Assembly: GCF_016464385.1 (NCBI RefSeq)
Contig: NZ_JADMLH010000010.1
Span: 193,593-257,592, forward strand
Direction: 5' to 3'
Source: Nucisporomicrobium flavum
Lineage (GTDB): Bacteria; Actinomycetota; Actinomycetes; Mycobacteriales; Micromonosporaceae
Length of the DNA stretch: 64,000 bases
Of the stretch, positions 1 through 64,000 are shown piece after piece. How positions within the stretch are numbered: position 1 is the stretch's first letter; each line of letters begins with the position of its first letter. The position numbers and the translations under genes are program-made. The notes below the pieces were generated by a model that worked only from the letters and a program-made list of their open reading frames with translations, had not been told where the DNA came from and ran no database searches.

Positions 1-630
1 ACCGAGCAGCTGTCCGCGTCGATCCGGGAGATCGCCCGGCAGACCGCGGACGCCGCGGTGACGGCGAATCGCGCGAGCACGGAGGCGAGCGAGACGTCGG
101 TGCTCGTCGGGACGCTGAGCGAGGCGAGCCGGGAGATCGGCGACATCGTGCGGCTGATCACCGGGATCGCGGAGCAGACGAACCTGCTGGCGCTCAACGC
201 GACCATCGAGGCGGCCCGGGCGGGAGAGATGGGCAAGGGCTTCGCCGTGGTGGCCACCGAGGTCAAGGATCTGGCGCAGGAGACCGCGCAGGCGACCGCA
301 CAGATCACCAGCCGGATCTCGGCGATCCAGGACATGACCGCGCGGACGGCCACGGCCATCGACGGCATCACCGGGGTGATCACGCACATCGACGACGGGC
401 AGCGCACGATCGCCGCGGCGGTGGAGGAACAGTCGGCGACGACCGAGATGATGGCCGGCAATGTCAGTGCGGTGTCGGCGGCGGCCACCGAGATCAGCGG
501 TACGGTCGGCGAGATCACCGCGTCGACCGGCGCGACGGCGGAGGACGCGAACACGACCCGGCAATCGGCGGAGCGGGTGAGCGCCGCCGCCACCGAGATC
601 CGGGGGCTGATCGGTCAGTTCACCTACTGA
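1..630 (+). CDS. Methyl-accepting chemotaxis protein, C-terminal part (5' end outside window)
   Basis: The frame is open from the first base, so this is the 3' end of a longer gene. The roughly 209 visible residues are the cytoplasmic signalling domain of a chemoreceptor. The highly conserved hairpin tip is present ([19 protein letters not shown], then [12 protein letters not shown]), flanked by alanine-rich heptad coiled coil. This tip contacts CheA and CheW. The sensor and membrane part is off-window, so the ligand is unknown. The last codons overlap the end of the convergent VOC gene by 7 bp. A chemoreceptor implies a motile stage, as in zoospore-forming Actinoplanes. Confidence 0.95.
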
Positions 631-977
631 CGGCGGGACGCCAGCACGCAGAACTCGTTGCCCTCCGGGTCGGCGAGGACCACCCAGCCGACGTCGTGCT
701 GGCCGATGTCGACCGGCCGGGCGCCCATGTCGACGAGGCGCTCGACCTCCGACTCCTGGTCGTCCGGGCGCAGGTCGATGTGCAGGCGGTTCTTGGTGGT
801 CTTGGCGTCCGGCACGGGGGTGAAGAGCAGCCCGGGCAGCTCGTCCGGGGAGCGCCGGATCTCGACCTCGCCGGGCGCCTCGTGCACGATCCGGTAACCG
901 AGCGCCTCGGCCCACCAGCGGGCGAGCCGTGCCGGGTCCTCGGCGTCGACGACGATCTGCTCCCACCGGCTGGGCAT
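624..977 (-). CDS. VOC (glyoxalase/bleomycin-resistance fold) family protein
   Basis: A 117-residue protein of the vicinal-oxygen-chelate superfamily. It opens with [24 protein letters not shown], the usual first strand and helix of single-domain actinobacterial members, contains NRLHIDLR, and ends in the typical [17 protein letters not shown] at 977 is chosen because GGAGG lies 8 nt upstream; a GTG at 992 would precede that ribosome binding site. It is monocistronic and convergent with the chemoreceptor. Substrate unknown; many relatives are uncharacterised. Confidence 0.85.
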
Positions 978-1122
978 ACGGCAAACCTCCACGAGACGCC
1001 ATCGAAAGTGACGATCATGTTACGCGCAGACGGCGTCCCCACCACCGGGGAACGACGCACCCGTCGTGCGACATCCTCCCGCCCCGGCGCGCCGACACTG
1101 GCCGCGAGGAGGAGACCGATCG

Positions 1123-1647
1123 ATGAATGCGCTGCACCGCCGTCTCACCGCGCTGGCCGAGGCCGGCTGCACCGGCGCCCTGCATGTGGGGGGCACGCCG
1201 GGCGGGGTCGTCTATCTCGTCGCCGGGCGCATCTCGTACGCCGAGTCGCCGGGCTGCCCGGGCATCGGGGCGCGGCTGGTGGGCTGCGGCCGGCTGTCCG
1301 CGCGGCAGTGGCGGGAGGCGTACGCGGCCGGGCACGGCGAGGGGCGGGTCGGCCGGCTGCTGCTGCGCGACGGGCACCTCGGCCACCACGAGCTGGCGTG
1401 CCGGGTGGTGGCCACGATCACTGCCGTGACGCAGGTGCTGCTCGCGGCGGGCGACGCGCCGCTGCGGTTCGTACCGGGCGAGCGGCACTGGTTCGGCTCG
1501 TTCCCCCACTGTGAGCTGGGCGCACTCGGTCCCGAGGCGGCCAAGCGGTTGTTGTCCCGGCCCGCGCCGCGCCGGGCGTCGCGCGCGCGTCCGCACGCCG
1601 CCCGGCGAGCATCGACGCACATGACGCACAGCGGGTGCGACTCGTGA
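1123..1647 (+). CDS. PATAN/DUF4388-like protein, short form
   Basis: 174 residues. Residues about 8-115 resemble the PATAN (PatA N-terminal, DUF4388) fold: TGALHVGG, then GGVVYLVAGRISYAES, GRLSARQW and RVGRLLLRDGHL. The C-terminus is a basic Arg/Ala-rich tail. ATG 1123 is preceded by GAGGAGG; a longer reading from 1066 has no such site. The domain pattern closely repeats residues 1-130 of the protein at 2176-3177, so the two are paralogues in one cluster with three Roadblock proteins. PATAN domains are known adaptor modules in signalling proteins; the specific role is not known. Confidence 0.75.
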   Translation: MNALHRRLTALAEAGCTGALHVGGTPGGVVYLVAGRISYAESPGCPGIGARLVGCGRLSARQWREAYAAGHGEGRVGRLLLRDGHLGHHELACRVVATITAVTQVLLAAGDAPLRFVPGERHWFGSFPHCELGALGPEAAKRLLSRPAPRRASRARPHAARRASTHMTHSGCDS

Positions 1648-1780
1648 GCGCGGCTCACCCGCAGGATGGCCCCTTGTGACGGCGGGAACCTCCAGACCCC
1701 GCCCGAGCGGAACCGGATCCACCCGAACCGCCGGCAGCCCGCGAAGCCGCCGGCGGGAGCATCACCCGGCGAGGAGAGAT

Positions 1781-2161
1781 GTGCCCGGGGTCGAACACTG
1801 TCTGCAGGAGGCCATGGCGATCCCCGGCGCGGTCGGGGCCAGCATCGTCGACTACACCACCGGTTTCCCGGTCGCCACGACCGGGGCCGCACCCAACGAG
1901 GACCACGAGGCCGCGGCCGCCGGCACGGCCGACGTCGTACAGGCGGCGCAGAGCCGGTCGCTGTTCGTCTCGGCCGTGCCGCACGACCTCCTCGAGGACC
2001 TGATCATCACGACCGCGGGGGGCTACCACCTGCTGCGGCTCGTCCGGACCGATTTCGACAGCCGGCTGGTGCTCTACGTGTGGCTGGACCGGGTCCGCGG
2101 CAACCTCGCCGTGGCCCGCCGCCGCATGGAACGCCTCGCCGACGAGCTGATCTCGACCTGA
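1781..2161 (+). CDS. Roadblock/LC7 domain protein
   Basis: 126 residues from GTG 1781, which has GAGGAGA 3 nt upstream. The sequence (VEHCLQEAMAIPGAVGASIVDYTTG, a central DVVQAAQS, then LEDLIITTAGGYHLLRLV and LVLYVWLDRVRGNLAVAR) is colinear with the Roadblock protein at 3744-4115. Roadblock/LC7 proteins are small alpha/beta proteins that dimerise and act as regulators of small GTPases such as MglA, or as scaffolds. No GTPase gene is visible nearby. The gene is followed after 14 nt by the longer PATAN gene, so co-transcription is likely. Confidence 0.85.
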   Translation: MPGVEHCLQEAMAIPGAVGASIVDYTTGFPVATTGAAPNEDHEAAAAGTADVVQAAQSRSLFVSAVPHDLLEDLIITTAGGYHLLRLVRTDFDSRLVLYVWLDRVRGNLAVARRRMERLADELIST

Positions 2162-2175
2162 CCCTAGGAGCCACC

Positions 2176-3177
2176 GTGAAGTCCCCGACGTCCGCGGCGC
2201 CCGGCAGCCTGCTCACGCAGGCGGCGGGCGAAGGGCGAACCGGTGCCCTGGTCGTCGGCGGCCCGCCGGGCGGCACGCTCTACCTGGTCGACGGCCGGGT
2301 GACGTACGCCGAGTCGGCCGCGGCGCCGGGCGTCGGTGAGCTGCTGACCGCCTCCGGCCGGCTGGCGCCGCGTACGTGGCAGGCGGCGCTGGACACCGCC
2401 ACCTCGCAGGCCCGGGTGGGTCGGGTGCTGCTCGAGCAGGGCCACATCACCCAGGGAGAACTGGAGTTGTGTGTGCTGGGTGCCACGTACGACGCCGCGT
2501 ACTTCGCGCTCGCCCCGGCGGCGGCGCCGGTGAACTTCCTCGACGGGGCGGCGCACTGGCTGGGCGACGTCGTCCGCGTCGACGCGGCCGCGGTGGTCCG
2601 CGAGTCCCGGCGGCGGGCCCGGCTGCTCGACGACATCTTCCCCAACGTGCGGATCGACACGGCGGCGGTGACCCCGGTGCCCCGGCCGCCCCGGGAGCGG
2701 ATCACCGTCACCGCGGCGCAGTGGGAGCTGCTGGTGCACGCCGACGGCCAGCGCACCCCGGCCGACCTGGCGCTGCTGCTGGGCCGCGCCGGGTACGCCA
2801 CGGTGCAGGAGCTGCGCCGGCTGGCGGCGCTCGGCCTGATCGAGTCGCCCGGCGAGCGGGTGGCCGGCACGGAACCCGCCTTCGCCCGCGTGCCCCGGGC
2901 GCGCGCCTCGGCCCCCCAGAGCACCGTCGCCTCCCCGGCGACGGTGCCGGACGGGCCGACCGTACCCATCGTCACCCGGGCCCGGCCCGGTCTCGCCTCG
3001 GGCGACCCGCCGCGCGAGGCCGAACCGGGCCCGGCCCACCGGCCGCCGCGGCTCGCCCGGCGCAAACCCGGCGCCAAGCTGCCCAAGGAGCTCATCTCCC
3101 AGCCGGCGCCGCCGCACCCGGGCACCGACGAAGTCCTGCTGAAACGCATCCGCACCGCGCTGCGGGCCCTGCGGTGA
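2176..3177 (+). CDS. PATAN/DUF4388-like protein with C-terminal extension
   Basis: 333 residues from GTG 2176 (AGGAG 5 nt upstream). Residues about 1-130 are PATAN-like (TGALVVGGPPGGTLYLVDGRVTYAES, then RVGRVLLEQGHI). Residues about 175-235 look like a small winged-helix-type module (ITVTAAQWELLVHADGQRT ... TVQELRRLAALGLIE). A proline-rich, disordered linker follows, and the protein ends in a basic helix. A single 503-codon open frame joins this gene to upstream sequence, but the Roadblock gene occupies that stretch in another frame, so the short form is correct. Likely works with the adjacent Roadblock proteins. Confidence 0.8.
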   Translation: MKSPTSAAPGSLLTQAAGEGRTGALVVGGPPGGTLYLVDGRVTYAESAAAPGVGELLTASGRLAPRTWQAALDTATSQARVGRVLLEQGHITQGELELCVLGATYDAAYFALAPAAAPVNFLDGAAHWLGDVVRVDAAAVVRESRRRARLLDDIFPNVRIDTAAVTPVPRPPRERITVTAAQWELLVHADGQRTPADLALLLGRAGYATVQELRRLAALGLIESPGERVAGTEPAFARVPRARASAPQSTVASPATVPDGPTVPIVTRARPGLASGDPPREAEPGPAHRPPRLARRKPGAKLPKELISQPAPPHPGTDEVLLKRIRTALRALR

Positions 3178-3224
3178 CGCGGGCGCCCCCGCTGACGGCC
3201 GACTTGAGGAAGGAGACACCGAGG

Positions 3225-3701
3225 ATGACGGTGGATCCGGCGGTACTGACGGAACTCGGCAACCTCCGCCACCGGCTGCCCGAACTCACCGGAAGCGTCC
3301 TCGCCACCACCGACGGCATGGTCGTCGCGCACGACGCCCACGGCATCGAGCCCGACAGCATCGCCGCCCTCGCCGCCGCCCACCTCGCCCTCGCCCGGCG
3401 CTTCGCGCACGCCGTCAACCACGGCGGCCTTCGCGAATCGGTGGTGGAGTGCGACGGCGGATACATCACCTCGTACACCGCGGGGCCCAGCGCCCTGCTG
3501 ACCCTCGTGACGACCGGGAACGCCAACCTGGCGATGGTGCACCTCGAGGCGCGGCGGGCCGTACGCCGGCTCGTGCAGGTCCTGGTCCTCGACGCCGCCC
3601 CGGCCCCGCGGCCGGAGATTCCCGTGCAGGCCGGCCCGGCGATCCCGCTCGCGCGGCGCACGCCGATGGCCACCCTGCCCAGCTCCATCCGAGGCCGCTG
3701 A
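3225..3701 (+). CDS. Roadblock/LC7 domain protein with C-terminal tail
   Basis: 158 residues from ATG 3225 with GAAGGAGA upstream. Residues about 5-120 are Roadblock-like: LPELTGSVLATTDGMVVAHD, then a long helix (IAALAAAHLALARRFA), GGYITSYTAG and ALLTLVTTGNANLAMVHLEAR. Its order of elements is closer to the CvnB/MglB-like group than to the two other Roadblock proteins here. The last 35 residues are proline-rich. It lies 47 nt after the long PATAN gene and 42 nt before the next Roadblock gene, consistent with one transcript. Confidence 0.85.
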   Translation: MTVDPAVLTELGNLRHRLPELTGSVLATTDGMVVAHDAHGIEPDSIAALAAAHLALARRFAHAVNHGGLRESVVECDGGYITSYTAGPSALLTLVTTGNANLAMVHLEARRAVRRLVQVLVLDAAPAPRPEIPVQAGPAIPLARRTPMATLPSSIRGR

Positions 3702-3743
3702 GGTCTCACCCAACACCCCACTGCACAGACGGAGGAAATCCCC

Positions 3744-4115
3744 ATGCCCGACATGGACACCGCACTCAAAGAGATCATGGACATCGACGGCGCGGTCGGC
3801 GTCGCGCTGGTCGACCACACCAGCGGGATGGCCCTCGGCACCGCCGGCGGCGGCAAGGACCTCGACCTGACGGTCGCCGCGGCCGGCAACACCGACGTGG
3901 TCCGGGCCAAGCTGCGGGCGATGGAGATGCTCAACCTCAGCGAGAAGATCGAGGACATCCTCATCACCCTGGACACCCAGTACCACATGATCAGGCCGCT
4001 CACGAGCCGCTCCGGCAAGGGCCTGTTCCTGTACGTCGCCCTGCGCCGCGACCGCGCCAACCTGGCGATGGCCCGGCACCAGCTCAAGCGCATCGAGAAC
4101 GACCTCGACGTCTGA
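3744..4115 (+). CDS. Roadblock/LC7 domain protein
   Basis: 123 residues; ATG 3744 has GGAGGA 7 nt upstream. Motifs: IMDIDGAVGVALVDHTSG, NTDVVRAKLRAM, IEDILITLDTQYHMIRPL and LFLYVALRRDRANLAMARHQL. It is clearly paralogous to the protein at 1781-2161 by order and spacing of these blocks. It is the last gene of the PATAN/Roadblock cluster; a strong hairpin terminator follows 18 bp after the stop. Confidence 0.88.
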   Translation: MPDMDTALKEIMDIDGAVGVALVDHTSGMALGTAGGGKDLDLTVAAAGNTDVVRAKLRAMEMLNLSEKIEDILITLDTQYHMIRPLTSRSGKGLFLYVALRRDRANLAMARHQLKRIENDLDV

Positions 4116-4132
4116 GCCGCCGTACGATGCGG

Positions 4133-4163
4133 GGCGGGGAGGGCACCTGGCGCCCTCCCCGCC
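4133..4163. terminator. Bidirectional hairpin terminator
   Basis: A perfect 12-bp GC stem (4133-4144 with 4152-4163; arm GGCGGGGAGGGC) with a 7-nt loop lies between the convergent ends of the Roadblock gene and dusB. There is no T-tract on either side, as is common in actinobacteria. Confidence 0.8.
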
Positions 4164-4170
4164 TCGCGCG

Positions 4171-5325
4171 TCATCCGCCGCTGTTCTCCATCTCGGCGCC
4201 CTCCGGGACGGTGTCGTCGTCGCGGCTGTCGAGCCAGCCGTACGGCAGCGACACCTTGCCCGGGGCGTTGATGCGCCCGCGCGGCTGGCCGAGCGACTCG
4301 CGGGGGAACGGCAGGTCCGCGTCGAGCTTGCCGAGCAGGTCGTCGAGCTCGGCGAGCGAGGAGACCATCGCGAGGGCGCGGCGCAGGTCGCCGCCGACCG
4401 GGAAGCCCTTGAGGTACCAGGCGACGTGCTTGCGGAAGTCCGCGCAGCCGTGCTTCTCGTCCTCGAGCGCCTCGACCAGCAGGTGGGCGTGCCGGGACAT
4501 GATGGCTGCCACCTCGCCGAGGGTGGGCAGCTCCTGCGACTCGACGCCGTTGAACGCCGCCTGCAGGTCCTTGAACAGCCAGGGCCGGCCGAGGCAGCCG
4601 CGGCCCACGACCACGCCGTCGACGCCGGTGTGCGCGACCATGCGCAGCGCGTCCGAGGCCTCCCAGATGTCGCCGTTGCCGAGCACCGGGACGTCGAGGG
4701 CCTGCTTCAGCGTCGCGATCGCGTCCCAGTCGGCCGTTCCCGAGTAGCGCTGCTCGGCCGTACGCGCGTGCAGCGCCACCGCCGCGACGCCCGCCTCCTG
4801 GGCGATCAGCCCGGCCTCGACGTACGTCAGGTGGTCGTCGTCGATGCCCTTGCGCATCTTGACGGTGAGCGGGATGCCGGCCGGCGCCGCGGCCTCGACC
4901 GCCTGCTTGACGATGCGGCCGAAAAGCTTGCGCCGCCACGGCAGGGCGCTGCCGCCGCCGCGGCGGGTGACCTTGGGGACCGGGCAGCCGAAGTTGAGGT
5001 CGACGTGGTCGGCGAGGTTCTCCTCGGCGACCATGCGGACGGCGGCGGCGGTCACGTCCGGGTCGACGCCGTACAGCTGGAGGCTGCGGAAGCCCTCGTC
5101 CGGGGCGAACTGGATCATCTTGAGCGTCTTGGGGATGCGCTCGACGAGGGCCCGGGTGGTGATCATCTCGCAGACGTACACGCCGCCGCCCTGCTCGCGG
5201 CAGAGCTTGCGGAAGGCCACGTTGGTGATGCCGGCCATCGGCGCGAGCACGACCGGCGGCCACACCTGGTGGCTGCCCAGCGTCAGGGGCTTGGCGGAGA
5301 GCGCGAGGGTCACGCCGTCGAGCAT
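4171..5325 (-). CDS. dusB: tRNA-dihydrouridine synthase
   Basis: 384 residues. A flavin-dependent TIM-barrel enzyme that reduces uridine to dihydrouridine in tRNA D-loops. FMN and active-site signatures are present: VLAPMAGITNVAFRKLC near residue 30, the catalytic cysteine in HVDLNFGCPVPKVTRRGGG, TVKMRKGI, ALHARTAEQ, and VLGNGDIW/VVVGRGCLGRPW. It starts at ATG 5325 only 29 bp from the divergent XdhC-like gene, and no clear Shine-Dalgarno is seen, so a leaderless transcript is possible. The bacterial DusB group is the best match. Confidence 0.95.
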   Translation of the reverse strand: MLDGVTLALSAKPLTLGSHQVWPPVVLAPMAGITNVAFRKLCREQGGGVYVCEMITTRALVERIPKTLKMIQFAPDEGFRSLQLYGVDPDVTAAAVRMVAEENLADHVDLNFGCPVPKVTRRGGGSALPWRRKLFGRIVKQAVEAAAPAGIPLTVKMRKGIDDDHLTYVEAGLIAQEAGVAAVALHARTAEQRYSGTADWDAIATLKQALDVPVLGNGDIWEASDALRMVAHTGVDGVVVGRGCLGRPWLFKDLQAAFNGVESQELPTLGEVAAIMSRHAHLLVEALEDEKHGCADFRKHVAWYLKGFPVGGDLRRALAMVSSLAELDDLLGKLDADLPFPRESLGQPRGRINAPGKVSLPYGWLDSRDDDTVPEGAEMENSGG

Positions 5326-5354
5326 TACACACCGGTCTCTGGCACAGTCGGGCT

Positions 5355-5837
5355 GTGCAGACCGAGCAGAGCCCCCGCCACCTGGTCGCCGTCTTCGAGT
5401 CCCCGGTCGCCGAGGCGCTGCTGCGACTGGGCCTGGACGTCGGTTTCCGGTGCACGCTGGTGGAGCCGGACCCGGCCCGGCTGCAGGGCTCGCCGCGGCC
5501 GCACGGCGACACGTTCGTGGGTGACCTGTCCGCCGCGGGGGTGACGGAGCACACGGACATCGTGCTGACCGACCATCACCGGCCGGAGATCGGCCCGGTC
5601 CTCCAGGAGGCCCTGGCGAGCGGCGCCCGCTGGATCGGCATCGTCGGCAACCCCCACAAGGAGGGCCCGCACCTCGCCGCGCTCAAGGAGCTGGGCGTAC
5701 CGGACGAGGAGATCGCCCGGGTGCACCGGCCCGTCGGCCTGAACATCGGCAGCCGGACCCCGGCGGAGATCGCGGTGGCGACGCTCGCGGGCCTGATCGC
5801 CGACCGCAACGACCGGCCGGGCGGCTTCGAATTCTGA
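5355..5837 (+). CDS. XdhC-type Rossmann-domain protein (single domain)
   Basis: 160 residues. Matches only the C-terminal Rossmann-like half of XdhC/CoxI proteins, which help deliver molybdenum cofactor: VAVFESPVAEALLRLGLDVGF near the start, DIVLTDHH, IGIVGNPHK, and the hallmark HRPVGLNIGSRTPAEIAVAT at the end. The N-terminal XdhC domain is absent. GTG 5355 is preceded by CACAGT 6 nt upstream, fitting a leaderless -10 arrangement. No molybdenum hydroxylase is nearby, so the role is uncertain. The next element downstream is the tRNA-like RNA. Confidence 0.8.
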   Translation: MQTEQSPRHLVAVFESPVAEALLRLGLDVGFRCTLVEPDPARLQGSPRPHGDTFVGDLSAAGVTEHTDIVLTDHHRPEIGPVLQEALASGARWIGIVGNPHKEGPHLAALKELGVPDEEIARVHRPVGLNIGSRTPAEIAVATLAGLIADRNDRPGGFEF

Positions 5838-5880
5838 TCGGCAGAACGCGCGGGGTCCCGTAGTCTCCGGCACGGGACTG

Positions 5881-5952
5881 CAGCGTGTAGCTCAGCAGCA
5901 GAGCACCGGGCTCGGGACCCGGAGGGCGCGGGGGCGGAACCCGCCACGCTGG
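5881..5952 (+). tRNA. tRNA-Pro(CGG)-like RNA with aberrant D and T loops
   Basis: The 72 nt fold by hand into a cloverleaf with no mismatches: acceptor CAGCGTG/CACGCTG (5881-5887 with 5945-5951), T8 A9, D stem GCTC/GAGC, anticodon stem CCGGG/CCCGG with loop CTCGGGA (anticodon CGG at 5913-5915, T33, G37), 5-nt variable loop, and T stem GCGGG/CCCGC. C1-G72 agrees with bacterial tRNA-Pro. However, the D loop (AGCAGCA) lacks G18G19, the T loop is GGCGGAA instead of TTCRANY, the discriminator is G and no CCA is encoded. TAGTCT at 5861-5866 could be a -10 box. It may be a non-translational tRNA, a tRNA-like leader, or a pseudogene; the intact stems argue against simple decay. Confidence 0.6.
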
Positions 5953-8155
5953 CGATGGACATGCAGAAGAGCGGCTACCCGTACGCGCAGCTGGCCGCGG
6001 CTTTCGTCACCGCGGCGATCCACGAGGACGCCGCCACCCGCGAGCGCGCCGACGGGCGGGTGCGGCGCTGGGTGCAGGTGCTGCGGGCGGTGGCGTCCGG
6101 AGCCGTGCGCCCGGGGTCCCGCACGCCGGTCGCCGGGCTGCCGGCCTGGGTGACCCCCGAGGTCGTCAGGGGCGGCTTCGCCACGGGTACGCCCGCAGCG
6201 GCCGGACCGTTGCGCCCCCACGAGATCCGTCCGGGGATCGCCACCGACCGGGCCGCCCTGTTCGCGTACCACCTGACCGAGGCCGGGCAGGCCGAGCTGG
6301 GCGCACTGCTCGACAGCGGCGGCTACCGGCTCGAGCTGCCGGAACAGGCGGCGCTGCTGACGGTGGCGTGGCTGCTGCGCACCGGTGACCGGGCGGCGGC
6401 CCTCGCCCTGGTCGACGAGATCGGTCCGTACGCCGGGCGCCTGTGCTTCACCCCGGTGCCGGACCCGGCGGGCGGGCACGACCCGGAGCTCGTCTGGCGC
6501 GCCGACGCCGGGCAGGTCAGCGCCGCGCTGGCCGGCCGCCGGGAGAACCCCCGGGTGGCGGCGATGCGCGAGGCGCTGACCGTGTGGAACCCGCTCGCCG
6601 ACGAGTTCCTGACGCTGTGGCTGGACACCCGCGATGCCGGCGGGACCGTGGCCGCGGTGTTCCCGCCCGGCTGGCGGGACCGGGCCCGGGGCCTGCTGGG
6701 GCGCTACGGGCAGCTCGCGGCCGCCCACACCCACTGCGGCAAGCACCGTCGTCCCAAGGAGAACCTGGCCGTCCTGCGAGCCGCCACCGAACAGGCCGTG
6801 GCGGACGGGGAGCTGACCCCGCGGGCGCTCGGGCTGCTGCGTCACGTCGCCGGCTCGATGCTGGCCCGGCGGGGCGTGCCGGGTTCGCCGGAGCACGCGG
6901 CGCTGCGGGAGCGGCAGGCGCGGGAGGCGCGCGTACCCGCCCACCACGTGCTGGCGCGGGTGGTGGTCAGCCGGCTCGCGGCGCTCGACCCCGGCCGGGG
7001 CGTACCGGACGTGGACGCGCTCTGCGTGCCGGTGCGCGGGGCGGAGGCCGAGACCCACGCGGTAGCGGCCGGCACGCCGATCCCCCCGTCGATCCGCGGC
7101 GTGGTCCGCCGGGCACGGGCGGGGCGGATCCCCGAGCTGATCGAGGCCGGCGTGGTCCCGTCCGCCGAGGTGCTCGCCCAGCTGGTGCCGCAGATCGCCG
7201 CCGAGACCAGTGCGGCCGCGTACCGGGATCCGGCGTTGCGGGCGTTGATGGCGGCGACGTACCGCGCGTTCCGCAACCGCCGGTCCTTGTTGCTGCTGAA
7301 CCTGGAGAGCCAGGTGCGGCTCAGCGAGCTGCCGTGGGTGGCGGCCGTGGGCCCGTACCGGGAGGCCGGCGACGACACCCGTCGCGACGCCCACGCCACC
7401 CTGCGCCGCCTGGGTGAGCTGGCGATCGACGGCTTCCCCGGTACGCTGCTGCCCAACCCGCTGATCCGCGAGCTCGCCGCGCTGAGCCGGGAGGCCGATG
7501 CGGGCCTGCCGTGGGTGGAGGAGCTGGCGGCGGACATCTTCATGGGCACCTTCTCGCCCAAGTTCCTGCGCGCCGCCCGGCTGGCCGGTGAGCTGCTCGA
7601 GGGCAGCCTGTACGCCCGCTACTACGACATCGACTACGCCGCGGTCGCCGCGCCGGACGCCGACTTCGAGCGGCTGTGCCGTTCGCGGACGGGGGCCTGG
7701 CGGCACACGTTCACCGTCGCGGCGGGTGGCATGCTCATCGAGCAGGGCCAGATCCTCACCACGCACAACCTGGCCACGCTCGTGCGCGCGGGTGTCGCCC
7801 CCGCCGGCGACTGGGCGACGCTCGCCCGCCGGGCTTTCGAGGCCGGGTGCCGGCTCACCGCCCGGCTGCCCGGCAACCCGCGCCCGCTGCCGACGATCAA
7901 GGACATCGCGTACGCGTGGCGCAACGTGATCTTCTATCTGGCCGTGCCCGGGGCGGCCGGCCCCGGACCGGTCCTGGACGACTTCGAGGCGACCCTCGCC
8001 GCCGCCCGGCCCGCCGTGCGCGACCGGCTCACCCCGGCGGTCACCGGCCTGCGCCACATCGCCGACGGCGGCCGCTTCGCCGCCGACGGAACGACAGCGG
8101 CGGGCGGCCGCCGCCTCGAAGGCTGGACGACCACCCGCCACTGGTTACAAGAGCT

Positions 8156-9535
<1,380 letters not shown>

Positions 9536-9596
9536 GTTCCTCCTACGCCGGCTGGTTGTCGGCGGGGACTCAGGGGATGCGGACAAAATCAGGAGA

Positions 9597-10121
9597 TTAC
9601 TCCTCGACGCGGCACACCTCGAAACCGCCCGTCCGGCGGTTCTGCGCGAGGTACGCCCGCAGCTCGGCGGTCGAGCCGTCGGCATACGTGACGTCGACCG
9701 GCGCCGACATCTGCACGAGCTCGACGTCGCCCACGTCATAGCTCCTGATCGGCTCCTCGGCGGAGACCCGGCTGGTGAACTCCGCCTCGGTCTCGTCGTC
9801 CTTGGTCTGCTGGCACAGCATGTCGTACGCCTCGCCGTAGCGCTTGTCGCGCACCGCGTCGAGGTAGTCGCCGACGACCACGTCGGCCTGTTCGTTGAGG
9901 GCCCGGGTGGCGACCGTGGTGAGCCCGATGAACGCGGCCAGCCCGCCGCCGAGGACGAGCACGAGCACCACGGCGCCCAGGCCGAGCCCGAGCCCGACGC
10001 GGCGGCCGCGGCCCTCCACCGGCGGGGCCGGGAACGGCGGGACCACGCCCGGCCCGGACGGCGGCTCCGGCACGGGAGACGGTCCCTGCTGCTGCGGCGG
10101 GGGCGCACCCAGGGTGGTCAT
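9597..10121 (-). CDS. Proline-rich single-pass membrane protein
   Basis: 174 residues. A proline/glutamine-rich cytoplasmic N-terminus (about 40 residues) precedes one transmembrane helix ([19 protein letters not shown]) and an extracytoplasmic domain of about 110 residues with [23 protein letters not shown], reminiscent of the DUF4878/NTF2-like lumenal domains common in actinobacteria. Two cysteines (MLCQQ and EVCRVEE) could form a disulfide. Function unknown. It lies 61 bp upstream of glyS on the same strand. Confidence 0.75.
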
Positions 10122-10138
10122 GCGATCAAGCGTACGGC

Positions 10139-10480
10139 TCAGCGCCAGGGCTCGGCGGCCCGGTCGCTGGCCCGGGCCTCGACCTGCGCGCCGGGCGCGG
10201 CGCTCGCGAGCGTCTCGAACGCCGACGGCTCGTCGAGGGACTCCGACAGCAGCGGGGTGGCGTGGACCTTCACGTCGAACCCGCCGAGCGCCCGGCGGTA
10301 GGCTCCGACGGACTCCCATTCGGTGACCAGGGTCCAGTAGGCGGGGTCGTCCAGCGCGCGGGTCAGGCGCCCGGAGCGGTATCCGGCGCTCGCGGCGAGG
10401 GCGGTCAGGGCGGCGTGCGCCCGTTCGACGAACGAGTCCTGCGTGTCGGGCGGGACGACGAAGCGGTTCAGCACCAGCAT
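10139..10480 (-). CDS. Antibiotic biosynthesis monooxygenase (ABM) family protein
   Basis: 113 residues. Ferredoxin-like dimeric alpha/beta-barrel family: MLVLNRFVVPPDTQDSFVERAHAAL, then YRSGRLTRALDDPAYWTLVTEWESVGAYRRAL, the typical layout. Members include cofactor-free monooxygenases and heme-degrading enzymes, but most housekeeping copies have no known substrate. It is encoded just before the proline-rich membrane protein (17 bp gap). Confidence 0.8.
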   Translation of the reverse strand: MLVLNRFVVPPDTQDSFVERAHAALTALAASAGYRSGRLTRALDDPAYWTLVTEWESVGAYRRALGGFDVKVHATPLLSESLDEPSAFETLASAAPGAQVEARASDRAAEPWR

Positions 10481-10512
10481 GACCTGAGCCTACGTACCGC
10501 GAGGAGCCCGAC

Positions 10513-10773
10513 GTGACCCCGTCCCCGCCCGAGAACCTCCTGCGCCGGCTGGCCGGTGTCAACCCGACGACGGCGTTCATCGCCGCGCTGGTGGTCTTTC
10601 TCGCGGGTCTGTTCCTGCCCGGCATCGTCGGCGCCGCGCTGCTGTTCCTGCTGGGCGTGGCGCTGGTGGCGCTGACCTTCACCACGTGGCCGGTGCAGAC
10701 GCCGGCGCTGCGGACCGTACGGCTGATCCTGCTGGCCCTGCTGTTCGCGGCGGCGGTGGCCAAGGCGCTCTGA
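10513..10773 (+). CDS. Small membrane protein (DUF6703-like)
   Basis: 86 residues with two or three hydrophobic helices (FIAALVVFLAGLFLPGIVGAALLFLLGVALVALTF is split by a turn; then LILLALLFAAAVAKAL). GTG 10513 follows GAGGAG. The NPTTAF opening and overall plan match a conserved actinobacterial membrane family that I recall as DUF6703. Function unknown. The zinc operon promoter begins right after its stop. Confidence 0.65.
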   Translation: MTPSPPENLLRRLAGVNPTTAFIAALVVFLAGLFLPGIVGAALLFLLGVALVALTFTTWPVQTPALRTVRLILLALLFAAAVAKAL

Positions 10774-10785
10774 CGTATGCGCTTT

Positions 10786-10800
10786 TGACAATCATTACCA
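10786..10800 (+). promoter_or_regulatory. Zur box with overlapping -35
   Basis: TGACAATCATTACCA is a near palindrome (7-1-7) of the Zur consensus type found before actinobacterial zinc uptake genes. It overlaps a TTGACA -35 at 10785-10790. A weak -10 (CATTGT near 10809-10814) would place the start of transcription at or very near the znuA ATG (10821), so the mRNA may be leaderless. Zinc-loaded Zur, encoded as the last gene of the same operon, would repress here. Confidence 0.75.
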
Positions 10801-10820
10801 ACTCGGCGCATTGTTGTGCC

Positions 10821-11750
10821 ATGCTCCCCCGCCGGGCTCTTGCCGCAACCGCCGCAGCCCTCCTGCTGGGCGCGGCCGCGGGGTGCGGGCAGCCGGCGAG
10901 CGGGTTCAGCGGCGGCCGCCTCGACGTGGTGACGGCCTTCTACCCGCTGCAGTTCCTCGCCGAGCGCATCGGCGGCGACGCTGTCCGGGTGGTCCAGCTG
11001 ACCAAGCCCGGCGCGGAGCCGCACGACGTGGAGCTCAACCCCCGCCAGGTCGGCAAGGTCAGCACCGCGGGGCTCGTCGTCCACCTGAAGGGCTTCCAGC
11101 CGGCCGTGGACCAGGCGGTCGGCCTCGAGGCTCGGGACCGGGCGTTCGACGCCGGCGCCACGGTCGAGCTGCTGCCGGCCGAGGAGCACGAGCACGAGCC
11201 GGGCGAGGAGGAGCACGCCGAGGCCGGCGAGGGCGCCGACCCGCACGTGTGGCTCGACCCGGTCCGCTACGCCACCATCGCCGGCGCGCTGGCCGAGCGG
11301 CTCGGGCAGGCCGACCCCGCGCACGCGGCCGCGTACGCGAGCCGGGCCGGGACGCTGCGCACCGAGCTGGCCGCCCTCGACGGCGAGTACCGCAAGGCGC
11401 TCACCACCTGCGCGCGGCGCGAGATCGTCACCAGCCACGCCGCCTTCCACTACCTGGCCGACCGGTACGGGCTCACCGAGGTGGGCATCACCGGCATCTC
11501 CCCCGAGGCGGAACCGTCCCCGCGCCGCCTCGCCCACGTCGCCGAGGAGGCGAGAGCCACGGGCACCACCACGATCTTCTTCGAGACCCTGGTCAGTCCC
11601 AAGGTCGCCGAGACCATCGCGCGCGAGGTCGGCGCCCGTACGGCCGTCCTCGACCCGATCGAGGGCGTCACCGAGCCCGGCGCGGACTACTTCTCCGTCA
11701 TGCGCGCCAACCTGACCGCCCTCACCACCGCCCTGGGGTGCACGTCATGA
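10821..11750 (+). CDS. znuA: Zinc ABC transporter, substrate-binding lipoprotein
   Basis: 309 residues. Captures Zn(II) outside the cell for ZnuBC. A lipoprotein signal ends in LLLGAAAGC. Cluster A-1 features are present: VVTAFYPLQFLAERIGGD, PHDVELNPRQV (metal-binding His), a charged His/Glu-rich loop (EEHEHEPGEEEHAE), DPHVWLDPV, and TSHAAFHYLADRYGL. The His-rich loop is characteristic of ZnuA rather than manganese binders. The stop overlaps the znuC start (ATGA). Confidence 0.95.
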   Translation: MLPRRALAATAAALLLGAAAGCGQPASGFSGGRLDVVTAFYPLQFLAERIGGDAVRVVQLTKPGAEPHDVELNPRQVGKVSTAGLVVHLKGFQPAVDQAVGLEARDRAFDAGATVELLPAEEHEHEPGEEEHAEAGEGADPHVWLDPVRYATIAGALAERLGQADPAHAAAYASRAGTLRTELAALDGEYRKALTTCARREIVTSHAAFHYLADRYGLTEVGITGISPEAEPSPRRLAHVAEEARATGTTTIFFETLVSPKVAETIAREVGARTAVLDPIEGVTEPGADYFSVMRANLTALTTALGCTS

Positions 11751-12526
11751 GCGTCGTCTCGGTACGCCACGCCGCCGTCGCGTACGGCGGCCGCACGGTC
11801 CTGCGCGACGTCACGCTGGACGTCGGCGCCGGCGAGGTCGTGGCCGTGCTCGGCGCCAACGGGTCCGGCAAGTCCACGTTGATCCGGACGATCCTGGGCC
11901 TGGTGCCGCTGGCGGGCGGCGAGATCGAGCTCTTCGGGACCCCGCAGCGCCGCTTCCGCCAGTGGGCGCGCGTCGGTTACGTGCCGCAGCGCATGGGCGC
12001 CGGCAGCGGGGTGCCCGCCACGGTCGGCGAGGTCGTGGCCTCGGGCCGGCTCGCCCGCCGGGGCATCTTCCGCTTTCCCGGCGCCGCCGACCGCGAGGCC
12101 GTCCGTGCCGCGCTGGACGACGTCGGGCTCCTGGACCGCATCCACGACCCGGTGACCACGCTCTCCGGCGGCCAGCAGCAGCGCACGCTCATCGCCCGCG
12201 CCCTGGCCGGCCGCCCCGACCTGCTGGTCCTCGACGAGCCGACGGCCGGGGTCGACGCCGGGAGCCAGGAGGCCTTCGCGAAGGCGCTCGCCGGCTTCGG
12301 CGAACGCGGTGGCACCGTGCTGCTGGTCGCGCATGAGCTGGGCCCGCTGGAGCCGCTGATCGACCGGGCCGTCGTGGTGCACGGCGGGCGGATCGCGTAC
12401 GAGGGTGCCGTCCCCGAGCCCGCCGGGCATCACGCGGGGCCGGGCCACGACCACGTCCACCCGCACGCGGAGCCCGAGCAGGCGCGCATCTGCGTGGCCC
12501 CCACGGACAGAATGCCGGCCACCTGA
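11747..12526 (+). CDS. znuC: Zinc ABC transporter, ATP-binding protein
   Basis: 259 residues. Walker A GANGSGKST, signature LSGGQQQR, Walker B LLVLDEP and switch His in LLVAHEL are all intact. The C-terminus carries a histidine-rich tail (HHAGPGHDHVHPHAEPE), suggesting zinc binding or sensing at the cytoplasmic face, as seen in some ZnuC proteins. Coupled by an ATGA overlap to znuA. Confidence 0.95.
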   Translation: MSVVSVRHAAVAYGGRTVLRDVTLDVGAGEVVAVLGANGSGKSTLIRTILGLVPLAGGEIELFGTPQRRFRQWARVGYVPQRMGAGSGVPATVGEVVASGRLARRGIFRFPGAADREAVRAALDDVGLLDRIHDPVTTLSGGQQQRTLIARALAGRPDLLVLDEPTAGVDAGSQEAFAKALAGFGERGGTVLLVAHELGPLEPLIDRAVVVHGGRIAYEGAVPEPAGHHAGPGHDHVHPHAEPEQARICVAPTDRMPAT

Positions 12527-12527
12527 C

Positions 12528-13415
12528 ATGGACCTCTTTCAGTACGACTTCATGCTGCGAGCTCTCGCCGGCGCGCTGATCATCGGGCTGGCCGCCCCGG
12601 CGCTGGGCATCTACCTCGTGCAGCGGCGGCTGTCGCTGATCGGCGACGGCATCGGGCACGTGGCGCTGACCGGCGTCGGCGTCGGGCTGCTCCTGCAGCA
12701 GTCGCCGGTGCTCACCGCGGTCGTCGTGGCCGTGCTCGGGGCCGTCGGCGTCGAGTTGGTGCGTGAGCGCGGCCGTACGTCCGGCGACCTCGCCCTGGCG
12801 CTGCTGTTCTACGGCGGCATCGCGGGCGGCGTGGTCCTCGTGGGACTCTCCGACGACAGCGCCAACGCCAACCTGATGCAGTACCTCTTCGGCTCGCTGA
12901 TCACCACGACCCGGCAGGACCTGATCGTCATCGCGATCCTGGGCGCCGCCGTGCTCACCGCGATGCTCGCGCTGCGCCCGGCGCTGTTCGCGGTCTGCAA
13001 CGACGAGGAGTACGCGCGCGTCTCCGGCCTGCCCGTGCGTACGCTCAATCTCGTGATCGCCGCCACCACGGCCGTGACCGTCACGATCGCCATGCGCACC
13101 GTCGGCCTGCTGCTCGTCAGCGCCCTCATGGTCGTGCCGGTGGCGGCCGCGCAGCAGATCACCCGCGGGTTCCGCAGCACGATGGCGCTGGCGATGGGCA
13201 TCGGCGTGACCGCCGCCGCGGCCGGGGTCTGGGCCGCCGGCGAGATCGACACCGCGCCCGGCGCCACGATCGTCATCCTGGCGATCGCCGCGTTCCTCGC
13301 CATCACCGTGGGCAGCGCGACCTGGCGGGTGCTGCGCCGGCACATCCCCGCGGAGCGGCACGCCGAGCACGCCGAACCGCCCGACGTGGTCCTGCAGGAA
13401 GCGGGCGCCCGATGA
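12528..13415 (+). CDS. znuB: Zinc ABC transporter, permease
   Basis: 295 residues with about eight or nine hydrophobic helices, ABC-3 family: FMLRALAGALIIGLAAPALGIYLVQRR, LIGDGIGHVALTGVGVGLLL, and LLVSALMVVPVAAAQ. The cytoplasmic C-terminus is His/Glu-rich (PAERHAEHAEPPD). Starts 1 nt after the znuC stop and overlaps arsR by ATGA. Confidence 0.95.
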   Translation: MDLFQYDFMLRALAGALIIGLAAPALGIYLVQRRLSLIGDGIGHVALTGVGVGLLLQQSPVLTAVVVAVLGAVGVELVRERGRTSGDLALALLFYGGIAGGVVLVGLSDDSANANLMQYLFGSLITTTRQDLIVIAILGAAVLTAMLALRPALFAVCNDEEYARVSGLPVRTLNLVIAATTAVTVTIAMRTVGLLLVSALMVVPVAAAQQITRGFRSTMALAMGIGVTAAAAGVWAAGEIDTAPGATIVILAIAAFLAITVGSATWRVLRRHIPAERHAEHAEPPDVVLQEAGAR

Positions 13416-13729
13416 GCGCCCATCCGGTGCCGGGCACGGCGACCGGCTACGAGGCGTACGAGGCGGCCGGCGAGCTGCTGCGCGCGCTGTCCGCACCGAT
13501 CCGCGTCGCCATAGTCGCGGAGCTCGGCGGCGGCGAGCGGTGCGTGCACGAGCTCGTCGAGAAGCTGGGCGCACCGCAGCCGCTGGTCTCGCAGCACCTG
13601 CGGGTGCTGCGCGGCGCGGGGGTGGTGCGGGGTGCACGGCGTGGACGCGAGATCGCATACTCGCTCGTGGACGAACACGTCGCGCACATCGTCGCGGACG
13701 CGGTGAGCCATGCGAGGGAGGGATCATGA
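13412..13729 (+). CDS. ArsR-family winged-helix regulator
   Basis: 105 residues. ArsR fold: LLRALSAPIRVAIVAELGGGERCVHELVEKLGAPQPLVSQHLRVLRGAGVV, then the beta wing with GREIAYSLVDEHV. The DNA-recognition helix is QPLVSQHLRVL. A DEHVAHIVADAVSHA helix with Asp/His residues could form the alpha5 metal site of SmtB/ZiaR-type zinc sensors, which suggests (not proves) zinc or cobalt sensing. Embedded between znuB and zur by ATGA overlaps at both ends. Confidence 0.88.
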   Translation: MSAHPVPGTATGYEAYEAAGELLRALSAPIRVAIVAELGGGERCVHELVEKLGAPQPLVSQHLRVLRGAGVVRGARRGREIAYSLVDEHVAHIVADAVSHAREGS

Positions 13730-14133
13730 CGGACGAGGGAACCGTTGTCCGCAACACCCGGCAGCGGACCGCGGTCCGCGACCTCCTCGCCGACTGCGAG
13801 GGCTTCCACAGCGCCCAGGACCTGCACGCGATCCTGCGCGAGCGCGGCGAACGGGTCGGGCTGACCACGGTGTACCGCACGCTGCAGGGGCTGGCCGACG
13901 CCGGCGAGATCGACGTGATGCGCCCGCCCGGCGGCGAGCACCTGTACCGCCGGTGCAGCCAGGGGCACCACCACCACCTGGTCTGCCGGTCCTGCGGCCG
14001 TACGGTCGAGGTCGAGGGCCCGGCCGTGGAGACCTGGGCGCAGCGGGTCGCCGGTGAGCACGGGTTCGTCGACGTCTCGCACACCATGGAGATCTTCGGC
14101 ACCTGCCCGGAGTGCGCGGCCCAGCGCTCCTAG
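13726..14133 (+). CDS. zur: Fur-family zinc uptake regulator
   Basis: 135 residues. Winged-helix domain (RNTRQRTAVRDLLADCEGFHSAQDLH, then GLTTVYRTLQGLADAGEID) followed by the Fur dimerisation domain with HHHHLVCRSCG and the second CPEC pair, forming the structural Cys4 zinc site. The operon context (znuACB) and the Zur box upstream of znuA make Zur the best call within the Fur family. It probably autoregulates. Confidence 0.93.
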   Translation: MTDEGTVVRNTRQRTAVRDLLADCEGFHSAQDLHAILRERGERVGLTTVYRTLQGLADAGEIDVMRPPGGEHLYRRCSQGHHHHLVCRSCGRTVEVEGPAVETWAQRVAGEHGFVDVSHTMEIFGTCPECAAQRS

Positions 14134-14137
14134 CCCC

Positions 14138-14181
14138 CGCGTGGGAGGCTGTCGCGCCCTCGGCGTGGGAAGCTGTCGCGC
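14138..14181 (+). repeat. Duplicated promoter-like segment
   Basis: A near-identical ~19-bp sequence occurs twice in direct orientation with a 24-bp period: GCGTGGGAGGCTGTCGCGC at about 14139 and GCGTGGGAAGCTGTCGCGC at about 14163. The second copy ends against the GTG start at 14182. It looks like a duplicated upstream/-10 region. Confidence 0.5.
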
Positions 14182-14793
14182 GTGAAGATGTACGCCGACC
14201 GGCTGCCCACCGCCGTACGCCAGTTGCTGACCGACCTCGCCGTGGTCCTGTGGGTGTACGCCTGGATCCGCGCCGGGTTCTGGGTGAACGACATGGTGGA
14301 GAAGCTGGGCGTGCCCGGGCAGAAGTTGCAGGAGGCGGGCACCGGGATCGCCGGCAACCTGGGCGACATCGGCGGCAAGGTCGGCCGGGTGCCGCTCGTC
14401 GGCGACGACCTGACGGCGCCGTTCAACAGCGCGGCGGGCGCGGCGTCCCAGCTCGCCGAGGCGGGCCGGCAGCAGCAGGAGATCGTCGGCAAGCTGGCCG
14501 TCACGATGGCGCTGCTGATCGTCGCCGTGCCGCTGGCGCTGGTGCTGTTCCTGTGGTTGCCGCGGCGGCTGCGCTGGATGCGCCGCGCCGGGGTGGCCGC
14601 GGTGGTGCGCGAGCAGCCGGCCGGCCGCGACCTGCTGGCGTTGCGGGCCCTGGCGGGCCGGCCGCTGAACGAGCTCGCCGCGCTCGGCCCGGACATCGCC
14701 CAGTCCTGGCGCAACGGCGACGCCGACGCGGTGGAGGCGCTGGCCGCGCTGGAGTTGCGCGACCTCGGCCTCAGGCCCGCGAAGGCACGTTAG
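14182..14793 (+). CDS. Conserved two-helix membrane protein, function unknown
   Basis: 203 residues. One hydrophobic helix near the N-terminus (LLTDLAVVLWVYAWIRAGFWV) and a second in the middle (VTMALLIVAVPLALVLFLWLP), separated by a Gly-rich stretch of about 80 residues (GIAGNLGDIGGKVGRVPLVGDDLTAPF). The C-terminal part is an Ala/Leu-rich helical domain. GTG 14182 or ATG 14188 could be the start; no Shine-Dalgarno is evident. The 3' end overlaps the convergent DUF6328 gene by 23 bp. Confidence 0.75.
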   Translation: MKMYADRLPTAVRQLLTDLAVVLWVYAWIRAGFWVNDMVEKLGVPGQKLQEAGTGIAGNLGDIGGKVGRVPLVGDDLTAPFNSAAGAASQLAEAGRQQQEIVGKLAVTMALLIVAVPLALVLFLWLPRRLRWMRRAGVAAVVREQPAGRDLLALRALAGRPLNELAALGPDIAQSWRNGDADAVEALAALELRDLGLRPAKAR

Positions 14794-15328
14794 GTTCCTT
14801 GTTGGGCTCGGCGGCGTCCTCGGCGAACTCCTCGTCCTCCTCGTCGTCGTCCTCGTCCAGCCAGTTGCGCCGGGCGAACGGGATCGCGACCCAGAACGTC
14901 AGGAAGAAGGCCGCGGCGATCCCGGTGAACACCAGCGCCACCCACATGGGCAGCAGGTAGTCGGTGATCAGCAGGACGCTGCTGACCATGGCGACGAGCG
15001 TGAACGCCAGGCCACCGGTCGCCATCCGGTGGGCGTGCCGGACCAGCTCAGGCTTGCGGCCCTGGCGGAACAGCGCCCGGTGGAACGCCACCGGCGAGAT
15101 GATCAGCGCGGTCGCGAACGCCGTCGAGATCAGCGCGACGATGTACGTGTCCTTCTGGAAGTCCGTCGTCTTGGGGAAACCGTTGCTGAACGGCAGCGTC
15201 AGGAGGAACGCGAAGAGGATCTGCACGCCGGTCTGCGCGACGCGCAACTCCTGCAGCAGGTCGGCGAAGTTGCGGTCCCACCGCTGCTTCTCGGTCTCAT
15301 TCTTCATCCGGCGCTTCTCGGCGGCCAT
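14771..15328 (-). CDS. Four-helix membrane protein (DUF6328-like)
   Basis: 185 residues. An N-terminal charged segment (WDRNFADLLQELRVAQTGVQILFAFLLTLPF) leads into four hydrophobic helices and an acidic C-terminal tail (EDDDEEDEEFAED). The first block matches the actinobacterial DUF6328 family as I recall it. Function unknown. ATG 15328 has GGAGAC upstream. Confidence 0.75.
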   Translation of the reverse strand: MAAEKRRMKNETEKQRWDRNFADLLQELRVAQTGVQILFAFLLTLPFSNGFPKTTDFQKDTYIVALISTAFATALIISPVAFHRALFRQGRKPELVRHAHRMATGGLAFTLVAMVSSVLLITDYLLPMWVALVFTGIAAAFFLTFWVAIPFARRNWLDEDDDEEDEEFAEDAAEPNKEPNVPSRA

Positions 15329-15382
15329 CAGGTCGTCTCCTCACCGTCATGTGGCGCATCGGATGCCCGGACCGCCGCGGCG

Positions 15383-16198
15383 TCAAACGCCGATCCGCGC
15401 GAGGGCCACGTCGGCCAGCGCGTCCGGCGCCTCCTCCGGCACCCAGTGCCCCACCCCGCGCAGCACGACCAGGCGGTAGTCCCCCTCGACCCAGGTCCGG
15501 GTGGCGAGCGCCGCCGACCGGCCGACGACCGGGTCGCGGTCGCTCCAGACGTACGTGGTGGGCACGGTGATCTTGCCGACACCGGCGAGCTGGCGGCCGG
15601 AGAGCGCCCGGTACCAGTTGAGCGCCCCGGTGAGCCGGCCCGGCTCGGCCATCGCGGACGCGTACCGGGCCGCGCGGGCCCCGATCGGGCGCATCATCCG
15701 CTTGAGCACCTCACCGTCGCGCGCCAGCAGCAGGCGCTCGGCGAAGCGGGACTGGAACACCTTCATGTACGCGAACCGCAGCCGCTGCGAGGGCTGGTTG
15801 CGCAGCGAGACGGCGAGCCCGCGCGGGTGCGGTACGGAGACCGCGGTGAGCGTACGGACCCGGTCCGGGTGATGCGCGGCGAGCAGCCAGCCCACCTGTG
15901 CGCCCCAGTCGTGGCCGATCACGTGCGCCCGTTCCACCCCGAGCGCGTCGAGCACCGCCACCGCGTCGGCCGTGGGCTCGTTCAGCCGGTAGTCCTCCAC
16001 CGCGGCCGGCCGGGCGCCCGCCGAGTAGCCGCGCTGATCGAGGGCGTACGTCCGCAGCCCCGCCGCGTGCAACCGGGGCAGGATCAGGTCGAACTCGCGA
16101 TGGTCCTGGGGGAAGCCGTGCAGCAGGAGCACCGGGTCGCCGTCGGCCGGGCCGCCCTCGTACACATCGAAGGTGAGCCCCCGGGCCTTGATCTCCAT
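15383..16198 (-). CDS. Alpha/beta-fold hydrolase, epoxide-hydrolase-like
   Basis: 271 residues. The oxyanion block LLLHGFPQDHREF and the nucleophile elbow VIGHDWGAQVGW (Asp97) are those of epoxide hydrolases and haloalkane dehalogenases; the RGYSAGARP block after strand 4 is also typical. An Asp in WSDRDPVVG and the His in VGHWVPEEAP complete the triad. The substrate cannot be read from sequence. Confidence 0.88.
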   Translation of the reverse strand: MEIKARGLTFDVYEGGPADGDPVLLLHGFPQDHREFDLILPRLHAAGLRTYALDQRGYSAGARPAAVEDYRLNEPTADAVAVLDALGVERAHVIGHDWGAQVGWLLAAHHPDRVRTLTAVSVPHPRGLAVSLRNQPSQRLRFAYMKVFQSRFAERLLLARDGEVLKRMMRPIGARAARYASAMAEPGRLTGALNWYRALSGRQLAGVGKITVPTTYVWSDRDPVVGRSAALATRTWVEGDYRLVVLRGVGHWVPEEAPDALADVALARIGV

Positions 16199-16261
16199 GT
16201 GACGCCTCCAACGCTGTTCCGTACAGCCGTACGGTGTTAACGTCCATGAAAATAACGTAGT

Positions 16262-16340
16262 GAATCCTTCTCGCGACGGTGGAGATCACCGCACCTGGCC
16301 CCCGCCCTGCGGGGGTCGAGGTAGGTCGCGAAAAGGATTC
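16262..16340. repeat. Long inverted repeat with nested hairpin upstream of riboswitch
   Basis: GAATCCTTCTCGCGAC (16262-16277) pairs with GTCGCGAAAAGGATTC (16325-16340) at 15 of 16 positions. The 47-nt interior holds a perfect 7-bp hairpin (CCCCCGC/GCGGGGG, 16299-16315). The right arm ends 6 bp before the TPP riboswitch. It could be a cruciform, a terminator-like barrier or a mobile-element scar. Confidence 0.6.
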
Positions 16341-16345
16341 ATCCG

Positions 16346-16430
<85 letters not shown>

Positions 16431-16483
16431 GGTCTTCTCCAGCCGCGCCACGTCCGGGACAGCCCGGTCCGTGGCGTGCGTCT

Positions 16484-16504
16484 CCTCCCGGTACCCCTGG
16501 GAGG
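16484..16504 (+). promoter_or_regulatory. Shine-Dalgarno-sequestering hairpin of the riboswitch
   Basis: CCTCCC (16484-16489) pairs perfectly with GGGAGG (16499-16504), which is the ykoE ribosome binding site 8 nt before ATG 16513. A stronger hairpin precedes it (GCCACG ... CGTGGC enclosing CCGGG/CCCGG, about 16447-16475) and may be the switching or termination element. Confidence 0.6.
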
Positions 16505-16512
16505 GCAACGAC

Positions 16513-17094
16513 ATGAACCAGTACCGCTGGCGCACGATCGACATCGTGATCGCCTCCATCATCGCCGTGGCGTTCGGCGTCATCTTCTGGGCGTGGAACA
16601 CGGTCTGGAACCTGACCGAGGGCGCGTTCGCGTTCTTCCCGCCGGCCCAGGCGGTGCTCTACGGCGTCTGGCTGATGCCGGCCGTCCTCGCCGGCCTGAT
16701 CATCCGCAAGCCGGGCGCCTCGCTCTACACCGAGACGGTCGCGGCGATCATTTCGGCGCTGCTCGGCTCGAAGTGGGGCGCGACGGTCATCCCCCAGGGT
16801 CTCGTGCAGGGCCTCGGCGCCGAACTCGCCTTCGCGATGCTGCTCTACCGGCAGTGGAAGCTGCCCGCCGCACTGCTCGCCGGGGCGCTCACCGGGCTCA
16901 GCGCCGCGCTGTACGACTTCTTCGTGTGGAACGGCGGCTACGCCCTGTGGGACTACCGCATCCCGTACGCGCTGATCACCATCGTCAGCGGCACCGCCAT
17001 CGCGGGCGCCGGCAGCTGGGCACTGACCCGCGCGCTGGTGCCGACCGGCGTGCTGGACAGGTTCGCCGCGGGCCGGGACCGGGCACTGGTCTGA
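16513..17094 (+). CDS. ykoE: ECF transporter substrate-binding (S) component, YkoE family
   Basis: 193 residues, about six hydrophobic helices. Motifs of the YkoE family: RTIDIVIASIIAVAFGVIFWAWN at the start, FFPPAQAVLYGVWLMPAVLAGLII, and LTGLSAALYDFFVWNGGYA. It binds thiamine or its hydroxymethylpyrimidine precursor for uptake with YkoD and YkoC. ATG 16513 follows GGGAGG. Preceded by a TPP riboswitch, which supports a thiamine-related substrate. Confidence 0.93.
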   Translation: MNQYRWRTIDIVIASIIAVAFGVIFWAWNTVWNLTEGAFAFFPPAQAVLYGVWLMPAVLAGLIIRKPGASLYTETVAAIISALLGSKWGATVIPQGLVQGLGAELAFAMLLYRQWKLPAALLAGALTGLSAALYDFFVWNGGYALWDYRIPYALITIVSGTAIAGAGSWALTRALVPTGVLDRFAAGRDRALV

Positions 17095-17096
17095 TC

Positions 17097-18527
17097 ATGG
17101 CGGAGGTCGTGCTGCGGGACTTCGGCTGGCGCCACGCGGGGCGCCGGTCATGGGCTGTCCGCGGCGTCGACCTGCACATCCGGCACGGCGAGCGGGTGCT
17201 GCTGCTCGGGCCCTCCGGGGCCGGCAAGAGCACCCTGCTCGCCGCGCTCGCCGGGCTGCTGCCCGAGGACTCCGGCGAGGCCGAGGGCACCGTGGAGATC
17301 GACGGGCTCGATCCCCGCAAGGCACACGACGGCGTCGGCCTGCTCTTCCAGGACCCGCAGACCCAGCTCGTCATGGCCCGCAGCGGCGACGACGTGGCGT
17401 TCGGGCTGGAGAACCGGGGCGTGCCCGCGGGCGAGATCTGGCCGCGGGTCAGCGACGCGTTGGACCGGGTCGGGTTCCCGTACCCGATCACCCGCGCGAC
17501 CAGCGCCCTCTCCGGCGGCGAGCAGCAACGCCTCGCGCTCGCCGGCGTGCTCGCCCTGCGCCCCGGGCTGGTGCTGCTCGACGAACCCACCGCCAACCTC
17601 GACCCGGCCGGCGGCGACCTGATCCGCGAGGCCGTCGCCCGGGCGCGCGACCGCGACAGCACGCTGATCGTCGTCGAGCACCGGGTCGCCGAGGCGCTTC
17701 CGCTGATCGACCGGGTGGTGGTGCTCGCGCCGGGCGGCGGCGTCGCCGCCGACGGCGCCCCCGAGGTCGTCTTCGCCGGTCACGGCCCGTCGCTGGCCGG
17801 GCAGGGGGTCTGGGTGCCGGGCTATCCGCTGCCCCGGCACCCGGCCGCGGCGGCTCCGGGTGATGATCTGGTACGGGCACACAGCGCGGCCTTCCGGCAC
17901 CGGCTGAGCGCCGCCAGCATGACCGCCCGCGCGGGCGAGGCCCTGGCGGTGACCGGACCCAACGGCGCCGGCAAGTCCACCCTCGCCCTGATGCTCGGCG
18001 GCCTCCTGGCACCCACGACCGGCCGGATCGACGTACCCGGCGAGGCGAAACCGCCGCACAGGTGGCGGGCGGCGCACCTCACCAGCCGCATCGGCTCGGT
18101 GTTCCAGACCGCGGAACATCAGTTCGTCACCAGCCGCGTCGCCGACGAGCTGGCGCTCGGGCCCCGCCGGCTCCGCCGCTCCCCCGCCCAGGTGGCGGCC
18201 ACGGTGGACGACCTGCTGGCCCGGCTGCGGCTGACGGCGCTGGCGGAGGCCAACCCGTACACGCTCTCCGGCGGGGAGGCCCGGCGGCTCAGCGTGGCGA
18301 CGGCCCTGGCCACCGCGCCGCGGCTGCTGGTGCTCGACGAGCCGACCTTCGGGCAGGACCGGCGTACCTGGATCGAGCTGGTGGCGCTGCTGGCCGCCCT
18401 GCGCGACGAGGGCCACGGCATCGTCGCGGTCACCCACGACGACGCGTTCGTCACCTCCCTCGCCGACCGCGTCCACCACCTCGGCCCCACGCCGGCCCCC
18501 GGCCCGCTCCCCCGGCGGCGGCCGTGA
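17097..18527 (+). CDS. ykoD: ECF transporter ATPase with two ABC domains, YkoD-type
   Basis: 476 residues. Two complete ATPase halves in one chain: first with GPSGAGKST, LSGGEQQR and LVLLDEPT; second with GPNGAGKST, LSGGEARR and LLVLDEPT. This fused EcfA-EcfA' design is that of YkoD. It energises YkoE through YkoC. Starts 2 nt after ykoE stop; its stop overlaps ykoC (GTGA). Confidence 0.94.
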   Translation: MAEVVLRDFGWRHAGRRSWAVRGVDLHIRHGERVLLLGPSGAGKSTLLAALAGLLPEDSGEAEGTVEIDGLDPRKAHDGVGLLFQDPQTQLVMARSGDDVAFGLENRGVPAGEIWPRVSDALDRVGFPYPITRATSALSGGEQQRLALAGVLALRPGLVLLDEPTANLDPAGGDLIREAVARARDRDSTLIVVEHRVAEALPLIDRVVVLAPGGGVAADGAPEVVFAGHGPSLAGQGVWVPGYPLPRHPAAAAPGDDLVRAHSAAFRHRLSAASMTARAGEALAVTGPNGAGKSTLALMLGGLLAPTTGRIDVPGEAKPPHRWRAAHLTSRIGSVFQTAEHQFVTSRVADELALGPRRLRRSPAQVAATVDDLLARLRLTALAEANPYTLSGGEARRLSVATALATAPRLLVLDEPTFGQDRRTWIELVALLAALRDEGHGIVAVTHDDAFVTSLADRVHHLGPTPAPGPLPRRRP

Positions 18528-19327
18528 CCCTGGCCCTCGAACCGGTCGCCGACCCGACGGCCCCGCTGGCCCGGCGCAACCCGGTGGCGAAACTCGGCGC
18601 GGCCCTGCTGTTCTCCATGCCGCTGATCGCCACGCTGGACCCGCTCACCCCGGCGATCGCGCTGGCCGTCGAGCTGTGCACGCTCCCGTTCTTCGGCGTA
18701 CGCCTCGGCGTCCTGGCCCGCCGCGCGTGGCCGCTCACCCTCGCCGCCGCGGGCATCCTCGTGACGATGGTGCTGTTCGCCGCGGACCGTACGGGCTCCC
18801 ACCTGCTCTCCGTCGGCCCGTTCGACATCACCACCGGCGTCGTGGCGGGCGCGCTCGGCCTCGTCCTGCGCGTCTTCGCGGTGGCTCTGCCGGGCATCAT
18901 CGTCTTCGCCACCACCGACCCGACGGACCTCGCCGACGCGCTCGTCCAGAACGTCAAGGCCCCGGCCCGCTTCGCCATCGGCGCGCTGGCGGCATTCCGC
19001 CTGATTCCCCTGCTCACGGAGGAATGGCAGATGCTGACCATGGCCCGCCGAGCCCGGGGCATCGACGCGGGCCGCAACCCCCTGGCAAAGCTCCGTCTCT
19101 TCGCCTCGACAGCCTTCGCCCTGCTCGTGGGCGCCCTCCGCCGCGGCGGCCGCCTCGCGACGGCGATGGACGCCCGCGGCTTCGACTCCACGACCCCCCG
19201 CACGTACGCCCGCCGCCAGCACTTCACCAAGGCGGACGCGGCGCTGGTGGTGGGAGCGGGGGTGCTGGGAGCGGCGGCCCTGACGACGAGCATCCTGGCC
19301 GGCGTCTTCAACCCGATCCTCGGCTGA
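18524..19327 (+). CDS. ykoC: ECF transporter transmembrane (T) component, YkoC-type
   Basis: 267 residues. CbiQ/EcfT family: N-terminal RRNPVAKLGAALLFSMPLIA, about five helices, and the two coupling-helix motifs of the A-R-G type (MARRARGIDAGRN and ATAMDARGFDS). It links the S component to the ATPase. Last gene of the riboswitch-controlled operon. GTG start overlaps ykoD stop. Confidence 0.93.
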   Translation: MTLALEPVADPTAPLARRNPVAKLGAALLFSMPLIATLDPLTPAIALAVELCTLPFFGVRLGVLARRAWPLTLAAAGILVTMVLFAADRTGSHLLSVGPFDITTGVVAGALGLVLRVFAVALPGIIVFATTDPTDLADALVQNVKAPARFAIGALAAFRLIPLLTEEWQMLTMARRARGIDAGRNPLAKLRLFASTAFALLVGALRRGGRLATAMDARGFDSTTPRTYARRQHFTKADAALVVGAGVLGAAALTTSILAGVFNPILG

Positions 19328-19348
19328 CCGCCGCCGGGCGGACCGCCG

Positions 19349-19804
19349 TCAGGGGCGCTCGGCGAGGGTGGCGAGGCGGTCGAGGGAGGCCCGGAGCTTG
19401 TCGGCCGTCGTCGCGCGGGCTCGGGGCAGGCGCTTCTCGTCCGTGAGGTCGGTCCAGTCGTACGTGTGCGTCACCCGGGTCAGCTCCGGCCCGAGTTCCT
19501 CGAGCTCCCACCGCCACACGTGCCCCAGCGTGGGCTTGCCGGGCTCGGCGGGCTTCCACGCGATGCGGTGGCCCTCCTCGAACTCGAAGACGTGGTTCTC
19601 GCGGACGTTGCCGTTCGTCGTGGTCATGGTGAAGACGTCGCCGACCGCGTGGACGCGCTGCCCGGCGGGCGCCTCGGCCAGGTTGTCGTTGCCGTCCCAC
19701 CGGGGCTGCTGTGCGGGGTCGGCGATGAGCTCGAAGATGCGGGCGGGCGCCGCCGCGATCTCGCGGGTGGCGCTCACGACCCGGCCGGTTCCATGATCGG
19801 TCAC
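19349..19804 (-). CDS. SRPBCC/polyketide-cyclase-like family protein
   Basis: 151 residues. START-like fold: SATREIAAAPARIFELIADPAQQPRWDGN, later RIAWKPAEPG, WRWELEELGPELTRVTHTYDWTDL, the usual pattern of single-domain SRPBCC proteins that bind hydrophobic ligands. GTG 19804 is taken; GTG 19777 is an alternative. A longer open frame to 20269 runs through the divergent sigma-factor gene and is not credible. Confidence 0.82.
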   Translation of the reverse strand: MTDHGTGRVVSATREIAAAPARIFELIADPAQQPRWDGNDNLAEAPAGQRVHAVGDVFTMTTTNGNVRENHVFEFEEGHRIAWKPAEPGKPTLGHVWRWELEELGPELTRVTHTYDWTDLTDEKRLPRARATTADKLRASLDRLATLAERP

Positions 19805-19876
19805 GGACCCATCCAAGCATGTGACCGCCGGCGTGCAACCCCGGTCCGGGGGTGCTCCGTCGTGCGGGGGGAAGCG

Positions 19877-20386
19877 ATGGGAGGCACCGTGAGAAGGTCC
19901 GAGGAGGACGAGTTCCGCGCGTTCGTCGACGTCCGCATGGACCGGTGGCGGCGAGCGGCGTACCTGCTGTGCCATGACTGGCACATGGCCGACGACCTGG
20001 TGGCCGTCGTCGTGGGCAAGCTGTACCGGCATTGGCGCAAGGTCAGCGGCGCCGACAACCCCGACGCGTACGCCCAGCGCGTGCTGACGATGTCGTGGCT
20101 GGACGAGCGGCGCCGGCCGTGGCGGCGGGAGCACCCGGCCGGTGTGCTGCCGGACGCGGGCCGCAGCGAGCCGGACCGGGCGGGCGACCGGGACCGGCTG
20201 ATCAGGCTGCTGGCGGGGCTGGCACCCCGGCAGCGCGCCGTGGTGGTTCTGCGCTTCTACTTCGACCACTCGGTCGAGGAGACCGCCGAACTGCTCGGCA
20301 TCTCCGCGGGAACGGTCAAGAGCCAGTCGGCGCGAGGGCTGGAGACGCTGCGCGCGCTGGCGTACTCATCCGGGAGTCAGGAATGA
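19877..20386 (+). CDS. SigE-family ECF RNA polymerase sigma factor
   Basis: 169 residues. Region 2: EFRAFVDVRMDRWRRAAYLLCHDWHMADDLVAVVVGKLY (here read in two parts), with PDAYAQRVL. Region 4: LAPRQRAVVVLRFYFDHSVEETAELLGISAGTVKSQSARGL. This is the SANT/SigE-type actinobacterial group. ATG 19877 has GGGGGAA upstream. Translationally coupled (ATGA) to a single-pass membrane protein, which may be its partner. Confidence 0.92.
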   Translation: MGGTVRRSEEDEFRAFVDVRMDRWRRAAYLLCHDWHMADDLVAVVVGKLYRHWRKVSGADNPDAYAQRVLTMSWLDERRRPWRREHPAGVLPDAGRSEPDRAGDRDRLIRLLAGLAPRQRAVVVLRFYFDHSVEETAELLGISAGTVKSQSARGLETLRALAYSSGSQE

Positions 20387-21198
20387 ACCAGCAGATGCTC
20401 GACCAGCTCATCGGCGCGCCGCCGCCGTCCACCGTCGACGTCGGGGCCGTCATCGTGTCGCAGCGCCGGCGGCAGCGGCTCCGCCGGTTCGGTACGGGCG
20501 CGGCGGCCGCGGCCGGCGTGGTCATCGCGGTGGTCGCGGGCATGAGCCTGGCCGGCGGCCCGCACTCGCGCGGCGCCTCCCCGCCTGCCGCGGCGTCGCC
20601 CAGCGCCCGGCCGTCGCCCAGCCTCGCCGGTCTCGTGCTGGAGACGGGCACCGCCGCCGGCCGGGAACGCACCAGGGCCGCGCTGCAGGAGGTCCTGGAG
20701 GAGGCCCTCACCGAGCACGCGCCGCAAGCCGGGTGGATCTACATGCCGGACGTGCCGGGCGAGCGGCGGACCCCCGACGGGCACCCGGTGCTGCGCGTCG
20801 AGCGCGATCCGGTCACGTTCGAGGGCCGGTCGGGGCTCACCGCCGGCGGCCGCAAGGGCGGTTTCTACCTCTCGGTACGCCCGACCGGCTGCGAGCCCGG
20901 CACGTCGTGCTCACCGGCGTACGAGTGCGACGACCTGCCGCCCGGCTGCACCGAGGCCCGGACGCCCGGCGGCCTGCGGGTGGTGCGGTGGCTGGAGAAT
21001 CTCCCGGCCGGCGACGGCGACCGGTACGTCTTCTACGGCGTCCAGGTGATGCTGCGCGGCGGCGACCACACCCTGACCCTGCGGGCCGTGAACTACTTCG
21101 GTGGGGACGCCGCGCCGGTCAGCGCCCCGGCGCCGCCGTTGACCCGTACCCAACTGGACGGGATCGCCGGCACCGTGGCCGATCGCATCGCCGGTTGA
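20383..21198 (+). CDS. Membrane protein coupled to SigE-type sigma factor
   Basis: 271 residues. A cytoplasmic N-terminus of about 45 residues, one membrane helix (GTGAAAAAGVVIAVVAGMSLAGG), a proline/serine linker, and an exported domain of about 200 residues with four close cysteines (GCEPGTSCSPAYECDDLPPGC). The position directly after a sigma gene suggests an anti-sigma or sensing role, although no classical zinc anti-sigma HxxxCxxC motif is present. Function otherwise unknown. Confidence 0.8.
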   Translation: MNQQMLDQLIGAPPPSTVDVGAVIVSQRRRQRLRRFGTGAAAAAGVVIAVVAGMSLAGGPHSRGASPPAAASPSARPSPSLAGLVLETGTAAGRERTRAALQEVLEEALTEHAPQAGWIYMPDVPGERRTPDGHPVLRVERDPVTFEGRSGLTAGGRKGGFYLSVRPTGCEPGTSCSPAYECDDLPPGCTEARTPGGLRVVRWLENLPAGDGDRYVFYGVQVMLRGGDHTLTLRAVNYFGGDAAPVSAPAPPLTRTQLDGIAGTVADRIAG

Positions 21199-21203
21199 CC
21201 GGG

Positions 21204-21689
21204 TCAGTGCGCGGCGCAGCAGGGGGTGGGGTGCCGGGTCTCGAACGGGACCAGCGCCCCGCCCGCCGCCGGCATGGTCACCAGGACCAGCGTGCCGTCG
21301 CGCCACAGCGGACGGACGAAGTCGTTCGTCCTGACCACCGCCGACGGGTCGGCCTCGGCGCCGCCGAGGATCTCGACCCGGTCGATCGCGCTGCGGGCGA
21401 GAATGTCCGCGACCGTCAGCTCCCCGGTCAGCAGCTCCACCCCCGGGAAGACGACCGCGCGTCCGCCCTCGGCGGAGACGTCGGCGCGCGGCAGGTCCGC
21501 GGGCACCTCGCCGGCGAAGATCAATGTCCAGGCCACCTGCGGATGCGGCCGGCGGACCAGGTGCGTGCAGGCGAGCAGCGGCTGCGGGTCGAGCGACGCC
21601 AGCCAGTGTTCCGCGGCGGCCGTGTCGGGATGGCCGAGGCCGACCCCGACGACCGGCAGGCCGTCGAGGTCGGTCAGGGACGAGGTCAC
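21204..21689 (-). CDS. Hypothetical protein
   Basis: 161 residues, not recognised. Starts at GTG 21689, overlapping the stop of the PHP gene (GTGA), so the two are coupled. The sequence is soluble, with alternating beta-like segments (LPVVGVGLGHPDTAAAEHWL, QVAWTLIFAGEV, GTLVLVTMPAAGGALV) and a C-terminus ending HPTPCCAAH, where the His/Cys group might bind metal. No signal peptide. Confidence 0.7.
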   Translation of the reverse strand: MTSSLTDLDGLPVVGVGLGHPDTAAAEHWLASLDPQPLLACTHLVRRPHPQVAWTLIFAGEVPADLPRADVSAEGGRAVVFPGVELLTGELTVADILARSAIDRVEILGGAEADPSAVVRTNDFVRPLWRDGTLVLVTMPAAGGALVPFETRHPTPCCAAH

Positions 21690-23389
21690 CGCGGCAGCAC
21701 CCAGATCGGGTTGGTGTAGAACCACAGGTCACCCCACGGGTCGGCGTCGCCGGCGACGTCCAGCTGCGGACCGTACGGGTCGGTCGCGGCGCCCATCAGG
21801 CCGGGCTGCGTACGGTTCCCGTCGGTCCCCCGCAGGCGCAGGTAGAACGGCTTGTCGAGGCGGCCCAGCGCGTACGTGACCGTCAGCTTCCGCGCGCCCG
21901 GCGACACCTCGAACGACTTGACGACCCGGGTGTCCGGGGCCTTGAACGAGTCCTTGTCCGCGACCGGGCCGGTCACCGACCCGACGATCACGTCGACGCG
22001 CTTGAGGACCGGCACGAACTGCGCCCAGTTCGGCACGTCCTGCAGGTCGATCTCGAGGGTCAGCTCGGTGCTCGTGCCGCGCCGCACCTGCAGGACACCG
22101 CCGAGGGGCGTACCCGTGGAAGGCCGGCGGTCGCCCGCGACCCGGACGCGGGCGTCCAGGGTCTTGATGAGCCGGCCGTGGTCGACCCAGACCCGCCCGG
22201 CGCGCAGGCCGTCCATGACCGCCTTGTAGGAGAACGACGTCGCGCCCACGTTCGTACGCCCGTAGAAGCCCGGCCAGAAGTCGCCCGCCGAGGTGTTGAC
22301 CGCGGGGTTGTAGACGGGGTCGTTGTACTTGCCGTTGGCGTCGAAGTCGCTGCCCGGGCCGCGCTGCGACTGGTCGAGGTAGACCACGTGACTGTCCGAG
22401 TTCACGGTCACCCACCACGCGCGGCCCTCGGCGAGCAGGCTGTCCCAGAGGCCGCCGACGGTGGCGGTCATCCAGTCGAAACCACCCCACGTCCGGTACG
22501 TCTCCAGCGGGTAGCCGGCGAACGACGCGGCGGACGGGTTGTTGTCGTAGAGCCCGCGCGCGCCGCCACGGCCGTTCGGGGCCTTGATACCGGCGGCCTG
22601 GTGGCCCGGCGCGCCCTCCATGCCGATGGCGACGGTGGGATCGGCGTCGCGCCAGTTGCGGATCTCGTGCGGCGAGTCGATGCCGCGGCGCGACGGGTGG
22701 TTGGCAAGGAACAGCGCGCCCTCGACCTTGCGCCGGCGTACCTGCTCGCCGAGGAACTTGATGCCGGCGATGGCGGTGGCCTCGTTCTGCGCCTCGGTGT
22801 TCGTGGCCGGCAGCTGCGAGCCGTCGTACGCCTGCTCGAAGCGCTTGAGCACGTCCACCTCGTTGCGGCCGGGGTGCACGAACACGGTCGCGTGCTCGGC
22901 GGCCGGGATGTTCCACTCCAGACCCTGGAACGTCAGCAGGTCCCGCAGCTCCTCGCGGGTCGCCCGGATGTCCGGGTTCACCTTCTCCACGCCGATCTTG
23001 GCGTGCGCGTTGCTGCCGTGGTCGGTGATGACGAGCCAGTCCAGCCCGTACGCCCGCCCGTGCTTCGCCTGGTCGATCACCCGGTACTGGGCGTCCGAGC
23101 TGTACTGCGTGTGGATGTGGTGGTCCCCGGCGAGCCACCGGAAGCCGCCCTGGGTGGCTCCCCCACCGGCCGGCCCGTGGGCGTGCGGGAGACCGGCGGC
23201 CGCGGCGGCCGAGGGGGACGCCAGCACCGACGCGGCCGCGCCGGCGCCGAGCAACCCGGCGCCGCGCAGGAAGCCCCGGCGCGAGACGTCCGCGGGCGAC
23301 AGCTCGCTGTCGGGTACGTGCGGGTCGAGGGCGGGCGAGACGTCGGCGGCGTGCGGGTGGTCGTGATCGTGGTGGTGGCCGTGACCCAT
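21686..23389 (-). CDS. Tat-exported PHP-domain phosphoesterase
   Basis: 567 residues. Twin-arginine signal SRRGFLRGAGLLGAG at residues 36-50, hydrophobic run, then cleavage near AAAA. The mature part is a PHP metallo-phosphoesterase: GDHHIHTQYSSDA, VITDHGSNAH, EWNIP, LANHPSRRG and NSDSHVV supply the metal-binding His/Asp residues. A beta-sandwich-like C-terminal region follows. Unusually, the first 13 residues are very His-rich (MGHGHHHDHDHPH) before the Tat motif. ATG 23389 assigned; no strong ribosome binding site. Confidence 0.88.
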   Translation of the reverse strand: MGHGHHHDHDHPHAADVSPALDPHVPDSELSPADVSRRGFLRGAGLLGAGAAASVLASPSAAAAAGLPHAHGPAGGGATQGGFRWLAGDHHIHTQYSSDAQYRVIDQAKHGRAYGLDWLVITDHGSNAHAKIGVEKVNPDIRATREELRDLLTFQGLEWNIPAAEHATVFVHPGRNEVDVLKRFEQAYDGSQLPATNTEAQNEATAIAGIKFLGEQVRRRKVEGALFLANHPSRRGIDSPHEIRNWRDADPTVAIGMEGAPGHQAAGIKAPNGRGGARGLYDNNPSAASFAGYPLETYRTWGGFDWMTATVGGLWDSLLAEGRAWWVTVNSDSHVVYLDQSQRGPGSDFDANGKYNDPVYNPAVNTSAGDFWPGFYGRTNVGATSFSYKAVMDGLRAGRVWVDHGRLIKTLDARVRVAGDRRPSTGTPLGGVLQVRRGTSTELTLEIDLQDVPNWAQFVPVLKRVDVIVGSVTGPVADKDSFKAPDTRVVKSFEVSPGARKLTVTYALGRLDKPFYLRLRGTDGNRTQPGLMGAATDPYGPQLDVAGDADPWGDLWFYTNPIWVLPR

Positions 23390-23496
23390 GTCCGGAGCTG
23401 CTGCGAGATCTAGGTGGTGACGGCGCCAATCTCGCCTCCCGCGCTCAACGCCCGGTGTCGCCCGGGTGGCCGCCGGGCGAACACGTCGAGGCAGGG

Positions 23497-24141
23497 CTAG
23501 TCTCCGGGGCCGGCCGGTGCGGCGCCGTTGTCCACGAGCGTGAAGGGCGTGCCCCGGCCCGGGGTGGCCACCAGCCCGGAACGGTCGACGCTCAGCCGCA
23601 GCCCGCCCTTGGCGCCGATCGTGTACGCCGCCTTTCCGCCGCGCTGCGGTTCCGACTCCAAGGTGAACCGCTGCCCCGCCCGGCCCGCGTCGCACGCCGC
23701 TGCCACGACGCTGCCGTCACGCAGGCCCATGCAGGCCGGCTCGCCGCTCTCGTCGGCCTTCGCGGTCCGGATCTGATGCTTCCCGTCGCCGACGGGGACG
23801 AGCACGAACAGGGTGCGGTCCGAGGGGCCGTCGGTGAGGCTCAGCCGCCCCTTGTCGTCCACGGTCAGGACGGACTCGGCGGAACCCACCGGCGCGATGA
23901 CGACCTGCCGCTTGCCGGCCAGGATCGCGCCTCCCTTATCCGGCTTCCCCGAGCCGGTCCCCGCCGCCGGGCTGGACGGCGTCGCCGGCGGGACGGACGG
24001 CTCCCGGGTCACGGTCGACGGCGCCGGGGCCGAGGTGGACGCCGGGGCGTCGGCCGTCGGCACCTTCTGCGCCGTGCGGCAGGCCGGCAGCGTGAGAACC
24101 AGGACGGCGAGGGCGGCCGTACGGGCGAAAGCGGTGAACAC
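23497..24141 (-). CDS. Predicted lipoprotein, function unknown
   Basis: 214 residues from GTG 24141 (GGAG about 10 nt upstream; GTG 24150 is possible). A signal peptide ends in a lipobox, VLTLPAC. A Pro/Ser/Thr-rich linker follows, then a beta-rich domain (VVIAPVGSAESVLTVDDKGRLSLTD, ACMGLRD, GQRFTLESEPQ) that looks like a beta-trefoil or ricin-B-like repeat pattern, weakly supported. Same strand as the PHP gene, 107 bp upstream of it. Confidence 0.72.
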   Translation of the reverse strand: MFTAFARTAALAVLVLTLPACRTAQKVPTADAPASTSAPAPSTVTREPSVPPATPSSPAAGTGSGKPDKGGAILAGKRQVVIAPVGSAESVLTVDDKGRLSLTDGPSDRTLFVLVPVGDGKHQIRTAKADESGEPACMGLRDGSVVAAACDAGRAGQRFTLESEPQRGGKAAYTIGAKGGLRLSVDRSGLVATPGRGTPFTLVDNGAAPAGPGD

Positions 24142-24294
24142 GGCGGTCACTCTCCTCGATGAGTCGGCGGGCCCGCCCTTTGTACTCCGCAAGGTCCACC
24201 GCAAACCCGCGCGAAAACGATCTGTGCCCGAAATCCCTCTATGTCGATGACGGTCGACACATCGCCGGCCGCCCGGCTCTGCCACGATGGCCTC

Positions 24295-24591
24295 ATGCTG
24301 GTTGCCTTCTCCGTCACGCCCCTGGGCGCCTCCGAGTCCGTCGGCGATCTGGTCGCCGAGGCCGTCCGGGTGGTCCGCGCCTCCGGCCTGCCCAACCGCA
24401 CCGACGCCATGTTCACCACCGTCGAGGGCGAGTGGGACGAGGTGATGGCCGTGGTCAAGCAGGCCGTCGACGTCGTCGCCGCGCAGGCGCCCCGGGTCAG
24501 CGTGGTCCTCAAGGCGGACGTGCGCCCCGGCGTGACCGACGCGCTGAACACCAAGGTGGAGCACGTCGAGCGGCGGCTGGCCGGGCAGTGA
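24295..24591 (+). CDS. MTH1187/YkoF-type thiamine-binding-like protein
   Basis: 98 residues. Matches the MTH1187 (DUF77) family: [55 protein letters not shown], and [13 protein letters not shown]. Related domains in YkoF bind thiamine or its pyrimidine. A thiamine-class ECF transporter is encoded about 5 kb upstream, but no second riboswitch is seen here. ATG 24295 lies after CACGATGG, possibly leaderless. Coupled (GTGA) to a HAD hydrolase. Confidence 0.88.
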
Positions 24592-25262
24592 GACGCCTCG
24601 TGATGTGGGACATCGACTACACCCTGCTGCGGGGTGGCGGTGTCGCGGCGCAGGCGTGGCGGGAGGCGTTCACCGAGGTCACCGGCGTGGCCTGGCGGTC
24701 GACGCCGAGCTTCGGGGGGCGTACCGACCTGGACATCTGCGCGGAGGTCTTCGCCGCGCACGGTGTCACCGACTGCACGCCGGAACGGTTCTTCGCCCGC
24801 TACGTCGAGCGGGTGCACGGGTCGCGGCACCTGTTCGCGGAGCAGGGCGAGCTGCTGCCGGGGGTGCGGGCGGTGCTGGACGTGCTGGGCGCACGCGACG
24901 ATGTCGTGCAGACGCTCGTCACCGGCAACGTGCCGCAGGTCGCGGCGGCGAAGGTGGCAGCCTTCGACCTGACCGGGGTCTTCGACGCGGAGATCGGCGG
25001 TTACGGCACCGACGACAGCGTCCGGGCGACCCTCGTGCGCCGCTGCCGGGAACGGGCCGAGGCGAAGTACGGCGAGCGCTTCGAGCCCGTGGTCATCGGC
25101 GACACCCCCAACGACGTCTCGGCGGCGCTGGCCAACGACGCGCTCGCGGTCGGCGTGGCCACGGGCGCGACGAGCATGGCCGAGCTGGCCCTGGCCGGGG
25201 CGCACGCGGTGCTCCCGGACCTGTCCCGGGTGGACGCCGCGGTCGCCATCATCACCGGCTGA
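24588..25262 (+). CDS. HAD-superfamily phosphatase
   Basis: 224 residues. HAD motif [11 protein letters not shown], motif II VTGN, and motif [14 protein letters not shown] are intact; a helical cap lies between motifs I and II. Probably a small-molecule phosphatase of the phosphoglycolate-phosphatase-like group. Because it is coupled to an MTH1187 gene, a thiamine-pathway phosphatase is one possibility. Its end overlaps the convergent histidine-phosphatase gene by 11 bp. Confidence 0.9.
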
Positions 25263-25839
25263 CCCGCAGGTGCCGCGGGAAACCCGTCCAGCGCAGCTCG
25301 GCGGGGAGGTGCGACATGTCGTTGAAGACCAGCAGACCGGGCGGGCGCCCCTCGCTGTAGCGGATCACCGTGAGGGCGCAGTTGGCGGCGTTGAGCCCGA
25401 GCCAGCGCTCCGGCGGCGCCCCCAGCGCGTCCCGGACGAACCAGGCCACGAGGAAGGCGTGGGTCACGACAAGGTCGTGCCGCTCCGCGCCGTCCGGCGA
25501 GGGGACGGCGAACCGGCCCAGCGCCTGCGCGGCCAGCCGTGGCCCCGCCTCCAGCTCATCGGCGGTCCAGCCCTCGAACAGCACCTCGAACCCCGGGGGC
25601 ACCGGGTCGGGCACGTACGGAACGTAGTCACCGGCAGCGTCCCACTCGGCGGGGGCGGGCCCGGGCAGCAGGGCTGCTGTCTCGGCGGCGCGGCGCAGCG
25701 GGCTGTGCGTGATCGAGGTCAGGGGCACGTCCCCGAGCCGTTCCGCCAGGCACTCCGCCTGCCGCCGTCCCGCCGCGGTCAGCCCGCTGTCCTCCGCCGC
25801 GTCGCCGTGCCGGGCCAGGTAGAGGTAACGGGCCGTCAC
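25252..25839 (-). CDS. Histidine phosphatase family protein
   Basis: 195 residues. The RHG catalytic motif is present ([30 protein letters not shown]), then [13 protein letters not shown] and the second catalytic His in [13 protein letters not shown]. Phosphoglycerate-mutase-like fold; substrate unknown. GTG 25839 overlaps the uppS stop (GTGA), making an operon recO-uppS-phosphatase. Confidence 0.92.
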
Positions 25840-26708
25840 ACCGGGGCGATCGGGTTCGGGATCGCGCCGCCGAACCGGCGGTCACGCTGGGCGTACAGCT
25901 CGCACGCGTACCAGAGGTGGCGGCGGTCGAAGTCGGGCCAGAGGGTGTCGAGGAACACCAGCTCGGCGTACGCGGACTGCCAGAGCAGGAAGTTACTCGT
26001 ACGCTGCTCCCCCGACGGGCGCAGGAACAGGTCCACCTCCGGCACCTCGGGGTGGTACAGGTACTTCTGGATGGTCTTCTCGGTGACCCGGTCGGCGCTC
26101 AGCTTGCCCGCCGCCACGTCCCGGGCGATGGCGGCCGCCGCGTCGGCGATCTCGGCCTGGCCGCCGTAGTTGACGCAGAACTGCAGGGTCAGCGTCTTGT
26201 TGCCGCGCGACATCTCCTCGGCGGTCTGCAGCTCGGAGATCACGCTCTTCCACAGCCGGCCGGTGCGGCCCGACCAGACCACCCGTACGCCCAGGTCGAC
26301 GAGCTGGTCGCGGCGCCGGCGGATGACGTCGCGGTTGAAGCCCATGAGGAAGCGGACCTCCTCCGGCGACCGCTTCCAGTTCTCCGTGGAGAACGCGTAC
26401 GCCGACAGATAGGGGATGCCGAGCTCGATCGCGCCCTCGATGGTGTCGAACAGCGAGAACTCGCCCTGCTCGTGGCCCTTGGTCCGGGACAGCCCCCGCT
26501 CCTTGGCCCAGCGGCCGTTGCCGTCCATCACCAGCGCCACGTGCCGCGGGATCGCACCCTTGGGCAGTTCGGGAGGGCGGGCGCCGGAGATGTGCGGCGT
26601 GGGCGGACGTGTCACTGAACTTTTTTCAACGTGGCGGGGCCGACCCGGGCCGCCACCGGCCGACGGCTCGGCACCGTCGGGCTTGATGCCAGGTTGAAAA
26701 AGGTTCAC
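25836..26708 (-). CDS. uppS: Isoprenyl transferase (undecaprenyl or decaprenyl diphosphate synthase)
   Basis: 290 residues from GTG 26708, or 259 from GTG 26615. cis-Prenyltransferase that makes the lipid carrier for cell-wall synthesis. Catalytic Asp in [16 protein letters not shown], then [32 protein letters not shown], and [27 protein letters not shown] 26708 overlaps the recO stop (GTGA) and has GGGAG 8 nt upstream, which favours the longer form; its first ~30 residues are non-conserved and lie within an inverted repeat. Confidence 0.94.
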
Positions 26709-26710
26709 TG
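26613..26710. repeat. Inverted repeat across the recO-uppS junction
   Basis: Two 22-bp arms (26613-26634 and 26689-26710) are inverted copies with 19 of 22 matches; each contains a T6 or A5 run. The 54-nt interior is GC-rich. The two candidate uppS start codons lie one in each arm, so RNA folding could hide both. Confidence 0.6.
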
Positions 26711-27481
26711 AATAGGCTCCCGTCGGTCGACAAGCGGAAGGGCGCGCAGGTTGCGCTCCATGTGCCACTGCAGGTGGGCCGCGACGAGGCCGCTGCACTC
26801 GCGGCGGACGGGCGGCTCGGCGGCGTCGGCGACGGCCCAGTCGCCGTGGGTCAGGGCGAGCATCAGCCCGAGCGTCGCCGGGGCCGGGTGGGCGGCGCCG
26901 GGCGGGCGGCAGTCCGGGCACACCGAGCCGCCGGCCGGCACCGAGAACGCACCGTGGCCGCCGGGCGTGCCGCAGACCGCGCACTCGGCCAGGGCGGGCG
27001 CCCAGCCGGCGAAGGCCATGCCGCGCAGCAGGTAGGCGTCCAGGACCAGGCTGGTCGAGTGCTCGCCGGCGGCCAGCGCCTTGAGCGCGCCCAGGGTCAG
27101 CTGGAAGAGCCGCAGCGACGGCTCCCGCTCGACCGGGGTGAGCCGCTCGGCGGTCTCCGCGATGGCGCTGGCCGCCGTGTAGCGCGGGTAGTCCTCGAGG
27201 AAGCGTTTGCCGTACAGCGCGAGGCCCTCGACCTGGCTGATCGAGTGCAGGCTGCTGCCGACCCCCTCGGGCGAGCCGGCGAGCTGGAGGTCGATGTGGC
27301 CGAACGGCTCCAGCCGCGCCCCGAACCGGGACGTGGTGCGCCGCACGCCCCGGGCCACGGCACGCAGCCGGCCGTGGCGGCGGGTCAGCAGCGTGATGAT
27401 CCGGTCGCTCTCGCCGAGTTTCTGCACGCGCAGCACCACCGCGTCGTCGCGGTAGAGCTGGCGTCGGTATCCGGCGGGCAC
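26705..27481 (-). CDS. recO: DNA repair protein RecO
   Basis: 258 residues from GTG 27481. N-terminal OB fold ([44 protein letters not shown] split over strands), then helical domain and a Cys4-type zinc site (CAVCG ... CPDC). RecO loads RecA with RecR onto SSB-coated DNA. A longer start at 27535 would add 18 residues with no conservation. First gene of recO-uppS-phosphatase. Confidence 0.93.
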
Positions 27482-27600
27482 CCCGACATTCTGCCCCCTG
27501 GGTACGACAGACCCTGACCCGGATCTCAGGGTCATCTCGGGGACGGGTGGGTGACAGGACCGATGGCGCCGGGCGTACCCGGGCTCATAGCGTCTGGTGC

Positions 27601-28392
27601 ATGAGCACGAGACTGGTCCTGCGCGCCGGAGCCCTCACCGTCGTCACCGCCGCCGCGGCGACCGCCCTCGCCGGCTGCGGGGGTGGGATCGGCGCCCGGC
27701 TGACCTACGACGACACCGAGAAGGTCAAGGTCACCGAGATCGTGGTGAGCGGCAACAGCGGCGATGTGACCGTGACGGCCTCGGCGATCGACGAGACGCG
27801 CATCCGGCGGGTGGTCCGCAGCAACGGCGACGATCCGGACGTCTCGTACCGGCTCACCGGCACCACGCTGGCCATCGACACGAGCTGCGGGCACAACTGC
27901 CGGGCCTCGTACGAGATCGAGGCGCCCACCGGGGTGGCCGTGCGCGGCGGCGTGCACTCCGGCAGCCTCAACCTGACCGGCGTCGCGTCGGCCGACGTGA
28001 CGGTGACCTCCGGCGACATCACCCTGCAGGGCGTCACCGGCCAGGCGACCGCGAAGGCCACCTCGGGCACCATCACCGCAAGCGCCCTCGCCGGTCCCGC
28101 CACCTTCCATGTCACCTCGGGCGACATCGAGGCCAGCGACCTGACCGGCGGCGGCGCGATCAAGGTCGAGGCCAACTCCGGCAGCGTCGACCTGCGGCTG
28201 GCACAGCCGGCCTCGGTGACCGCCCACGTGACCAGCGGCGACATCGATCTGGCCGTGCCGGACGGCAGCTACCGCATCCTGCACCGGACCGGCTCGGGCG
28301 ACTTCGAATCCGACGTGACCTCGAGCCCCGGCGCGACGAACGTGCTGGACCTGCGGGCCAGCAGCGGCAACATCGCGGTCACGTCGTCGTAG
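27601..28392 (+). CDS. DUF4097-type beta-helical lipoprotein
   Basis: 263 residues. Lipobox ATALAGC. The body is a repetitive beta structure of the DUF4097 type: repeated blocks such as VVSGNSGDVTVT, VTSGDITLQGV, KATSGTITASAL, HVTSGDIEAS, EANSGSVDLRL, HVTSGDIDLAV, SSGNIAVTS. Function unknown; relatives occur with stress and envelope genes. TAGCGT at 27588-27593, 7 nt before the ATG, suggests a leaderless mRNA. Confidence 0.88.
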   Translation: MSTRLVLRAGALTVVTAAAATALAGCGGGIGARLTYDDTEKVKVTEIVVSGNSGDVTVTASAIDETRIRRVVRSNGDDPDVSYRLTGTTLAIDTSCGHNCRASYEIEAPTGVAVRGGVHSGSLNLTGVASADVTVTSGDITLQGVTGQATAKATSGTITASALAGPATFHVTSGDIEASDLTGGGAIKVEANSGSVDLRLAQPASVTAHVTSGDIDLAVPDGSYRILHRTGSGDFESDVTSSPGATNVLDLRASSGNIAVTSS

Positions 28393-29635
28393 CGGCCGGC
28401 TCCACGGCGGTGTCCGCGGCCGGCCTCTCCCGGCGGGACAGCCACACCAGCGGCACCGCGCAGGCGCTCAGCGCGGCCGACACCACGTACGACAGCGGGT
28501 AGCCCCAGACGTCGGCGGCGCGGCCCAGCGCGGGCTGCGCCACCACGCCGCCGGCGGAGGACATCAGCGAGTCGAAGGACAGGATCGTGGCCCGCTGCCG
28601 GGACGGGATCATGCCGTTGAGGTACGCCTGCCGCACCGGCATCGCCGCCGCACCCAGCAGCCCCCAGACGACGATCAGCGCGAGCACCGCCCAGAACGCC
28701 GGTACGAGCCCGATGAGCAGCACCGTCACCGCGCCGAGCCCGAGCGTCAGCAGCAGCACCGAGGTACGCCGGGCGAACCGGGAGCGCAGCCACGGCGTCA
28801 CCAGCCCACCGGCGATCGAGGCGCCCGCCACCAGCGCAGCGGCGAGCCCGGCCAGGCCGTACGCGGACTCGTCGCCCCACAGCTCCAGCAGGTACGGCTG
28901 CAGCGCGTAGTGCACGTAGATGCCCACGCCCCCCGTGAACGGCGCGGCGAGCATGAGCCAGCGCACCGGGCGGACGCGCAGGCCGTACTCGACGGAACTG
29001 GTGGCGATCTCGCGGACCTCGGCACCGAACGAGCGCCCGCGGTCCGGGGTGAACCCCAGGTCGCGCATCAGCGCCGCGGCGAGCACCGCCATCAGCACGA
29101 GCACGGCGGCGCGCAGCACGTACGGCGCCCCCAGCCCGGCGAACTGGGCCAGGTATCCGCCGCCGCCCGCGCCCAGCAGCATGCCGATCCCGGAGACCAC
29201 CTGTCCGCGGGCGAACACGGTGTCGAGGCTGCCGTCGTACCCGGTGGCGGTCAGCGCGTCGACCAGCCAGGCCTCGGTGGCGCCGGAGAAGAACGTGAAC
29301 CCGAGCCCGATCAGGGCCGAGGAGACCGCCCACGCCCAGAACGGCCCGTGCACGGTCCAGAGCCAGACGTACAGCCCGGTGGTGACGGCCAGCGTGGCGG
29401 TGCCGAGCAGGTACGACGCGCGGCGGCCCCAGGCGTCCGCGACGATCCCGGTCGGCACCTCGAACAGCACCATCCCGGCGGTGAAGAACGCGTTGGCCGC
29501 GAACGCCTCGAGGTTCGTCAGCCCGGCGTCCAGCAGGAAGAGCGTGTTGACGCCCCAGATCAGCGACGCCGCGAAGGTGTTGCCGAAGCCCAGGACGTAG
29601 TACGTCCGCCGCACCCGGGCGGCGGCCGTGGTCAT
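28379..29635 (-). CDS. MFS transporter
   Basis: 418 residues with about 12 hydrophobic helices. Major facilitator signatures: GTGIVADAWGRRASYLLG-like loop 2-3 (EVPTGIVADAWGRR) and LRSRFARR at loop 8-9. Closest in style to drug/H+ antiporters of actinobacteria; substrate unknown. Its ATG overlaps the stop of the acyltransferase gene (ATGA). Its 3' end overlaps the convergent DUF4097 gene by 14 bp. Confidence 0.9.
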   Translation of the reverse strand: MTTAAARVRRTYYVLGFGNTFAASLIWGVNTLFLLDAGLTNLEAFAANAFFTAGMVLFEVPTGIVADAWGRRASYLLGTATLAVTTGLYVWLWTVHGPFWAWAVSSALIGLGFTFFSGATEAWLVDALTATGYDGSLDTVFARGQVVSGIGMLLGAGGGGYLAQFAGLGAPYVLRAAVLVLMAVLAAALMRDLGFTPDRGRSFGAEVREIATSSVEYGLRVRPVRWLMLAAPFTGGVGIYVHYALQPYLLELWGDESAYGLAGLAAALVAGASIAGGLVTPWLRSRFARRTSVLLLTLGLGAVTVLLIGLVPAFWAVLALIVVWGLLGAAAMPVRQAYLNGMIPSRQRATILSFDSLMSSAGGVVAQPALGRAADVWGYPLSYVVSAALSACAVPLVWLSRRERPAADTAVEPAATTT

Positions 29636-30702
29636 GTGCGCAGCGTTTCGGCCACCGAGCCGACGTTACCCGCTGCGACGGCCGTCCGCGGTACGGCGGG
29701 TGACACCGGTGCGCTGCGCGGCGGGCGGCCGGGGATCAGCCGCGGCGGGCGGTCGGCGGCGACGTCCTCGACCCACCCGACGAGCAGCACCGCGAGCGCG
29801 ACGAGGGCGACGACCACGGTGAGCCGCCAGCCGATGCCTACCCAGCCGCGGGTGGGCAGCCCGTGCGCCTCCCCCAGCTTCGTGACCGCGACGATCACCG
29901 GCACGTGCCACAGGTAGATCGTGAGGGCGCGGGCGTTGAGCAGGGTGAGCAGCCGGCCCGGACGCGCCGCGGTGGCGACGGGGGCGCAGCCCAGCACGAC
30001 CAGCACGAACGCCGCCGACCACAGCGCGTTGCCGAGCGGGACGTCGTTGAGGTCGTACCCCCGGGGTCCGGGATGGGTGACGATCCAGGCCGCGCCGGCC
30101 GCGGCGAGCGACCCGGCAGCGGCGACGAGGGTCCGCCGGCTCAGCCGGCGCAGCATGCCGTCATGGTGCGCGAAGCCGAGCAGCCACGCGCCGCCGTAGA
30201 GGGCCATGTCCCGAACGATCGGATGCACCGGCGTCCCGGCCAGCGTGATGATCGCCAGCGCCGCGTAGGGCACCGCGAGCGCGGTCCTCGGCATCCGCCG
30301 GAACAGCGGCAGGGCCACCGGGGACAGCAGCACGAACCAGAGGAAGTCGCGCAGGTACCAGGTCGCGCTCAGCGCCATCGAGCCCCAGCCGTTGGCCGGC
30401 GGGTCCTGCAGCGGGAAGGCCCAGTACAGCACCGTCCAGTCCCAGGCCAGGCCGGTGAGCAGCATGGAGGGCACCGCGACGAGCGCGAGCACCCACAGCG
30501 ACGGCAGCAGGCGGCGCAGCCGGCGCTCCACCGCGAGCGGACCGGAACGGTCGATCGACGCCGCCATCAGCGAGCCGGCCAGCGCGAACATCACCGACAT
30601 CGCCGGGAACACGACCGTCAGGGCGGCCCAGCCGGTGGCGTGGTAGACCACCACCCGGACGGTCGCGACGGCGCGCAGCAGGTCGAGGTACCGGTTTCGC
30701 AT
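29632..30702 (-). CDS. Acyltransferase 3 family membrane protein
   Basis: 356 residues, about ten hydrophobic helices. RNRYLDLLRAVATVRVVVYHATGWAAL supplies the conserved Arg/His of acyltransferase-3 (OafA/YrhL) proteins, and IYLWHVPVIV near residue 280 is also typical. These enzymes O-acylate surface polysaccharides or natural products. Coupled to an MFS transporter, so export of an acylated product is possible. Confidence 0.9.
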   Translation of the reverse strand: MRNRYLDLLRAVATVRVVVYHATGWAALTVVFPAMSVMFALAGSLMAASIDRSGPLAVERRLRRLLPSLWVLALVAVPSMLLTGLAWDWTVLYWAFPLQDPPANGWGSMALSATWYLRDFLWFVLLSPVALPLFRRMPRTALAVPYAALAIITLAGTPVHPIVRDMALYGGAWLLGFAHHDGMLRRLSRRTLVAAAGSLAAAGAAWIVTHPGPRGYDLNDVPLGNALWSAAFVLVVLGCAPVATAARPGRLLTLLNARALTIYLWHVPVIVAVTKLGEAHGLPTRGWVGIGWRLTVVVALVALAVLLVGWVEDVAADRPPRLIPGRPPRSAPVSPAVPRTAVAAGNVGSVAETLRT

Positions 30703-30795
30703 GGCGACAACGCCTATCGAAACAGGACGCTGTCCGGCAACGTGAAACCGGGCCTACGTGACTATGCCCACAAATATGGATAAATCGAACTATCT

Positions 30796-32103
30796 TCAGA
30801 ATCCCAGGCGGCGCAGCTGCTTCGGATCCCGCTGCCACTCCTTCGCCACGCGGACGTGCAGGTCCAGGTACACCTTCCGGCCCAGCAGCGCCTCGACCTC
30901 CGCCCGCGCCCGGATGCCGACGTCCTTGAGCCGCGCGCCCCGGGTGCCGATCACGATCGACTTCTGGCTGTCGCGCTCCACGTACATGTTGGCGTAGATC
31001 TTCGTCAACCCGCCCTCGACGAACATCTCCTCGACCAGCACGGCGATCGAGTGCGGCAGCTCGTCCCGGACGCCCTCGAGCGCGGCCTCCCGGATCAGCT
31101 CCCCGATCAGCACCTGCTCCGGCTCCTCGGTCAGCACGTCGTCCGGGTACAGCGGCGGCGACTCCGGGAGATGCTTCGTGATCACGTCGACCAGCGTCTC
31201 CACCTGGTGCCCGGAGACGGCGCTGACCGGCACGATGTCGGCGAAGTCGTACAGCTTGCTGACGGCCAGCAGCCGCTCCGTGAGCGTCGCCGGATCCACC
31301 AGATCCACCTTGGTGACCACGGCGATCACGGTCGCCTTCAGCGCGGCGATCTCGGTCGAGATGAACCGGTCACCCGCGCCCACCGGCTCGTCCGCCGGGA
31401 AGCAGACGCCGATCACGTCCACCTCGCTCCACGTCTCCCGCACGAGATCGTTGAGCCGCTCCCCGAGCAGCGTGCGCGGCCGGTGCAGCCCCGGCGTGTC
31501 GACGAGCACGAGCTGGGCGTTGTCGCGGTGCAGCACGCCACGGATGACGTGCCGGGTGGTCTGCGGCTTGTTCGAGGTGATCGCGATCTTCTGCCCGACG
31601 ATCGCGTTCGTCAGCGTCGACTTGCCGGCGTTCGGCCGGCCGACAAAACACGCAAACCCGGCACGGTAGGCGTCGTCCGCGCCGGTCACCCGGCCGGCGG
31701 CCTTGTGCTTGTGCACCTTCTTATCGGTACGCGCGCCCCCCGCCCCGCCGGAATCCAGTGGCCCCGGGCTCACGGCGGCCTTCCCCGCACCGCTGCGATG
31801 ACGAGGCTTCCGATCCGGTCTCCCGTCCGGGGCGGGAGCGGCACCGGCCGTCTCCTGCCGCCGCTTGCCACCGCCCTGAGCAGCGCCCCCGGCGGATCCC
31901 TGCTGACGCTTCGCCTGCTGACGCTCCTGCCGTCGCTGCGCGTTCCGCTCCCCCGGCGTCAGCCGCCGCTCGCCTCCCGGCTCACCGCGCTCGCTCCGCT
32001 CGCGCTTCGCGCCCCCATCGGCGCGCTTCGCACCGCCCCCATCGGCACGCTTCGCGCCGCGCTCGCCGGCGCCGCCTCGCCCGGAGCCGCCCGCGTCCGT
32101 CAC
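30796..32103 (-). CDS. era: GTPase Era with long N-terminal extension
   Basis: 435 residues. Core Era from about residue 140: G1 GRPNAGKST, G2 TTRH, G3 VDTPGLH, G4 TKVD, then the KH domain ending with GARLKDVGIRARAEVEALLG and VYLDLHVRVAKEWQRD. Era matures 16S rRNA and the 30S subunit. The first ~138 residues are low-complexity and basic with short repeats (AKRADGGG). GTG 32103 overlaps the upstream stop; GTG 31689 would give the usual ~297 residues but lacks a clear ribosome binding site. Confidence 0.95.
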   Translation of the reverse strand: MTDAGGSGRGGAGERGAKRADGGGAKRADGGAKRERSERGEPGGERRLTPGERNAQRRQERQQAKRQQGSAGGAAQGGGKRRQETAGAAPAPDGRPDRKPRHRSGAGKAAVSPGPLDSGGAGGARTDKKVHKHKAAGRVTGADDAYRAGFACFVGRPNAGKSTLTNAIVGQKIAITSNKPQTTRHVIRGVLHRDNAQLVLVDTPGLHRPRTLLGERLNDLVRETWSEVDVIGVCFPADEPVGAGDRFISTEIAALKATVIAVVTKVDLVDPATLTERLLAVSKLYDFADIVPVSAVSGHQVETLVDVITKHLPESPPLYPDDVLTEEPEQVLIGELIREAALEGVRDELPHSIAVLVEEMFVEGGLTKIYANMYVERDSQKSIVIGTRGARLKDVGIRARAEVEALLGRKVYLDLHVRVAKEWQRDPKQLRRLGF

Positions 32104-32459
32104 TGGGTCACCGTGCCCACGAGGGTGCCGTCCGGGGCCACCACGTGGATCGGCGCGTCCGCCGCCAGGTCACGCACCGCGGCCCGGCCCGCCTCGTCCA
32201 GCGTCTCCGCCTGCGTGGCCACCGCCGCCGCCTCCAGCTTCGTCGCGCCCGCCGCCACCGCGGAGGCCACCGCGAGCTGCAGGGCCGTCAGCTGCAGGCT
32301 GGGCAACGCCACCGTCGCCGCGGCGTAGGTCCGGCCGTCCTGGTCGCGTACCGAAGCTCCCTCGGCCGCGCCCACCCGGGCGCGCGCCCCGCGGGCCAGC
32401 GTGACCAGCTTCGCGTCCTCGGCGCTGAGCTCGGCGGCGGTGCTGTTCTGTTCAGGCAT
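32100..32459 (-). CDS. Cytidine-deaminase-like protein lacking zinc ligands
   Basis: 119 residues in the position where actinobacteria often carry a gene annotated as cytidine deaminase (between the CBS-domain protein and era). The fold pattern is visible (LSAEDAKLVTLARGARARVGAAEGASVRD, DGRTYAAATVALPSLQLTALQLAVASAVAAG), but the catalytic HAE/CAE and PCxxC motifs are missing; the protein has no cysteine or CDA-type histidine at these sites. Probably a structural or regulatory relic. Overlaps both neighbours by 4-8 bp. Confidence 0.78.
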   Translation of the reverse strand: MPEQNSTAAELSAEDAKLVTLARGARARVGAAEGASVRDQDGRTYAAATVALPSLQLTALQLAVASAVAAGATKLEAAAVATQAETLDEAGRAAVRDLAADAPIHVVAPDGTLVGTVTQ

Positions 32460-33834
32460 CGGCGTGCTGTCTTTCCTCGGTCTCGGGGGCGTTCTCGTCG
32501 TCGCCGGACTGCTCCGACGGGGGTTCGACCCGGCGCACCAGCACCGAGTCGATGCGGTTGCGGCGGCCGGTGGTGCCCTCGGCGATCAGGTGCAGGCCGC
32601 CGACGTCCACGGTCGCGCCGGGGATCGGCACCCGGCCCAGCGTCTGCGCGAGCAGGCCGCCGACCGTCTCCACCTCGTCGGCGGGCAGCTCCACGCCGAA
32701 GATGTCGCCCAGGTCCTCGATCGGCAGGCGGGCGGTGACGCGTACGGCCCCGTCCTCCAGGTGCTCGACCGGCGGGCGTTCCACGTCGTACTCGTCGGTG
32801 ATCTCGCCGACGATCTCCTCGAGGATGTCCTCGATCGTGACCAGGCCGGCCGTCCCGCCGTACTCGTCGACCACGATCACCAGGTGGGTGCGGGCCGCCT
32901 GCATCTCCGACAGCAGGTCGTCGACCGGCTTCGACTCGGGCACGAACGTGGCCGGGCGCATCAGGTCGGCGACCGGCTCCGCCGAGGCGGCCGGGTCGCC
33001 GCTCTGGGTCCGCCGGACGACGTCCTTGAGGTACAGCACGCCGAGCACGTCGTCGACGCTCTCCCCGATCACCGGGATCCGCGAGAAGCCGGAGCGCAGG
33101 AACAGGAACAGCGCCTGCTGCAGCGTCTTCGGCCCCTCGATCCACACCATCTCGGTCCGCGGCACCATCACCTCGCGCGCGATGGTGTCACCCAGCGCGA
33201 ACACGGAATGGATCATCTCGCGCTCGCCGTGCTCCACCACGCCACGCTGCTCGGCCAGGTCCACCAGCTCCCGCAGCTCCACCTGGCTGCCGAACGGGCC
33301 CTCCGGGAACCCCTTACCGGGCGTGACGGCGTTACCGATGAGGATCAGCAGCGAGGCCAGCGGGTTCAGCACCCGCCCGATCCACCGCACGAGCGGCGCG
33401 GTGGCCTTCCCGACCGCGTACGCGTGCTGCCGCCCCACCGTGCGCGGGCCCACGCCGACCACGACGAAGCTGACCAGCGTCATGGCGGCGGCGGTCACGA
33501 GGGCCGCCCGCCACCCGGCGCCCCAGCTGTCCACGGCGACGAGCGCCACCAGCGTGGTCGCGGTCAGCTCGCAGATCAGCCGCAGCAGCAGGAGCAGGTT
33601 GAGGTGCCGGACGACGTCACCGGCGACCGCGGCCAGCGCGGCGGCGCCCCGCTGCCCCTCCCGCTCCATCTCCGCGGCCCGCGCCGGGGAGACCGTCGCC
33701 AGCGCGGCGTCGGTCATCGAGGCGAGCCCGGCCAGGAACACCAGCGCCGCCGCGTACACGATGAGCTGGATGTCCGGAAGGTCAGCCGCGCCGGCGGCGC
33801 CCGCGGCTATGGGTGTCAGCAGGGACGGGTCCAT
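32452..33834 (-). CDS. CNNM/CorC-type protein with CBS domains (hemolysin C family)
   Basis: 460 residues. DUF21 membrane region of about four helices (residues 20-165), then paired CBS domains (REVMVPRTEMVWIEG, FSRIPVIGESVDDVLGVLYLKDVV; VIVVDEYGGTAGLVTIEDILEEIVGEI) and a C-terminal CorC/HlyC transporter-associated domain. Implicated in magnesium/cobalt transport control. In a conserved operon with ybeY and era. Confidence 0.93.
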   Translation of the reverse strand: MDPSLLTPIAAGAAGAADLPDIQLIVYAAALVFLAGLASMTDAALATVSPARAAEMEREGQRGAAALAAVAGDVVRHLNLLLLLRLICELTATTLVALVAVDSWGAGWRAALVTAAAMTLVSFVVVGVGPRTVGRQHAYAVGKATAPLVRWIGRVLNPLASLLILIGNAVTPGKGFPEGPFGSQVELRELVDLAEQRGVVEHGEREMIHSVFALGDTIAREVMVPRTEMVWIEGPKTLQQALFLFLRSGFSRIPVIGESVDDVLGVLYLKDVVRRTQSGDPAASAEPVADLMRPATFVPESKPVDDLLSEMQAARTHLVIVVDEYGGTAGLVTIEDILEEIVGEITDEYDVERPPVEHLEDGAVRVTARLPIEDLGDIFGVELPADEVETVGGLLAQTLGRVPIPGATVDVGGLHLIAEGTTGRRNRIDSVLVRRVEPPSEQSGDDENAPETEERQHADA

Positions 33835-33839
33835 GGCGA

Positions 33840-34310
33840 TCAGCCGGTCCGCCGCCCGGAGCGCCAGCTCTGCAGCAGCCGTGCCTGCAACGCGAACATC
33901 TCCCGCTCCTCGTCCGGCTCGGCATGGTCGTACCCGAGCAGGTGCAACACTCCGTGCACGGTGAGCAGATGCAGCTCGTCCGCGGCGGAATGGCCGGCGG
34001 CGACGGCCTGCTTGGCGGCCACCTCGGGCGCGAGCACGATGTCGCCCAGCAGCGCGGGCTCCCCGGTGCCGGCCTCGCCGGGCCCGTGATCGACGCTGCC
34101 CTCGTCCATCGGGAAGGCGAGGACGTCCGTCGGGCCGTCACTGCCCATCCAGCGATGGTTGAGCTCGGTCATGTAGTCGATGTCGACCAGCAGGATGGAC
34201 AGCTCGGCGAGAGGGTTGACCCCCATCTCCTCGAGCGCGTGCCGGGCCACCGCGAGAATCGCGTCGGTGTCGACCTCGACTCCCGACTCGTTGGCGATCT
34301 CGATGGACAT
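33840..34310 (-). CDS. ybeY: Endoribonuclease YbeY
   Basis: 156 residues. UPF0054 metalloprotein for 16S rRNA 3' maturation and 70S quality control. The zinc motif [11 protein letters not shown] is intact; [13 protein letters not shown] and [12 protein letters not shown] also match. 5 bp upstream of the CBS gene. Unusually, 410 bp of repeat-bearing DNA separate it from phoH. Confidence 0.96.
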
Positions 34311-34390
34311 TGTGGTGCGTTACCCCTGGTCTCGGTGTGAAGCTCGGTCAGCGCCCGCCGGTGATGACGGCCGCCGTTGCTGATGTCACG

Positions 34391-34420
34391 CCCTGGTACA
34401 CCGGGCCCTGGTACACCGGG
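34391..34420. repeat. 15-bp tandem repeat, two copies
   Basis: CCCTGGTACACCGGG occurs twice head to tail (34391-34405 and 34406-34420) in the phoH-ybeY gap. The unit is itself partly palindromic (CCTGGTACACCGG). Confidence 0.8.
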
Positions 34421-34583
34421 CCGGCCCCCTCAGTATCCCGCTCCGGCCCGCCGCCCGTCAGTGCGCCCACCCGGTCCGGCCCGGCCGCCCCGCCGGGCAC
34501 CGGCCACGGGCCACCCGGCAGCGCGGCCGCCGCGCCCGTAATGCCTGCCCGGCCGGACGGGACCACCGTGCCGTGAGCAGCCG

Positions 34584-34691
34584 CCCGGCCCGGCGCGGCC
34601 ACCCTGCGTGCCCGGCCCGGCGCGGCCACCCTGCGTGCCCGGCCCGGCCCGCCCGTCCTGCGTGCCCGGCCCGGCGCGGCCGTCCGGCCCG
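34584..34691. repeat. 27-bp tandem repeat, about four copies
   Basis: Four 27-bp units start at 34584, 34611, 34638 and 34665; each begins CCCGGCCCGGC and the first three end CTGCGTG. Units 1 and 2 are identical, 3 and 4 diverge. They fill much of the 410-bp gap (34311-34720) between phoH and ybeY, where no credible gene is seen. Confidence 0.85.
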
Positions 34692-34720
34692 GCCGGGCCG
34701 TCGTTCGTCGTGACCGGCGG

Positions 34721-35779
34721 TCAGCGGCCGCGGCGGGCGTTGCCGGCGGCGCGGCCCTGCACGGCGCGTACGGACTGCTGCCCCTGGTCCTGTTCCTGTT
34801 CGGCGTCGTAGCGGGCGTACGCGTCGACGATCTCCGCCACGAGCCGGTGGCGTACCACGTCGGAGCTGGACAGCTCGGCGAAGTGCACGTCCTCGACGCC
34901 CTGCAGGATCTCCCGGACCACGCGCAGGCCGCTCGACGTGCCGCCGGGCAGGTCGACCTGGGTGACGTCGCCGGTCACCACGATCTTGGCGCCGAACCCG
35001 AGCCGGGTCAGGAACATCTTCATCTGCTCGGGCGTCGTGTTCTGCGCCTCGTCGAGGATGATGAACGCATCATTAAGGGTCCGGCCACGCATGTAGGCCA
35101 GCGGCGCGACCTCGATCGTGCCCGCCTGCATGAGCCGCGGGATGCTCTCGGGGTCGAGCATGTCGTGCAGGGCGTCGTAGAGCGGCCGCAGGTACGGGTC
35201 GATCTTCTCGTTGAGCGTGCCCGGCAGGAAGCCGAGCCGCTCGCCCGCCTCGACGGCCGGGCGGGTGAGGATGATCCGGTTGATCTGCTTCGCCTGGAGC
35301 GCCTGCACGGCCTTGGCCATCGCGAGGTACGTCTTGCCCGTGCCGGCGGGGCCGATGCCGAAGACGATCGTGTTCTCGTCGATCGCGTCGACGTAGCGCT
35401 TCTGCCCGAGCGTCTTGGGCCGGATCGTGCGCCCCCGCCGGGACAGGATGTTGAGGGTGAGCACCTCGGCGGGCCGCTCGGCGGTGTTCTGCTCCAGCAT
35501 GGCGACGGTACGCCGCACCGCGTCGACGGTGAGCGTCTCGCCCTTCTCGATGAGCTCGATGAGCTCGGAGAACAGCCGCTCCGCGGTGGCGTTGTCGGCC
35601 GGTGCGCCGGTGATGGTGATCTCGTTGCCGCGGACGTGCACGTCGCTGGTGAGGGTGCGCTCGACGAGCCGCAGGATCTCGTCCTTGGTGCCGAGCAGGT
35701 TCACCATGATCTTGGGGTCGGAGACCTCGATCCTGGTCTGCACCCGAGCGGCAGCGCTGCTGTGGTCGGTGCCGGTCAT
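34721..35779 (-). CDS. phoH: PhoH-like ATPase
   Basis: 352 residues from ATG 35779; ATG 35821 would add 14 residues. The N-terminal KH-like part (VHVRGNEITITGAPADN) precedes the PhoH ATPase: Walker A FGIGPAGTGKTYLA, RPAVEAGERLGFLPGTLNEKIDPYLRPLYD, Walker B AFIILDEAQNTTPEQMKMFLTR and sensor VTGDVTQVDLP. Heads the ybeY-CBS-era gene order. A nine-unit 22-bp minisatellite lies upstream. Confidence 0.95.
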   Translation of the reverse strand: MTGTDHSSAAARVQTRIEVSDPKIMVNLLGTKDEILRLVERTLTSDVHVRGNEITITGAPADNATAERLFSELIELIEKGETLTVDAVRRTVAMLEQNTAERPAEVLTLNILSRRGRTIRPKTLGQKRYVDAIDENTIVFGIGPAGTGKTYLAMAKAVQALQAKQINRIILTRPAVEAGERLGFLPGTLNEKIDPYLRPLYDALHDMLDPESIPRLMQAGTIEVAPLAYMRGRTLNDAFIILDEAQNTTPEQMKMFLTRLGFGAKIVVTGDVTQVDLPGGTSSGLRVVREILQGVEDVHFAELSSSDVVRHRLVAEIVDAYARYDAEQEQDQGQQSVRAVQGRAAGNARRGR

Positions 35780-35948
35780 AGGGGCGGCCGTACGGCCTAC
35801 GCCACCTGCTCTCTTTCTCATCCCCGCCGTGCGTCGGCGGTGCGCCTAAGGATCGTGCCATCGTATCCGCTCGAGGCCCCCGCCGCCGAGGCGATTCCGG
35901 CCCGTTTCGCGGCGTCCCGGAGCGCTCGGACCGACCATTCCCGGCGCC

Positions 35949-36146
35949 GACGACCGGCAGTGCAAGCGCCGGCGACCGGCAGCAGAAAGACCGACGACCG
36001 GCGGTGGAAAGGCCGACGACCGGCAGTGCAAGCGCCGGCGACCAGCGGCGGAAAGGCCGACGACCGGCAGTGCAAGCGCCGGCAACCAGCGGCGGAAAGG
36101 CCGACGACCGGCAGTGCAAGCGCCGGCGACCAGCGGCGGAAAGGTC
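35949..36146. repeat. 22-bp minisatellite, nine units
   Basis: 198 bp is exactly nine 22-bp units. Two types alternate: one with GACCGGCAGTGCAAGCGCC and one with GACCAGCGGCGGAAAGGCC, giving a 44-bp higher-order period at 35949, 36015, 36059 and 36103, with one 22-bp half unit at 35993. CCGGC and GCCGG within each 44-bp unit can pair. It lies between phoH (170 bp downstream) and the end of the serine-hydrolase gene. No gene is credible in 35822-36188. Confidence 0.9.
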
Positions 36147-36188
36147 GGCGGCCGGGCGATGAGCCGGGCACGAGCGGCAGCCGGCCGC

Positions 36189-37574
36189 TCAGCCCTGCGA
36201 GACCGGCACCCCGTCGAACGTCTCCTGGTGCCGGGTGAACCGGTACGTCGCCCAATGCATCCGCACGACGCGTCCCTCTTCGTCCCGCGTCAGGCGGAGC
36301 AGCTCCCCCGCTTCGCGGCCGGAGACCGTGCGGAGCACGTCCGGCTGGTCCGGGAGGGGCCGGAACACCGACGGCGGCCGGTCGGCCGGGGCCTCGGCGG
36401 CGCGGGACTGGAGGGTGCCGGCGTGCCAGCTGAAGGTGTGCTGGAAGCCTTCGCTCCACCAGGGGCCCAGGATGGACCGGTAGTGCGGGGGCGCGGGCGG
36501 GCCCGGTGACCAGGGGCGGATCTCGGCCGGGTCGGCTTCGGTGGCGATGGCGAGAAGCTCGTGGACGAGCTCGTTGATCTCGGTGGACGTGCCGGAGGAG
36601 GCGAGGACCGCCGCGCCGAGGGCGCCCGGGTTGCCGTCGCCGCCGCGGCGGCCGTACACGCCGGCGAGGAAGCCGGGCATGGCGCCGTCGTGGCCGACGT
36701 GCACGACGCGGCCGCCCTGGGGCATGAGGATGAGGCCGAGGCCGAAGCCGGCGGACCAGAGCGTCTCGTCGGTGGTCGTCCGGGGCCAGCGCATCTCGTC
36801 GAGGGTGGCCGGGGCCAGCACCTTCGCACCCGGGTCGACGAGCTCGGGGGCGGCCAGGAACGCCGCCCAGCGGGCCATGTCGGCGGCGGTGCTCCAGATC
36901 TGCGCGGCCGGGGCGGCGCCGCCCATGTCGAGCTGGGGCTCGGGGCGGGCGGCGTCGGAGTAGGCGTCGACGAGGTAGCCGACGGCCGCGTCCGCGGTGG
37001 GTTCGACGGTGGTGGCGGTGAGGCCGAGCGGCTCGAGGATGCGGTCGGCCAGCACGGACGCCCAGGTGCCGCCGCGGAGGCGGGCGACCAGCTGGCCGAG
37101 GACGGCGACGCCGAGGTTGGAGTAGTGGTAGCGGCGGTTGGCGGGCAGGACGCGTTCCGCGCGGGCGAGGTCGTCCAGCAGTTGCCGGTCGTCGGGGGCG
37201 ATGAGCACGTCCCACACGTCGCCGTGGGGTTCGCGCTGGTAGCCGGCGGTGTGCGAGAGCAGGCCGCGGATCGTGGCGGTGCCGTGGGCGGGGACCTCGA
37301 GGTGGGCGGAGACCGGGTCGTCGAGGTCGAGCAGGCCGTCGTCGCGGGCCTGGAGGACGAGCACGGCGGTGAACGTCTTGGTGACCGAGCCGATGCGGAA
37401 GCGACTGTCGGCGTCCAGCGGGTGTGCCGGGTTGCCGGAGTCGCCGACGGTGCATGTCCACAGCTCGCGGTCGGCCCGGTGCAGGGCCACGGACAGGGCG
37501 GGCACGCGGGCCTCGGCCTGGACCTTACGGACGGCGCGTTCGAGGCGGCGGTGCGCTGTGCTCGGGGAGTCCAC
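36189..37574 (-). CDS. Serine hydrolase, beta-lactamase/DD-peptidase family
   Basis: 461 residues from GTG 37574. Class C-like penicillin-recognising fold: SVTK at residues 63-66, YSNLG (Y-x-N) in the middle, HVGHDGAMPGF as the third (H/K-x-G) element. The C-terminal ~110 residues are a beta-rich extra domain. No signal peptide is evident, so a cytoplasmic esterase or peptidase is likelier than a secreted beta-lactamase. TAGGAT 7 nt before the GTG suggests a leaderless transcript. Confidence 0.88.
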   Translation of the reverse strand: MDSPSTAHRRLERAVRKVQAEARVPALSVALHRADRELWTCTVGDSGNPAHPLDADSRFRIGSVTKTFTAVLVLQARDDGLLDLDDPVSAHLEVPAHGTATIRGLLSHTAGYQREPHGDVWDVLIAPDDRQLLDDLARAERVLPANRRYHYSNLGVAVLGQLVARLRGGTWASVLADRILEPLGLTATTVEPTADAAVGYLVDAYSDAARPEPQLDMGGAAPAAQIWSTAADMARWAAFLAAPELVDPGAKVLAPATLDEMRWPRTTTDETLWSAGFGLGLILMPQGGRVVHVGHDGAMPGFLAGVYGRRGGDGNPGALGAAVLASSGTSTEINELVHELLAIATEADPAEIRPWSPGPPAPPHYRSILGPWWSEGFQHTFSWHAGTLQSRAAEAPADRPPSVFRPLPDQPDVLRTVSGREAGELLRLTRDEEGRVVRMHWATYRFTRHQETFDGVPVSQG

Positions 37575-37600
37575 GATCGTGATCCTAGAGTGGCCGTATG
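37572..37600. promoter_or_regulatory. Compact divergent promoter with shared -10
   Basis: GATCCTAGAG at 37581-37590 provides TAGAGT (37586-37591, plus strand, 6 nt before ATG 37598) and TAGGAT (complement of 37582-37587, minus strand, 7 nt before GTG 37574). The two -10 boxes overlap at CTA, and both genes would be leaderless. Confidence 0.5.
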
Positions 37601-38359
37601 ACACGTCGGGCGATCCTGGTGACCGGTTCTTCGCGCGGTATCGGACGGGCGATCGCCCAGCGGTTCGCGGCGGGCGGCGACCGGGTGGCGGTGCATCACC
37701 GCGATTCCGCCGCGCTGGCGGAGCAGTTGGCGGCCGAGCTGCCCGGTGACGGCCACGTCGTGGTCCGGGCCGATCTGGCCGACCCCGATGCCGTACGGGC
37801 CATGGTCGACGAGGCGGCGGCCGGGCTGGGCGGCCTGGACGTGCTGGTGAACAACGCCGGAGCCTTCGGCAGGGCGGATCCGCCGCACCCGGTGTTCGGT
37901 ACGGCGTACGACGAGTGGCAGGCGATGTGGCGCCGGACGTTCGACGTGAACCTGTTCGGGGCGGCGAACGCGGCGTGGGCGGCGGCGCAGCACATGCGCG
38001 GGCGTGGCGGCCGGATCGTGAACGTGTCGTCGCGTGGGGCGTTCCGTGGTGAGCCTGAGCAGCCCGCGTACGGCGCGAGCAAGGCCGCGCTGAACTCGAT
38101 GGCGCAGTCGCTCGCGGTGGCGCTGGCGCCGTACGGGATCGCGGTGGCGAACGTGGCGCCGGGGTTCGTCGAGACGGACATGACCAACGAGCATCTGAAG
38201 GCGGAGCGCGGTGCGGAGATCCGGGCGCAGAGCCCGTTCGGCCGGGTCGCGCGTCCGGAGGAGATCGCGAGCGCGGTGCACTGGCTGGCGTCGCCGGAAG
38301 CGGAGTGGGCGTCGGGTTCGATCATCGACCTGAACGGCGCTTCTTACCTGCGTACGTAA
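37598..38359 (+). CDS. Short-chain dehydrogenase/reductase
   Basis: 253 residues. Rossmann motif TGSSRGIGRAI, NNAG, catalytic Ser in NVSSRGAF, YGASK (Tyr-x-x-x-Lys), and the C-terminal SGSIIDLNGASYLR. Classical SDR of the FabG-like group; an HHRDS after strand 2 suggests NADP(H) preference. Substrate not known. Followed 33 bp later by the GH3 gene. Confidence 0.93.
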   Translation: MTRRAILVTGSSRGIGRAIAQRFAAGGDRVAVHHRDSAALAEQLAAELPGDGHVVVRADLADPDAVRAMVDEAAAGLGGLDVLVNNAGAFGRADPPHPVFGTAYDEWQAMWRRTFDVNLFGAANAAWAAAQHMRGRGGRIVNVSSRGAFRGEPEQPAYGASKAALNSMAQSLAVALAPYGIAVANVAPGFVETDMTNEHLKAERGAEIRAQSPFGRVARPEEIASAVHWLASPEAEWASGSIIDLNGASYLRT

Positions 38360-38379
38360 GATCATCTCAGCCGATGTGA

Positions 38380-38393
38380 TGGGAGCGCTTCCA
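38380..38393 (+). promoter_or_regulatory. CebR/LacI-type operator over the GH3 start
   Basis: TGGGAGCGCTTCCA differs at one base from the CebR palindrome TGGGAGCGCTCCCA known from streptomycete cellobiose regulons. It contains the ribosome binding site GGGAG and its last base is the A of the ATG. Binding should block expression until a cello-oligosaccharide-like inducer is present. Confidence 0.75.
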
Positions 38394-40783
38394 TGGACGA
38401 TCTGATCAAGCAGCTGACGCTGGAGGAAAAGGTGTCGCTGCTCGGCGGCCAGGACTTCTGGTCGTTGCCCGCGATCCCCCGCATCGGCCTGCGGTCGCTG
38501 GTGATGTCGGACGGCCCGATCGGCGTCCGCGGCACCGGCTGGGCGCCCGAGGACCCGTCCATCGCGCTGCCCAGCCCCACCGCGCTGGCGGCGACCTGGG
38601 ATCCCGCGCTCGCCCGCAGGGCCGGCAACCTGCTGGGCCAGGAGTCGCGCCGCAAGGACGTGCACGTGCTGCTCGGGCCGACCGTCAACCTGCAGCGCAC
38701 CCCGCTGGGCGGCCGGCACTTCGAGTGCTACTCCGAGGATCCGCTGCTCAGCGGCGAGATCGCGGTCGGTTTCGTCGAGGGGGTGCAGGCGCACGGCGTC
38801 GGCACGACGGTCAAGCACCTGGTGGGCAACGACTTCGAGACCGAGCGGATGACCGTCGACGTCCGCATCGGCGAGCGGGCGCTGCGCGAGGTCTACCTGG
38901 CGCCGTTCGAGCGCGTCGTCGCCGCCGGCGGCTGGGGCCTGATGAGCGCGTACAACGGGGTGAACGGCCTGCCGATGGCCTCGAACGGCCCGCTGCAGTC
39001 CGGCGTGCTGAAGGACGAGTGGGGTTTCGACGGCATCGTGGTCTCGGACTGGCGTGCCGCCCGCGACACCGTCGGCGCGGCCCTCGGCGGTCTCGACATC
39101 GCCATGCCGGCGATGGAGAACCCCTGGGGGGAGAAGCTGGTCGCGGCGGTGCGCGCCGGCGAGGTGCCGGAAGACCTGATCGATGACAAGGTACGCCGGG
39201 TGCTGCGGCTGGCGGCTCGCGTCGGCGTGCTGGACGGCGTACCCCCGGCGGTGACGTCCTTCCCCGCGGACCTGGACGGGAGCGCCGTGGCGCACGAGGT
39301 CGCGGCCCGGTCGTTCGTGCTGGCGCGCAACGAGCACTTCGCGCTCCCGCTGGAGCCGGCGGCCCTGACCCGGATCGCGGTGATCGGCGCGCTGGCGACC
39401 GACGCGCGGGTGCTCGGCGGCGGCAGCGCCCAGGTGACCCCGCCGCACGTGATCTCGCCGCTCGAGGGGCTCACCCGCGCGCTGTCCGGCGTCGACGTGG
39501 CCCACGCGGTGGGCGCGGACCCGCGGCCGTTCCTGCCGGCGCTGCCGCAGGAGACGTCGGTGACGCTGCTCGGCGCGGACCACGCGTTCACGGTGCCGGT
39601 CGCGGCCGTGCGCTGGATCGGTGACCTGCCGGGCGGGATCGCCCCGGAAACGGTCACCGGGCTGGAGCTGCGCACCACGTTCACGCCTCAGCAGGACGGC
39701 GAGCACACCTTCGCGGTCTCCGGCTTCGGCACCTTCGAGCTGATCGTGGGTGAGGAGACGCTCTACTCCGGCACGCTGCACCCGCCGGGCACCGGGCGCG
39801 CCGACCTGCTGCTGTCGCCGAAGGAGCAGCGGGCCGGCGTGACGCTGGCTGCGGGCGTACCCGTGGAGGTGACGCTGCGGCAGACGATCAAGCCGGGGAT
39901 GGCGCACACGGTCTCCGCGACGCTGGGCCACCAGGCCCCCGGCGTCTCGGCCGACAGCCTGCTCGCCGAGGCGGTGGAGCTGGCCCGCGAGGCCGACGTG
40001 GCGATCGTCGTGGTGGGCACGACCGAGCAGGTGGAGTCGGAGGGCTTCGACCGGACGTCGCTGGAACTGCCGGGCAACCAGGACGAGCTGGTGGTCCGGG
40101 TCGCCGCCGCGAACCCCCGCACGATCGTGGTGGTCAACGCGGGCTCGCCGGTGCTGCTGCCGTGGGCCGACGACGTGGCGGCCGTGCTGCTGACCTGGTT
40201 CCCCGGCCAGGAGGCGGGGGCGGCGCTGGCCGACGTGCTGCTGGGCGTCGCGGAGCCGGGCGGGCGCCTGCCCACCACGTGGCCGCGCCGCGAGCAGGAC
40301 TGCCCGATCCTGCACGTGACACCCCGCGACGGCGTCGTGGAGTACGACGAGGGCGTCTTCATCGGATACCGGGCCTGGGACCGCGCGGGCACGCCGCCGC
40401 TGTACGCCTTCGGCCACGGCCTCGGCTACACGACCTGGCGGTACGAGACGCTCGAGGTGTCGCCCACCGAGGCGGTCGTGTCGCTGACGAACACGGGCGC
40501 GCGGGCGGGGCGCGAGGTGGTGCAGGTGTACGCGGGCCCGGCGGGCGTCACGCCGGAGGGCATCGGCGCCGACGGGGTGTCCCCGGAGCGCCCGGCCCGC
40601 TGGCTCGCGGGCTTCGCACCGGTCGACGCGCACCCGGGCGAGACGGTGACGGTACGCATCCCGCTGCCGGAGCGCACCTGGCAGGTGTGGGACGGCGGCT
40701 GGCGGACGATCCCGGGGGCGTACGCGGTCACCGCCGCGCACGCCCTGGACGATCCGCGCCTGACCGCCTCGCTGGAGCTCTAG
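38393..40783 (+). CDS. Glycoside hydrolase family 3, PA14-containing (beta-glucosidase-like)
   Basis: 796 residues. GH3 N-terminal barrel (SDGPIGVRG, KHLVGNDFETER) with the nucleophile Asp219 in GIVVSDWRA; second domain with NQDELV and WFPGQEAGAAL; a PA14 insertion at about residues 400-510; fibronectin-III-like C-terminus. There is no signal peptide, so it acts on imported oligosaccharides. A CebR-like operator covers its start, suggesting beta-glucoside or cellobiose use. Confidence 0.95.
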   Translation: MDDLIKQLTLEEKVSLLGGQDFWSLPAIPRIGLRSLVMSDGPIGVRGTGWAPEDPSIALPSPTALAATWDPALARRAGNLLGQESRRKDVHVLLGPTVNLQRTPLGGRHFECYSEDPLLSGEIAVGFVEGVQAHGVGTTVKHLVGNDFETERMTVDVRIGERALREVYLAPFERVVAAGGWGLMSAYNGVNGLPMASNGPLQSGVLKDEWGFDGIVVSDWRAARDTVGAALGGLDIAMPAMENPWGEKLVAAVRAGEVPEDLIDDKVRRVLRLAARVGVLDGVPPAVTSFPADLDGSAVAHEVAARSFVLARNEHFALPLEPAALTRIAVIGALATDARVLGGGSAQVTPPHVISPLEGLTRALSGVDVAHAVGADPRPFLPALPQETSVTLLGADHAFTVPVAAVRWIGDLPGGIAPETVTGLELRTTFTPQQDGEHTFAVSGFGTFELIVGEETLYSGTLHPPGTGRADLLLSPKEQRAGVTLAAGVPVEVTLRQTIKPGMAHTVSATLGHQAPGVSADSLLAEAVELAREADVAIVVVGTTEQVESEGFDRTSLELPGNQDELVVRVAAANPRTIVVVNAGSPVLLPWADDVAAVLLTWFPGQEAGAALADVLLGVAEPGGRLPTTWPRREQDCPILHVTPRDGVVEYDEGVFIGYRAWDRAGTPPLYAFGHGLGYTTWRYETLEVSPTEAVVSLTNTGARAGREVVQVYAGPAGVTPEGIGADGVSPERPARWLAGFAPVDAHPGETVTVRIPLPERTWQVWDGGWRTIPGAYAVTAAHALDDPRLTASLEL

Positions 40784-40792
40784 AGAGACTTC

Positions 40793-40820
40793 GGCCCTCG
40801 TCGCCGGTGCGACGAGGGCC
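40793..40820. terminator. Bidirectional hairpin terminator
   Basis: A perfect 11-bp stem (GGCCCTCGTCG at 40793-40803 with 40810-40820) and a 6-nt loop lie between the convergent GH3 gene and the small membrane-protein gene. Confidence 0.85.
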
Positions 40821-40827
40821 GGACGCC

Positions 40828-41289
40828 TCAGCTCTCGTCGCGCGTGACGACGAGGTCGAGGCCCTTGGCGTTGTCGTTCGTCCAGACCACCGTGAAACCG
40901 GGCCACTCGCCCTCGAGCTGACCGTCGGCGCCGACCGTGGAGGTCATCCGGGAGCTGAGCGCGCCGGGGACCCCGAGCGTGTCGAACACGCAGGTCATGG
41001 CCGCGTCGCTGAGGCCGACCGGGAACTTGTCACCGGCGCCGTTGACGGTCAGCTTGCGGTTCTTGTCGGAGAGCTTGAGGCCCTCCTTGGCGGGGTCGCA
41101 CTTGTCGGCGGCGGTGAGCAGCGGGTCGGCCTCGGAGGCGGCGACGGGCGCGGGGCTCTCGTCCCCGCCCCCGATCAGCTTGGGGACAAGGACGACGCCG
41201 AGGGCGACGAGGAAGACGGCAAGGAGCACCCACGGCAGCGGACTTCGCTTGCGGGTGGATTCGGCGGCGGGGTGGCGGGGCTGAGTCAT
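40828..41289 (-). CDS. Single-pass membrane protein, function unknown
   Basis: 153 residues from ATG 41289 (AGGAC 6 nt upstream). A basic, proline-rich N-terminus, one helix (LPWVLLAVFLVALGVVLVPKLI), then an exported domain of about 100 residues with two cysteines (DKCDPAKEGLK and MTCVFDTLGVP). Not recognised. The 174-bp stretch upstream (41290-41463) holds no gene. Confidence 0.7.
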   Translation of the reverse strand: MTQPRHPAAESTRKRSPLPWVLLAVFLVALGVVLVPKLIGGGDESPAPVAASEADPLLTAADKCDPAKEGLKLSDKNRKLTVNGAGDKFPVGLSDAAMTCVFDTLGVPGALSSRMTSTVGADGQLEGEWPGFTVVWTNDNAKGLDLVVTRDES

Positions 41290-41463
41290 GAACACGTCCT
41301 AGTGCGTCGAGGGGGAGGGATCAACGCGCGGACGAAGTTTCCTCCGCGTACCGAATCAGGACAACGATCAAGCACCGAACTGGCCGAACGGATGAGTCGA
41401 CAGTGGAAAACAGTGCCAACCGACCCCCCAAGATTTTCCGGGAACTTCCGGGCGGGCGCGCGG

Positions 41464-42768
41464 TCAGGCGGGCACGAGGGAGGCCGGGGCGGCGCGCCGG
41501 GCGAGCACCGACTCGAGGATCTCGCCGACCCGGACGGCCGTGTTGGACAGCAGCGCCGACGTGATGCCGTGGCTGTGTTCCGTACCGCCCTGGAGGTAGA
41601 CGCCGGCCCGCAGGCGCGGGTCGGTGGCGGCGCGGTAGTCCCGCCCGACCTTCGGCCGTCCCTGGTCGTCGCGCAGGCAGAGCTCCGCGACGTCGCCGAG
41701 GACCGCGTACGGGTCGGCCTGGTGGTATCCGGTCGCACAGACGAGGACGTCGGCCTCCAGCGTCGTGACCTCCCCGGTGAGCAGCGACCGGACCGTGGCG
41801 GTCACGCCGGCCGGCCCGTCGGTCACCTGGGTGAGCCGCGAGACGTTCAGCATCCGCAGGCGTTCCCGGCCCAGGACCTTCTCCTGGTACGCCCGCCGGT
41901 ACAGGTCGTTGATGAGGTCGATGTCCACCACTGAGTAGTTGGTGTTCCCGTGGTAGTCCATCAGCAGCTGCTTGACGCTTTCCGGCGCGCGGTAGAACTC
42001 GTCGACGGCGTCCGGGTCGAAGATGCGGTTGGCGAACGCGCTGTCGTCGGCCGGCGAGTAGCCGTAACGGGAGAAGACGGCGTACACCTCGGCCTCGGGG
42101 AACGCGCCGTGCAGCGTGGCGACGGCCTCGGCCGCGCTCTGCCCGGCGCCGACCACGACGAAGCGGCGCGGCCGGGCGTCGCGGATGCCGGGGAGGTTGT
42201 GCAGCAGGTCGCTGGTGTGCCAGATCCGCGGCGAAGCGGCGATCCCCTCGGGCAGCCGCGGCCGGAGCCCGGTGCCGACGACGAGGTTGCGGGCCCGGTG
42301 GGTGACGAGCCGGCCGCCCCGGCGGGAGAGCACGTCGACCGCGGTGACGTCGCCGGCCGCGTCCTCGACCGGGGTCACCGAGAGCACTTCGGCGCCGTAC
42401 GTGACCTGGTCGGCGACCTGCTCGGCGGCCCAGGCGAAGTAGTCGTGGAACTCGACCCGCAGCGGGAACAGGTTCTTGTGGTTGATGAAGTCGACGAGCC
42501 GGCCGCGGCTGTGCAGGTACCGCAGGAAGCTGAACTCGCTCGTGGGGTTCCGCAGCGTCACCAGGTCCTTCAGGAACGACACCTGCATGGTGGCGTCGTC
42601 CAGGAGCATCCCCCGGTGCCAGCCGAACGCGGGCTGCCGTTCGAGGAAGCGGGCCGTGACGCCGCCGCCCGGCCCGGCACCGTCGTTGTGCTCGGACACG
42701 GCGATGGCCATGGCGAGGTTCGACGGGCCGAAGCCGATTCCCACGACATCGAGTTCAGGTTCAGACAT
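41464..42768 (-). CDS. L-ornithine N5-monooxygenase (siderophore hydroxylase)
   Basis: 434 residues. FAD/NADPH enzyme of the SidA/PvdA/CchB group that N-hydroxylates ornithine, the first step to hydroxamate iron ligands. FAD motif GIGFGPSNLAMAIA, then WHRGMLLDDATMQVSFLKDLVTLRNPTS (read in parts), NADPH motif VVGAGQSAAEA, and the C-terminal DVLVCATGYH. Divergent from the formyltransferase across an iron box. The NRPS codes for hydroxyornithine fit the ornithine substrate. Confidence 0.95.
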   Translation of the reverse strand: MSEPELDVVGIGFGPSNLAMAIAVSEHNDGAGPGGGVTARFLERQPAFGWHRGMLLDDATMQVSFLKDLVTLRNPTSEFSFLRYLHSRGRLVDFINHKNLFPLRVEFHDYFAWAAEQVADQVTYGAEVLSVTPVEDAAGDVTAVDVLSRRGGRLVTHRARNLVVGTGLRPRLPEGIAASPRIWHTSDLLHNLPGIRDARPRRFVVVGAGQSAAEAVATLHGAFPEAEVYAVFSRYGYSPADDSAFANRIFDPDAVDEFYRAPESVKQLLMDYHGNTNYSVVDIDLINDLYRRAYQEKVLGRERLRMLNVSRLTQVTDGPAGVTATVRSLLTGEVTTLEADVLVCATGYHQADPYAVLGDVAELCLRDDQGRPKVGRDYRAATDPRLRAGVYLQGGTEHSHGITSALLSNTAVRVGEILESVLARRAAPASLVPA

Positions 42769-42809
42769 GACCGTCCCCTCCGCGGCGGGGCCGACCTGAC
42801 CCCGAGGTG

Positions 42810-42828
42810 TTGGTTAGCCTAACCTAAG
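42810..42828. promoter_or_regulatory. Iron box (DtxR/IdeR operator)
   Basis: TTGGTTAGCCTAACCTAAG matches 17 or so positions of the 19-bp DmdR/IdeR palindrome TTAGGTTAGCCTAACCTAA. It lies between the divergent hydroxylase (start 42768) and formyltransferase (start 42868), so both should be repressed when iron is sufficient. Confidence 0.9.
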
Positions 42829-42867
42829 CAACGGCGCGGTCCGCAGAGCCTGGTGAGGGAGAAATCC

Positions 42868-43818
42868 ATGCGAGTCGTCATGTTCGGTTTCCAGACGTGG
42901 GGGCATCGCACGCTGCAGGCCCTGCTCGAGTCGGACCACGACGTCGTCATGGTGGTCACCCATCCGCGGGGCGAGGGAGCGTACGAGAAGGTCTGGTCGG
43001 ATTCGGTCGAGGAGCTCGCGGAGTCGGCGGGTGTGCCGGTGCTGATCCGCGACCGGCCGGACGACGACGAGCTGTACGACGCCCTCAAACAGGCCGCCCC
43101 CGACGTCATCGTGGCCACCAACTGGCGCACCTGGATCCCGCCACGCATCTTCGGCCTGCCCGCCTTCGGGACGCTCAACGTGCACGACGCGCTGCTGCCG
43201 GCGTACGCGGGCTTCTCGCCCCTGATCTGGGCCCTCCTCAACGACGAGAAGGAGGTCGGCGTGACCGCGCACCTGATGGACGAGACCCTCGACGCGGGCC
43301 CGATCGTGCTGCAGCGCGCGGTCCCGGTCGGCCCCGGCGACACGGCGACGGACCTCTTCCACAAGACGCTGGCGCTGTTCGGCCCGATCACCGTGGACGG
43401 GCTGGCCGAGATCGCCACCGGCCGCCGCGACTTCACCCCGCAGGACCGCTCGCGGGCCAGCTTCTTCCACAAGCGGTCGGAGGAGGACATCCGCATCGAC
43501 TGGACCTGGACGGCCGAAGAACTCTCCCGCCTCGTCCGCGCGCAGTCGGCGCCGTACCCGCAGGCGTTCTGCTTCCACAAGGGCCGCCGCCTCGAGATCG
43601 TCCGCGCGGGCGTGTCGCAGGCCGTGTACGGCGGCACCCCGGGCCGCATCTTCTACCGCGAGGGCGACGGCGTGGCGGTGGTCGCGGGCGCGGACGCGCG
43701 GCGTGGACGCAGCAGGGCCCTGCTCATCAGAGAGGTACGCACGGACGACGGCACCGAGCTGGCGGCCCACGACTACTTCACGACGATGGGCGGCTACCTG
43801 ACGAGCTTCCCCCGCTGA
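42868..43818 (+). CDS. N5-hydroxyornithine formyltransferase (methionyl-tRNA formyltransferase-like)
   Basis: 316 residues from ATG 42868 (GAGGGAG upstream). Formyltransferase fold: RVVMFGFQTWGHRTLQALL, then the active-site block NVHDALLPAYAGFSPLIWALLNDEKEVGVTAHLMDE (Asn, His and Asp positions conserved; read in parts), and a C-terminal Fmt-like domain. In coelichelin biosynthesis the homologue CchA makes formyl-hydroxyornithine. Placement by a divergent hydroxylase and an iron box supports that role rather than initiator-tRNA formylation. Confidence 0.9.
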   Translation: MRVVMFGFQTWGHRTLQALLESDHDVVMVVTHPRGEGAYEKVWSDSVEELAESAGVPVLIRDRPDDDELYDALKQAAPDVIVATNWRTWIPPRIFGLPAFGTLNVHDALLPAYAGFSPLIWALLNDEKEVGVTAHLMDETLDAGPIVLQRAVPVGPGDTATDLFHKTLALFGPITVDGLAEIATGRRDFTPQDRSRASFFHKRSEEDIRIDWTWTAEELSRLVRAQSAPYPQAFCFHKGRRLEIVRAGVSQAVYGGTPGRIFYREGDGVAVVAGADARRGRSRALLIREVRTDDGTELAAHDYFTTMGGYLTSFPR

Positions 43819-43822
43819 CCGC

Positions 43823-44746
43823 TCAGTCGTCGTCGAGGGCGCGCAGGGCCTCGCGGAGGAGGTCCGGCGTGCGGTCCGGCGGCTCGGCCTCGATGAAGAG
43901 CCGGCCCATCGCCGCGGCGTAGTGGTCCACGTCCTCGCGCTTGTCCAGGTAGAGCCCGCTGGTCAGGTGCTCGATGTAGACCACGTCCGGCAGGTTCTGG
44001 TGCGGGAAGCGCAGGATCGTGAAGGCGCCGCCGGCCGCCGCGTGGCCGCCGGAGCGGAACGGGATGACCTGCAGGCGGATGTAGCGGTGCCGGCAGGCCT
44101 CGATGAGGTGTTCGATCTGCTCGCGCAGCACCTGCTTGCCGCCGATCGGGCGGCGCAGCACCGCCTCGTCGATCACCGCCCACAGCCGCGGCGGGTCCTC
44201 GCGGGCCAGCAGCTGCTTGCGAGCCATCCGCAGGTCGGCGCGGCGGTCGATCTCGTCGGCCGACGCGGTGCCGTGGCCGAGCATGATGACGGCCCGGGCG
44301 TACGCGTCGGTCTGCAGCAGCCCGGGCACGAACTGGATCTCGTACGTGCGGATCAGCTCGGCGGCCTGCTCGAGGTCGAGGTAGTTCTGGAACCACGTCG
44401 TCAGCACGTCGCCGTACGAGTGCCACCAGCCGGGCGAGTTGGCCTCCCGGGCCAGTGCGAGCAGCCGCTCGTGCTCGCGCTGATCGGTGACGCCGTACAG
44501 CTTGAGCAGGTCGGTGACGTCGCGCTCCTTGAACGCGACCCGGCCCAGCTCCATCCGGCTGATCTTCGACTCGGAGCCGCGGATCTCGTAGCCCGCCTTG
44601 TCGCGGGTGATGCCGGCGGCCAGGCGCAGGCTGCGCAGGCGGGCGCCCAGCTGGAGCCGGCGGACCGTCGGCCCGCCGTTCTGCTCCGGGGCGCTCACCG
44701 GCAGGCTCCTCTGGTTACGGCGGGCGGACGACAACGGCGTGCTCAC
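43823..44746 (-). CDS. XRE-family regulator with DUF5753
   Basis: 307 residues from GTG 44746 (AGGAC upstream). N-terminal helix-turn-helix (LRSLRLAAGITRDKAGYEIRGSESKISRMELGR), then the DUF5753 ligand/partner domain (FVPGLLQTDAYARAV, VIDEAVLRRPIG, LQVIPFRSGGHAAAGGAFTIL). Such proteins, often with a DUF397 partner, are common in streptomycetes and relatives. No DUF397 gene is adjacent. Five 17-bp direct repeats sit just upstream. Confidence 0.9.
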   Translation of the reverse strand: MSTPLSSARRNQRSLPVSAPEQNGGPTVRRLQLGARLRSLRLAAGITRDKAGYEIRGSESKISRMELGRVAFKERDVTDLLKLYGVTDQREHERLLALAREANSPGWWHSYGDVLTTWFQNYLDLEQAAELIRTYEIQFVPGLLQTDAYARAVIMLGHGTASADEIDRRADLRMARKQLLAREDPPRLWAVIDEAVLRRPIGGKQVLREQIEHLIEACRHRYIRLQVIPFRSGGHAAAGGAFTILRFPHQNLPDVVYIEHLTSGLYLDKREDVDHYAAAMGRLFIEAEPPDRTPDLLREALRALDDD

Positions 44747-44771
44747 GTGCGCGTCCTCACGTTCGGCTGCT

Positions 44772-44855
44772 AAGTCCTCGATCGTCGCAGGTCCACGATC
44801 CTCGCAGGTCCTGGATCGTCCCAGTCCTGACCCGTCCCAGGTCCTCGATCGTTGC
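44772..44855. repeat. Five 17-bp direct repeats upstream of the XRE gene
   Basis: Imperfect units at 44772, 44789, 44806, 44823 (16 bp) and 44839, with the pattern AGGTCCTCGATCGTCGC; most keep a CGATC core. They occupy positions about 26-110 upstream of the regulator's GTG, and may be operator half-sites. Confidence 0.75.
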
Positions 44856-44881
44856 GGGCAAAGCATAGACCCGAACCGCTG

Positions 44882-45229
44882 TCAGTCCGCGTATTCCGCC
44901 GGATCGAAGATTCGGTCCGTGAGCTCCGCCGGGACCCGGGCCAGTCCCGGGCCGCCCGCGTCGAGCCAGTCCGCCACCGCGCCGACGACCCGGTCGTCCA
45001 GGACGTCGCCGAGGTGGACGACGCGGGCGCCGCCCCGGCGGGCGGCGGGGGTCGGGTGCACGACGACCACATTGGACCGCTCGCACACGCGCAGGCATTC
45101 GCTGACGCGTACCCGATGACGCTCCCCCACCGCGCCGCGGATGGCGGCGAGCTGCGCGTCGTGATCGACCCCCGGGTGTTTCTCGCTGCTGCCGCAGCAG
45201 CAGTCGCGGCAGACGGTCAGCGCTCCCAT
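44882..45229 (-). CDS. (2Fe-2S) ferredoxin-like thioredoxin-fold protein
   Basis: 115 residues. Opens LTVCRDCCCGSSEKHPGVDH and contains SECLRVCERSNVVVVHP, a cysteine pattern of [2Fe-2S] thioredoxin-like ferredoxins. The C-terminus (VVHLGDVLDDRVVGAVADWL) also fits that fold. Four nucleotides downstream of panD on the same strand, so likely co-transcribed from the same iron-box promoter. Possibly an electron donor for iron release; function not established. Confidence 0.8.
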   Translation of the reverse strand: MGALTVCRDCCCGSSEKHPGVDHDAQLAAIRGAVGERHRVRVSECLRVCERSNVVVVHPTPAARRGGARVVHLGDVLDDRVVGAVADWLDAGGPGLARVPAELTDRIFDPAEYAD

Positions 45230-45233
45230 CGGG

Positions 45234-45653
45234 TCAATGCACCAGGACCTTGCCGGAGATCTGACCGGTGGCGCCGGGCACCGGCTCGGACGGGTCGGAG
45301 CCGATCCGGACGAGCTCGTTGCGCTCGTCGACGTGCGCGACCCGCGGCCGGTACGCGGCCCGCTCCGCCTCGTCGACCTGCTTGAACGACATGATGATGA
45401 TCAGGTCGCCGACCGAGACGAGCCGGGCGGCCGCGCCGTTGATGCCGATCACGCCGGAGCCCGCGGGGCCCTCGATCACGTACGTCACCAGCCGGGCCCC
45501 GTTGTCGATGTCGACCACGTGGACCTGTTCGCCCTCGACCAGGTCGGCGGCGTCCATGAGGGTCCGGTCGATCGTGATGGAGCCGACGTAGTGCAGGTCC
45601 GCCTGGGTCACGGTAGCGCGGTGGATCTTGCCACCGAGCAGGGTGCGCTGCAT
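45234..45653 (-). CDS. panD: Aspartate 1-decarboxylase
   Basis: 139 residues. Pyruvoyl enzyme that makes beta-alanine from aspartate. The self-cleavage site YVGSITID (Gly-Ser) is intact, with [12 protein letters not shown] before it and [18 protein letters not shown] later. Other pantothenate genes are absent. It is divergent from a siderophore-binding protein with an iron box between them, so here it probably supplies beta-alanine for the siderophore rather than coenzyme A; this is inference. Confidence 0.95.
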
Positions 45654-45703
45654 GTCTGCGGTCCTTACGGATCGGGCCGGGGCGGTACCCCCGGGCGGGG
45701 AAG

Positions 45704-45722
45704 CAAAGTTAGCCTAACCTAA
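45704..45722. promoter_or_regulatory. Iron box (DtxR/IdeR operator)
   Basis: CAAAGTTAGCCTAACCTAA retains the full right half and core of the 19-bp consensus. It lies 51 bp before panD (minus) and 44 bp before the siderophore-binding lipoprotein (plus), so both directions may be iron-repressed. Confidence 0.85.
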
Positions 45723-45765
45723 TCTGACGGCTCGGCCAACGGATCACCGACCCCCTGGAGACCTC

Positions 45766-46779
45766 ATGACTTCCCGCGTCCACGGCTGGCGACGGGCCCT
45801 CACCGTCGCCGCCGCCGGCCTGCTCGCCGCCACCACAGCCACCGCGTGCACGTCCGATGAGGACACCGCCGCCGCACCCGTGACCTCCGGCTCCGCCGCC
45901 GCCTTCCCCGTGAGCATCGAGCACAAGTTCGGCTCGACGACCATCGAGAAGCAGCCCGAGCGGGTGGTGACCGTCGGCTGGAACGACCAGGACCCGGTGC
46001 TCGCCCTGGGCGTCGTACCGGTCAGCACGCGGGAGTGGTTCACCGAGTACCCGACGTACCCGTGGGTGCAGTCCGCGCTCGGCGGCAAGCAGCTGAGCAC
46101 GTTCTCCGCGGAGCTGAACTTCGAGGCGATCATCAAGCAGCAGCCGGACCTCATCCTCGCGATCTACGAGACGATCTCGAAGGAGACGTACGAGAAGCTC
46201 TCGCAGATCGCGCCGACGGTCATCCAGTCCTCCGCGTACGCCGACGAGCAGACGCCCTGGGACGTGCAGACCCGTACGGTCGGCAGGGCGCTCGGCAAGA
46301 CCGCCGAGGCGGAGGCGCTGGTGGCGAAGGTCAACGCGAAGATCGACGAGGCGAAGCGCGCCAATCCCCAGTTCGCCGGCAGGACGCTCGTGGTCGATTT
46401 CGGTCCCGAGAAGGGCCAGCACTGGCTGATCCCGGCCAAGGACCCGCGCCGGGCGCTGTTCGACGCGCTCGGCTTCACGGCGCAGACCGAGTCGGAGGAG
46501 GTCAGCGAGGAGCGGCTCGACCTGCTCGACCGGGACGTGCTGTTCGTCAACGGTGCGACCAAGAAGGACATGGCGGCCTCACCAGCGTTCGCCCGCCTGA
46601 AGGTGGTCAAGGAGGACCGCACCCTCTACACGTCCTTCTCCACGCCGCTGGGCGGGGCGCTGGCGTACAGCGGGCCGAACGCGTTGCTCTACGCCCTGGA
46701 CGTCCTCGTGCCGCAGCTGCGCAACGCGACGGATGGCGACCCGGCGACGGCGGTCACGGACCTGTCCGCGGTCGCCTGA
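45766..46779 (+). CDS. Ferric-siderophore ABC transporter substrate-binding lipoprotein
   Basis: 337 residues. Lipobox ATTATAC, then the FecB/FhuD (TroA-like) fold: SIEHKFGSTTIEKQPERVVTVGWNDQD (first strand block, in parts), LNFEAIIKQQPDLILAIYETISKETYEKLSQIAPTV, and YSGPNALLYALDVLVPQL at the end. Captures the ferri-siderophore. The permease and ATPase are not in the window. Expressed from the iron-box region shared with panD. Confidence 0.94.
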   Translation: MTSRVHGWRRALTVAAAGLLAATTATACTSDEDTAAAPVTSGSAAAFPVSIEHKFGSTTIEKQPERVVTVGWNDQDPVLALGVVPVSTREWFTEYPTYPWVQSALGGKQLSTFSAELNFEAIIKQQPDLILAIYETISKETYEKLSQIAPTVIQSSAYADEQTPWDVQTRTVGRALGKTAEAEALVAKVNAKIDEAKRANPQFAGRTLVVDFGPEKGQHWLIPAKDPRRALFDALGFTAQTESEEVSEERLDLLDRDVLFVNGATKKDMAASPAFARLKVVKEDRTLYTSFSTPLGGALAYSGPNALLYALDVLVPQLRNATDGDPATAVTDLSAVA

Positions 46780-46985
46780 CCCCGTACGGGTGAATCGGCC
46801 GGCGGCGGGAATCGGCACATATGAAGCCCAAACCTCAGCCCAGCGCATCGACCTCGGCCGTTCGGTTGAAATCCCTGGTCACTCGGCCGCAGCCAGGGTC
46901 ATCGAGCGCGTTGTATGGTCGGCGGCGCCTGCGACATCCGCCGGGAGCTCCCCCTCCCGAGCGCCCGACGAACGAGGACGGACAC

Positions 46986-48104
46986 GTGTCGAAAGCTCAC
47001 CGTGGTCTGATGGCGGCCGGCCTGGCCGCCGCAGTGGTCGGCTCGATGGGAGTCGTGTGGACGCTCGGCGCGGACGCCGCCGAGAGCCCGGACCCGAGCG
47101 CGCCCGCCGCCGCATCAGCCGTGGAGGCCGACGACCCGGGCACGCCGGCCCGGGCGGACGAGCCGAGCCCGCCGCCCCTGCTGCCGTGGGGTGAGGCCCC
47201 CTCCTCCGCCAAGAAGGCGCCCGTCGGTGCCGACAGCGCCACCGTGACGGCGACCGGTGCGGACGCGGCGCCGGTCAACGCGTCGCACACCCCCGTCGCC
47301 GGGTACGGGCCGAAGGGCCGCACCGGCCCCTCCGGTTCGCTCAAGCGCGAGCGCACCGCCGGGGCGAAGACGGCCGCCCCGGCGCCCGCGGAGGTCACCG
47401 CCGCCGGCACTCCCACCACGACGGCCGCCGCGGCCAGCGACTGGAACTACTTCTACTCGGGCGCCCGGCAGATCGAGACCTCCGACGGCGGCTGGGCGAA
47501 CCTGGACATCCGCAAGCCGTGGCTGAGCGCGAACGACGCGCACACGCTCGCCGAGATCTCGGTGCAGTCGGCCGACAGCAAACAGATCGTCGAGGTCGGC
47601 TGGACCATCGACCGGAAGCTGAACAAGGACGACGATCCGCACCTGTTCGTCTACTACTGGAAGGACAAGACCCGCACCTGCTACAACAAGTGCGGTTTCA
47701 CGTCCAAGAGCGACAACGTCAAGCCCGGTGACACGCTGCCGACGGGCACGACGAAGCGCTTCGGCATCCAGCACTTCGACGGCGTGTGGTGGGTCGCGTA
47801 CGACTCCGAGTGGCTCGGTTACTTCGACGACAGCCTCTGGGACGGCCGCTACACCAAGTCCGGCATGGTGCAGTTCTTCGGCGAGGTGGCCGCCCTCAAC
47901 ACCAAGCCGTGCACCGACATGGGCAACGGGCAGCACGGCACCAGCAAGACGGCCCTGACGTTCGGCACGATCTCGCTGACCAACGTCCAGGTGCCGGTGA
48001 AGGTGGACCTGATGGACGACACGAACGCCGAGTTCTACACCTCCGCCAGGGCGGAGACCGAGGGCAACAGGAACTTCCGGTACGGCGGTCCCGGCAACTG
48101 CTGA
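46986..48104 (+). CDS. Secreted neprosin-like protein
   Basis: 372 residues from GTG 46986 (GAGGAC upstream). Signal peptide (LMAAGLAAAVVGSMGVVWTLGADAA), then about 110 residues of Pro/Ala/Thr-rich linker, then a domain that matches neprosin-type repeats: VEVGWTIDRKLNKDDDPHLFVYYWKDK, CYNKCGF, RFGIQHFDGVWWVAYDSEWLGYF and VQFFGEVAAL, followed by CTDMGNG. Plant neprosins are prolyl endopeptidases; whether the bacterial protein is a protease is unknown. Not obviously a siderophore gene. A hairpin terminator follows. Confidence 0.8.
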   Translation: MSKAHRGLMAAGLAAAVVGSMGVVWTLGADAAESPDPSAPAAASAVEADDPGTPARADEPSPPPLLPWGEAPSSAKKAPVGADSATVTATGADAAPVNASHTPVAGYGPKGRTGPSGSLKRERTAGAKTAAPAPAEVTAAGTPTTTAAAASDWNYFYSGARQIETSDGGWANLDIRKPWLSANDAHTLAEISVQSADSKQIVEVGWTIDRKLNKDDDPHLFVYYWKDKTRTCYNKCGFTSKSDNVKPGDTLPTGTTKRFGIQHFDGVWWVAYDSEWLGYFDDSLWDGRYTKSGMVQFFGEVAALNTKPCTDMGNGQHGTSKTALTFGTISLTNVQVPVKVDLMDDTNAEFYTSARAETEGNRNFRYGGPGNC

Positions 48105-48119
48105 CCGTCGGACGTTCAC

Positions 48120-48152
48120 GACAGGGGCGGTCCTTCGCGGGCCGCCCCTGTC
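48120..48152. terminator. Bidirectional hairpin terminator
   Basis: A perfect 11-bp stem (GACAGGGGCGG, 48120-48130 with 48142-48152) with an 11-nt loop separates the convergent neprosin-like gene and the NRPS gene. Confidence 0.85.
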
Positions 48153-48158
48153 GCCGTG

Positions 48159-51100
48159 TCAGGTGCCGAGAGCGGGCGCGAGCAGCGGGCCGAGCTTCTC
48201 CAGCGTCGCCGGGTCCAGCAGCTCCGAGTGCGCCACGGGCAGCTCATGAACCTCGAGGCCGGCGGTGAACGGGCGCCACGCGGGTGCGGCCGGTCCGGCG
48301 AAGCCCTGCTCCGGCACGGTGGCCTCGACGAAGAAGACGTTCCCCGGGTACGCGGGCAGCTCGGCGTCCGCCATCAGCGCGTCGGCGGCGAGGTAGCTCT
48401 CCAGCACCCGCCCGATCTGCTCGTCGGTGAGGGCGGCCACGGCACCCCCGCAATCCCGGACGAACGCGACCGCCTCCGGCAGCGTCAGCTCGCCCGGAAC
48501 CGTGTAGCCCATCTCGGTCAGCAGGGCCGCCACCGTGGACGCCCCGGCGCCGTCGCGGCGGGCGTCGAGCATGCCCACGAACGTCACCTCGCGGCCGCGG
48601 GCGTGCAGGTCGGCCGCCATGGCGAGGGCGACGGCACCGCCGAAGGACCAGCCGAGCAGGCGGACCGGCCCGGCCGGCCACGCGGCCTCGACCCGGTCGG
48701 CGTGCGCGGCGGCCAGCGCGGTCAGGGACGCCGGCCGGTCCCCGCCGGAGAGCAGCGGCGACTGCAGGCCGATCAGGGGTACGCCGAGATGCCGCTGGAG
48801 CCCGGCGAACTGCCAGCTCAGCCCGCTCGCCGGGGCCACGCAGAACAGCGGCGGCCCGTCGCCCGCGGCAAGGTGGAGGACCGGTGCGAGCGCGTCGCCG
48901 GGCGGGGCGTCCCCGGCCAGCAGCCGCGCCACTCCGGCAACGGTCGGTGCCGTGAACAGCCGGGACACCGGGATCTCCGCGCCCAGCTCCTCCCGCAGGG
49001 CGGTGGCCAGCCGTACGAGCAGCAGCGAATGCCCGCCGAGCGCGAAGAAGTCGTCGTCGGCGCCCACCGCCGCGACCCCGAGCACCCGGGCGACGATCCG
49101 CGCCACCGCCTCCTCCGTCCGTGACCGTGGCGCGGTGGAAGTGACCGCCGCGACGCCGGCCGCGGGCAGCGCGTTGCGGTCGACCTTGCCGTTCGGGGTG
49201 AGCGGCAGCTCGTCGAGGACCTGGCACACCGCGGGGATCATGTAGCCGGGCAGCGCCGACTCGAACAGCGCAGCCAGCGACGCCCGGGAGAACCGCGGGG
49301 TCGTGGTCACGTACGCGATCAGCCGGTCCCCGCGCGCGACCACGACGGCCCGGGTGACGTCCGGGTGGGACAGGGCGACCGCCTCGATCTCGCCCAGCTC
49401 GATGCGGAAGCCGCGGACCTTCACCTGGTGGTCGGTGCGCCCGAGGTAGTCCAGGCGCCCATCGCGCCATCGGGCGAGGTCCCCGGTGCGGTACAGCCGG
49501 CCGGGGCCGTACGGGTCGGCGACGAACCGGGACGCGGTCAGCCCCGGCCGCCCGAGGTAACCCCGGGTGACCTGGGCGCCGCCGAGGTACAGCTCCCCCG
49601 CCACCCCGGGCGGTACGGGCTCCAGCCACTCGTCGAGCACGTGGGCGGTGGTGCCGGGCAACGGGCGGCCGATCGAGCCGTCCCAACCGGCGTCCACCTG
49701 CTCGGCGGTGGCCCACACGGTGACCTCGGTGGGGCCGTACAGGTTGACGACCGCGGCGGCGCGCTCGTGCAGGGCCCGGGCGAGCGGGACGGGCAGCGCC
49801 TCGCCGCCGACGAGCGCCCGGACGCCGGACAGGTCCACGTCGGACGCCTCCAGCAGCGCCGCCCAGAGCGACGGCGTCGCCTGCATCGCGGTGATCCGCT
49901 CGGTCTCCAGCAGCCGGGCCAGCAGCAGCGGGTCGCGTACCTGCTCGGGGGTGGCGAGAACGATCGTGCCGCCCGCGCGCAGCGTGCCGAGCAGTTCCAG
50001 CACCGAGATGTCGAAGGACAGCGTCGTCACCGCCAGCAGGCGTTCGCCGGGTTCCAGCGGGAGCGCGGCCAGGAACGCCTCGCGATCGCGGTGGGTGACG
50101 ACGACGCCCTTGGGACGCCCGGTGGATCCGGAGGTGTAGATGACGTACGCGGCGGTGCCCGGGTGCGGGGTCACCTCCGGCGCGGGCGCCGGGGCGACGC
50201 CGGCGAGGAAGGACTCGTCGATGATCACAGCGGGCCGCGCGTCCTCGATCATGAGCTGCCGCCGGGCCTGCGGGAAGGCGGGGTCCAGCGGAAGGTAGGC
50301 GGCGCCGGCCTTGCCCACGCCCAGCACCGCGACGACCAGGTCGGCCGAGCGCGACAGGTGGATGCCGACGATGCTCTCCGGCCCGGCACCCCGGGCGGCG
50401 AGCGCCGCGGCCACCGCGTCCGAGGCCCGGTCGAGGTCCGCGTACGTGTATCGATGCCCGTCGGCGACCAGCGCGACATCGTCCGGCCGCGCGACCGCCG
50501 GGGAGCCGGCCGGCGTGACCGGCTGCCGGTCCAGCTCGGCGAGGTCCGCGGGCGTGAGCACCGGCACCCGGGAGACGGGGACGGACGGGTCTTCGGCGAC
50601 CGCAGCGAGCAGCACGCCGAGGCGGTCGAGCAGCCGGGACGCCGTGGCGCCGGCGAACCGGGCCGCGTCGTACTCGCAGGTGACCTCGAGGCCGTCGGCG
50701 CCGCCGTCGACGAACGTGACGTTGAGGTCCACCTTCGGATCGGCGGCGAACCCGGGCGCCTCCAGCAGGGGCAGACCCAGCAGCGGGCCGTCGCCGCCGG
50801 GCCGCGGGAAGTAGCCGATCATCACCTGGAACAGCGGGTTGCGACCCGGCACCCGCGGCGGGTTGACGAGCTCCACGACCTGCTGGAACGGCACGTCCGC
50901 GTGCTCGTACGCGGCCAGGTCGGCGGCGCGCACCCGGCGCAGCAGCTCGGCGAAGCTCGGCGCGCCGGACAGGTCGGCGCGCAGCACGACGGTGTTGACG
51001 AAGAACCCGACGAGGTCGTCCAGGGCGGCGTCGCCGCGGCCGGAGGTGGGGCTGCCGATCGGGATGTCGGTGCCGGCGCCGTGCCGGTGCAGCAGCGTGG

Positions 51101-54100
51101 CGAGGGCGGCGTGCAGCGCCATGAACAGGCTCGCCGACTCCGCCGCGGCGAGGTCCCGCAGCTTCTCGGCGAGCGCGGCCGGCAGGGTTGTCGTGACCAC
51201 CCCGGCCGGGCTGCGGGTGGCCGTACGCGGCCCGTCCGCGGGCAGGCTGATCTCGTCGGGCAGGCCGCGCAGGGCGTCGCGCCAGAAGTCGCCGGACGGC
51301 TCGGGCAGCGCCAGGACGTAGTCGGCGTACTGCACCGGCAGCGGCGCCCAGCCCGGGGCGTGACCCGCGAGACGTGCGGCGTACGCGGTGTCGAGGTCGC
51401 GCAGCAGCGGCCGGTCGGACCACTCGTCCATGGCGATGTGGTGCAGCACGAGCGCGAGCACGCTCGTGGCGCCCTCGTCGATCACGGCGGCCCGGATCGG
51501 CAGGTCGGCGGCCAGGTCGAACGGGCGCGCGACCAGGTCGGAGACGGTCGTGCCGGTCTCCACCGGGACCGCCGGCGGCGGCGGGAGGATGTGCTGCGCG
51601 GACGAGCGGATCACCGTGCGCAGCACCTCGTGGCGGGCCACCACGTCCGCGAGGGCCCGGGACAGGGCGGTCAGGTCGGGGTGCCCGCCGAGCCGGACGA
51701 GCAGCGGGTAGGTGTAGGCGCTCGAGCCGGGATCGAGCTGGTCGAGCAGCCACAGCCGCTGCTGCGCCGGCGAGAGCGGCAGGACCTCGGGCCGCTGCCG
51801 GGCGGTCAGGGCGGCACGCGCCGGGCCGGTGGTGGCCCGGGCGAGGCGTTCGGGCGTACGCGCATCGAACAGCGCCCGCAGCGTCAGGTCGCCGCCGAGT
51901 TCCGTACGCACCCGGCCGAGCAGCCGCAGGGCGGTCAGCGAGTGCCCGCCGGCGTCGAAGAAGTCGTCCTCCACGCCGAACGACGGCAGGCCCAAGACCT
52001 CGGCGAAGAGGTCGCAGAGACGGCGTTCCCGGTCGTCGGCGGGCGGCCGCGACGACGTCGCCACGGGCGTGGCGGCCGGCAGCGCGGCGGTGTCGAGCTT
52101 GCCGTTGACGGTCAGCGGCAGCCCGTCGAGCACCCCGTACAGGCTGGGGACCATGTAGGACGGCAGCCGGTCAGCCACCGCGGCCCGGACGTCCGCGGGT
52201 CTTGTCTCGCCGACGAGATAGGCGTGCAGCTGTCCGTCGCGCGCCACCACCGCCGCCTGCCGCACGCCGGGCACCGCCGCGACCGCGGACTCGACCTCGC
52301 CGAGCTCGATCCGGTAGCCGCGGATCTTCACCTGGTCGTCGCTGCGCCCGAGGAAGTCCAGGTTGCCGTCCGGACGCTCGCGGACGAGGTCGCCCGTGCG
52401 GTAGAGCCGGGTGCCGTCCGGCCCGGCGACGAACCGCGAGGCCGTGAGCCCCGGACGGTTCAGGTAGCCGCGGGCCAGCCCGGCGCCGCCGATGTAGAGC
52501 TCACCGATGACACCGGGCGGTACGGCACGCAGCCAGCCGTCGAGGACGTACGCGGTGGTGTTGAAGATGGGCTTGCCGACCGTGGGCGTCGGGCTGTCCA
52601 TCGTGCCCGCGCCCAGGGTGTTGATCGTGTACTCCGTGGGGCCGTACAGGTTGTAGCCGATCCCGCCGAGCCGCGACCAGACGGCGTCGCTGACCGCCTC
52701 GCCGCCGAGCAGCACCAGGCAGGGCCGGTGGTCGCCGTCGAGCAGCCCCTCGTCCAGCAGCGCCTGCGCGTAGGTGGGCGTCACGTTGATGACGTCGACC
52801 CGGTGCTCGGCGCAGTACGCGACCAGCGCCCGCCCGTCGCGCCGCAGCTCCTCGTCGGCGATGTGCACGTGGTGCCCCTCGACCAGCCACAGCAGCTCCT
52901 CCCACGACATGTCGAAGGAGAAGCTGACCGTGTGCGCGATCGTGAGGATCCGCCCGCCGGCCGCGGCCACCGTGGGCCCGAAGATCTCGGCGCGATGGTT
53001 GAGCTGCATGTTCGTCAGCCCCCGGTACGGCGTGACGACACCCTTCGGCCGACCCGTCGACCCCGAGGTGTAAATAACGTACGCAGGATAGTCCGGATGT
53101 ACCGACGTTACTACCGGCCCACCATCCACGGCCAGCCCGTCCAACGAAGACACCACCAGCAACGGCTGGGCGTCCTCGATCATCACCTGCCGCCGCTCAG
53201 CCGGCAGATCCAGATCCAACGGCAGGTACGCCGCCCCCGCCCGCAACACCGCGAACAGGGCGACCACCATGTCGATGCCCCGCGGCAGCGCCAACCCGAC
53301 GATCTTCTCCGGCCCGGCCCCACGCGCGATCAGCCCACGCGCCACGGCGTCGATCCGGGCGTCCAGCTCGGCGTAGCTGAGCGTGGTGCCGTCGTGGGTG
53401 AGCGCGTCGGCGTCCGGCGTACGGGCCGCCTGCTCGGCCAGCATGTCCGCGATCGTGACCGCCGGGATGCCGGCCACGACACCGGTCCGCGGCGCGGGCG
53501 TGGGCAACTCGATCGATGCGACGCTCGCCTCCGCGTCGAAGCCGGTGAGTACCGCGTGCAGCCGGTCCAGCAGGGACTGCGCCTGCTCGGCCGGAACCAC
53601 GTCAGGCCGGTACTCGAGCCGGACGCACAGCGCCCGCCCCGGAGTGGCCACCCAGGTCAGCGGGTAGTGGGTGGCGTCGACCGCCTCGACGCCCACGATG
53701 CCGTGCTCGGCCTCCAGGTCGTCGAACGTGTCGTCGGCGAGGAAGTTCTGCAGCACGTACAGGCTGTCGAAGAGCGGGCCGCGACCCACCGCGCGCTGGA
53801 TGTCGCCCAGGCCGACGTACTCGTGGGCCATCAGGTCGAGGCGCTCGGCCTGGACCCGCCGCAGGACGTCGCCGACCCGCTCGGCCGCGTCCAGGGTGAC
53901 GCGCTGCGGCACGGTGTTGAGGAAGACGCCGACGACCTCCTCGATGCCGTCCAGCTCGGTCGGGCGCCCGGCCACGGTGGTGCCGAAGACCGCCTCGGAC
54001 CGGCCGGACGCGTGGCCGAGCACGATCCCGAGCGCGGTGCTCAGCACGGCGTTGAGCGTCACCCCGGCCGAGCGGGCCTGCTCGGTCAGGTGCGCGGTCT

Positions 54101-57100
54101 CCTCCTCGGTGAACCGCACGGCGAGGCTGCGGGCGAGGACCGGATTGGTGCCGGCCGCCTCCGGGTGGAGGATCGTCGGTTCCGCCCCGGCCAGGGCATC
54201 GGCCCACGCCCGCAGGGACGCCGCGGTGTCCTGCCGGTCGATCCACGCGAGGTAGTCGGTGAAGCTCGCGCTCCTGTGCGGTACGGGCCGGCCGGCGTAC
54301 GCGCCGAACAGGTCCCGCAGCACCAGTTCCCGCGACCACCCGTCCCACAGCAGCAGGTGGTACGTGAACAGCAGCCGGTCCCGCCCGCCCGGCAGCCGTA
54401 CGACGGTGAGGCGCGCGAGGGGCGGCTCGGCGAGGTCGAACGGCCGGCTCCGGTCGGCGGCCATCACCGCGTCGAGGTCGGCCGGATCCTCGATCACCTC
54501 GACGGTCACCGGGACCGAACGGCGCAGCAGGGCGACCGGCCTCTCCCGGCCGGCGTCGGTGAACGCCAGCCGGGCGGCCGGGTTGGCGTCGAGCACGGCC
54601 GCGAAGGCGCGTTCCAGCGCGGGCACGTCGAGGCGGTGGTCCACGTCGAACGCGTTCTGCGCGATGTAGACGTCCGCGTCACCGGCCAGCCTCGCCTGGA
54701 AGAACAGGCCCTCCTGCAGCGGGGACAGCGGCCACTCCCGCTCGTCGGCCGGGGCCAGCGCGGCGGCCCAGCCGTCGGCGATCGAGCGGGTGGCGTCCAG
54801 CCCCAGACCCTCGTCGGCGTACGTGAGCACGGCCCGCAGCTCGCCGCCGACCGCCGCCACGTTGATCTCCAGCAGGTACGGCGTCCCGAGGTCGTCGTCG
54901 GGGCGTACCCGGACGTCCGCCTCCTCGTCCGCGCCGAACCTGCCCAGGTAGTTGAAGAGCACCTGCGGGGTCCCGAGCCGGGCCAGGGCCGCGGCGGCGC
55001 GCGGGTTCAGGTAGCGCAGGAGGCCGTACCCGAGCCCGTCGCCCTGCGGCAGCTCCGGCAGCCGGACCGGGGCGATCGAGGTGAACCAGCCGACCGTACG
55101 GGTCAGGTCCGCGTCCCGAATCGGCTCGCGGCCGTGCCGTTCCAGGTCCACGACCAGCTCGGCCTCCTCGCCCCGCCAGCGGTTCACGGCGGCGTGCAGC
55201 GCGGTGAGCAGGGTGGCGGTGACGTCGCCGGTGAGCACCGCCGGGTCGACCGGGAAGCGGAGCTCGTGGTCCCGGGTCTGCCCGACGGTCAGCCCGAACG
55301 TCACCGCGTCCGGCTTCAGCTCCGCGCCCGGGGCGAGCGTCCGCTGCCAGTGCGGGAACTCCGCCAGGCGCGCGGCGGTGCCGGCCTCCTCGGTGAGCGT
55401 ACGGGCGAACGACCGCAGCGACGTCCCGGCGGGTTCCAGCTCGCGGCCTTCGTACGCCTGCCACAGGTCCTCGCCGAGGATCTGCCACGAGACACCGTCG
55501 ACGACCAGGTGATGCGCGATCAGCAGCAGGCGGTCCTGGTCCGCGAGGAAGACGGCTTCGAGGACGCGGCCGGCATCGGGGTCGAGCCGGCCCACCGCCG
55601 CCTCGGCCTCCCGCCGGATCAGCTCGGGGTCGACGCCGTCCACTGTGGTCAAAGTGACCGACCCGGTCGCCCGCACCTCCTGCGACCACAGCATCGGCGC
55701 CGGGCGGCTCAACGTGAGCCGGAGCGCGTCGTGGTGGGCGACGAGCCGGTCCAGCGCGGCCCGCAGCCGGGCAGCCGTCGCACCCGGCGGCGTCCGCAGC
55801 ACGTTCGCCTGGTGCAGCCGGTTGATGCCGCCGCCCAGCTCGGCGAGCCGGTGCACGATCGGTAGCAACGCGACCTCGCCCACGCCGTCGGCCGCCTTCG
55901 CCGGTGCGCCGGACTTCTCCGGCACGGATGCCAGCGCGGCCGGGGTGCGCTTGAGGAACACGTCGCGCGGTGACAGTTTGATGCCGCTGCGCTTGGCCCG
56001 GTTCACCAGCTGGATCGCGACGATGCTGTCGCCGCCCAGGGCGAAGAAGTCGCCGTCCGCCGGGACCCCGTCCAGGCCCAGCACCTCGGCGAACAGCTCG
56101 CGCAGCGCGGTGACCGCCGGGCTCTCCCCCGCCGCCTCGACCGGCGCGGCGACGGTCCGGGCCGGGGCCGGCAGGGCGGCGCGGTCGAGCTTGCCGTTGA
56201 CGGTCAGCGGCAGGGCGTCGAGGGTCACGAACGCCGCCGGGACCATGTAGTCCGGCAGCACGGAGGCCAGGTGCGCGCGGATCGCGTCCAGGTCCGGGCG
56301 GCTGCCGGCCCGGGCCACGAGGTACGCGACCAGCCTGCCGTCGCGGACCACCACGGCCGCGTTCGCGATGCCGGGCAGCGCCAGCAGCGCCGCCTCGATC
56401 TCGCCCGGCTCGATGCGGTAGCCGCGGACCTTCACCTGCTGGTCCGAGCGGCCCAGGTAGACCAGCTCGCCGTTCTCCCAGCGGGCCAGGTCGCCGGAGC
56501 GGTAGAGGCGGCCGGGGCCGTACGGGTTCGCGACGAACCGCGACGCGGTCAGCGCCGGGCGGTCCAGGTAGCCGCGGGCCAGCTGGGCGCCGGCCACGTA
56601 CATCTCGCCGGTCACCCCCTCCGGCACCGGCTGCAGGTACGCGTCGAGCACGTGGACGGCCAGCCCGGGCAGCGCGCCGCCGATGACGCTGGGCCGGGTC
56701 ACGTCCGGGGGGTCGAGCTCGCGGAACGACACGTGCACCGTGGTCTCGGTGATGCCGTACATGTTGACCAGCACGGGGCCGGCGTTGCGCTCGTACCAGG
56801 GGGCGAGGCGGGACGGGTCGAGGGCCTCGCCGCCGAACACGACGTAGCGCAGCGGCAACCGGTCGGGCTCGGCCGCGTCCGCCTCGATCAGCGGGTAGAA
56901 CGCGGACGGGGTCTGGTTGAGGACGGTCACCCTCTCGTCGCGCAGCAGCGCCCGGAACCGCTGCGGGTCGCGGGCGACGTCGTGCGGGACGAGCACGAGG
57001 CGACCGCCGTGCAGCAGCGGGCCCCACAGCTCCCACACGGAGAAGTCGAACGCGTACGAGTGGAACATCGTCCAGACGTCGTCCGCGCTGAAGTCGAACG

Positions 57101-60100
57101 TACGGTCCGCGGCGGCGAAGAGCGCCCGGACGTCGCGGTGGGTGACCACGACGCCCTTCGGCCGGCCGGTGGAGCCGGAGGTGTAGATGACGTACGCGGC
57201 GTTGTCCGGGCTCACCTCCACGGCAGGGCGGGTCTCCGGGCGGCCGGGCGCGTCCACGCCGATGCCACCCTCGCCGATCACGCAGACCGGTCGCGCGTCG
57301 TCGAGGATGTACCGCTGCCGGGCCTCCGGCGCCGCGGCGTCGACGGGCACGTAGCAACCACCGGCCTTGACCACGGCCAGCAGCGCGACGATCAGCTCCT
57401 CCGAGCGCGGCAGGCTCACCGCCACCCGCGACTCGGGCCGCACGCCGCGCGCGACGAGCTCGTGGGCGAGCCGGTTCGCCCGCGACTCCAGCTCTGCGTA
57501 GGTCAGGTGACCCACGGCGATCGCGTCCGGGGTCTCGAGCGAAATGTCCAGAATGCCGTCGATGCCGTGCCTCTGCGAGGTGACGCCGACGGTGCCGCCC
57601 AGGGACAGGAACGAAACGGGACGGTCCAGGCCGTCGATGAGCTGGTTCAGGAGCGCGGCCACCTGACGGACGAGCCGGTCCGCGGCGGCGGCGCCGACGG
57701 CCGCGTCGTACTTGACCTCGAGGGTGAGGCGGTCGCCCGGGAACGCGACGAGGGAGACCGGGTAGTGCGGTGAGTCCGTACCGGTGAAGCCGCGCACGCG
57801 GAGGCCGCGCGAGTCGCCCCCGGTGACCGGCGGGAAGTTCTCCACCACGACCATCGAGTCGAACAGCTCGCGGACCCCGGTGAGGCGGTTCAGCTCCGCG
57901 AGGCCCACCTGCTGCACGTCGAGCACGTCGGTCTGCTGCTCCTGCAGGCGCCTCAGCACGTCGCCGACGGGCTCGTCCGGGCGCCACGCCATCGGAACGG
58001 GCACGGTGTTGATGAGCAGGCCGACGATCGACTCGACGCCGGGCAGGTCGCCGCCGCGGCCGGAGACGGTGGAGCCGAACACCACCCGGTCGCGGCCGAG
58101 CAGCCGGCCCAGCAGCAGGCCCCACGCACCGTGGATCAGCGTGCTGACCGTGATGCCGTGGGCCCGCGCGACCCCGGCCAGCGCGTCGGCCCGGTCCACG
58201 TGGGCGAACGCGCTGTCGTGGCGCGAGACCTCGGTGACGTCCGGGTACAGCATGGCCGGTTCGACGCCGTCGAGGGCGGTGCGCCAGGCGGCCCGGGCGG
58301 TGTCGCGGTCGCGGGTGACGACCGACTCGACGTGGTCGCGGAAGGTGCTCACCGGCTCCGGCAGGCTCCGGCCGTGGTACGCGGCAACGATGTCGGAGAA
58401 CACCAGCGGGTACGACCACCCGTCGGCGAGGAGGTGGTGCATCGTCTCGATCAGCCGGTGCTCGGTGGCGCTCAGCGAGACGAGCGCGTAGCGCAGCACG
58501 GGCGGCCGCGCCAGGTCGAACGGCTGCGCCAGCTCCTCCGCGGCGACCTCCGCCAGGCGCTGCGTGTCGCCGGTCAGGTCCACCTCCCGCCACGGCACCT
58601 GCACGTCCGCGGCGATGACCTGCACGATGCGGCCGTCGCGGGTCTCCCGGAACGAGGCGCGCAGGGCGGCGTGGCGGCGTACGGCGGCCTCCACCGCGGC
58701 GCGCAGCCGGGCCGGGTCCACCGCGCCCGTCAGCTCCGCGACCTGCTGGACGGCGTACGTGTCCACGCCGGAGGTGACGGCGTGGAAGTACATGCCCTCC
58801 TGCAGCGGCAGCAACGGCAGCACGTCGGCGGCGCCCGCGAACGCGTCCACGTCGTCCTGGGTCAGCGCGACGAGCGGGAAGTCCGACGGCGTGTGCCCGC
58901 CGACGTCCGTCACGGCCAGCTCCCGCAGGACGGCGGTCCAGTGCTCCGCGAGCGCGACGATCCGCTCCTCCGGGAACAGCGCGGACGGCCAGGACAGGGT
59001 CGCCTCGAACACGTCGCCGGTCGCGTGCGCGTTGATCTCCAGCGGCATCGCCGGGTTGGCGGGGTCGACGCCCTCGCGCAGCGGCGCGGCGGGACTCCAG
59101 TCGCCCCCGTCGTCCGCACCGAAGCGGCCGAGATAGTTGAACAGGATTTCCGGCGCCGGCCCGAAGTCTTGGCCGTGCAGCCAGCGCAGGGAGCCGTACC
59201 CGAACCCGCCGTCCGGGACCGCGCGCAGCTGCTCCTTGACCGCGCGGGCCGCCGCGGCCAGGTCCGTCGTGGTGCCGGGCTCCAGGCGTACGGGGTGGAT
59301 GGCGGTGAACCAGCCGATCGTGCGGGACAGATCCAGGTCGCCGGTGCGGCCGTGGCCCTCCAGGCTGACCAGGACCGGCGCGTCGGTCCCCCGCCACCGG
59401 TTCACGGCGACGGCGAGGGCGGTGAGCAGGACGTCGTCGACGCCGCCGTACAGCGACGCGGGCACGGTGGTCAGCAGCGGCACGGTCACGTCGGCGGGCA
59501 GCGTCACAGTGACCGAGCGGACGGTCGCCGCGGTGTCGGTCGCCGGGTCGGCGGGACGGTCGCCGAGCAGCGGGCGAGGCTCGGCGAGCGTCGCGCGCCA
59601 GAAGTCCTCCTGGCCCGCGTACGCCGGCTGGGACGCCGCGAAGGTACGGAACGACGCGCCGACCGGTTCGAGCTCCTCGCCACCCCAGGCGCGACGCAGG
59701 TCGTCGGCGAGGATCCGCCACGAGACGCCGTCGACGACGAGGTGGTGGATGACCAGCAGCAGGGTGCGCCCGTCCCAGGCGGCGCGCAGCATGACGCCGT
59801 TGGCCGGGTCGAGGCGGGCGACCTCGGCGGCCTCGTCGCTTCCGCCCTCGCTGATCAGCCCGGCGGCGCGCAGGCCGGGGGCGGGAACGTGCAGGGTGCC
59901 GTCGAAGGTGGCGCGCAGCAGGTCGTGCCGGTCGAGCAGCGCCTGCAGGATCTCCTCGAGGCGGGCCCGGGTGAGCGCGGCCGGGGTGTGCCAGGCCATC
60001 GACTGGTAGAAGTGGCCCAGCGGCGTCGCCGACGTCACCGTCTCGGCCAGCATCGGCGTCAGCGCGATCTCGCCCAGGCCGTCGTCGGCCACGGTTTCCA

Positions 60101-63100
60101 CGGCCGCGGCGGGAAGGGCGGCGGCGAGCGCCTGGACGGTACGGCGGCGGAACACGTCCCGGGGCGTGACCCGCAGCCCGGCCGCGCGGGCCCGGCCGGC
60201 GACCGCGATGGACGAGATGCTGTCCCCGCCGATCGCGAAGAAGTCGTCGTCGATGCCGACACCCGGCAGCCCGAGCACGTCCGCGTAGATGCCGGCGAGC
60301 GCGCGTTCCCGCTCGTCGCGCGGCCCACGGGCGGCCATCAGGATCGGCGTCGCGTCCGGCAGTGCGGCGGCGTCCAGCTTGCCGTTCACCGTCAGCGGCA
60401 ACGCTTCCACCGCCGCGTACAGCGACGGCACCATGTAGGACGGCAGCCGCTCCGCCACGGCCGTCCGGACGTCCGCCACGCTGACGTCACCGACGACGTA
60501 CGCGTGGAGCTTCCCGTCCCGGGCGAGCACCGCGGCCTGCCGGACGCCGGGCACCGCCGCGACCGCCGACTCCACCTCGCCCAGCTCGATCCGGTAGCCA
60601 CGGATCTTCACCTGGTCGTCGCTGCGCCCGAGGAAGTCCAGGTTGCCGTCCGGGCGCTCGCGGACGAGGTCGCCGGTGCGGTACAGCCGGGTGCCGTCCG
60701 GCCCGGCGACGAACCGGGACGCGGTCAGCGCGGGGCTGCCGAGATACCCGCGGGCCAGTCCGGCGCCGCCGATGTACAGCTCACCCACGACACCGGGCGG
60801 TACCGGACGCAACCAGCCGTCGAGCACGTACCCGACGGTGTTGAAGATCGGTTTGCCGACCGTGGGCGTGGCGCTGTCCGCCGTACCCGCGCCCAGGGTG
60901 TTGATCGTGTATTCGGTCGGGCCGTACAGGTTGTAGCCGAGCTCCCCGAGTCGCGACCAGACGGCCTCGCTGACCGCCTCACCGCCGAGCAGCACGAGCC
61001 ACATCCGGTGCCCGTCCAGCAGTCCCTCGTCGATCAGGTGCTGGGCGTACGTCGGCGTCACGTTCACCACGTCGATGCCGCGCGAGCGGCAGTACGCGAC
61101 CAGCGCCGTCGCGTCCCGCCGCAGCTCCTCGTCGCAGACGTGCACCTCGTGGCCCTCGACCAGCCACAGCAGCTCCTCCCACGACATGTCGAAGGAGAAA
61201 CTGACCGTGTGCGCGATCCGCAGCCGCTCGACGCCGGCCGCCCGGGCCCGCGCCACGGTCGGCCCGAAGACCTCGGCACGATGGTTGAGCTGCATGTTCG
61301 TCAGCCCCCGGTACGGCGTGACGACACCCTTCGGCCTACCCGTCGACCCCGAGGTGTAAATGACGTACGCAGGATCGTCCGGATGTACCGACGTTACTAC
61401 CGGCCCACCATCCACGGCCAGCCCGTCCAACGAAGACACCACCAGCAACGGCCGCGCGTCCTCGATCATCACCTGCCGCCGCTCGACCGGCAGATCCAGA
61501 TCCAACGGCAGGTACGCCGCCCCCGCCCGCAACACCGCGAACAGGGCGACCACCATGTCGATGCCCCGCGGCAGCGCCAACCCGACGATCTTCTCCGGCC
61601 CGGCCCCACGCCCGATCAGCCCCCGCGCCACCGCGTCGATCCGGGCATCCAGCTCGGCGTAGGTCAGCCGCTGGATACCCGACACGAGGGCGGTGAGGTC
61701 CGGGGTCCGCCGGGCCTGGGCGGCGAGCATGTCGGCGATCGTCTCGCCCGGAATGTCCGTCGACCGGCCGCGCAGCGCGTGGTCCTCGGCGGTGATGACC
61801 GAGCCGGCAGGCACGTCCAGCCCGTCGGCCAGGGTCCGGAGCACGGCCGCCAGCTGGTCCACCATGGACCGGGCCTCGGCCTCGGTGACCACGTCGGGGC
61901 GGTACTCCAGCTTGACGCGCAGGTTCGCGCCCGGCGTCAGCACCCACGTCAGCGGGTAGTGCGTGGTGTCGGTGTACTCGACGTTCACGATGCCCTGGGC
62001 GGCCTCGAGGTCGTCGAACGTGCTGTCGCCGAGGAAGTTCTGCAGCACGTACAGGGTGTCGAAGAGCTGCTCGTGCCCGGCCGCGCGCTGGATGTCGCCC
62101 AGGCCGAGATACTCGTGCGGCGCCAGGTCCAGCCGGTCCCGCTGGGCGCGGCGGGCGAGATCCGCGACGGTGTCCGACGGGCTCGCGGCGACCCGGGCCG
62201 GCACGGTGTTGAGGAACAGCCCGATGACGTTCTCGATGCCGGGCAGCTCGGTGGGGCGGCCCGCCACGGTCGTGCCGAAGGTGACGTCCCCCCGGCCGGT
62301 ACGGTGCCCGAGGACGAGCCCGAGCGCCACGGTGAGCACCGAGTTGAGGGTGATCCCGGCCCGGCGTGCCTGCTCGGTGAGGCGGGTCGTGACCGCGGTC
62401 GGGAGCGCGGCGAGCACCCGCTCGGACAGCATCGGCGCGCGTCCGGCGGCCTCCGGCACCACGATCGTCGGCTCGCCCGTCCGCGCTGCCCAGGCGGCCG
62501 CGGACGCGTCCCGGTCCTGGGCGTCGATCCAGGCCAGGTAGTCGGTGAAGGACGGGCCGCCGGCGGGCAGGGCGCCCCGGGCGCCACGCGAGTCGTAGAG
62601 CGCGAACAGCTCGCGCAGGACCAGCTCGCGCGACCAGCCGTCCCAGAGCAGGAAGTGGCACGTGAGCAGCAGCCGGTCGGTCCCGTCGGGGTTGCGGACC
62701 ACGGTCAGCCGGATGAGCGGCGGCTCGGTGAGGTCGAACGGCTTCTCCCGGTCCTCGGCCGCGACCGCCTCCGGGTCGCCCTCGACCACGGTCACGGTTG
62801 CCGGGACGCGAGCGGCGATGTGCTGCCGCGGGCGCGGCTCGCCGACGAACGCGGCGCGCAGGGTCGGGTGCCGGTCGAGCAGGGCGGCGAACGCCAGCTC
62901 CAGCGCGGGTACGTCGATCCGCCGGTCCAGGTCGAACACGTTCTGCGCGATGTACGTGGCCGCGCCGTCGGTGAACGTGGCCTGGTAGTACACGCCCTGC
63001 TGCAGCGGGGACAGCTCCCACACCTCGCCGGGCTCGTCCGCGGCGATCGCGGCGGCTGTACGGTTCTGGAACACGTCCTGGATGGACACGTCGATGCCGT

Positions 63101-64000
63101 CGCGGGCGAGCAGATTCACGAGGCGGATCGCGGTGATGCTGTCACCGCCGCGCGCGAAGAAGTCGTCGTGCACCCCGACCGTCGCGGCGCCCAGCACCTC
63201 GGCGAAACGGGCCACGACCTGGGCCTCGCGCGGCGTCCTCGGCGGTTCGGCCACCGTGGCGGCCGGGTCCGGCAGCGCGCGCCGGTCACGCTTCCCGTTG
63301 GGCAGCAGCGGTACGGCGTCCAGCACGGTGACCGTCGCGGGCACCAGGTACGCCGGCAGCTCGCCGCGCAGCGTGGTGAGCAGGGCCTGCGGGTCCAGCC
63401 GCTCCCCCGGCTCGGGCACGACGTACCCGTGCAGGGTGTTGCGGCGCGCGACCGCGACCGCCTCCCGCACGCCCAGCCGCCGCAGCAGCGCGGCCTCGAC
63501 CTCGGCGAGCTCGACGCGGTGACCGTTGACCTTCACCTGGTCGTCGTTGCGGCCGAGGAACTCGACCCGGTCGCCGATCCAGCGGCCCAGGTCGCCGGTG
63601 CGGTAGAGGCGCTCGCCCGGCAGATGGGGGTCGGCGACGAACCGGGCCGCGGTCGCGCCACCCTGCCCCCGGTAGCCGCGGGCGAGCTGCACGCCGCCGA
63701 CGTAGATCTCGCCCACCGCGCCGGGCGCCACCGGCTCCAGCGCCGCGTCGAGCAGGTGGATGCGGACGCCCGGAACAGCCCGGCCCAGCGTGACGGTTCC
63801 GCCGGGCGTGACGGTTCCGGCCAGCACGTCCCCGGTGTTCTCCGAGGCACCGTACGAGTTGACGATCTCCGCGTTCGGCGACGCGGTGGCCAGTGCGGCA
63901 ACCGTGGCGGCGTCCAGCGCCTCGCCGCTGGTGATCCACCGGCGCAGCCCGCGGACCTGCTCCGGAGCCGTCTCGGCGAGAGCGGAGGCGAGGCTCGGCA
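48159..64000 (-). CDS. Giant nonribosomal peptide synthetase, siderophore type (5' end outside window)
   Basis: About 5280 residues visible; the frame is open to the window edge, inside an adenylation domain. Order (approximate ends): A1 64000-63260, T1 to 63020; C2 to 61760, A2 to 60380, T2 to 60110, E2 to 58860; C3 to 57600, A3 to 56190, T3 to 55950, E3 to 54740; C4 to 53500, A4 to 52090, T4 to 51830; C5 to 50550, A5 to 49180, T5 to 48920, TE to 48165 (GWSFGG). Hand-read codes: A2 and A4 D-M-E-N-L-G-L-I-N (hydroxyornithine), A3 D-F-W-N-V-G-M-V-H (Thr), A5 D-I-L-Q-L-G-L-V-W (Gly); A1 partial I-S-S-G-D, beta-Ala-like. C3 has HHLLADG; C2 and C4 lack the second His. Last module releases the product by thioesterase. 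Confidence 0.96.
52978..53385 (-). repeat. Internal duplicated segment of NRPS (A4 copy)
   Basis: This ~408-bp stretch of the A4 core is nearly identical, without gaps, to 61264-61671 (A2 copy), offset 8286 bp. Differences are few even at third codon positions, unlike the flanking A-domain sequence. Suggests recent duplication or gene conversion. Confidence 0.85.
61264..61671 (-). repeat. Internal duplicated segment of NRPS (A2 copy)
   Basis: Partner of 52978-53385. It encodes the AMP-binding core up to [11 protein letters not shown] and part of the following helix. Local codon choice is less GC3-biased (for example GTTACTAC, AGATCCAGATCC) than the rest of the NRPS. Confidence 0.85.

What the first reader, a model, noticed from the sequence alone, without database searches (positions are those of the whole stretch)
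5881..5952. Perfect-stem tRNA-Pro(CGG)-like RNA without G18G19 or TTC loop
All four stems pair with no mismatch, and T8, A14, G15, A21, T33, G37 and C1-G72 are kept, yet the D loop (AGCAGCA) and T loop (GGCGGAA) lack the residues that make the tertiary elbow. A decaying pseudogene should lose stems, not only loops. Non-protein-synthesis tRNAs (for example those used for peptidoglycan) also lose elbow or EF-Tu features. This may be a dedicated tRNA or a tRNA-mimic.
Basis: partly seen in the sequence, partly recalled or inferred. Interest (0 to 1): 0.75.

Follow-up and report, generated by a model that had tools for sequence, protein, structure and literature searches.

The report
Hypervariable-anticodon tRNA mimic heading an mRNA
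This is not a working or dying tRNA gene but a tRNA-shaped leader fused to the start codon of an unknown actinobacterial gene; its fold is conserved while its anticodon keeps changing, so it may be a bait or sensor for enzymes that attack or bind tRNA.

Summary
In detail: 5881-5951 folds as a perfect cloverleaf with odd D and T loops. It is neither an ordinary tRNA nor a pseudogene. It is the leader of the next gene (5955-8186; 743 aa; confidently predicted, mostly helical, no recognised relative). The same pair recurs across Actinomycetes: 94 of 96 loci and 27 of 28 more carry the element. In 119 of 128 distinct loci the start codon lies 2-4 nt after the acceptor stem. A -10-like box suggests that the transcript starts at the element. 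Stems covary, and the elbow positions 18/55 and 54/58 changed together. C32 and U33 are fixed, but 34-37 is hypervariable (33 anticodons) and changes at least as fast as fourfold synonymous sites. Twenty-one loci carry 2-4 copies, always with at least two different loops. No description was found in the papers searched. Best reading: a tRNA decoy leader that gates translation, its anticodon loop a swappable bait for tRNA-cleaving or tRNA-binding enzymes. The leader and its tie to the gene are well shown; the bait function is inference (about 0.4), and a folding test of release on cutting gave mixed results.

The parts
5861..5866 (+). -10-like box TAGTCT upstream of the element
   Evidence: a TANNNT box lies 13-24 nt before the element in 109 of 128 loci against 35 of 2560 random windows
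5881..5951 (+). tRNA-like element: acceptor 5881-5887/5945-5951, D arm 5890-5904, anticodon arm 5906-5922, variable loop 5923-5927, T arm 5928-5944
5894..5900 (+). D loop AGCAGCA (A18, G19 by alignment with canonical relatives)
   Evidence: 18-19 is AG with G55 in 148 elements and GG with T55 in 8 of 156
5911..5917 (+). anticodon loop CTCGGGA; C32-U33 fixed, 34-37 hypervariable
5921..5925 (+). GGAGG run, the only Shine-Dalgarno-like run seen before the start codon; lies inside the tRNA fold
   Evidence: read from the sequence; use as ribosome site is inferred
5933..5939 (+). T loop GGCGGAA (G54, G55, C56, G57, G58)
   Evidence: 54/58 is G/G in 137, T/A in 17, T/G in 1, A/A in 1 of 156
5952..5954 (+). 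GCG spacer between acceptor stem and start codon (G at position 73)
   Evidence: spacing 2-4 nt in 119 of 128 loci
5955..8186 (+). ORF of 743 aa, new mostly helical protein family always found with the element

Best explanation
The element is a tRNA decoy built into the 5' end of an mRNA. Transcription probably starts within a few bases of it, so the leader is little more than a tRNA fold whose acceptor stem ends 2-4 nt before the start codon (position and promoter statistics shown; no RNA data). While folded, the leader buries the only GGAGG run and the bases before the AUG and keeps translation low (inferred). It keeps what tRNA-targeting enzymes read: the cloverleaf with its tertiary contacts, a fixed C32-U33 turn and a tRNA-like loop. 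Its 34-37 sequence is free to change, so each lineage, or each copy in a tandem set, offers a different tRNA as bait (variation shown, purpose inferred). When an anticodon-loop nuclease or another tRNA-specific enzyme cuts or seizes the bait, the leader opens and the helical protein is made; it would be a protective or repair factor against attack on tRNA (inferred).
For: Tie of RNA, gene and start codon; only 2 of 34 real tRNA genes examined in this genome have a start codon of a long ORF that near. Promoter at the element. Fold kept by covariation in stems and at 18/55 and 54/58. C32 144 of 144, T33 142 of 144, while 34-37 has the highest mean entropy. In 28 independent close pairs 34-37 differs at 36 of 112 sites, fourfold sites at 2857 of 12671, other element columns at 33 of 1400. 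Thirty of 57 distinct loops share 34-37 with tRNAs of the window's genome (null 18.6; 0 of 2000). 21 of 21 multi-copy loci hold different loops next to one protein, so the protein is unlikely to be specific for one anticodon. The loop does not pair with its own mRNA. Patchy, often broken gene, also on plasmids, as in defence-type genes. Cutting the loop lowers the modelled cost of opening the start region when 0-24 nt of ORF are included.
Against: With 45 nt of ORF the modelled release vanishes (13.2 to 13.6 kcal/mol; 16.3 to 16.1; GGAGG unpaired 0.36 to 0.38). Only 66 of 119 elements have all 21 pairs in their predicted minimum-energy fold. The excess over fourfold sites is small (Fisher p 0.02 with sites taken as independent) and 11 of 28 pairs do not differ at 34-37, so neutral drift of an unused loop is not excluded. 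Anticodon triplets as such do not match host tRNAs above the null (49 against 45.5; 194 of 2000). In tandem sets, cutting an upstream copy would leave the last one folded. No defence or RNA-repair family matched the protein and no conserved neighbour was seen. No RNA data.
Confidence: 0.4

Rival explanations
1. Processing leader: a tRNA 3'-end enzyme (RNase Z type) cuts after position 73 and leaves a nearly leaderless mRNA with 1-3 nt before AUG, a form that actinobacteria translate well (recalled). The anticodon varies because it is unused.
For: Start codon 2-4 nt after position 72 in 119 of 128 loci; N74 is C in 127 of 128 and CCA is absent in most; cloverleaf conserved.
Against: In six loci of one divergent family an ATG lies inside the stem at 70-72, in frame with the gene in four, so such a cut would remove it; elbow bases moved away from canonical; does not explain fixed C32-U33 beside a hypervariable 34-37 or mixed loops in tandem sets.
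Confidence: 0.2
2. Partner RNA of its own protein: the protein binds the tRNA-like leader (autoregulation, or an RNA antitoxin as in type III toxin-antitoxin systems) and the anticodon loop is irrelevant.
For: RNA and protein are found together in 94 of 96 and 27 of 28 loci; tandem copies in 21 of 128 loci; protein mostly basic (mean pI 9.0 in 115).
Against: RNA stays 90-94 bits while the protein falls to 40% identity in Curtobacterium; 2-4 nt between element and ORF leave no room for a separate RNA gene; no toxin family hit.
Confidence: 0.17
3. Translation enhancer or ligand switch of the yjdF kind: the tRNA-like fold helps ribosome loading and may respond to a small molecule.
For: tRNA-like leaders raised translation 2- to 6.3-fold in vitro (PMC9142559, section read).
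Against: In those constructs the Shine-Dalgarno follows the tRNA; here 2-4 nt separate element and AUG; no known ligand site, and the anticodon pattern is unexplained.
Confidence: 0.13
4. Ordinary tRNA gene or decaying pseudogene that happens to lie before an ORF.
For: ARAGORN and Rfam accept it as a tRNA.
Against: Conserved tie to one gene across families; 11 of 11 pattern hits in 394 class genomes lie by that gene; 2 of 34 real tRNA genes examined have such a start codon near; anticodon unstable; separate tRNA-Pro genes exist.
Confidence: 0.02

Closest known systems
yjdF riboswitch, a tRNA-like mRNA leader (PMC9142559: abstract and two sections read)
   Same: A tRNA-like fold in a bacterial mRNA leader that acts on translation.
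   Different: yjdF resembles one tRNA (Lys), binds azaaromatic compounds and is followed by a Shine-Dalgarno; here the anticodon is hypervariable, copies can be tandem, the start codon follows the stem directly, and the gene family is different.
YrlA / rsr-yrlBA-rtcBA RNA repair operon sensing cut tRNAs (PMC7790460: listing and find passages seen)
   Same: Bacterial response to tRNAs cut in the anticodon loop; a tRNA-like RNA in the operon was suggested there as a competitor of the nuclease.
   Different: There the sensor is the RtcR protein acting on transcription; here the tRNA mimic is the mRNA leader itself and no Rtc-type gene is conserved nearby.
Type III toxin-antitoxin RNAs (recalled)
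   Same: RNA repeats directly upstream of a protein gene.
   Different: No RNA gene separate from the ORF, tRNA cloverleaf instead of pseudoknot, no toxin family match.
thrS operator and T-box leaders (recalled)
   Same: mRNA leaders that mimic or read tRNA.
   Different: They imitate or bind one fixed tRNA; here the whole tRNA fold is present and its anticodon differs between relatives.

Membership tests
Canonical tRNA (RF00005) | Cloverleaf with paired stems | tested here: met
   50.1 bits; covariation
Canonical tRNA (RF00005) | Canonical elbow: G18G19, T54 T55 C56, A58 | tested here: not met
   Window has A18, G54, G55, G58; only 8 of 156 elements keep G18 with T55
Canonical tRNA (RF00005) | Anticodon identity kept among orthologues | tested here: not met
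   33 anticodons in 144 loops; at least 60 changes on a 109-row protein tree
Canonical tRNA (RF00005) | Free 3' end with CCA, aminoacylation | not testable with these tools
   No CCA in the window, start codon 3 nt after the stem; T-CCA follows in a few divergent members; charging needs an experiment
yjdF riboswitch | Match to the Rfam yjdF model at gathering score | tested here: not met
   Only TPP and tRNA reach gathering scores in the window
yjdF riboswitch | tRNA-like fold in the mRNA leader | tested here: met
   (by position; no RNA data)
Type III toxin-antitoxin | RNA repeats upstream of the gene | tested here: inconclusive
   2-4 copies in 21 of 128 loci, one in 107
Type III toxin-antitoxin | Toxin of a known type III family | tested here: not met
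   No Pfam, NCBIfam or PADLOC match for the window protein at E up to 1
T-box leader | Match to the Rfam T-box model at gathering score | tested here: not met
Known anti-phage system | Match to a PADLOC model | tested here: not met
   0 families for the window protein and for 13 members
HEAT/ARM or importin-like solenoid | Fold match to a solved structure | tested here: inconclusive

The most novel reading that the evidence does not exclude
Actinobacteria carry a modular RNA sensor of attack on tRNA: a cis-encoded tRNA decoy, sometimes a set with different anticodons, at the 5' end of the mRNA of a new helical effector. Its anticodon loop diversifies in an arms race with anticodon-specific enzymes, and damage to the decoy switches the effector on.
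Probability: 0.35. Interest if true: 0.95.

Novelty: categorically new. Interest (0 to 1): 0.85.

Why it matters
If the reading holds, one RNA joins a tRNA mimic, a start codon and a fast-changing recognition loop, and the loop sequence would name the tRNA under attack in each lineage: a readable record of which tRNAs are targeted in actinobacteria. Even without the sensor function, a widely conserved mRNA leader that annotation programs call a tRNA, with concerted replacement of elbow contacts, is a natural test of how far the tRNA fold can change, and it marks an unstudied protein family.

Tried and rejected
Dedicated or peptidoglycan-type tRNA: rejected because the anticodon is not conserved and no free 3' end is encoded in the window. 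Pseudogene: rejected by covariation and by the conserved tie to one gene.

Loop pairing with its own mRNA: no enrichment (5-mer complement in the first 300 nt of the ORF 27 of 119 observed, 27.7 expected; cognate codon use 2.388 against 2.406; the best single offsets reached about 2.8 standard units among 122 tried). Strict release of GGAGG by cutting: not supported by folding with 45 nt of ORF, supported for the opening cost with shorter context.

Carriage by phages: no match in the phage records, none confirmed in IMG/VR by protein or by DNA pattern. Six plasmid records carry the protein; four of the six were fetched and all four have the element. Conserved partner genes: none seen; in the 25 largest ORF clusters printed, those outside the gene span at most 9 of 80 loci. 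Protein function: only weak single-member Pfam hits (BTAD 0.0034 and TPR 0.21-0.35 in 13 members; a HAMP domain 0.00026 and others, each in one of 65), taken as chance; the fold searches gave nothing convincing.

The covariance model R1 alone does not separate elements from real tRNAs below about 70 bits: tRNA-Val(TAC) of this genome scores 67.3. The canonical-loop relatives score 55.6-69.8, and are accepted because they lie just before the same gene.

No description in print was found in searches (open PMC papers; no preprints held), of which listings only were seen except for the two papers named.

Full report
WHAT IS THERE. ARAGORN and Rfam both call 5881-5952(3) a tRNA with a CGG anticodon. 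The cloverleaf is the minimum-energy fold, but the energy is not unusual for such GC-rich DNA (z -1.31). The genome has its own tRNA-Pro genes with CGG, TGG and GGG anticodons, so this copy is not needed for decoding.

WHAT RELATIVES SHOW. A DNA search of 67 genomes of the genus gave strong matches (E up to 2.8e-11) in 15; most of the weaker ones looked at are tRNA-His genes. These 15 keep the body but not the anticodon: CGG (in two), TCG, GTA, GGA, ATG, CTT, ACG, TCC, CCG, CAG and others. All 15 run straight into an ATG, and the ORFs are one family. The protein occurs in 17 of 67 genus genomes. The two with protein but no strong element match have a gene whose match begins at residue 28 (G055) or is in pieces (G035). 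Two others have the element before a broken gene (G043, G002).

SPREAD. The protein is in 39 of 354 family genomes and 28 of 394 class genomes. In genome contigs 162 stretches encode relatives, of which the best 80 were kept (Streptomyces, Actinomadura, Micromonospora, Embleya and others). A covariance model of the first 15 elements finds the element in 94 of 96 loci (80 and 16 of the 30; some genomes appear twice) and in 27 of 28 more, counts checked. Of the three without it, L089 lacks the protein's start, L196 is a partial gene and L265 a weak short match. Six plasmid records carry the protein; the four fetched have the element, two of them in Curtobacterium, where the protein is only about 40% identical but the RNA scores 90-94 bits. 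A DNA pattern for the common form of the element hits 11 of 394 class genomes, and all 11 hits lie just before the protein gene. No other conserved neighbour was seen.

PLACE IN THE MRNA. After removing exact repeats, 156 elements in 128 loci remained; low-scoring copies (L126 at 36 bits, L254 at 45.8, L248 at 35.6) were left out before counting. The start codon is 2, 3 or 4 nt after the acceptor stem in 119 of 128 loci and 10-30 nt after it in 9, by script. In six of those nine, one divergent family, an ATG is also bases 70-72 of the stem, in frame with the gene in four. Of 34 real tRNA genes examined in this genome, 2 have a start codon of an ORF of 150 aa or more within -3 to +14 nt. A TANNNT box lies 13-24 nt before the first element in 109 of 128 loci, against 35 of 2560 random windows, with C at -3 in 81% and A or G at -2 in 75%. 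The transcript therefore probably begins at the element (inference; no RNA data).

FOLD. Stems covary. In 156 elements C1, G72 and C56 never vary. Bases 18/55 are A/G in 148 and G/T in 8 with no exception; 54/58 are G/G in 137, T/A in 17, A/A in 1 and T/G in 1. The divergent loci L255, L256, L258, L259, L261, L262 and L264 keep canonical loops, and L091, L093, L120, L141 and L180 have T loops that begin TGC. On a FastTree protein tree of 109 rows base 55 changed once. So the element looks like the descendant of a real tRNA whose elbow was rebuilt rather than lost; that a G.G pair can stand for U.A in a T loop is recalled and untested. The body of the window copy and of L133 is nearest to tRNA-Val(TAC) of this genome; other members lie nearest to other tRNAs. 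Against a simple picture, only 66 of 119 elements have all 21 pairs in their own predicted minimum-energy fold.

ANTICODON. C32 is fixed (144 of 144) and T33 nearly so (142 of 144); 34-37 carry 1.28-1.75 bits of entropy; T-loop base 59 is also variable (1.66). There are 57 distinct seven-base loops and 33 anticodons; 12 of 156 loops are shorter. In 28 independent pairs of close relatives, 34-37 differ at 36 of 112 sites, fourfold sites at 2857 of 12671, the other element columns at 33 of 1400 (Fisher p 0.02 with sites taken as independent); 11 of the 28 pairs show no change at 34-37. Distinct loops share 34-37 with tRNAs of the window's genome in 30 of 57 cases (null 18.6, 0 of 2000) and 34-38 in 16 (null 9.1, 13 of 2000), but the bare anticodons are not enriched (49 against 45.5; 194 of 2000). 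With A36, only 1 of 30 elements has A37A38, while 10 of 10 real loops do. Twenty-one loci carry 2-4 copies; 15 of 28 spacings are 4-6 nt and the longest is 183; all 21 hold at least two different loops. The anticodon changed at least 60 times on the 109-row protein tree.

PROTEIN. Selection is purifying but loose (dN/dS 0.21-0.41 in 11 chosen pairs). A 65-row alignment gave a confident, mostly helical model (pLDDT 92.1, pTM 0.87) with no match at E up to 0.001 in PDB or BFVD. Sequence libraries gave nothing reliable.

MECHANISM. The constraints (fold kept, U-turn kept, loop content free, start codon tied to the stem, mixed loops in tandem sets, no pairing with its own mRNA) fit a decoy that outside enzymes read by anticodon, linked to translation of the gene. 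Cutting the loop lowers the modelled cost of opening the start region with 0-24 nt of ORF (13.4 to 7.8 at 0 nt, lower in 110 of 113 loci; 12.4 to 10.5 at 24 nt, 82 of 113) but not with 45 nt (13.2 to 13.6, 31 of 113) (earlier runs). The release step is therefore unproven. Neutral drift of an unused loop, RNase Z-type processing to a leaderless mRNA, a partner RNA of the protein, and a yjdF-like enhancer remain open. yjdF shows that a tRNA fold in a leader can act on translation (PMC9142559, abstract and two sections read). PMC7790460 (start of abstract in the listing and find passages seen) shows bacteria responding to tRNAs cut in the anticodon loop and suggests a tRNA-like RNA as a competitor of the nuclease.

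NOVELTY. Rfam knows the element only as tRNA, and no description was found in ten literature searches. tRNA-like leaders exist, but I know of none with a fixed fold and a changing anticodon, or in sets with different anticodons, before one protein family (recalled knowledge).

Noticed in passing
window 16338-16444 (+): TPP riboswitch (RF00059, 66.5 bits).
   Followed up: no
window 4171-5325 (-) and 5355-5837 (+): Genes before the element encode a dihydrouridine synthase (Dus) and an XdhC Rossmann-domain protein; neighbours of the element are not conserved elsewhere, so the Dus next door is probably coincidence.
   Followed up: partly
anticodon loops of the elements, positions 36-38: Elements with A36 avoid A37A38 (1 of 30, against 10 of 10 real loops). 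A36A37A38 is the recalled target motif of i6A37 modification, and cuts between A36 and A37 are reported in Salmonella (PMC7790460, passage seen); unexplained.
   Followed up: partly
L268 and L269 (plasmid records): A locus-tag number is skipped just before the protein gene, which suggests that the original annotation lists the element as an RNA gene there.
   Followed up: no
genomes G002, G035, G043, G055 (loci L074, L077, L078, L065): Broken or truncated copies of the protein gene within one genus, two of them with the element still present: frequent loss, as in accessory genes.
   Followed up: partly
L255, L256, L262, L264, just after position 72 of the element: The divergent canonical-elbow elements are followed by T-CCA, as if a tRNA 3' end were encoded, and their ATG lies inside the acceptor stem.
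   Followed up: partly
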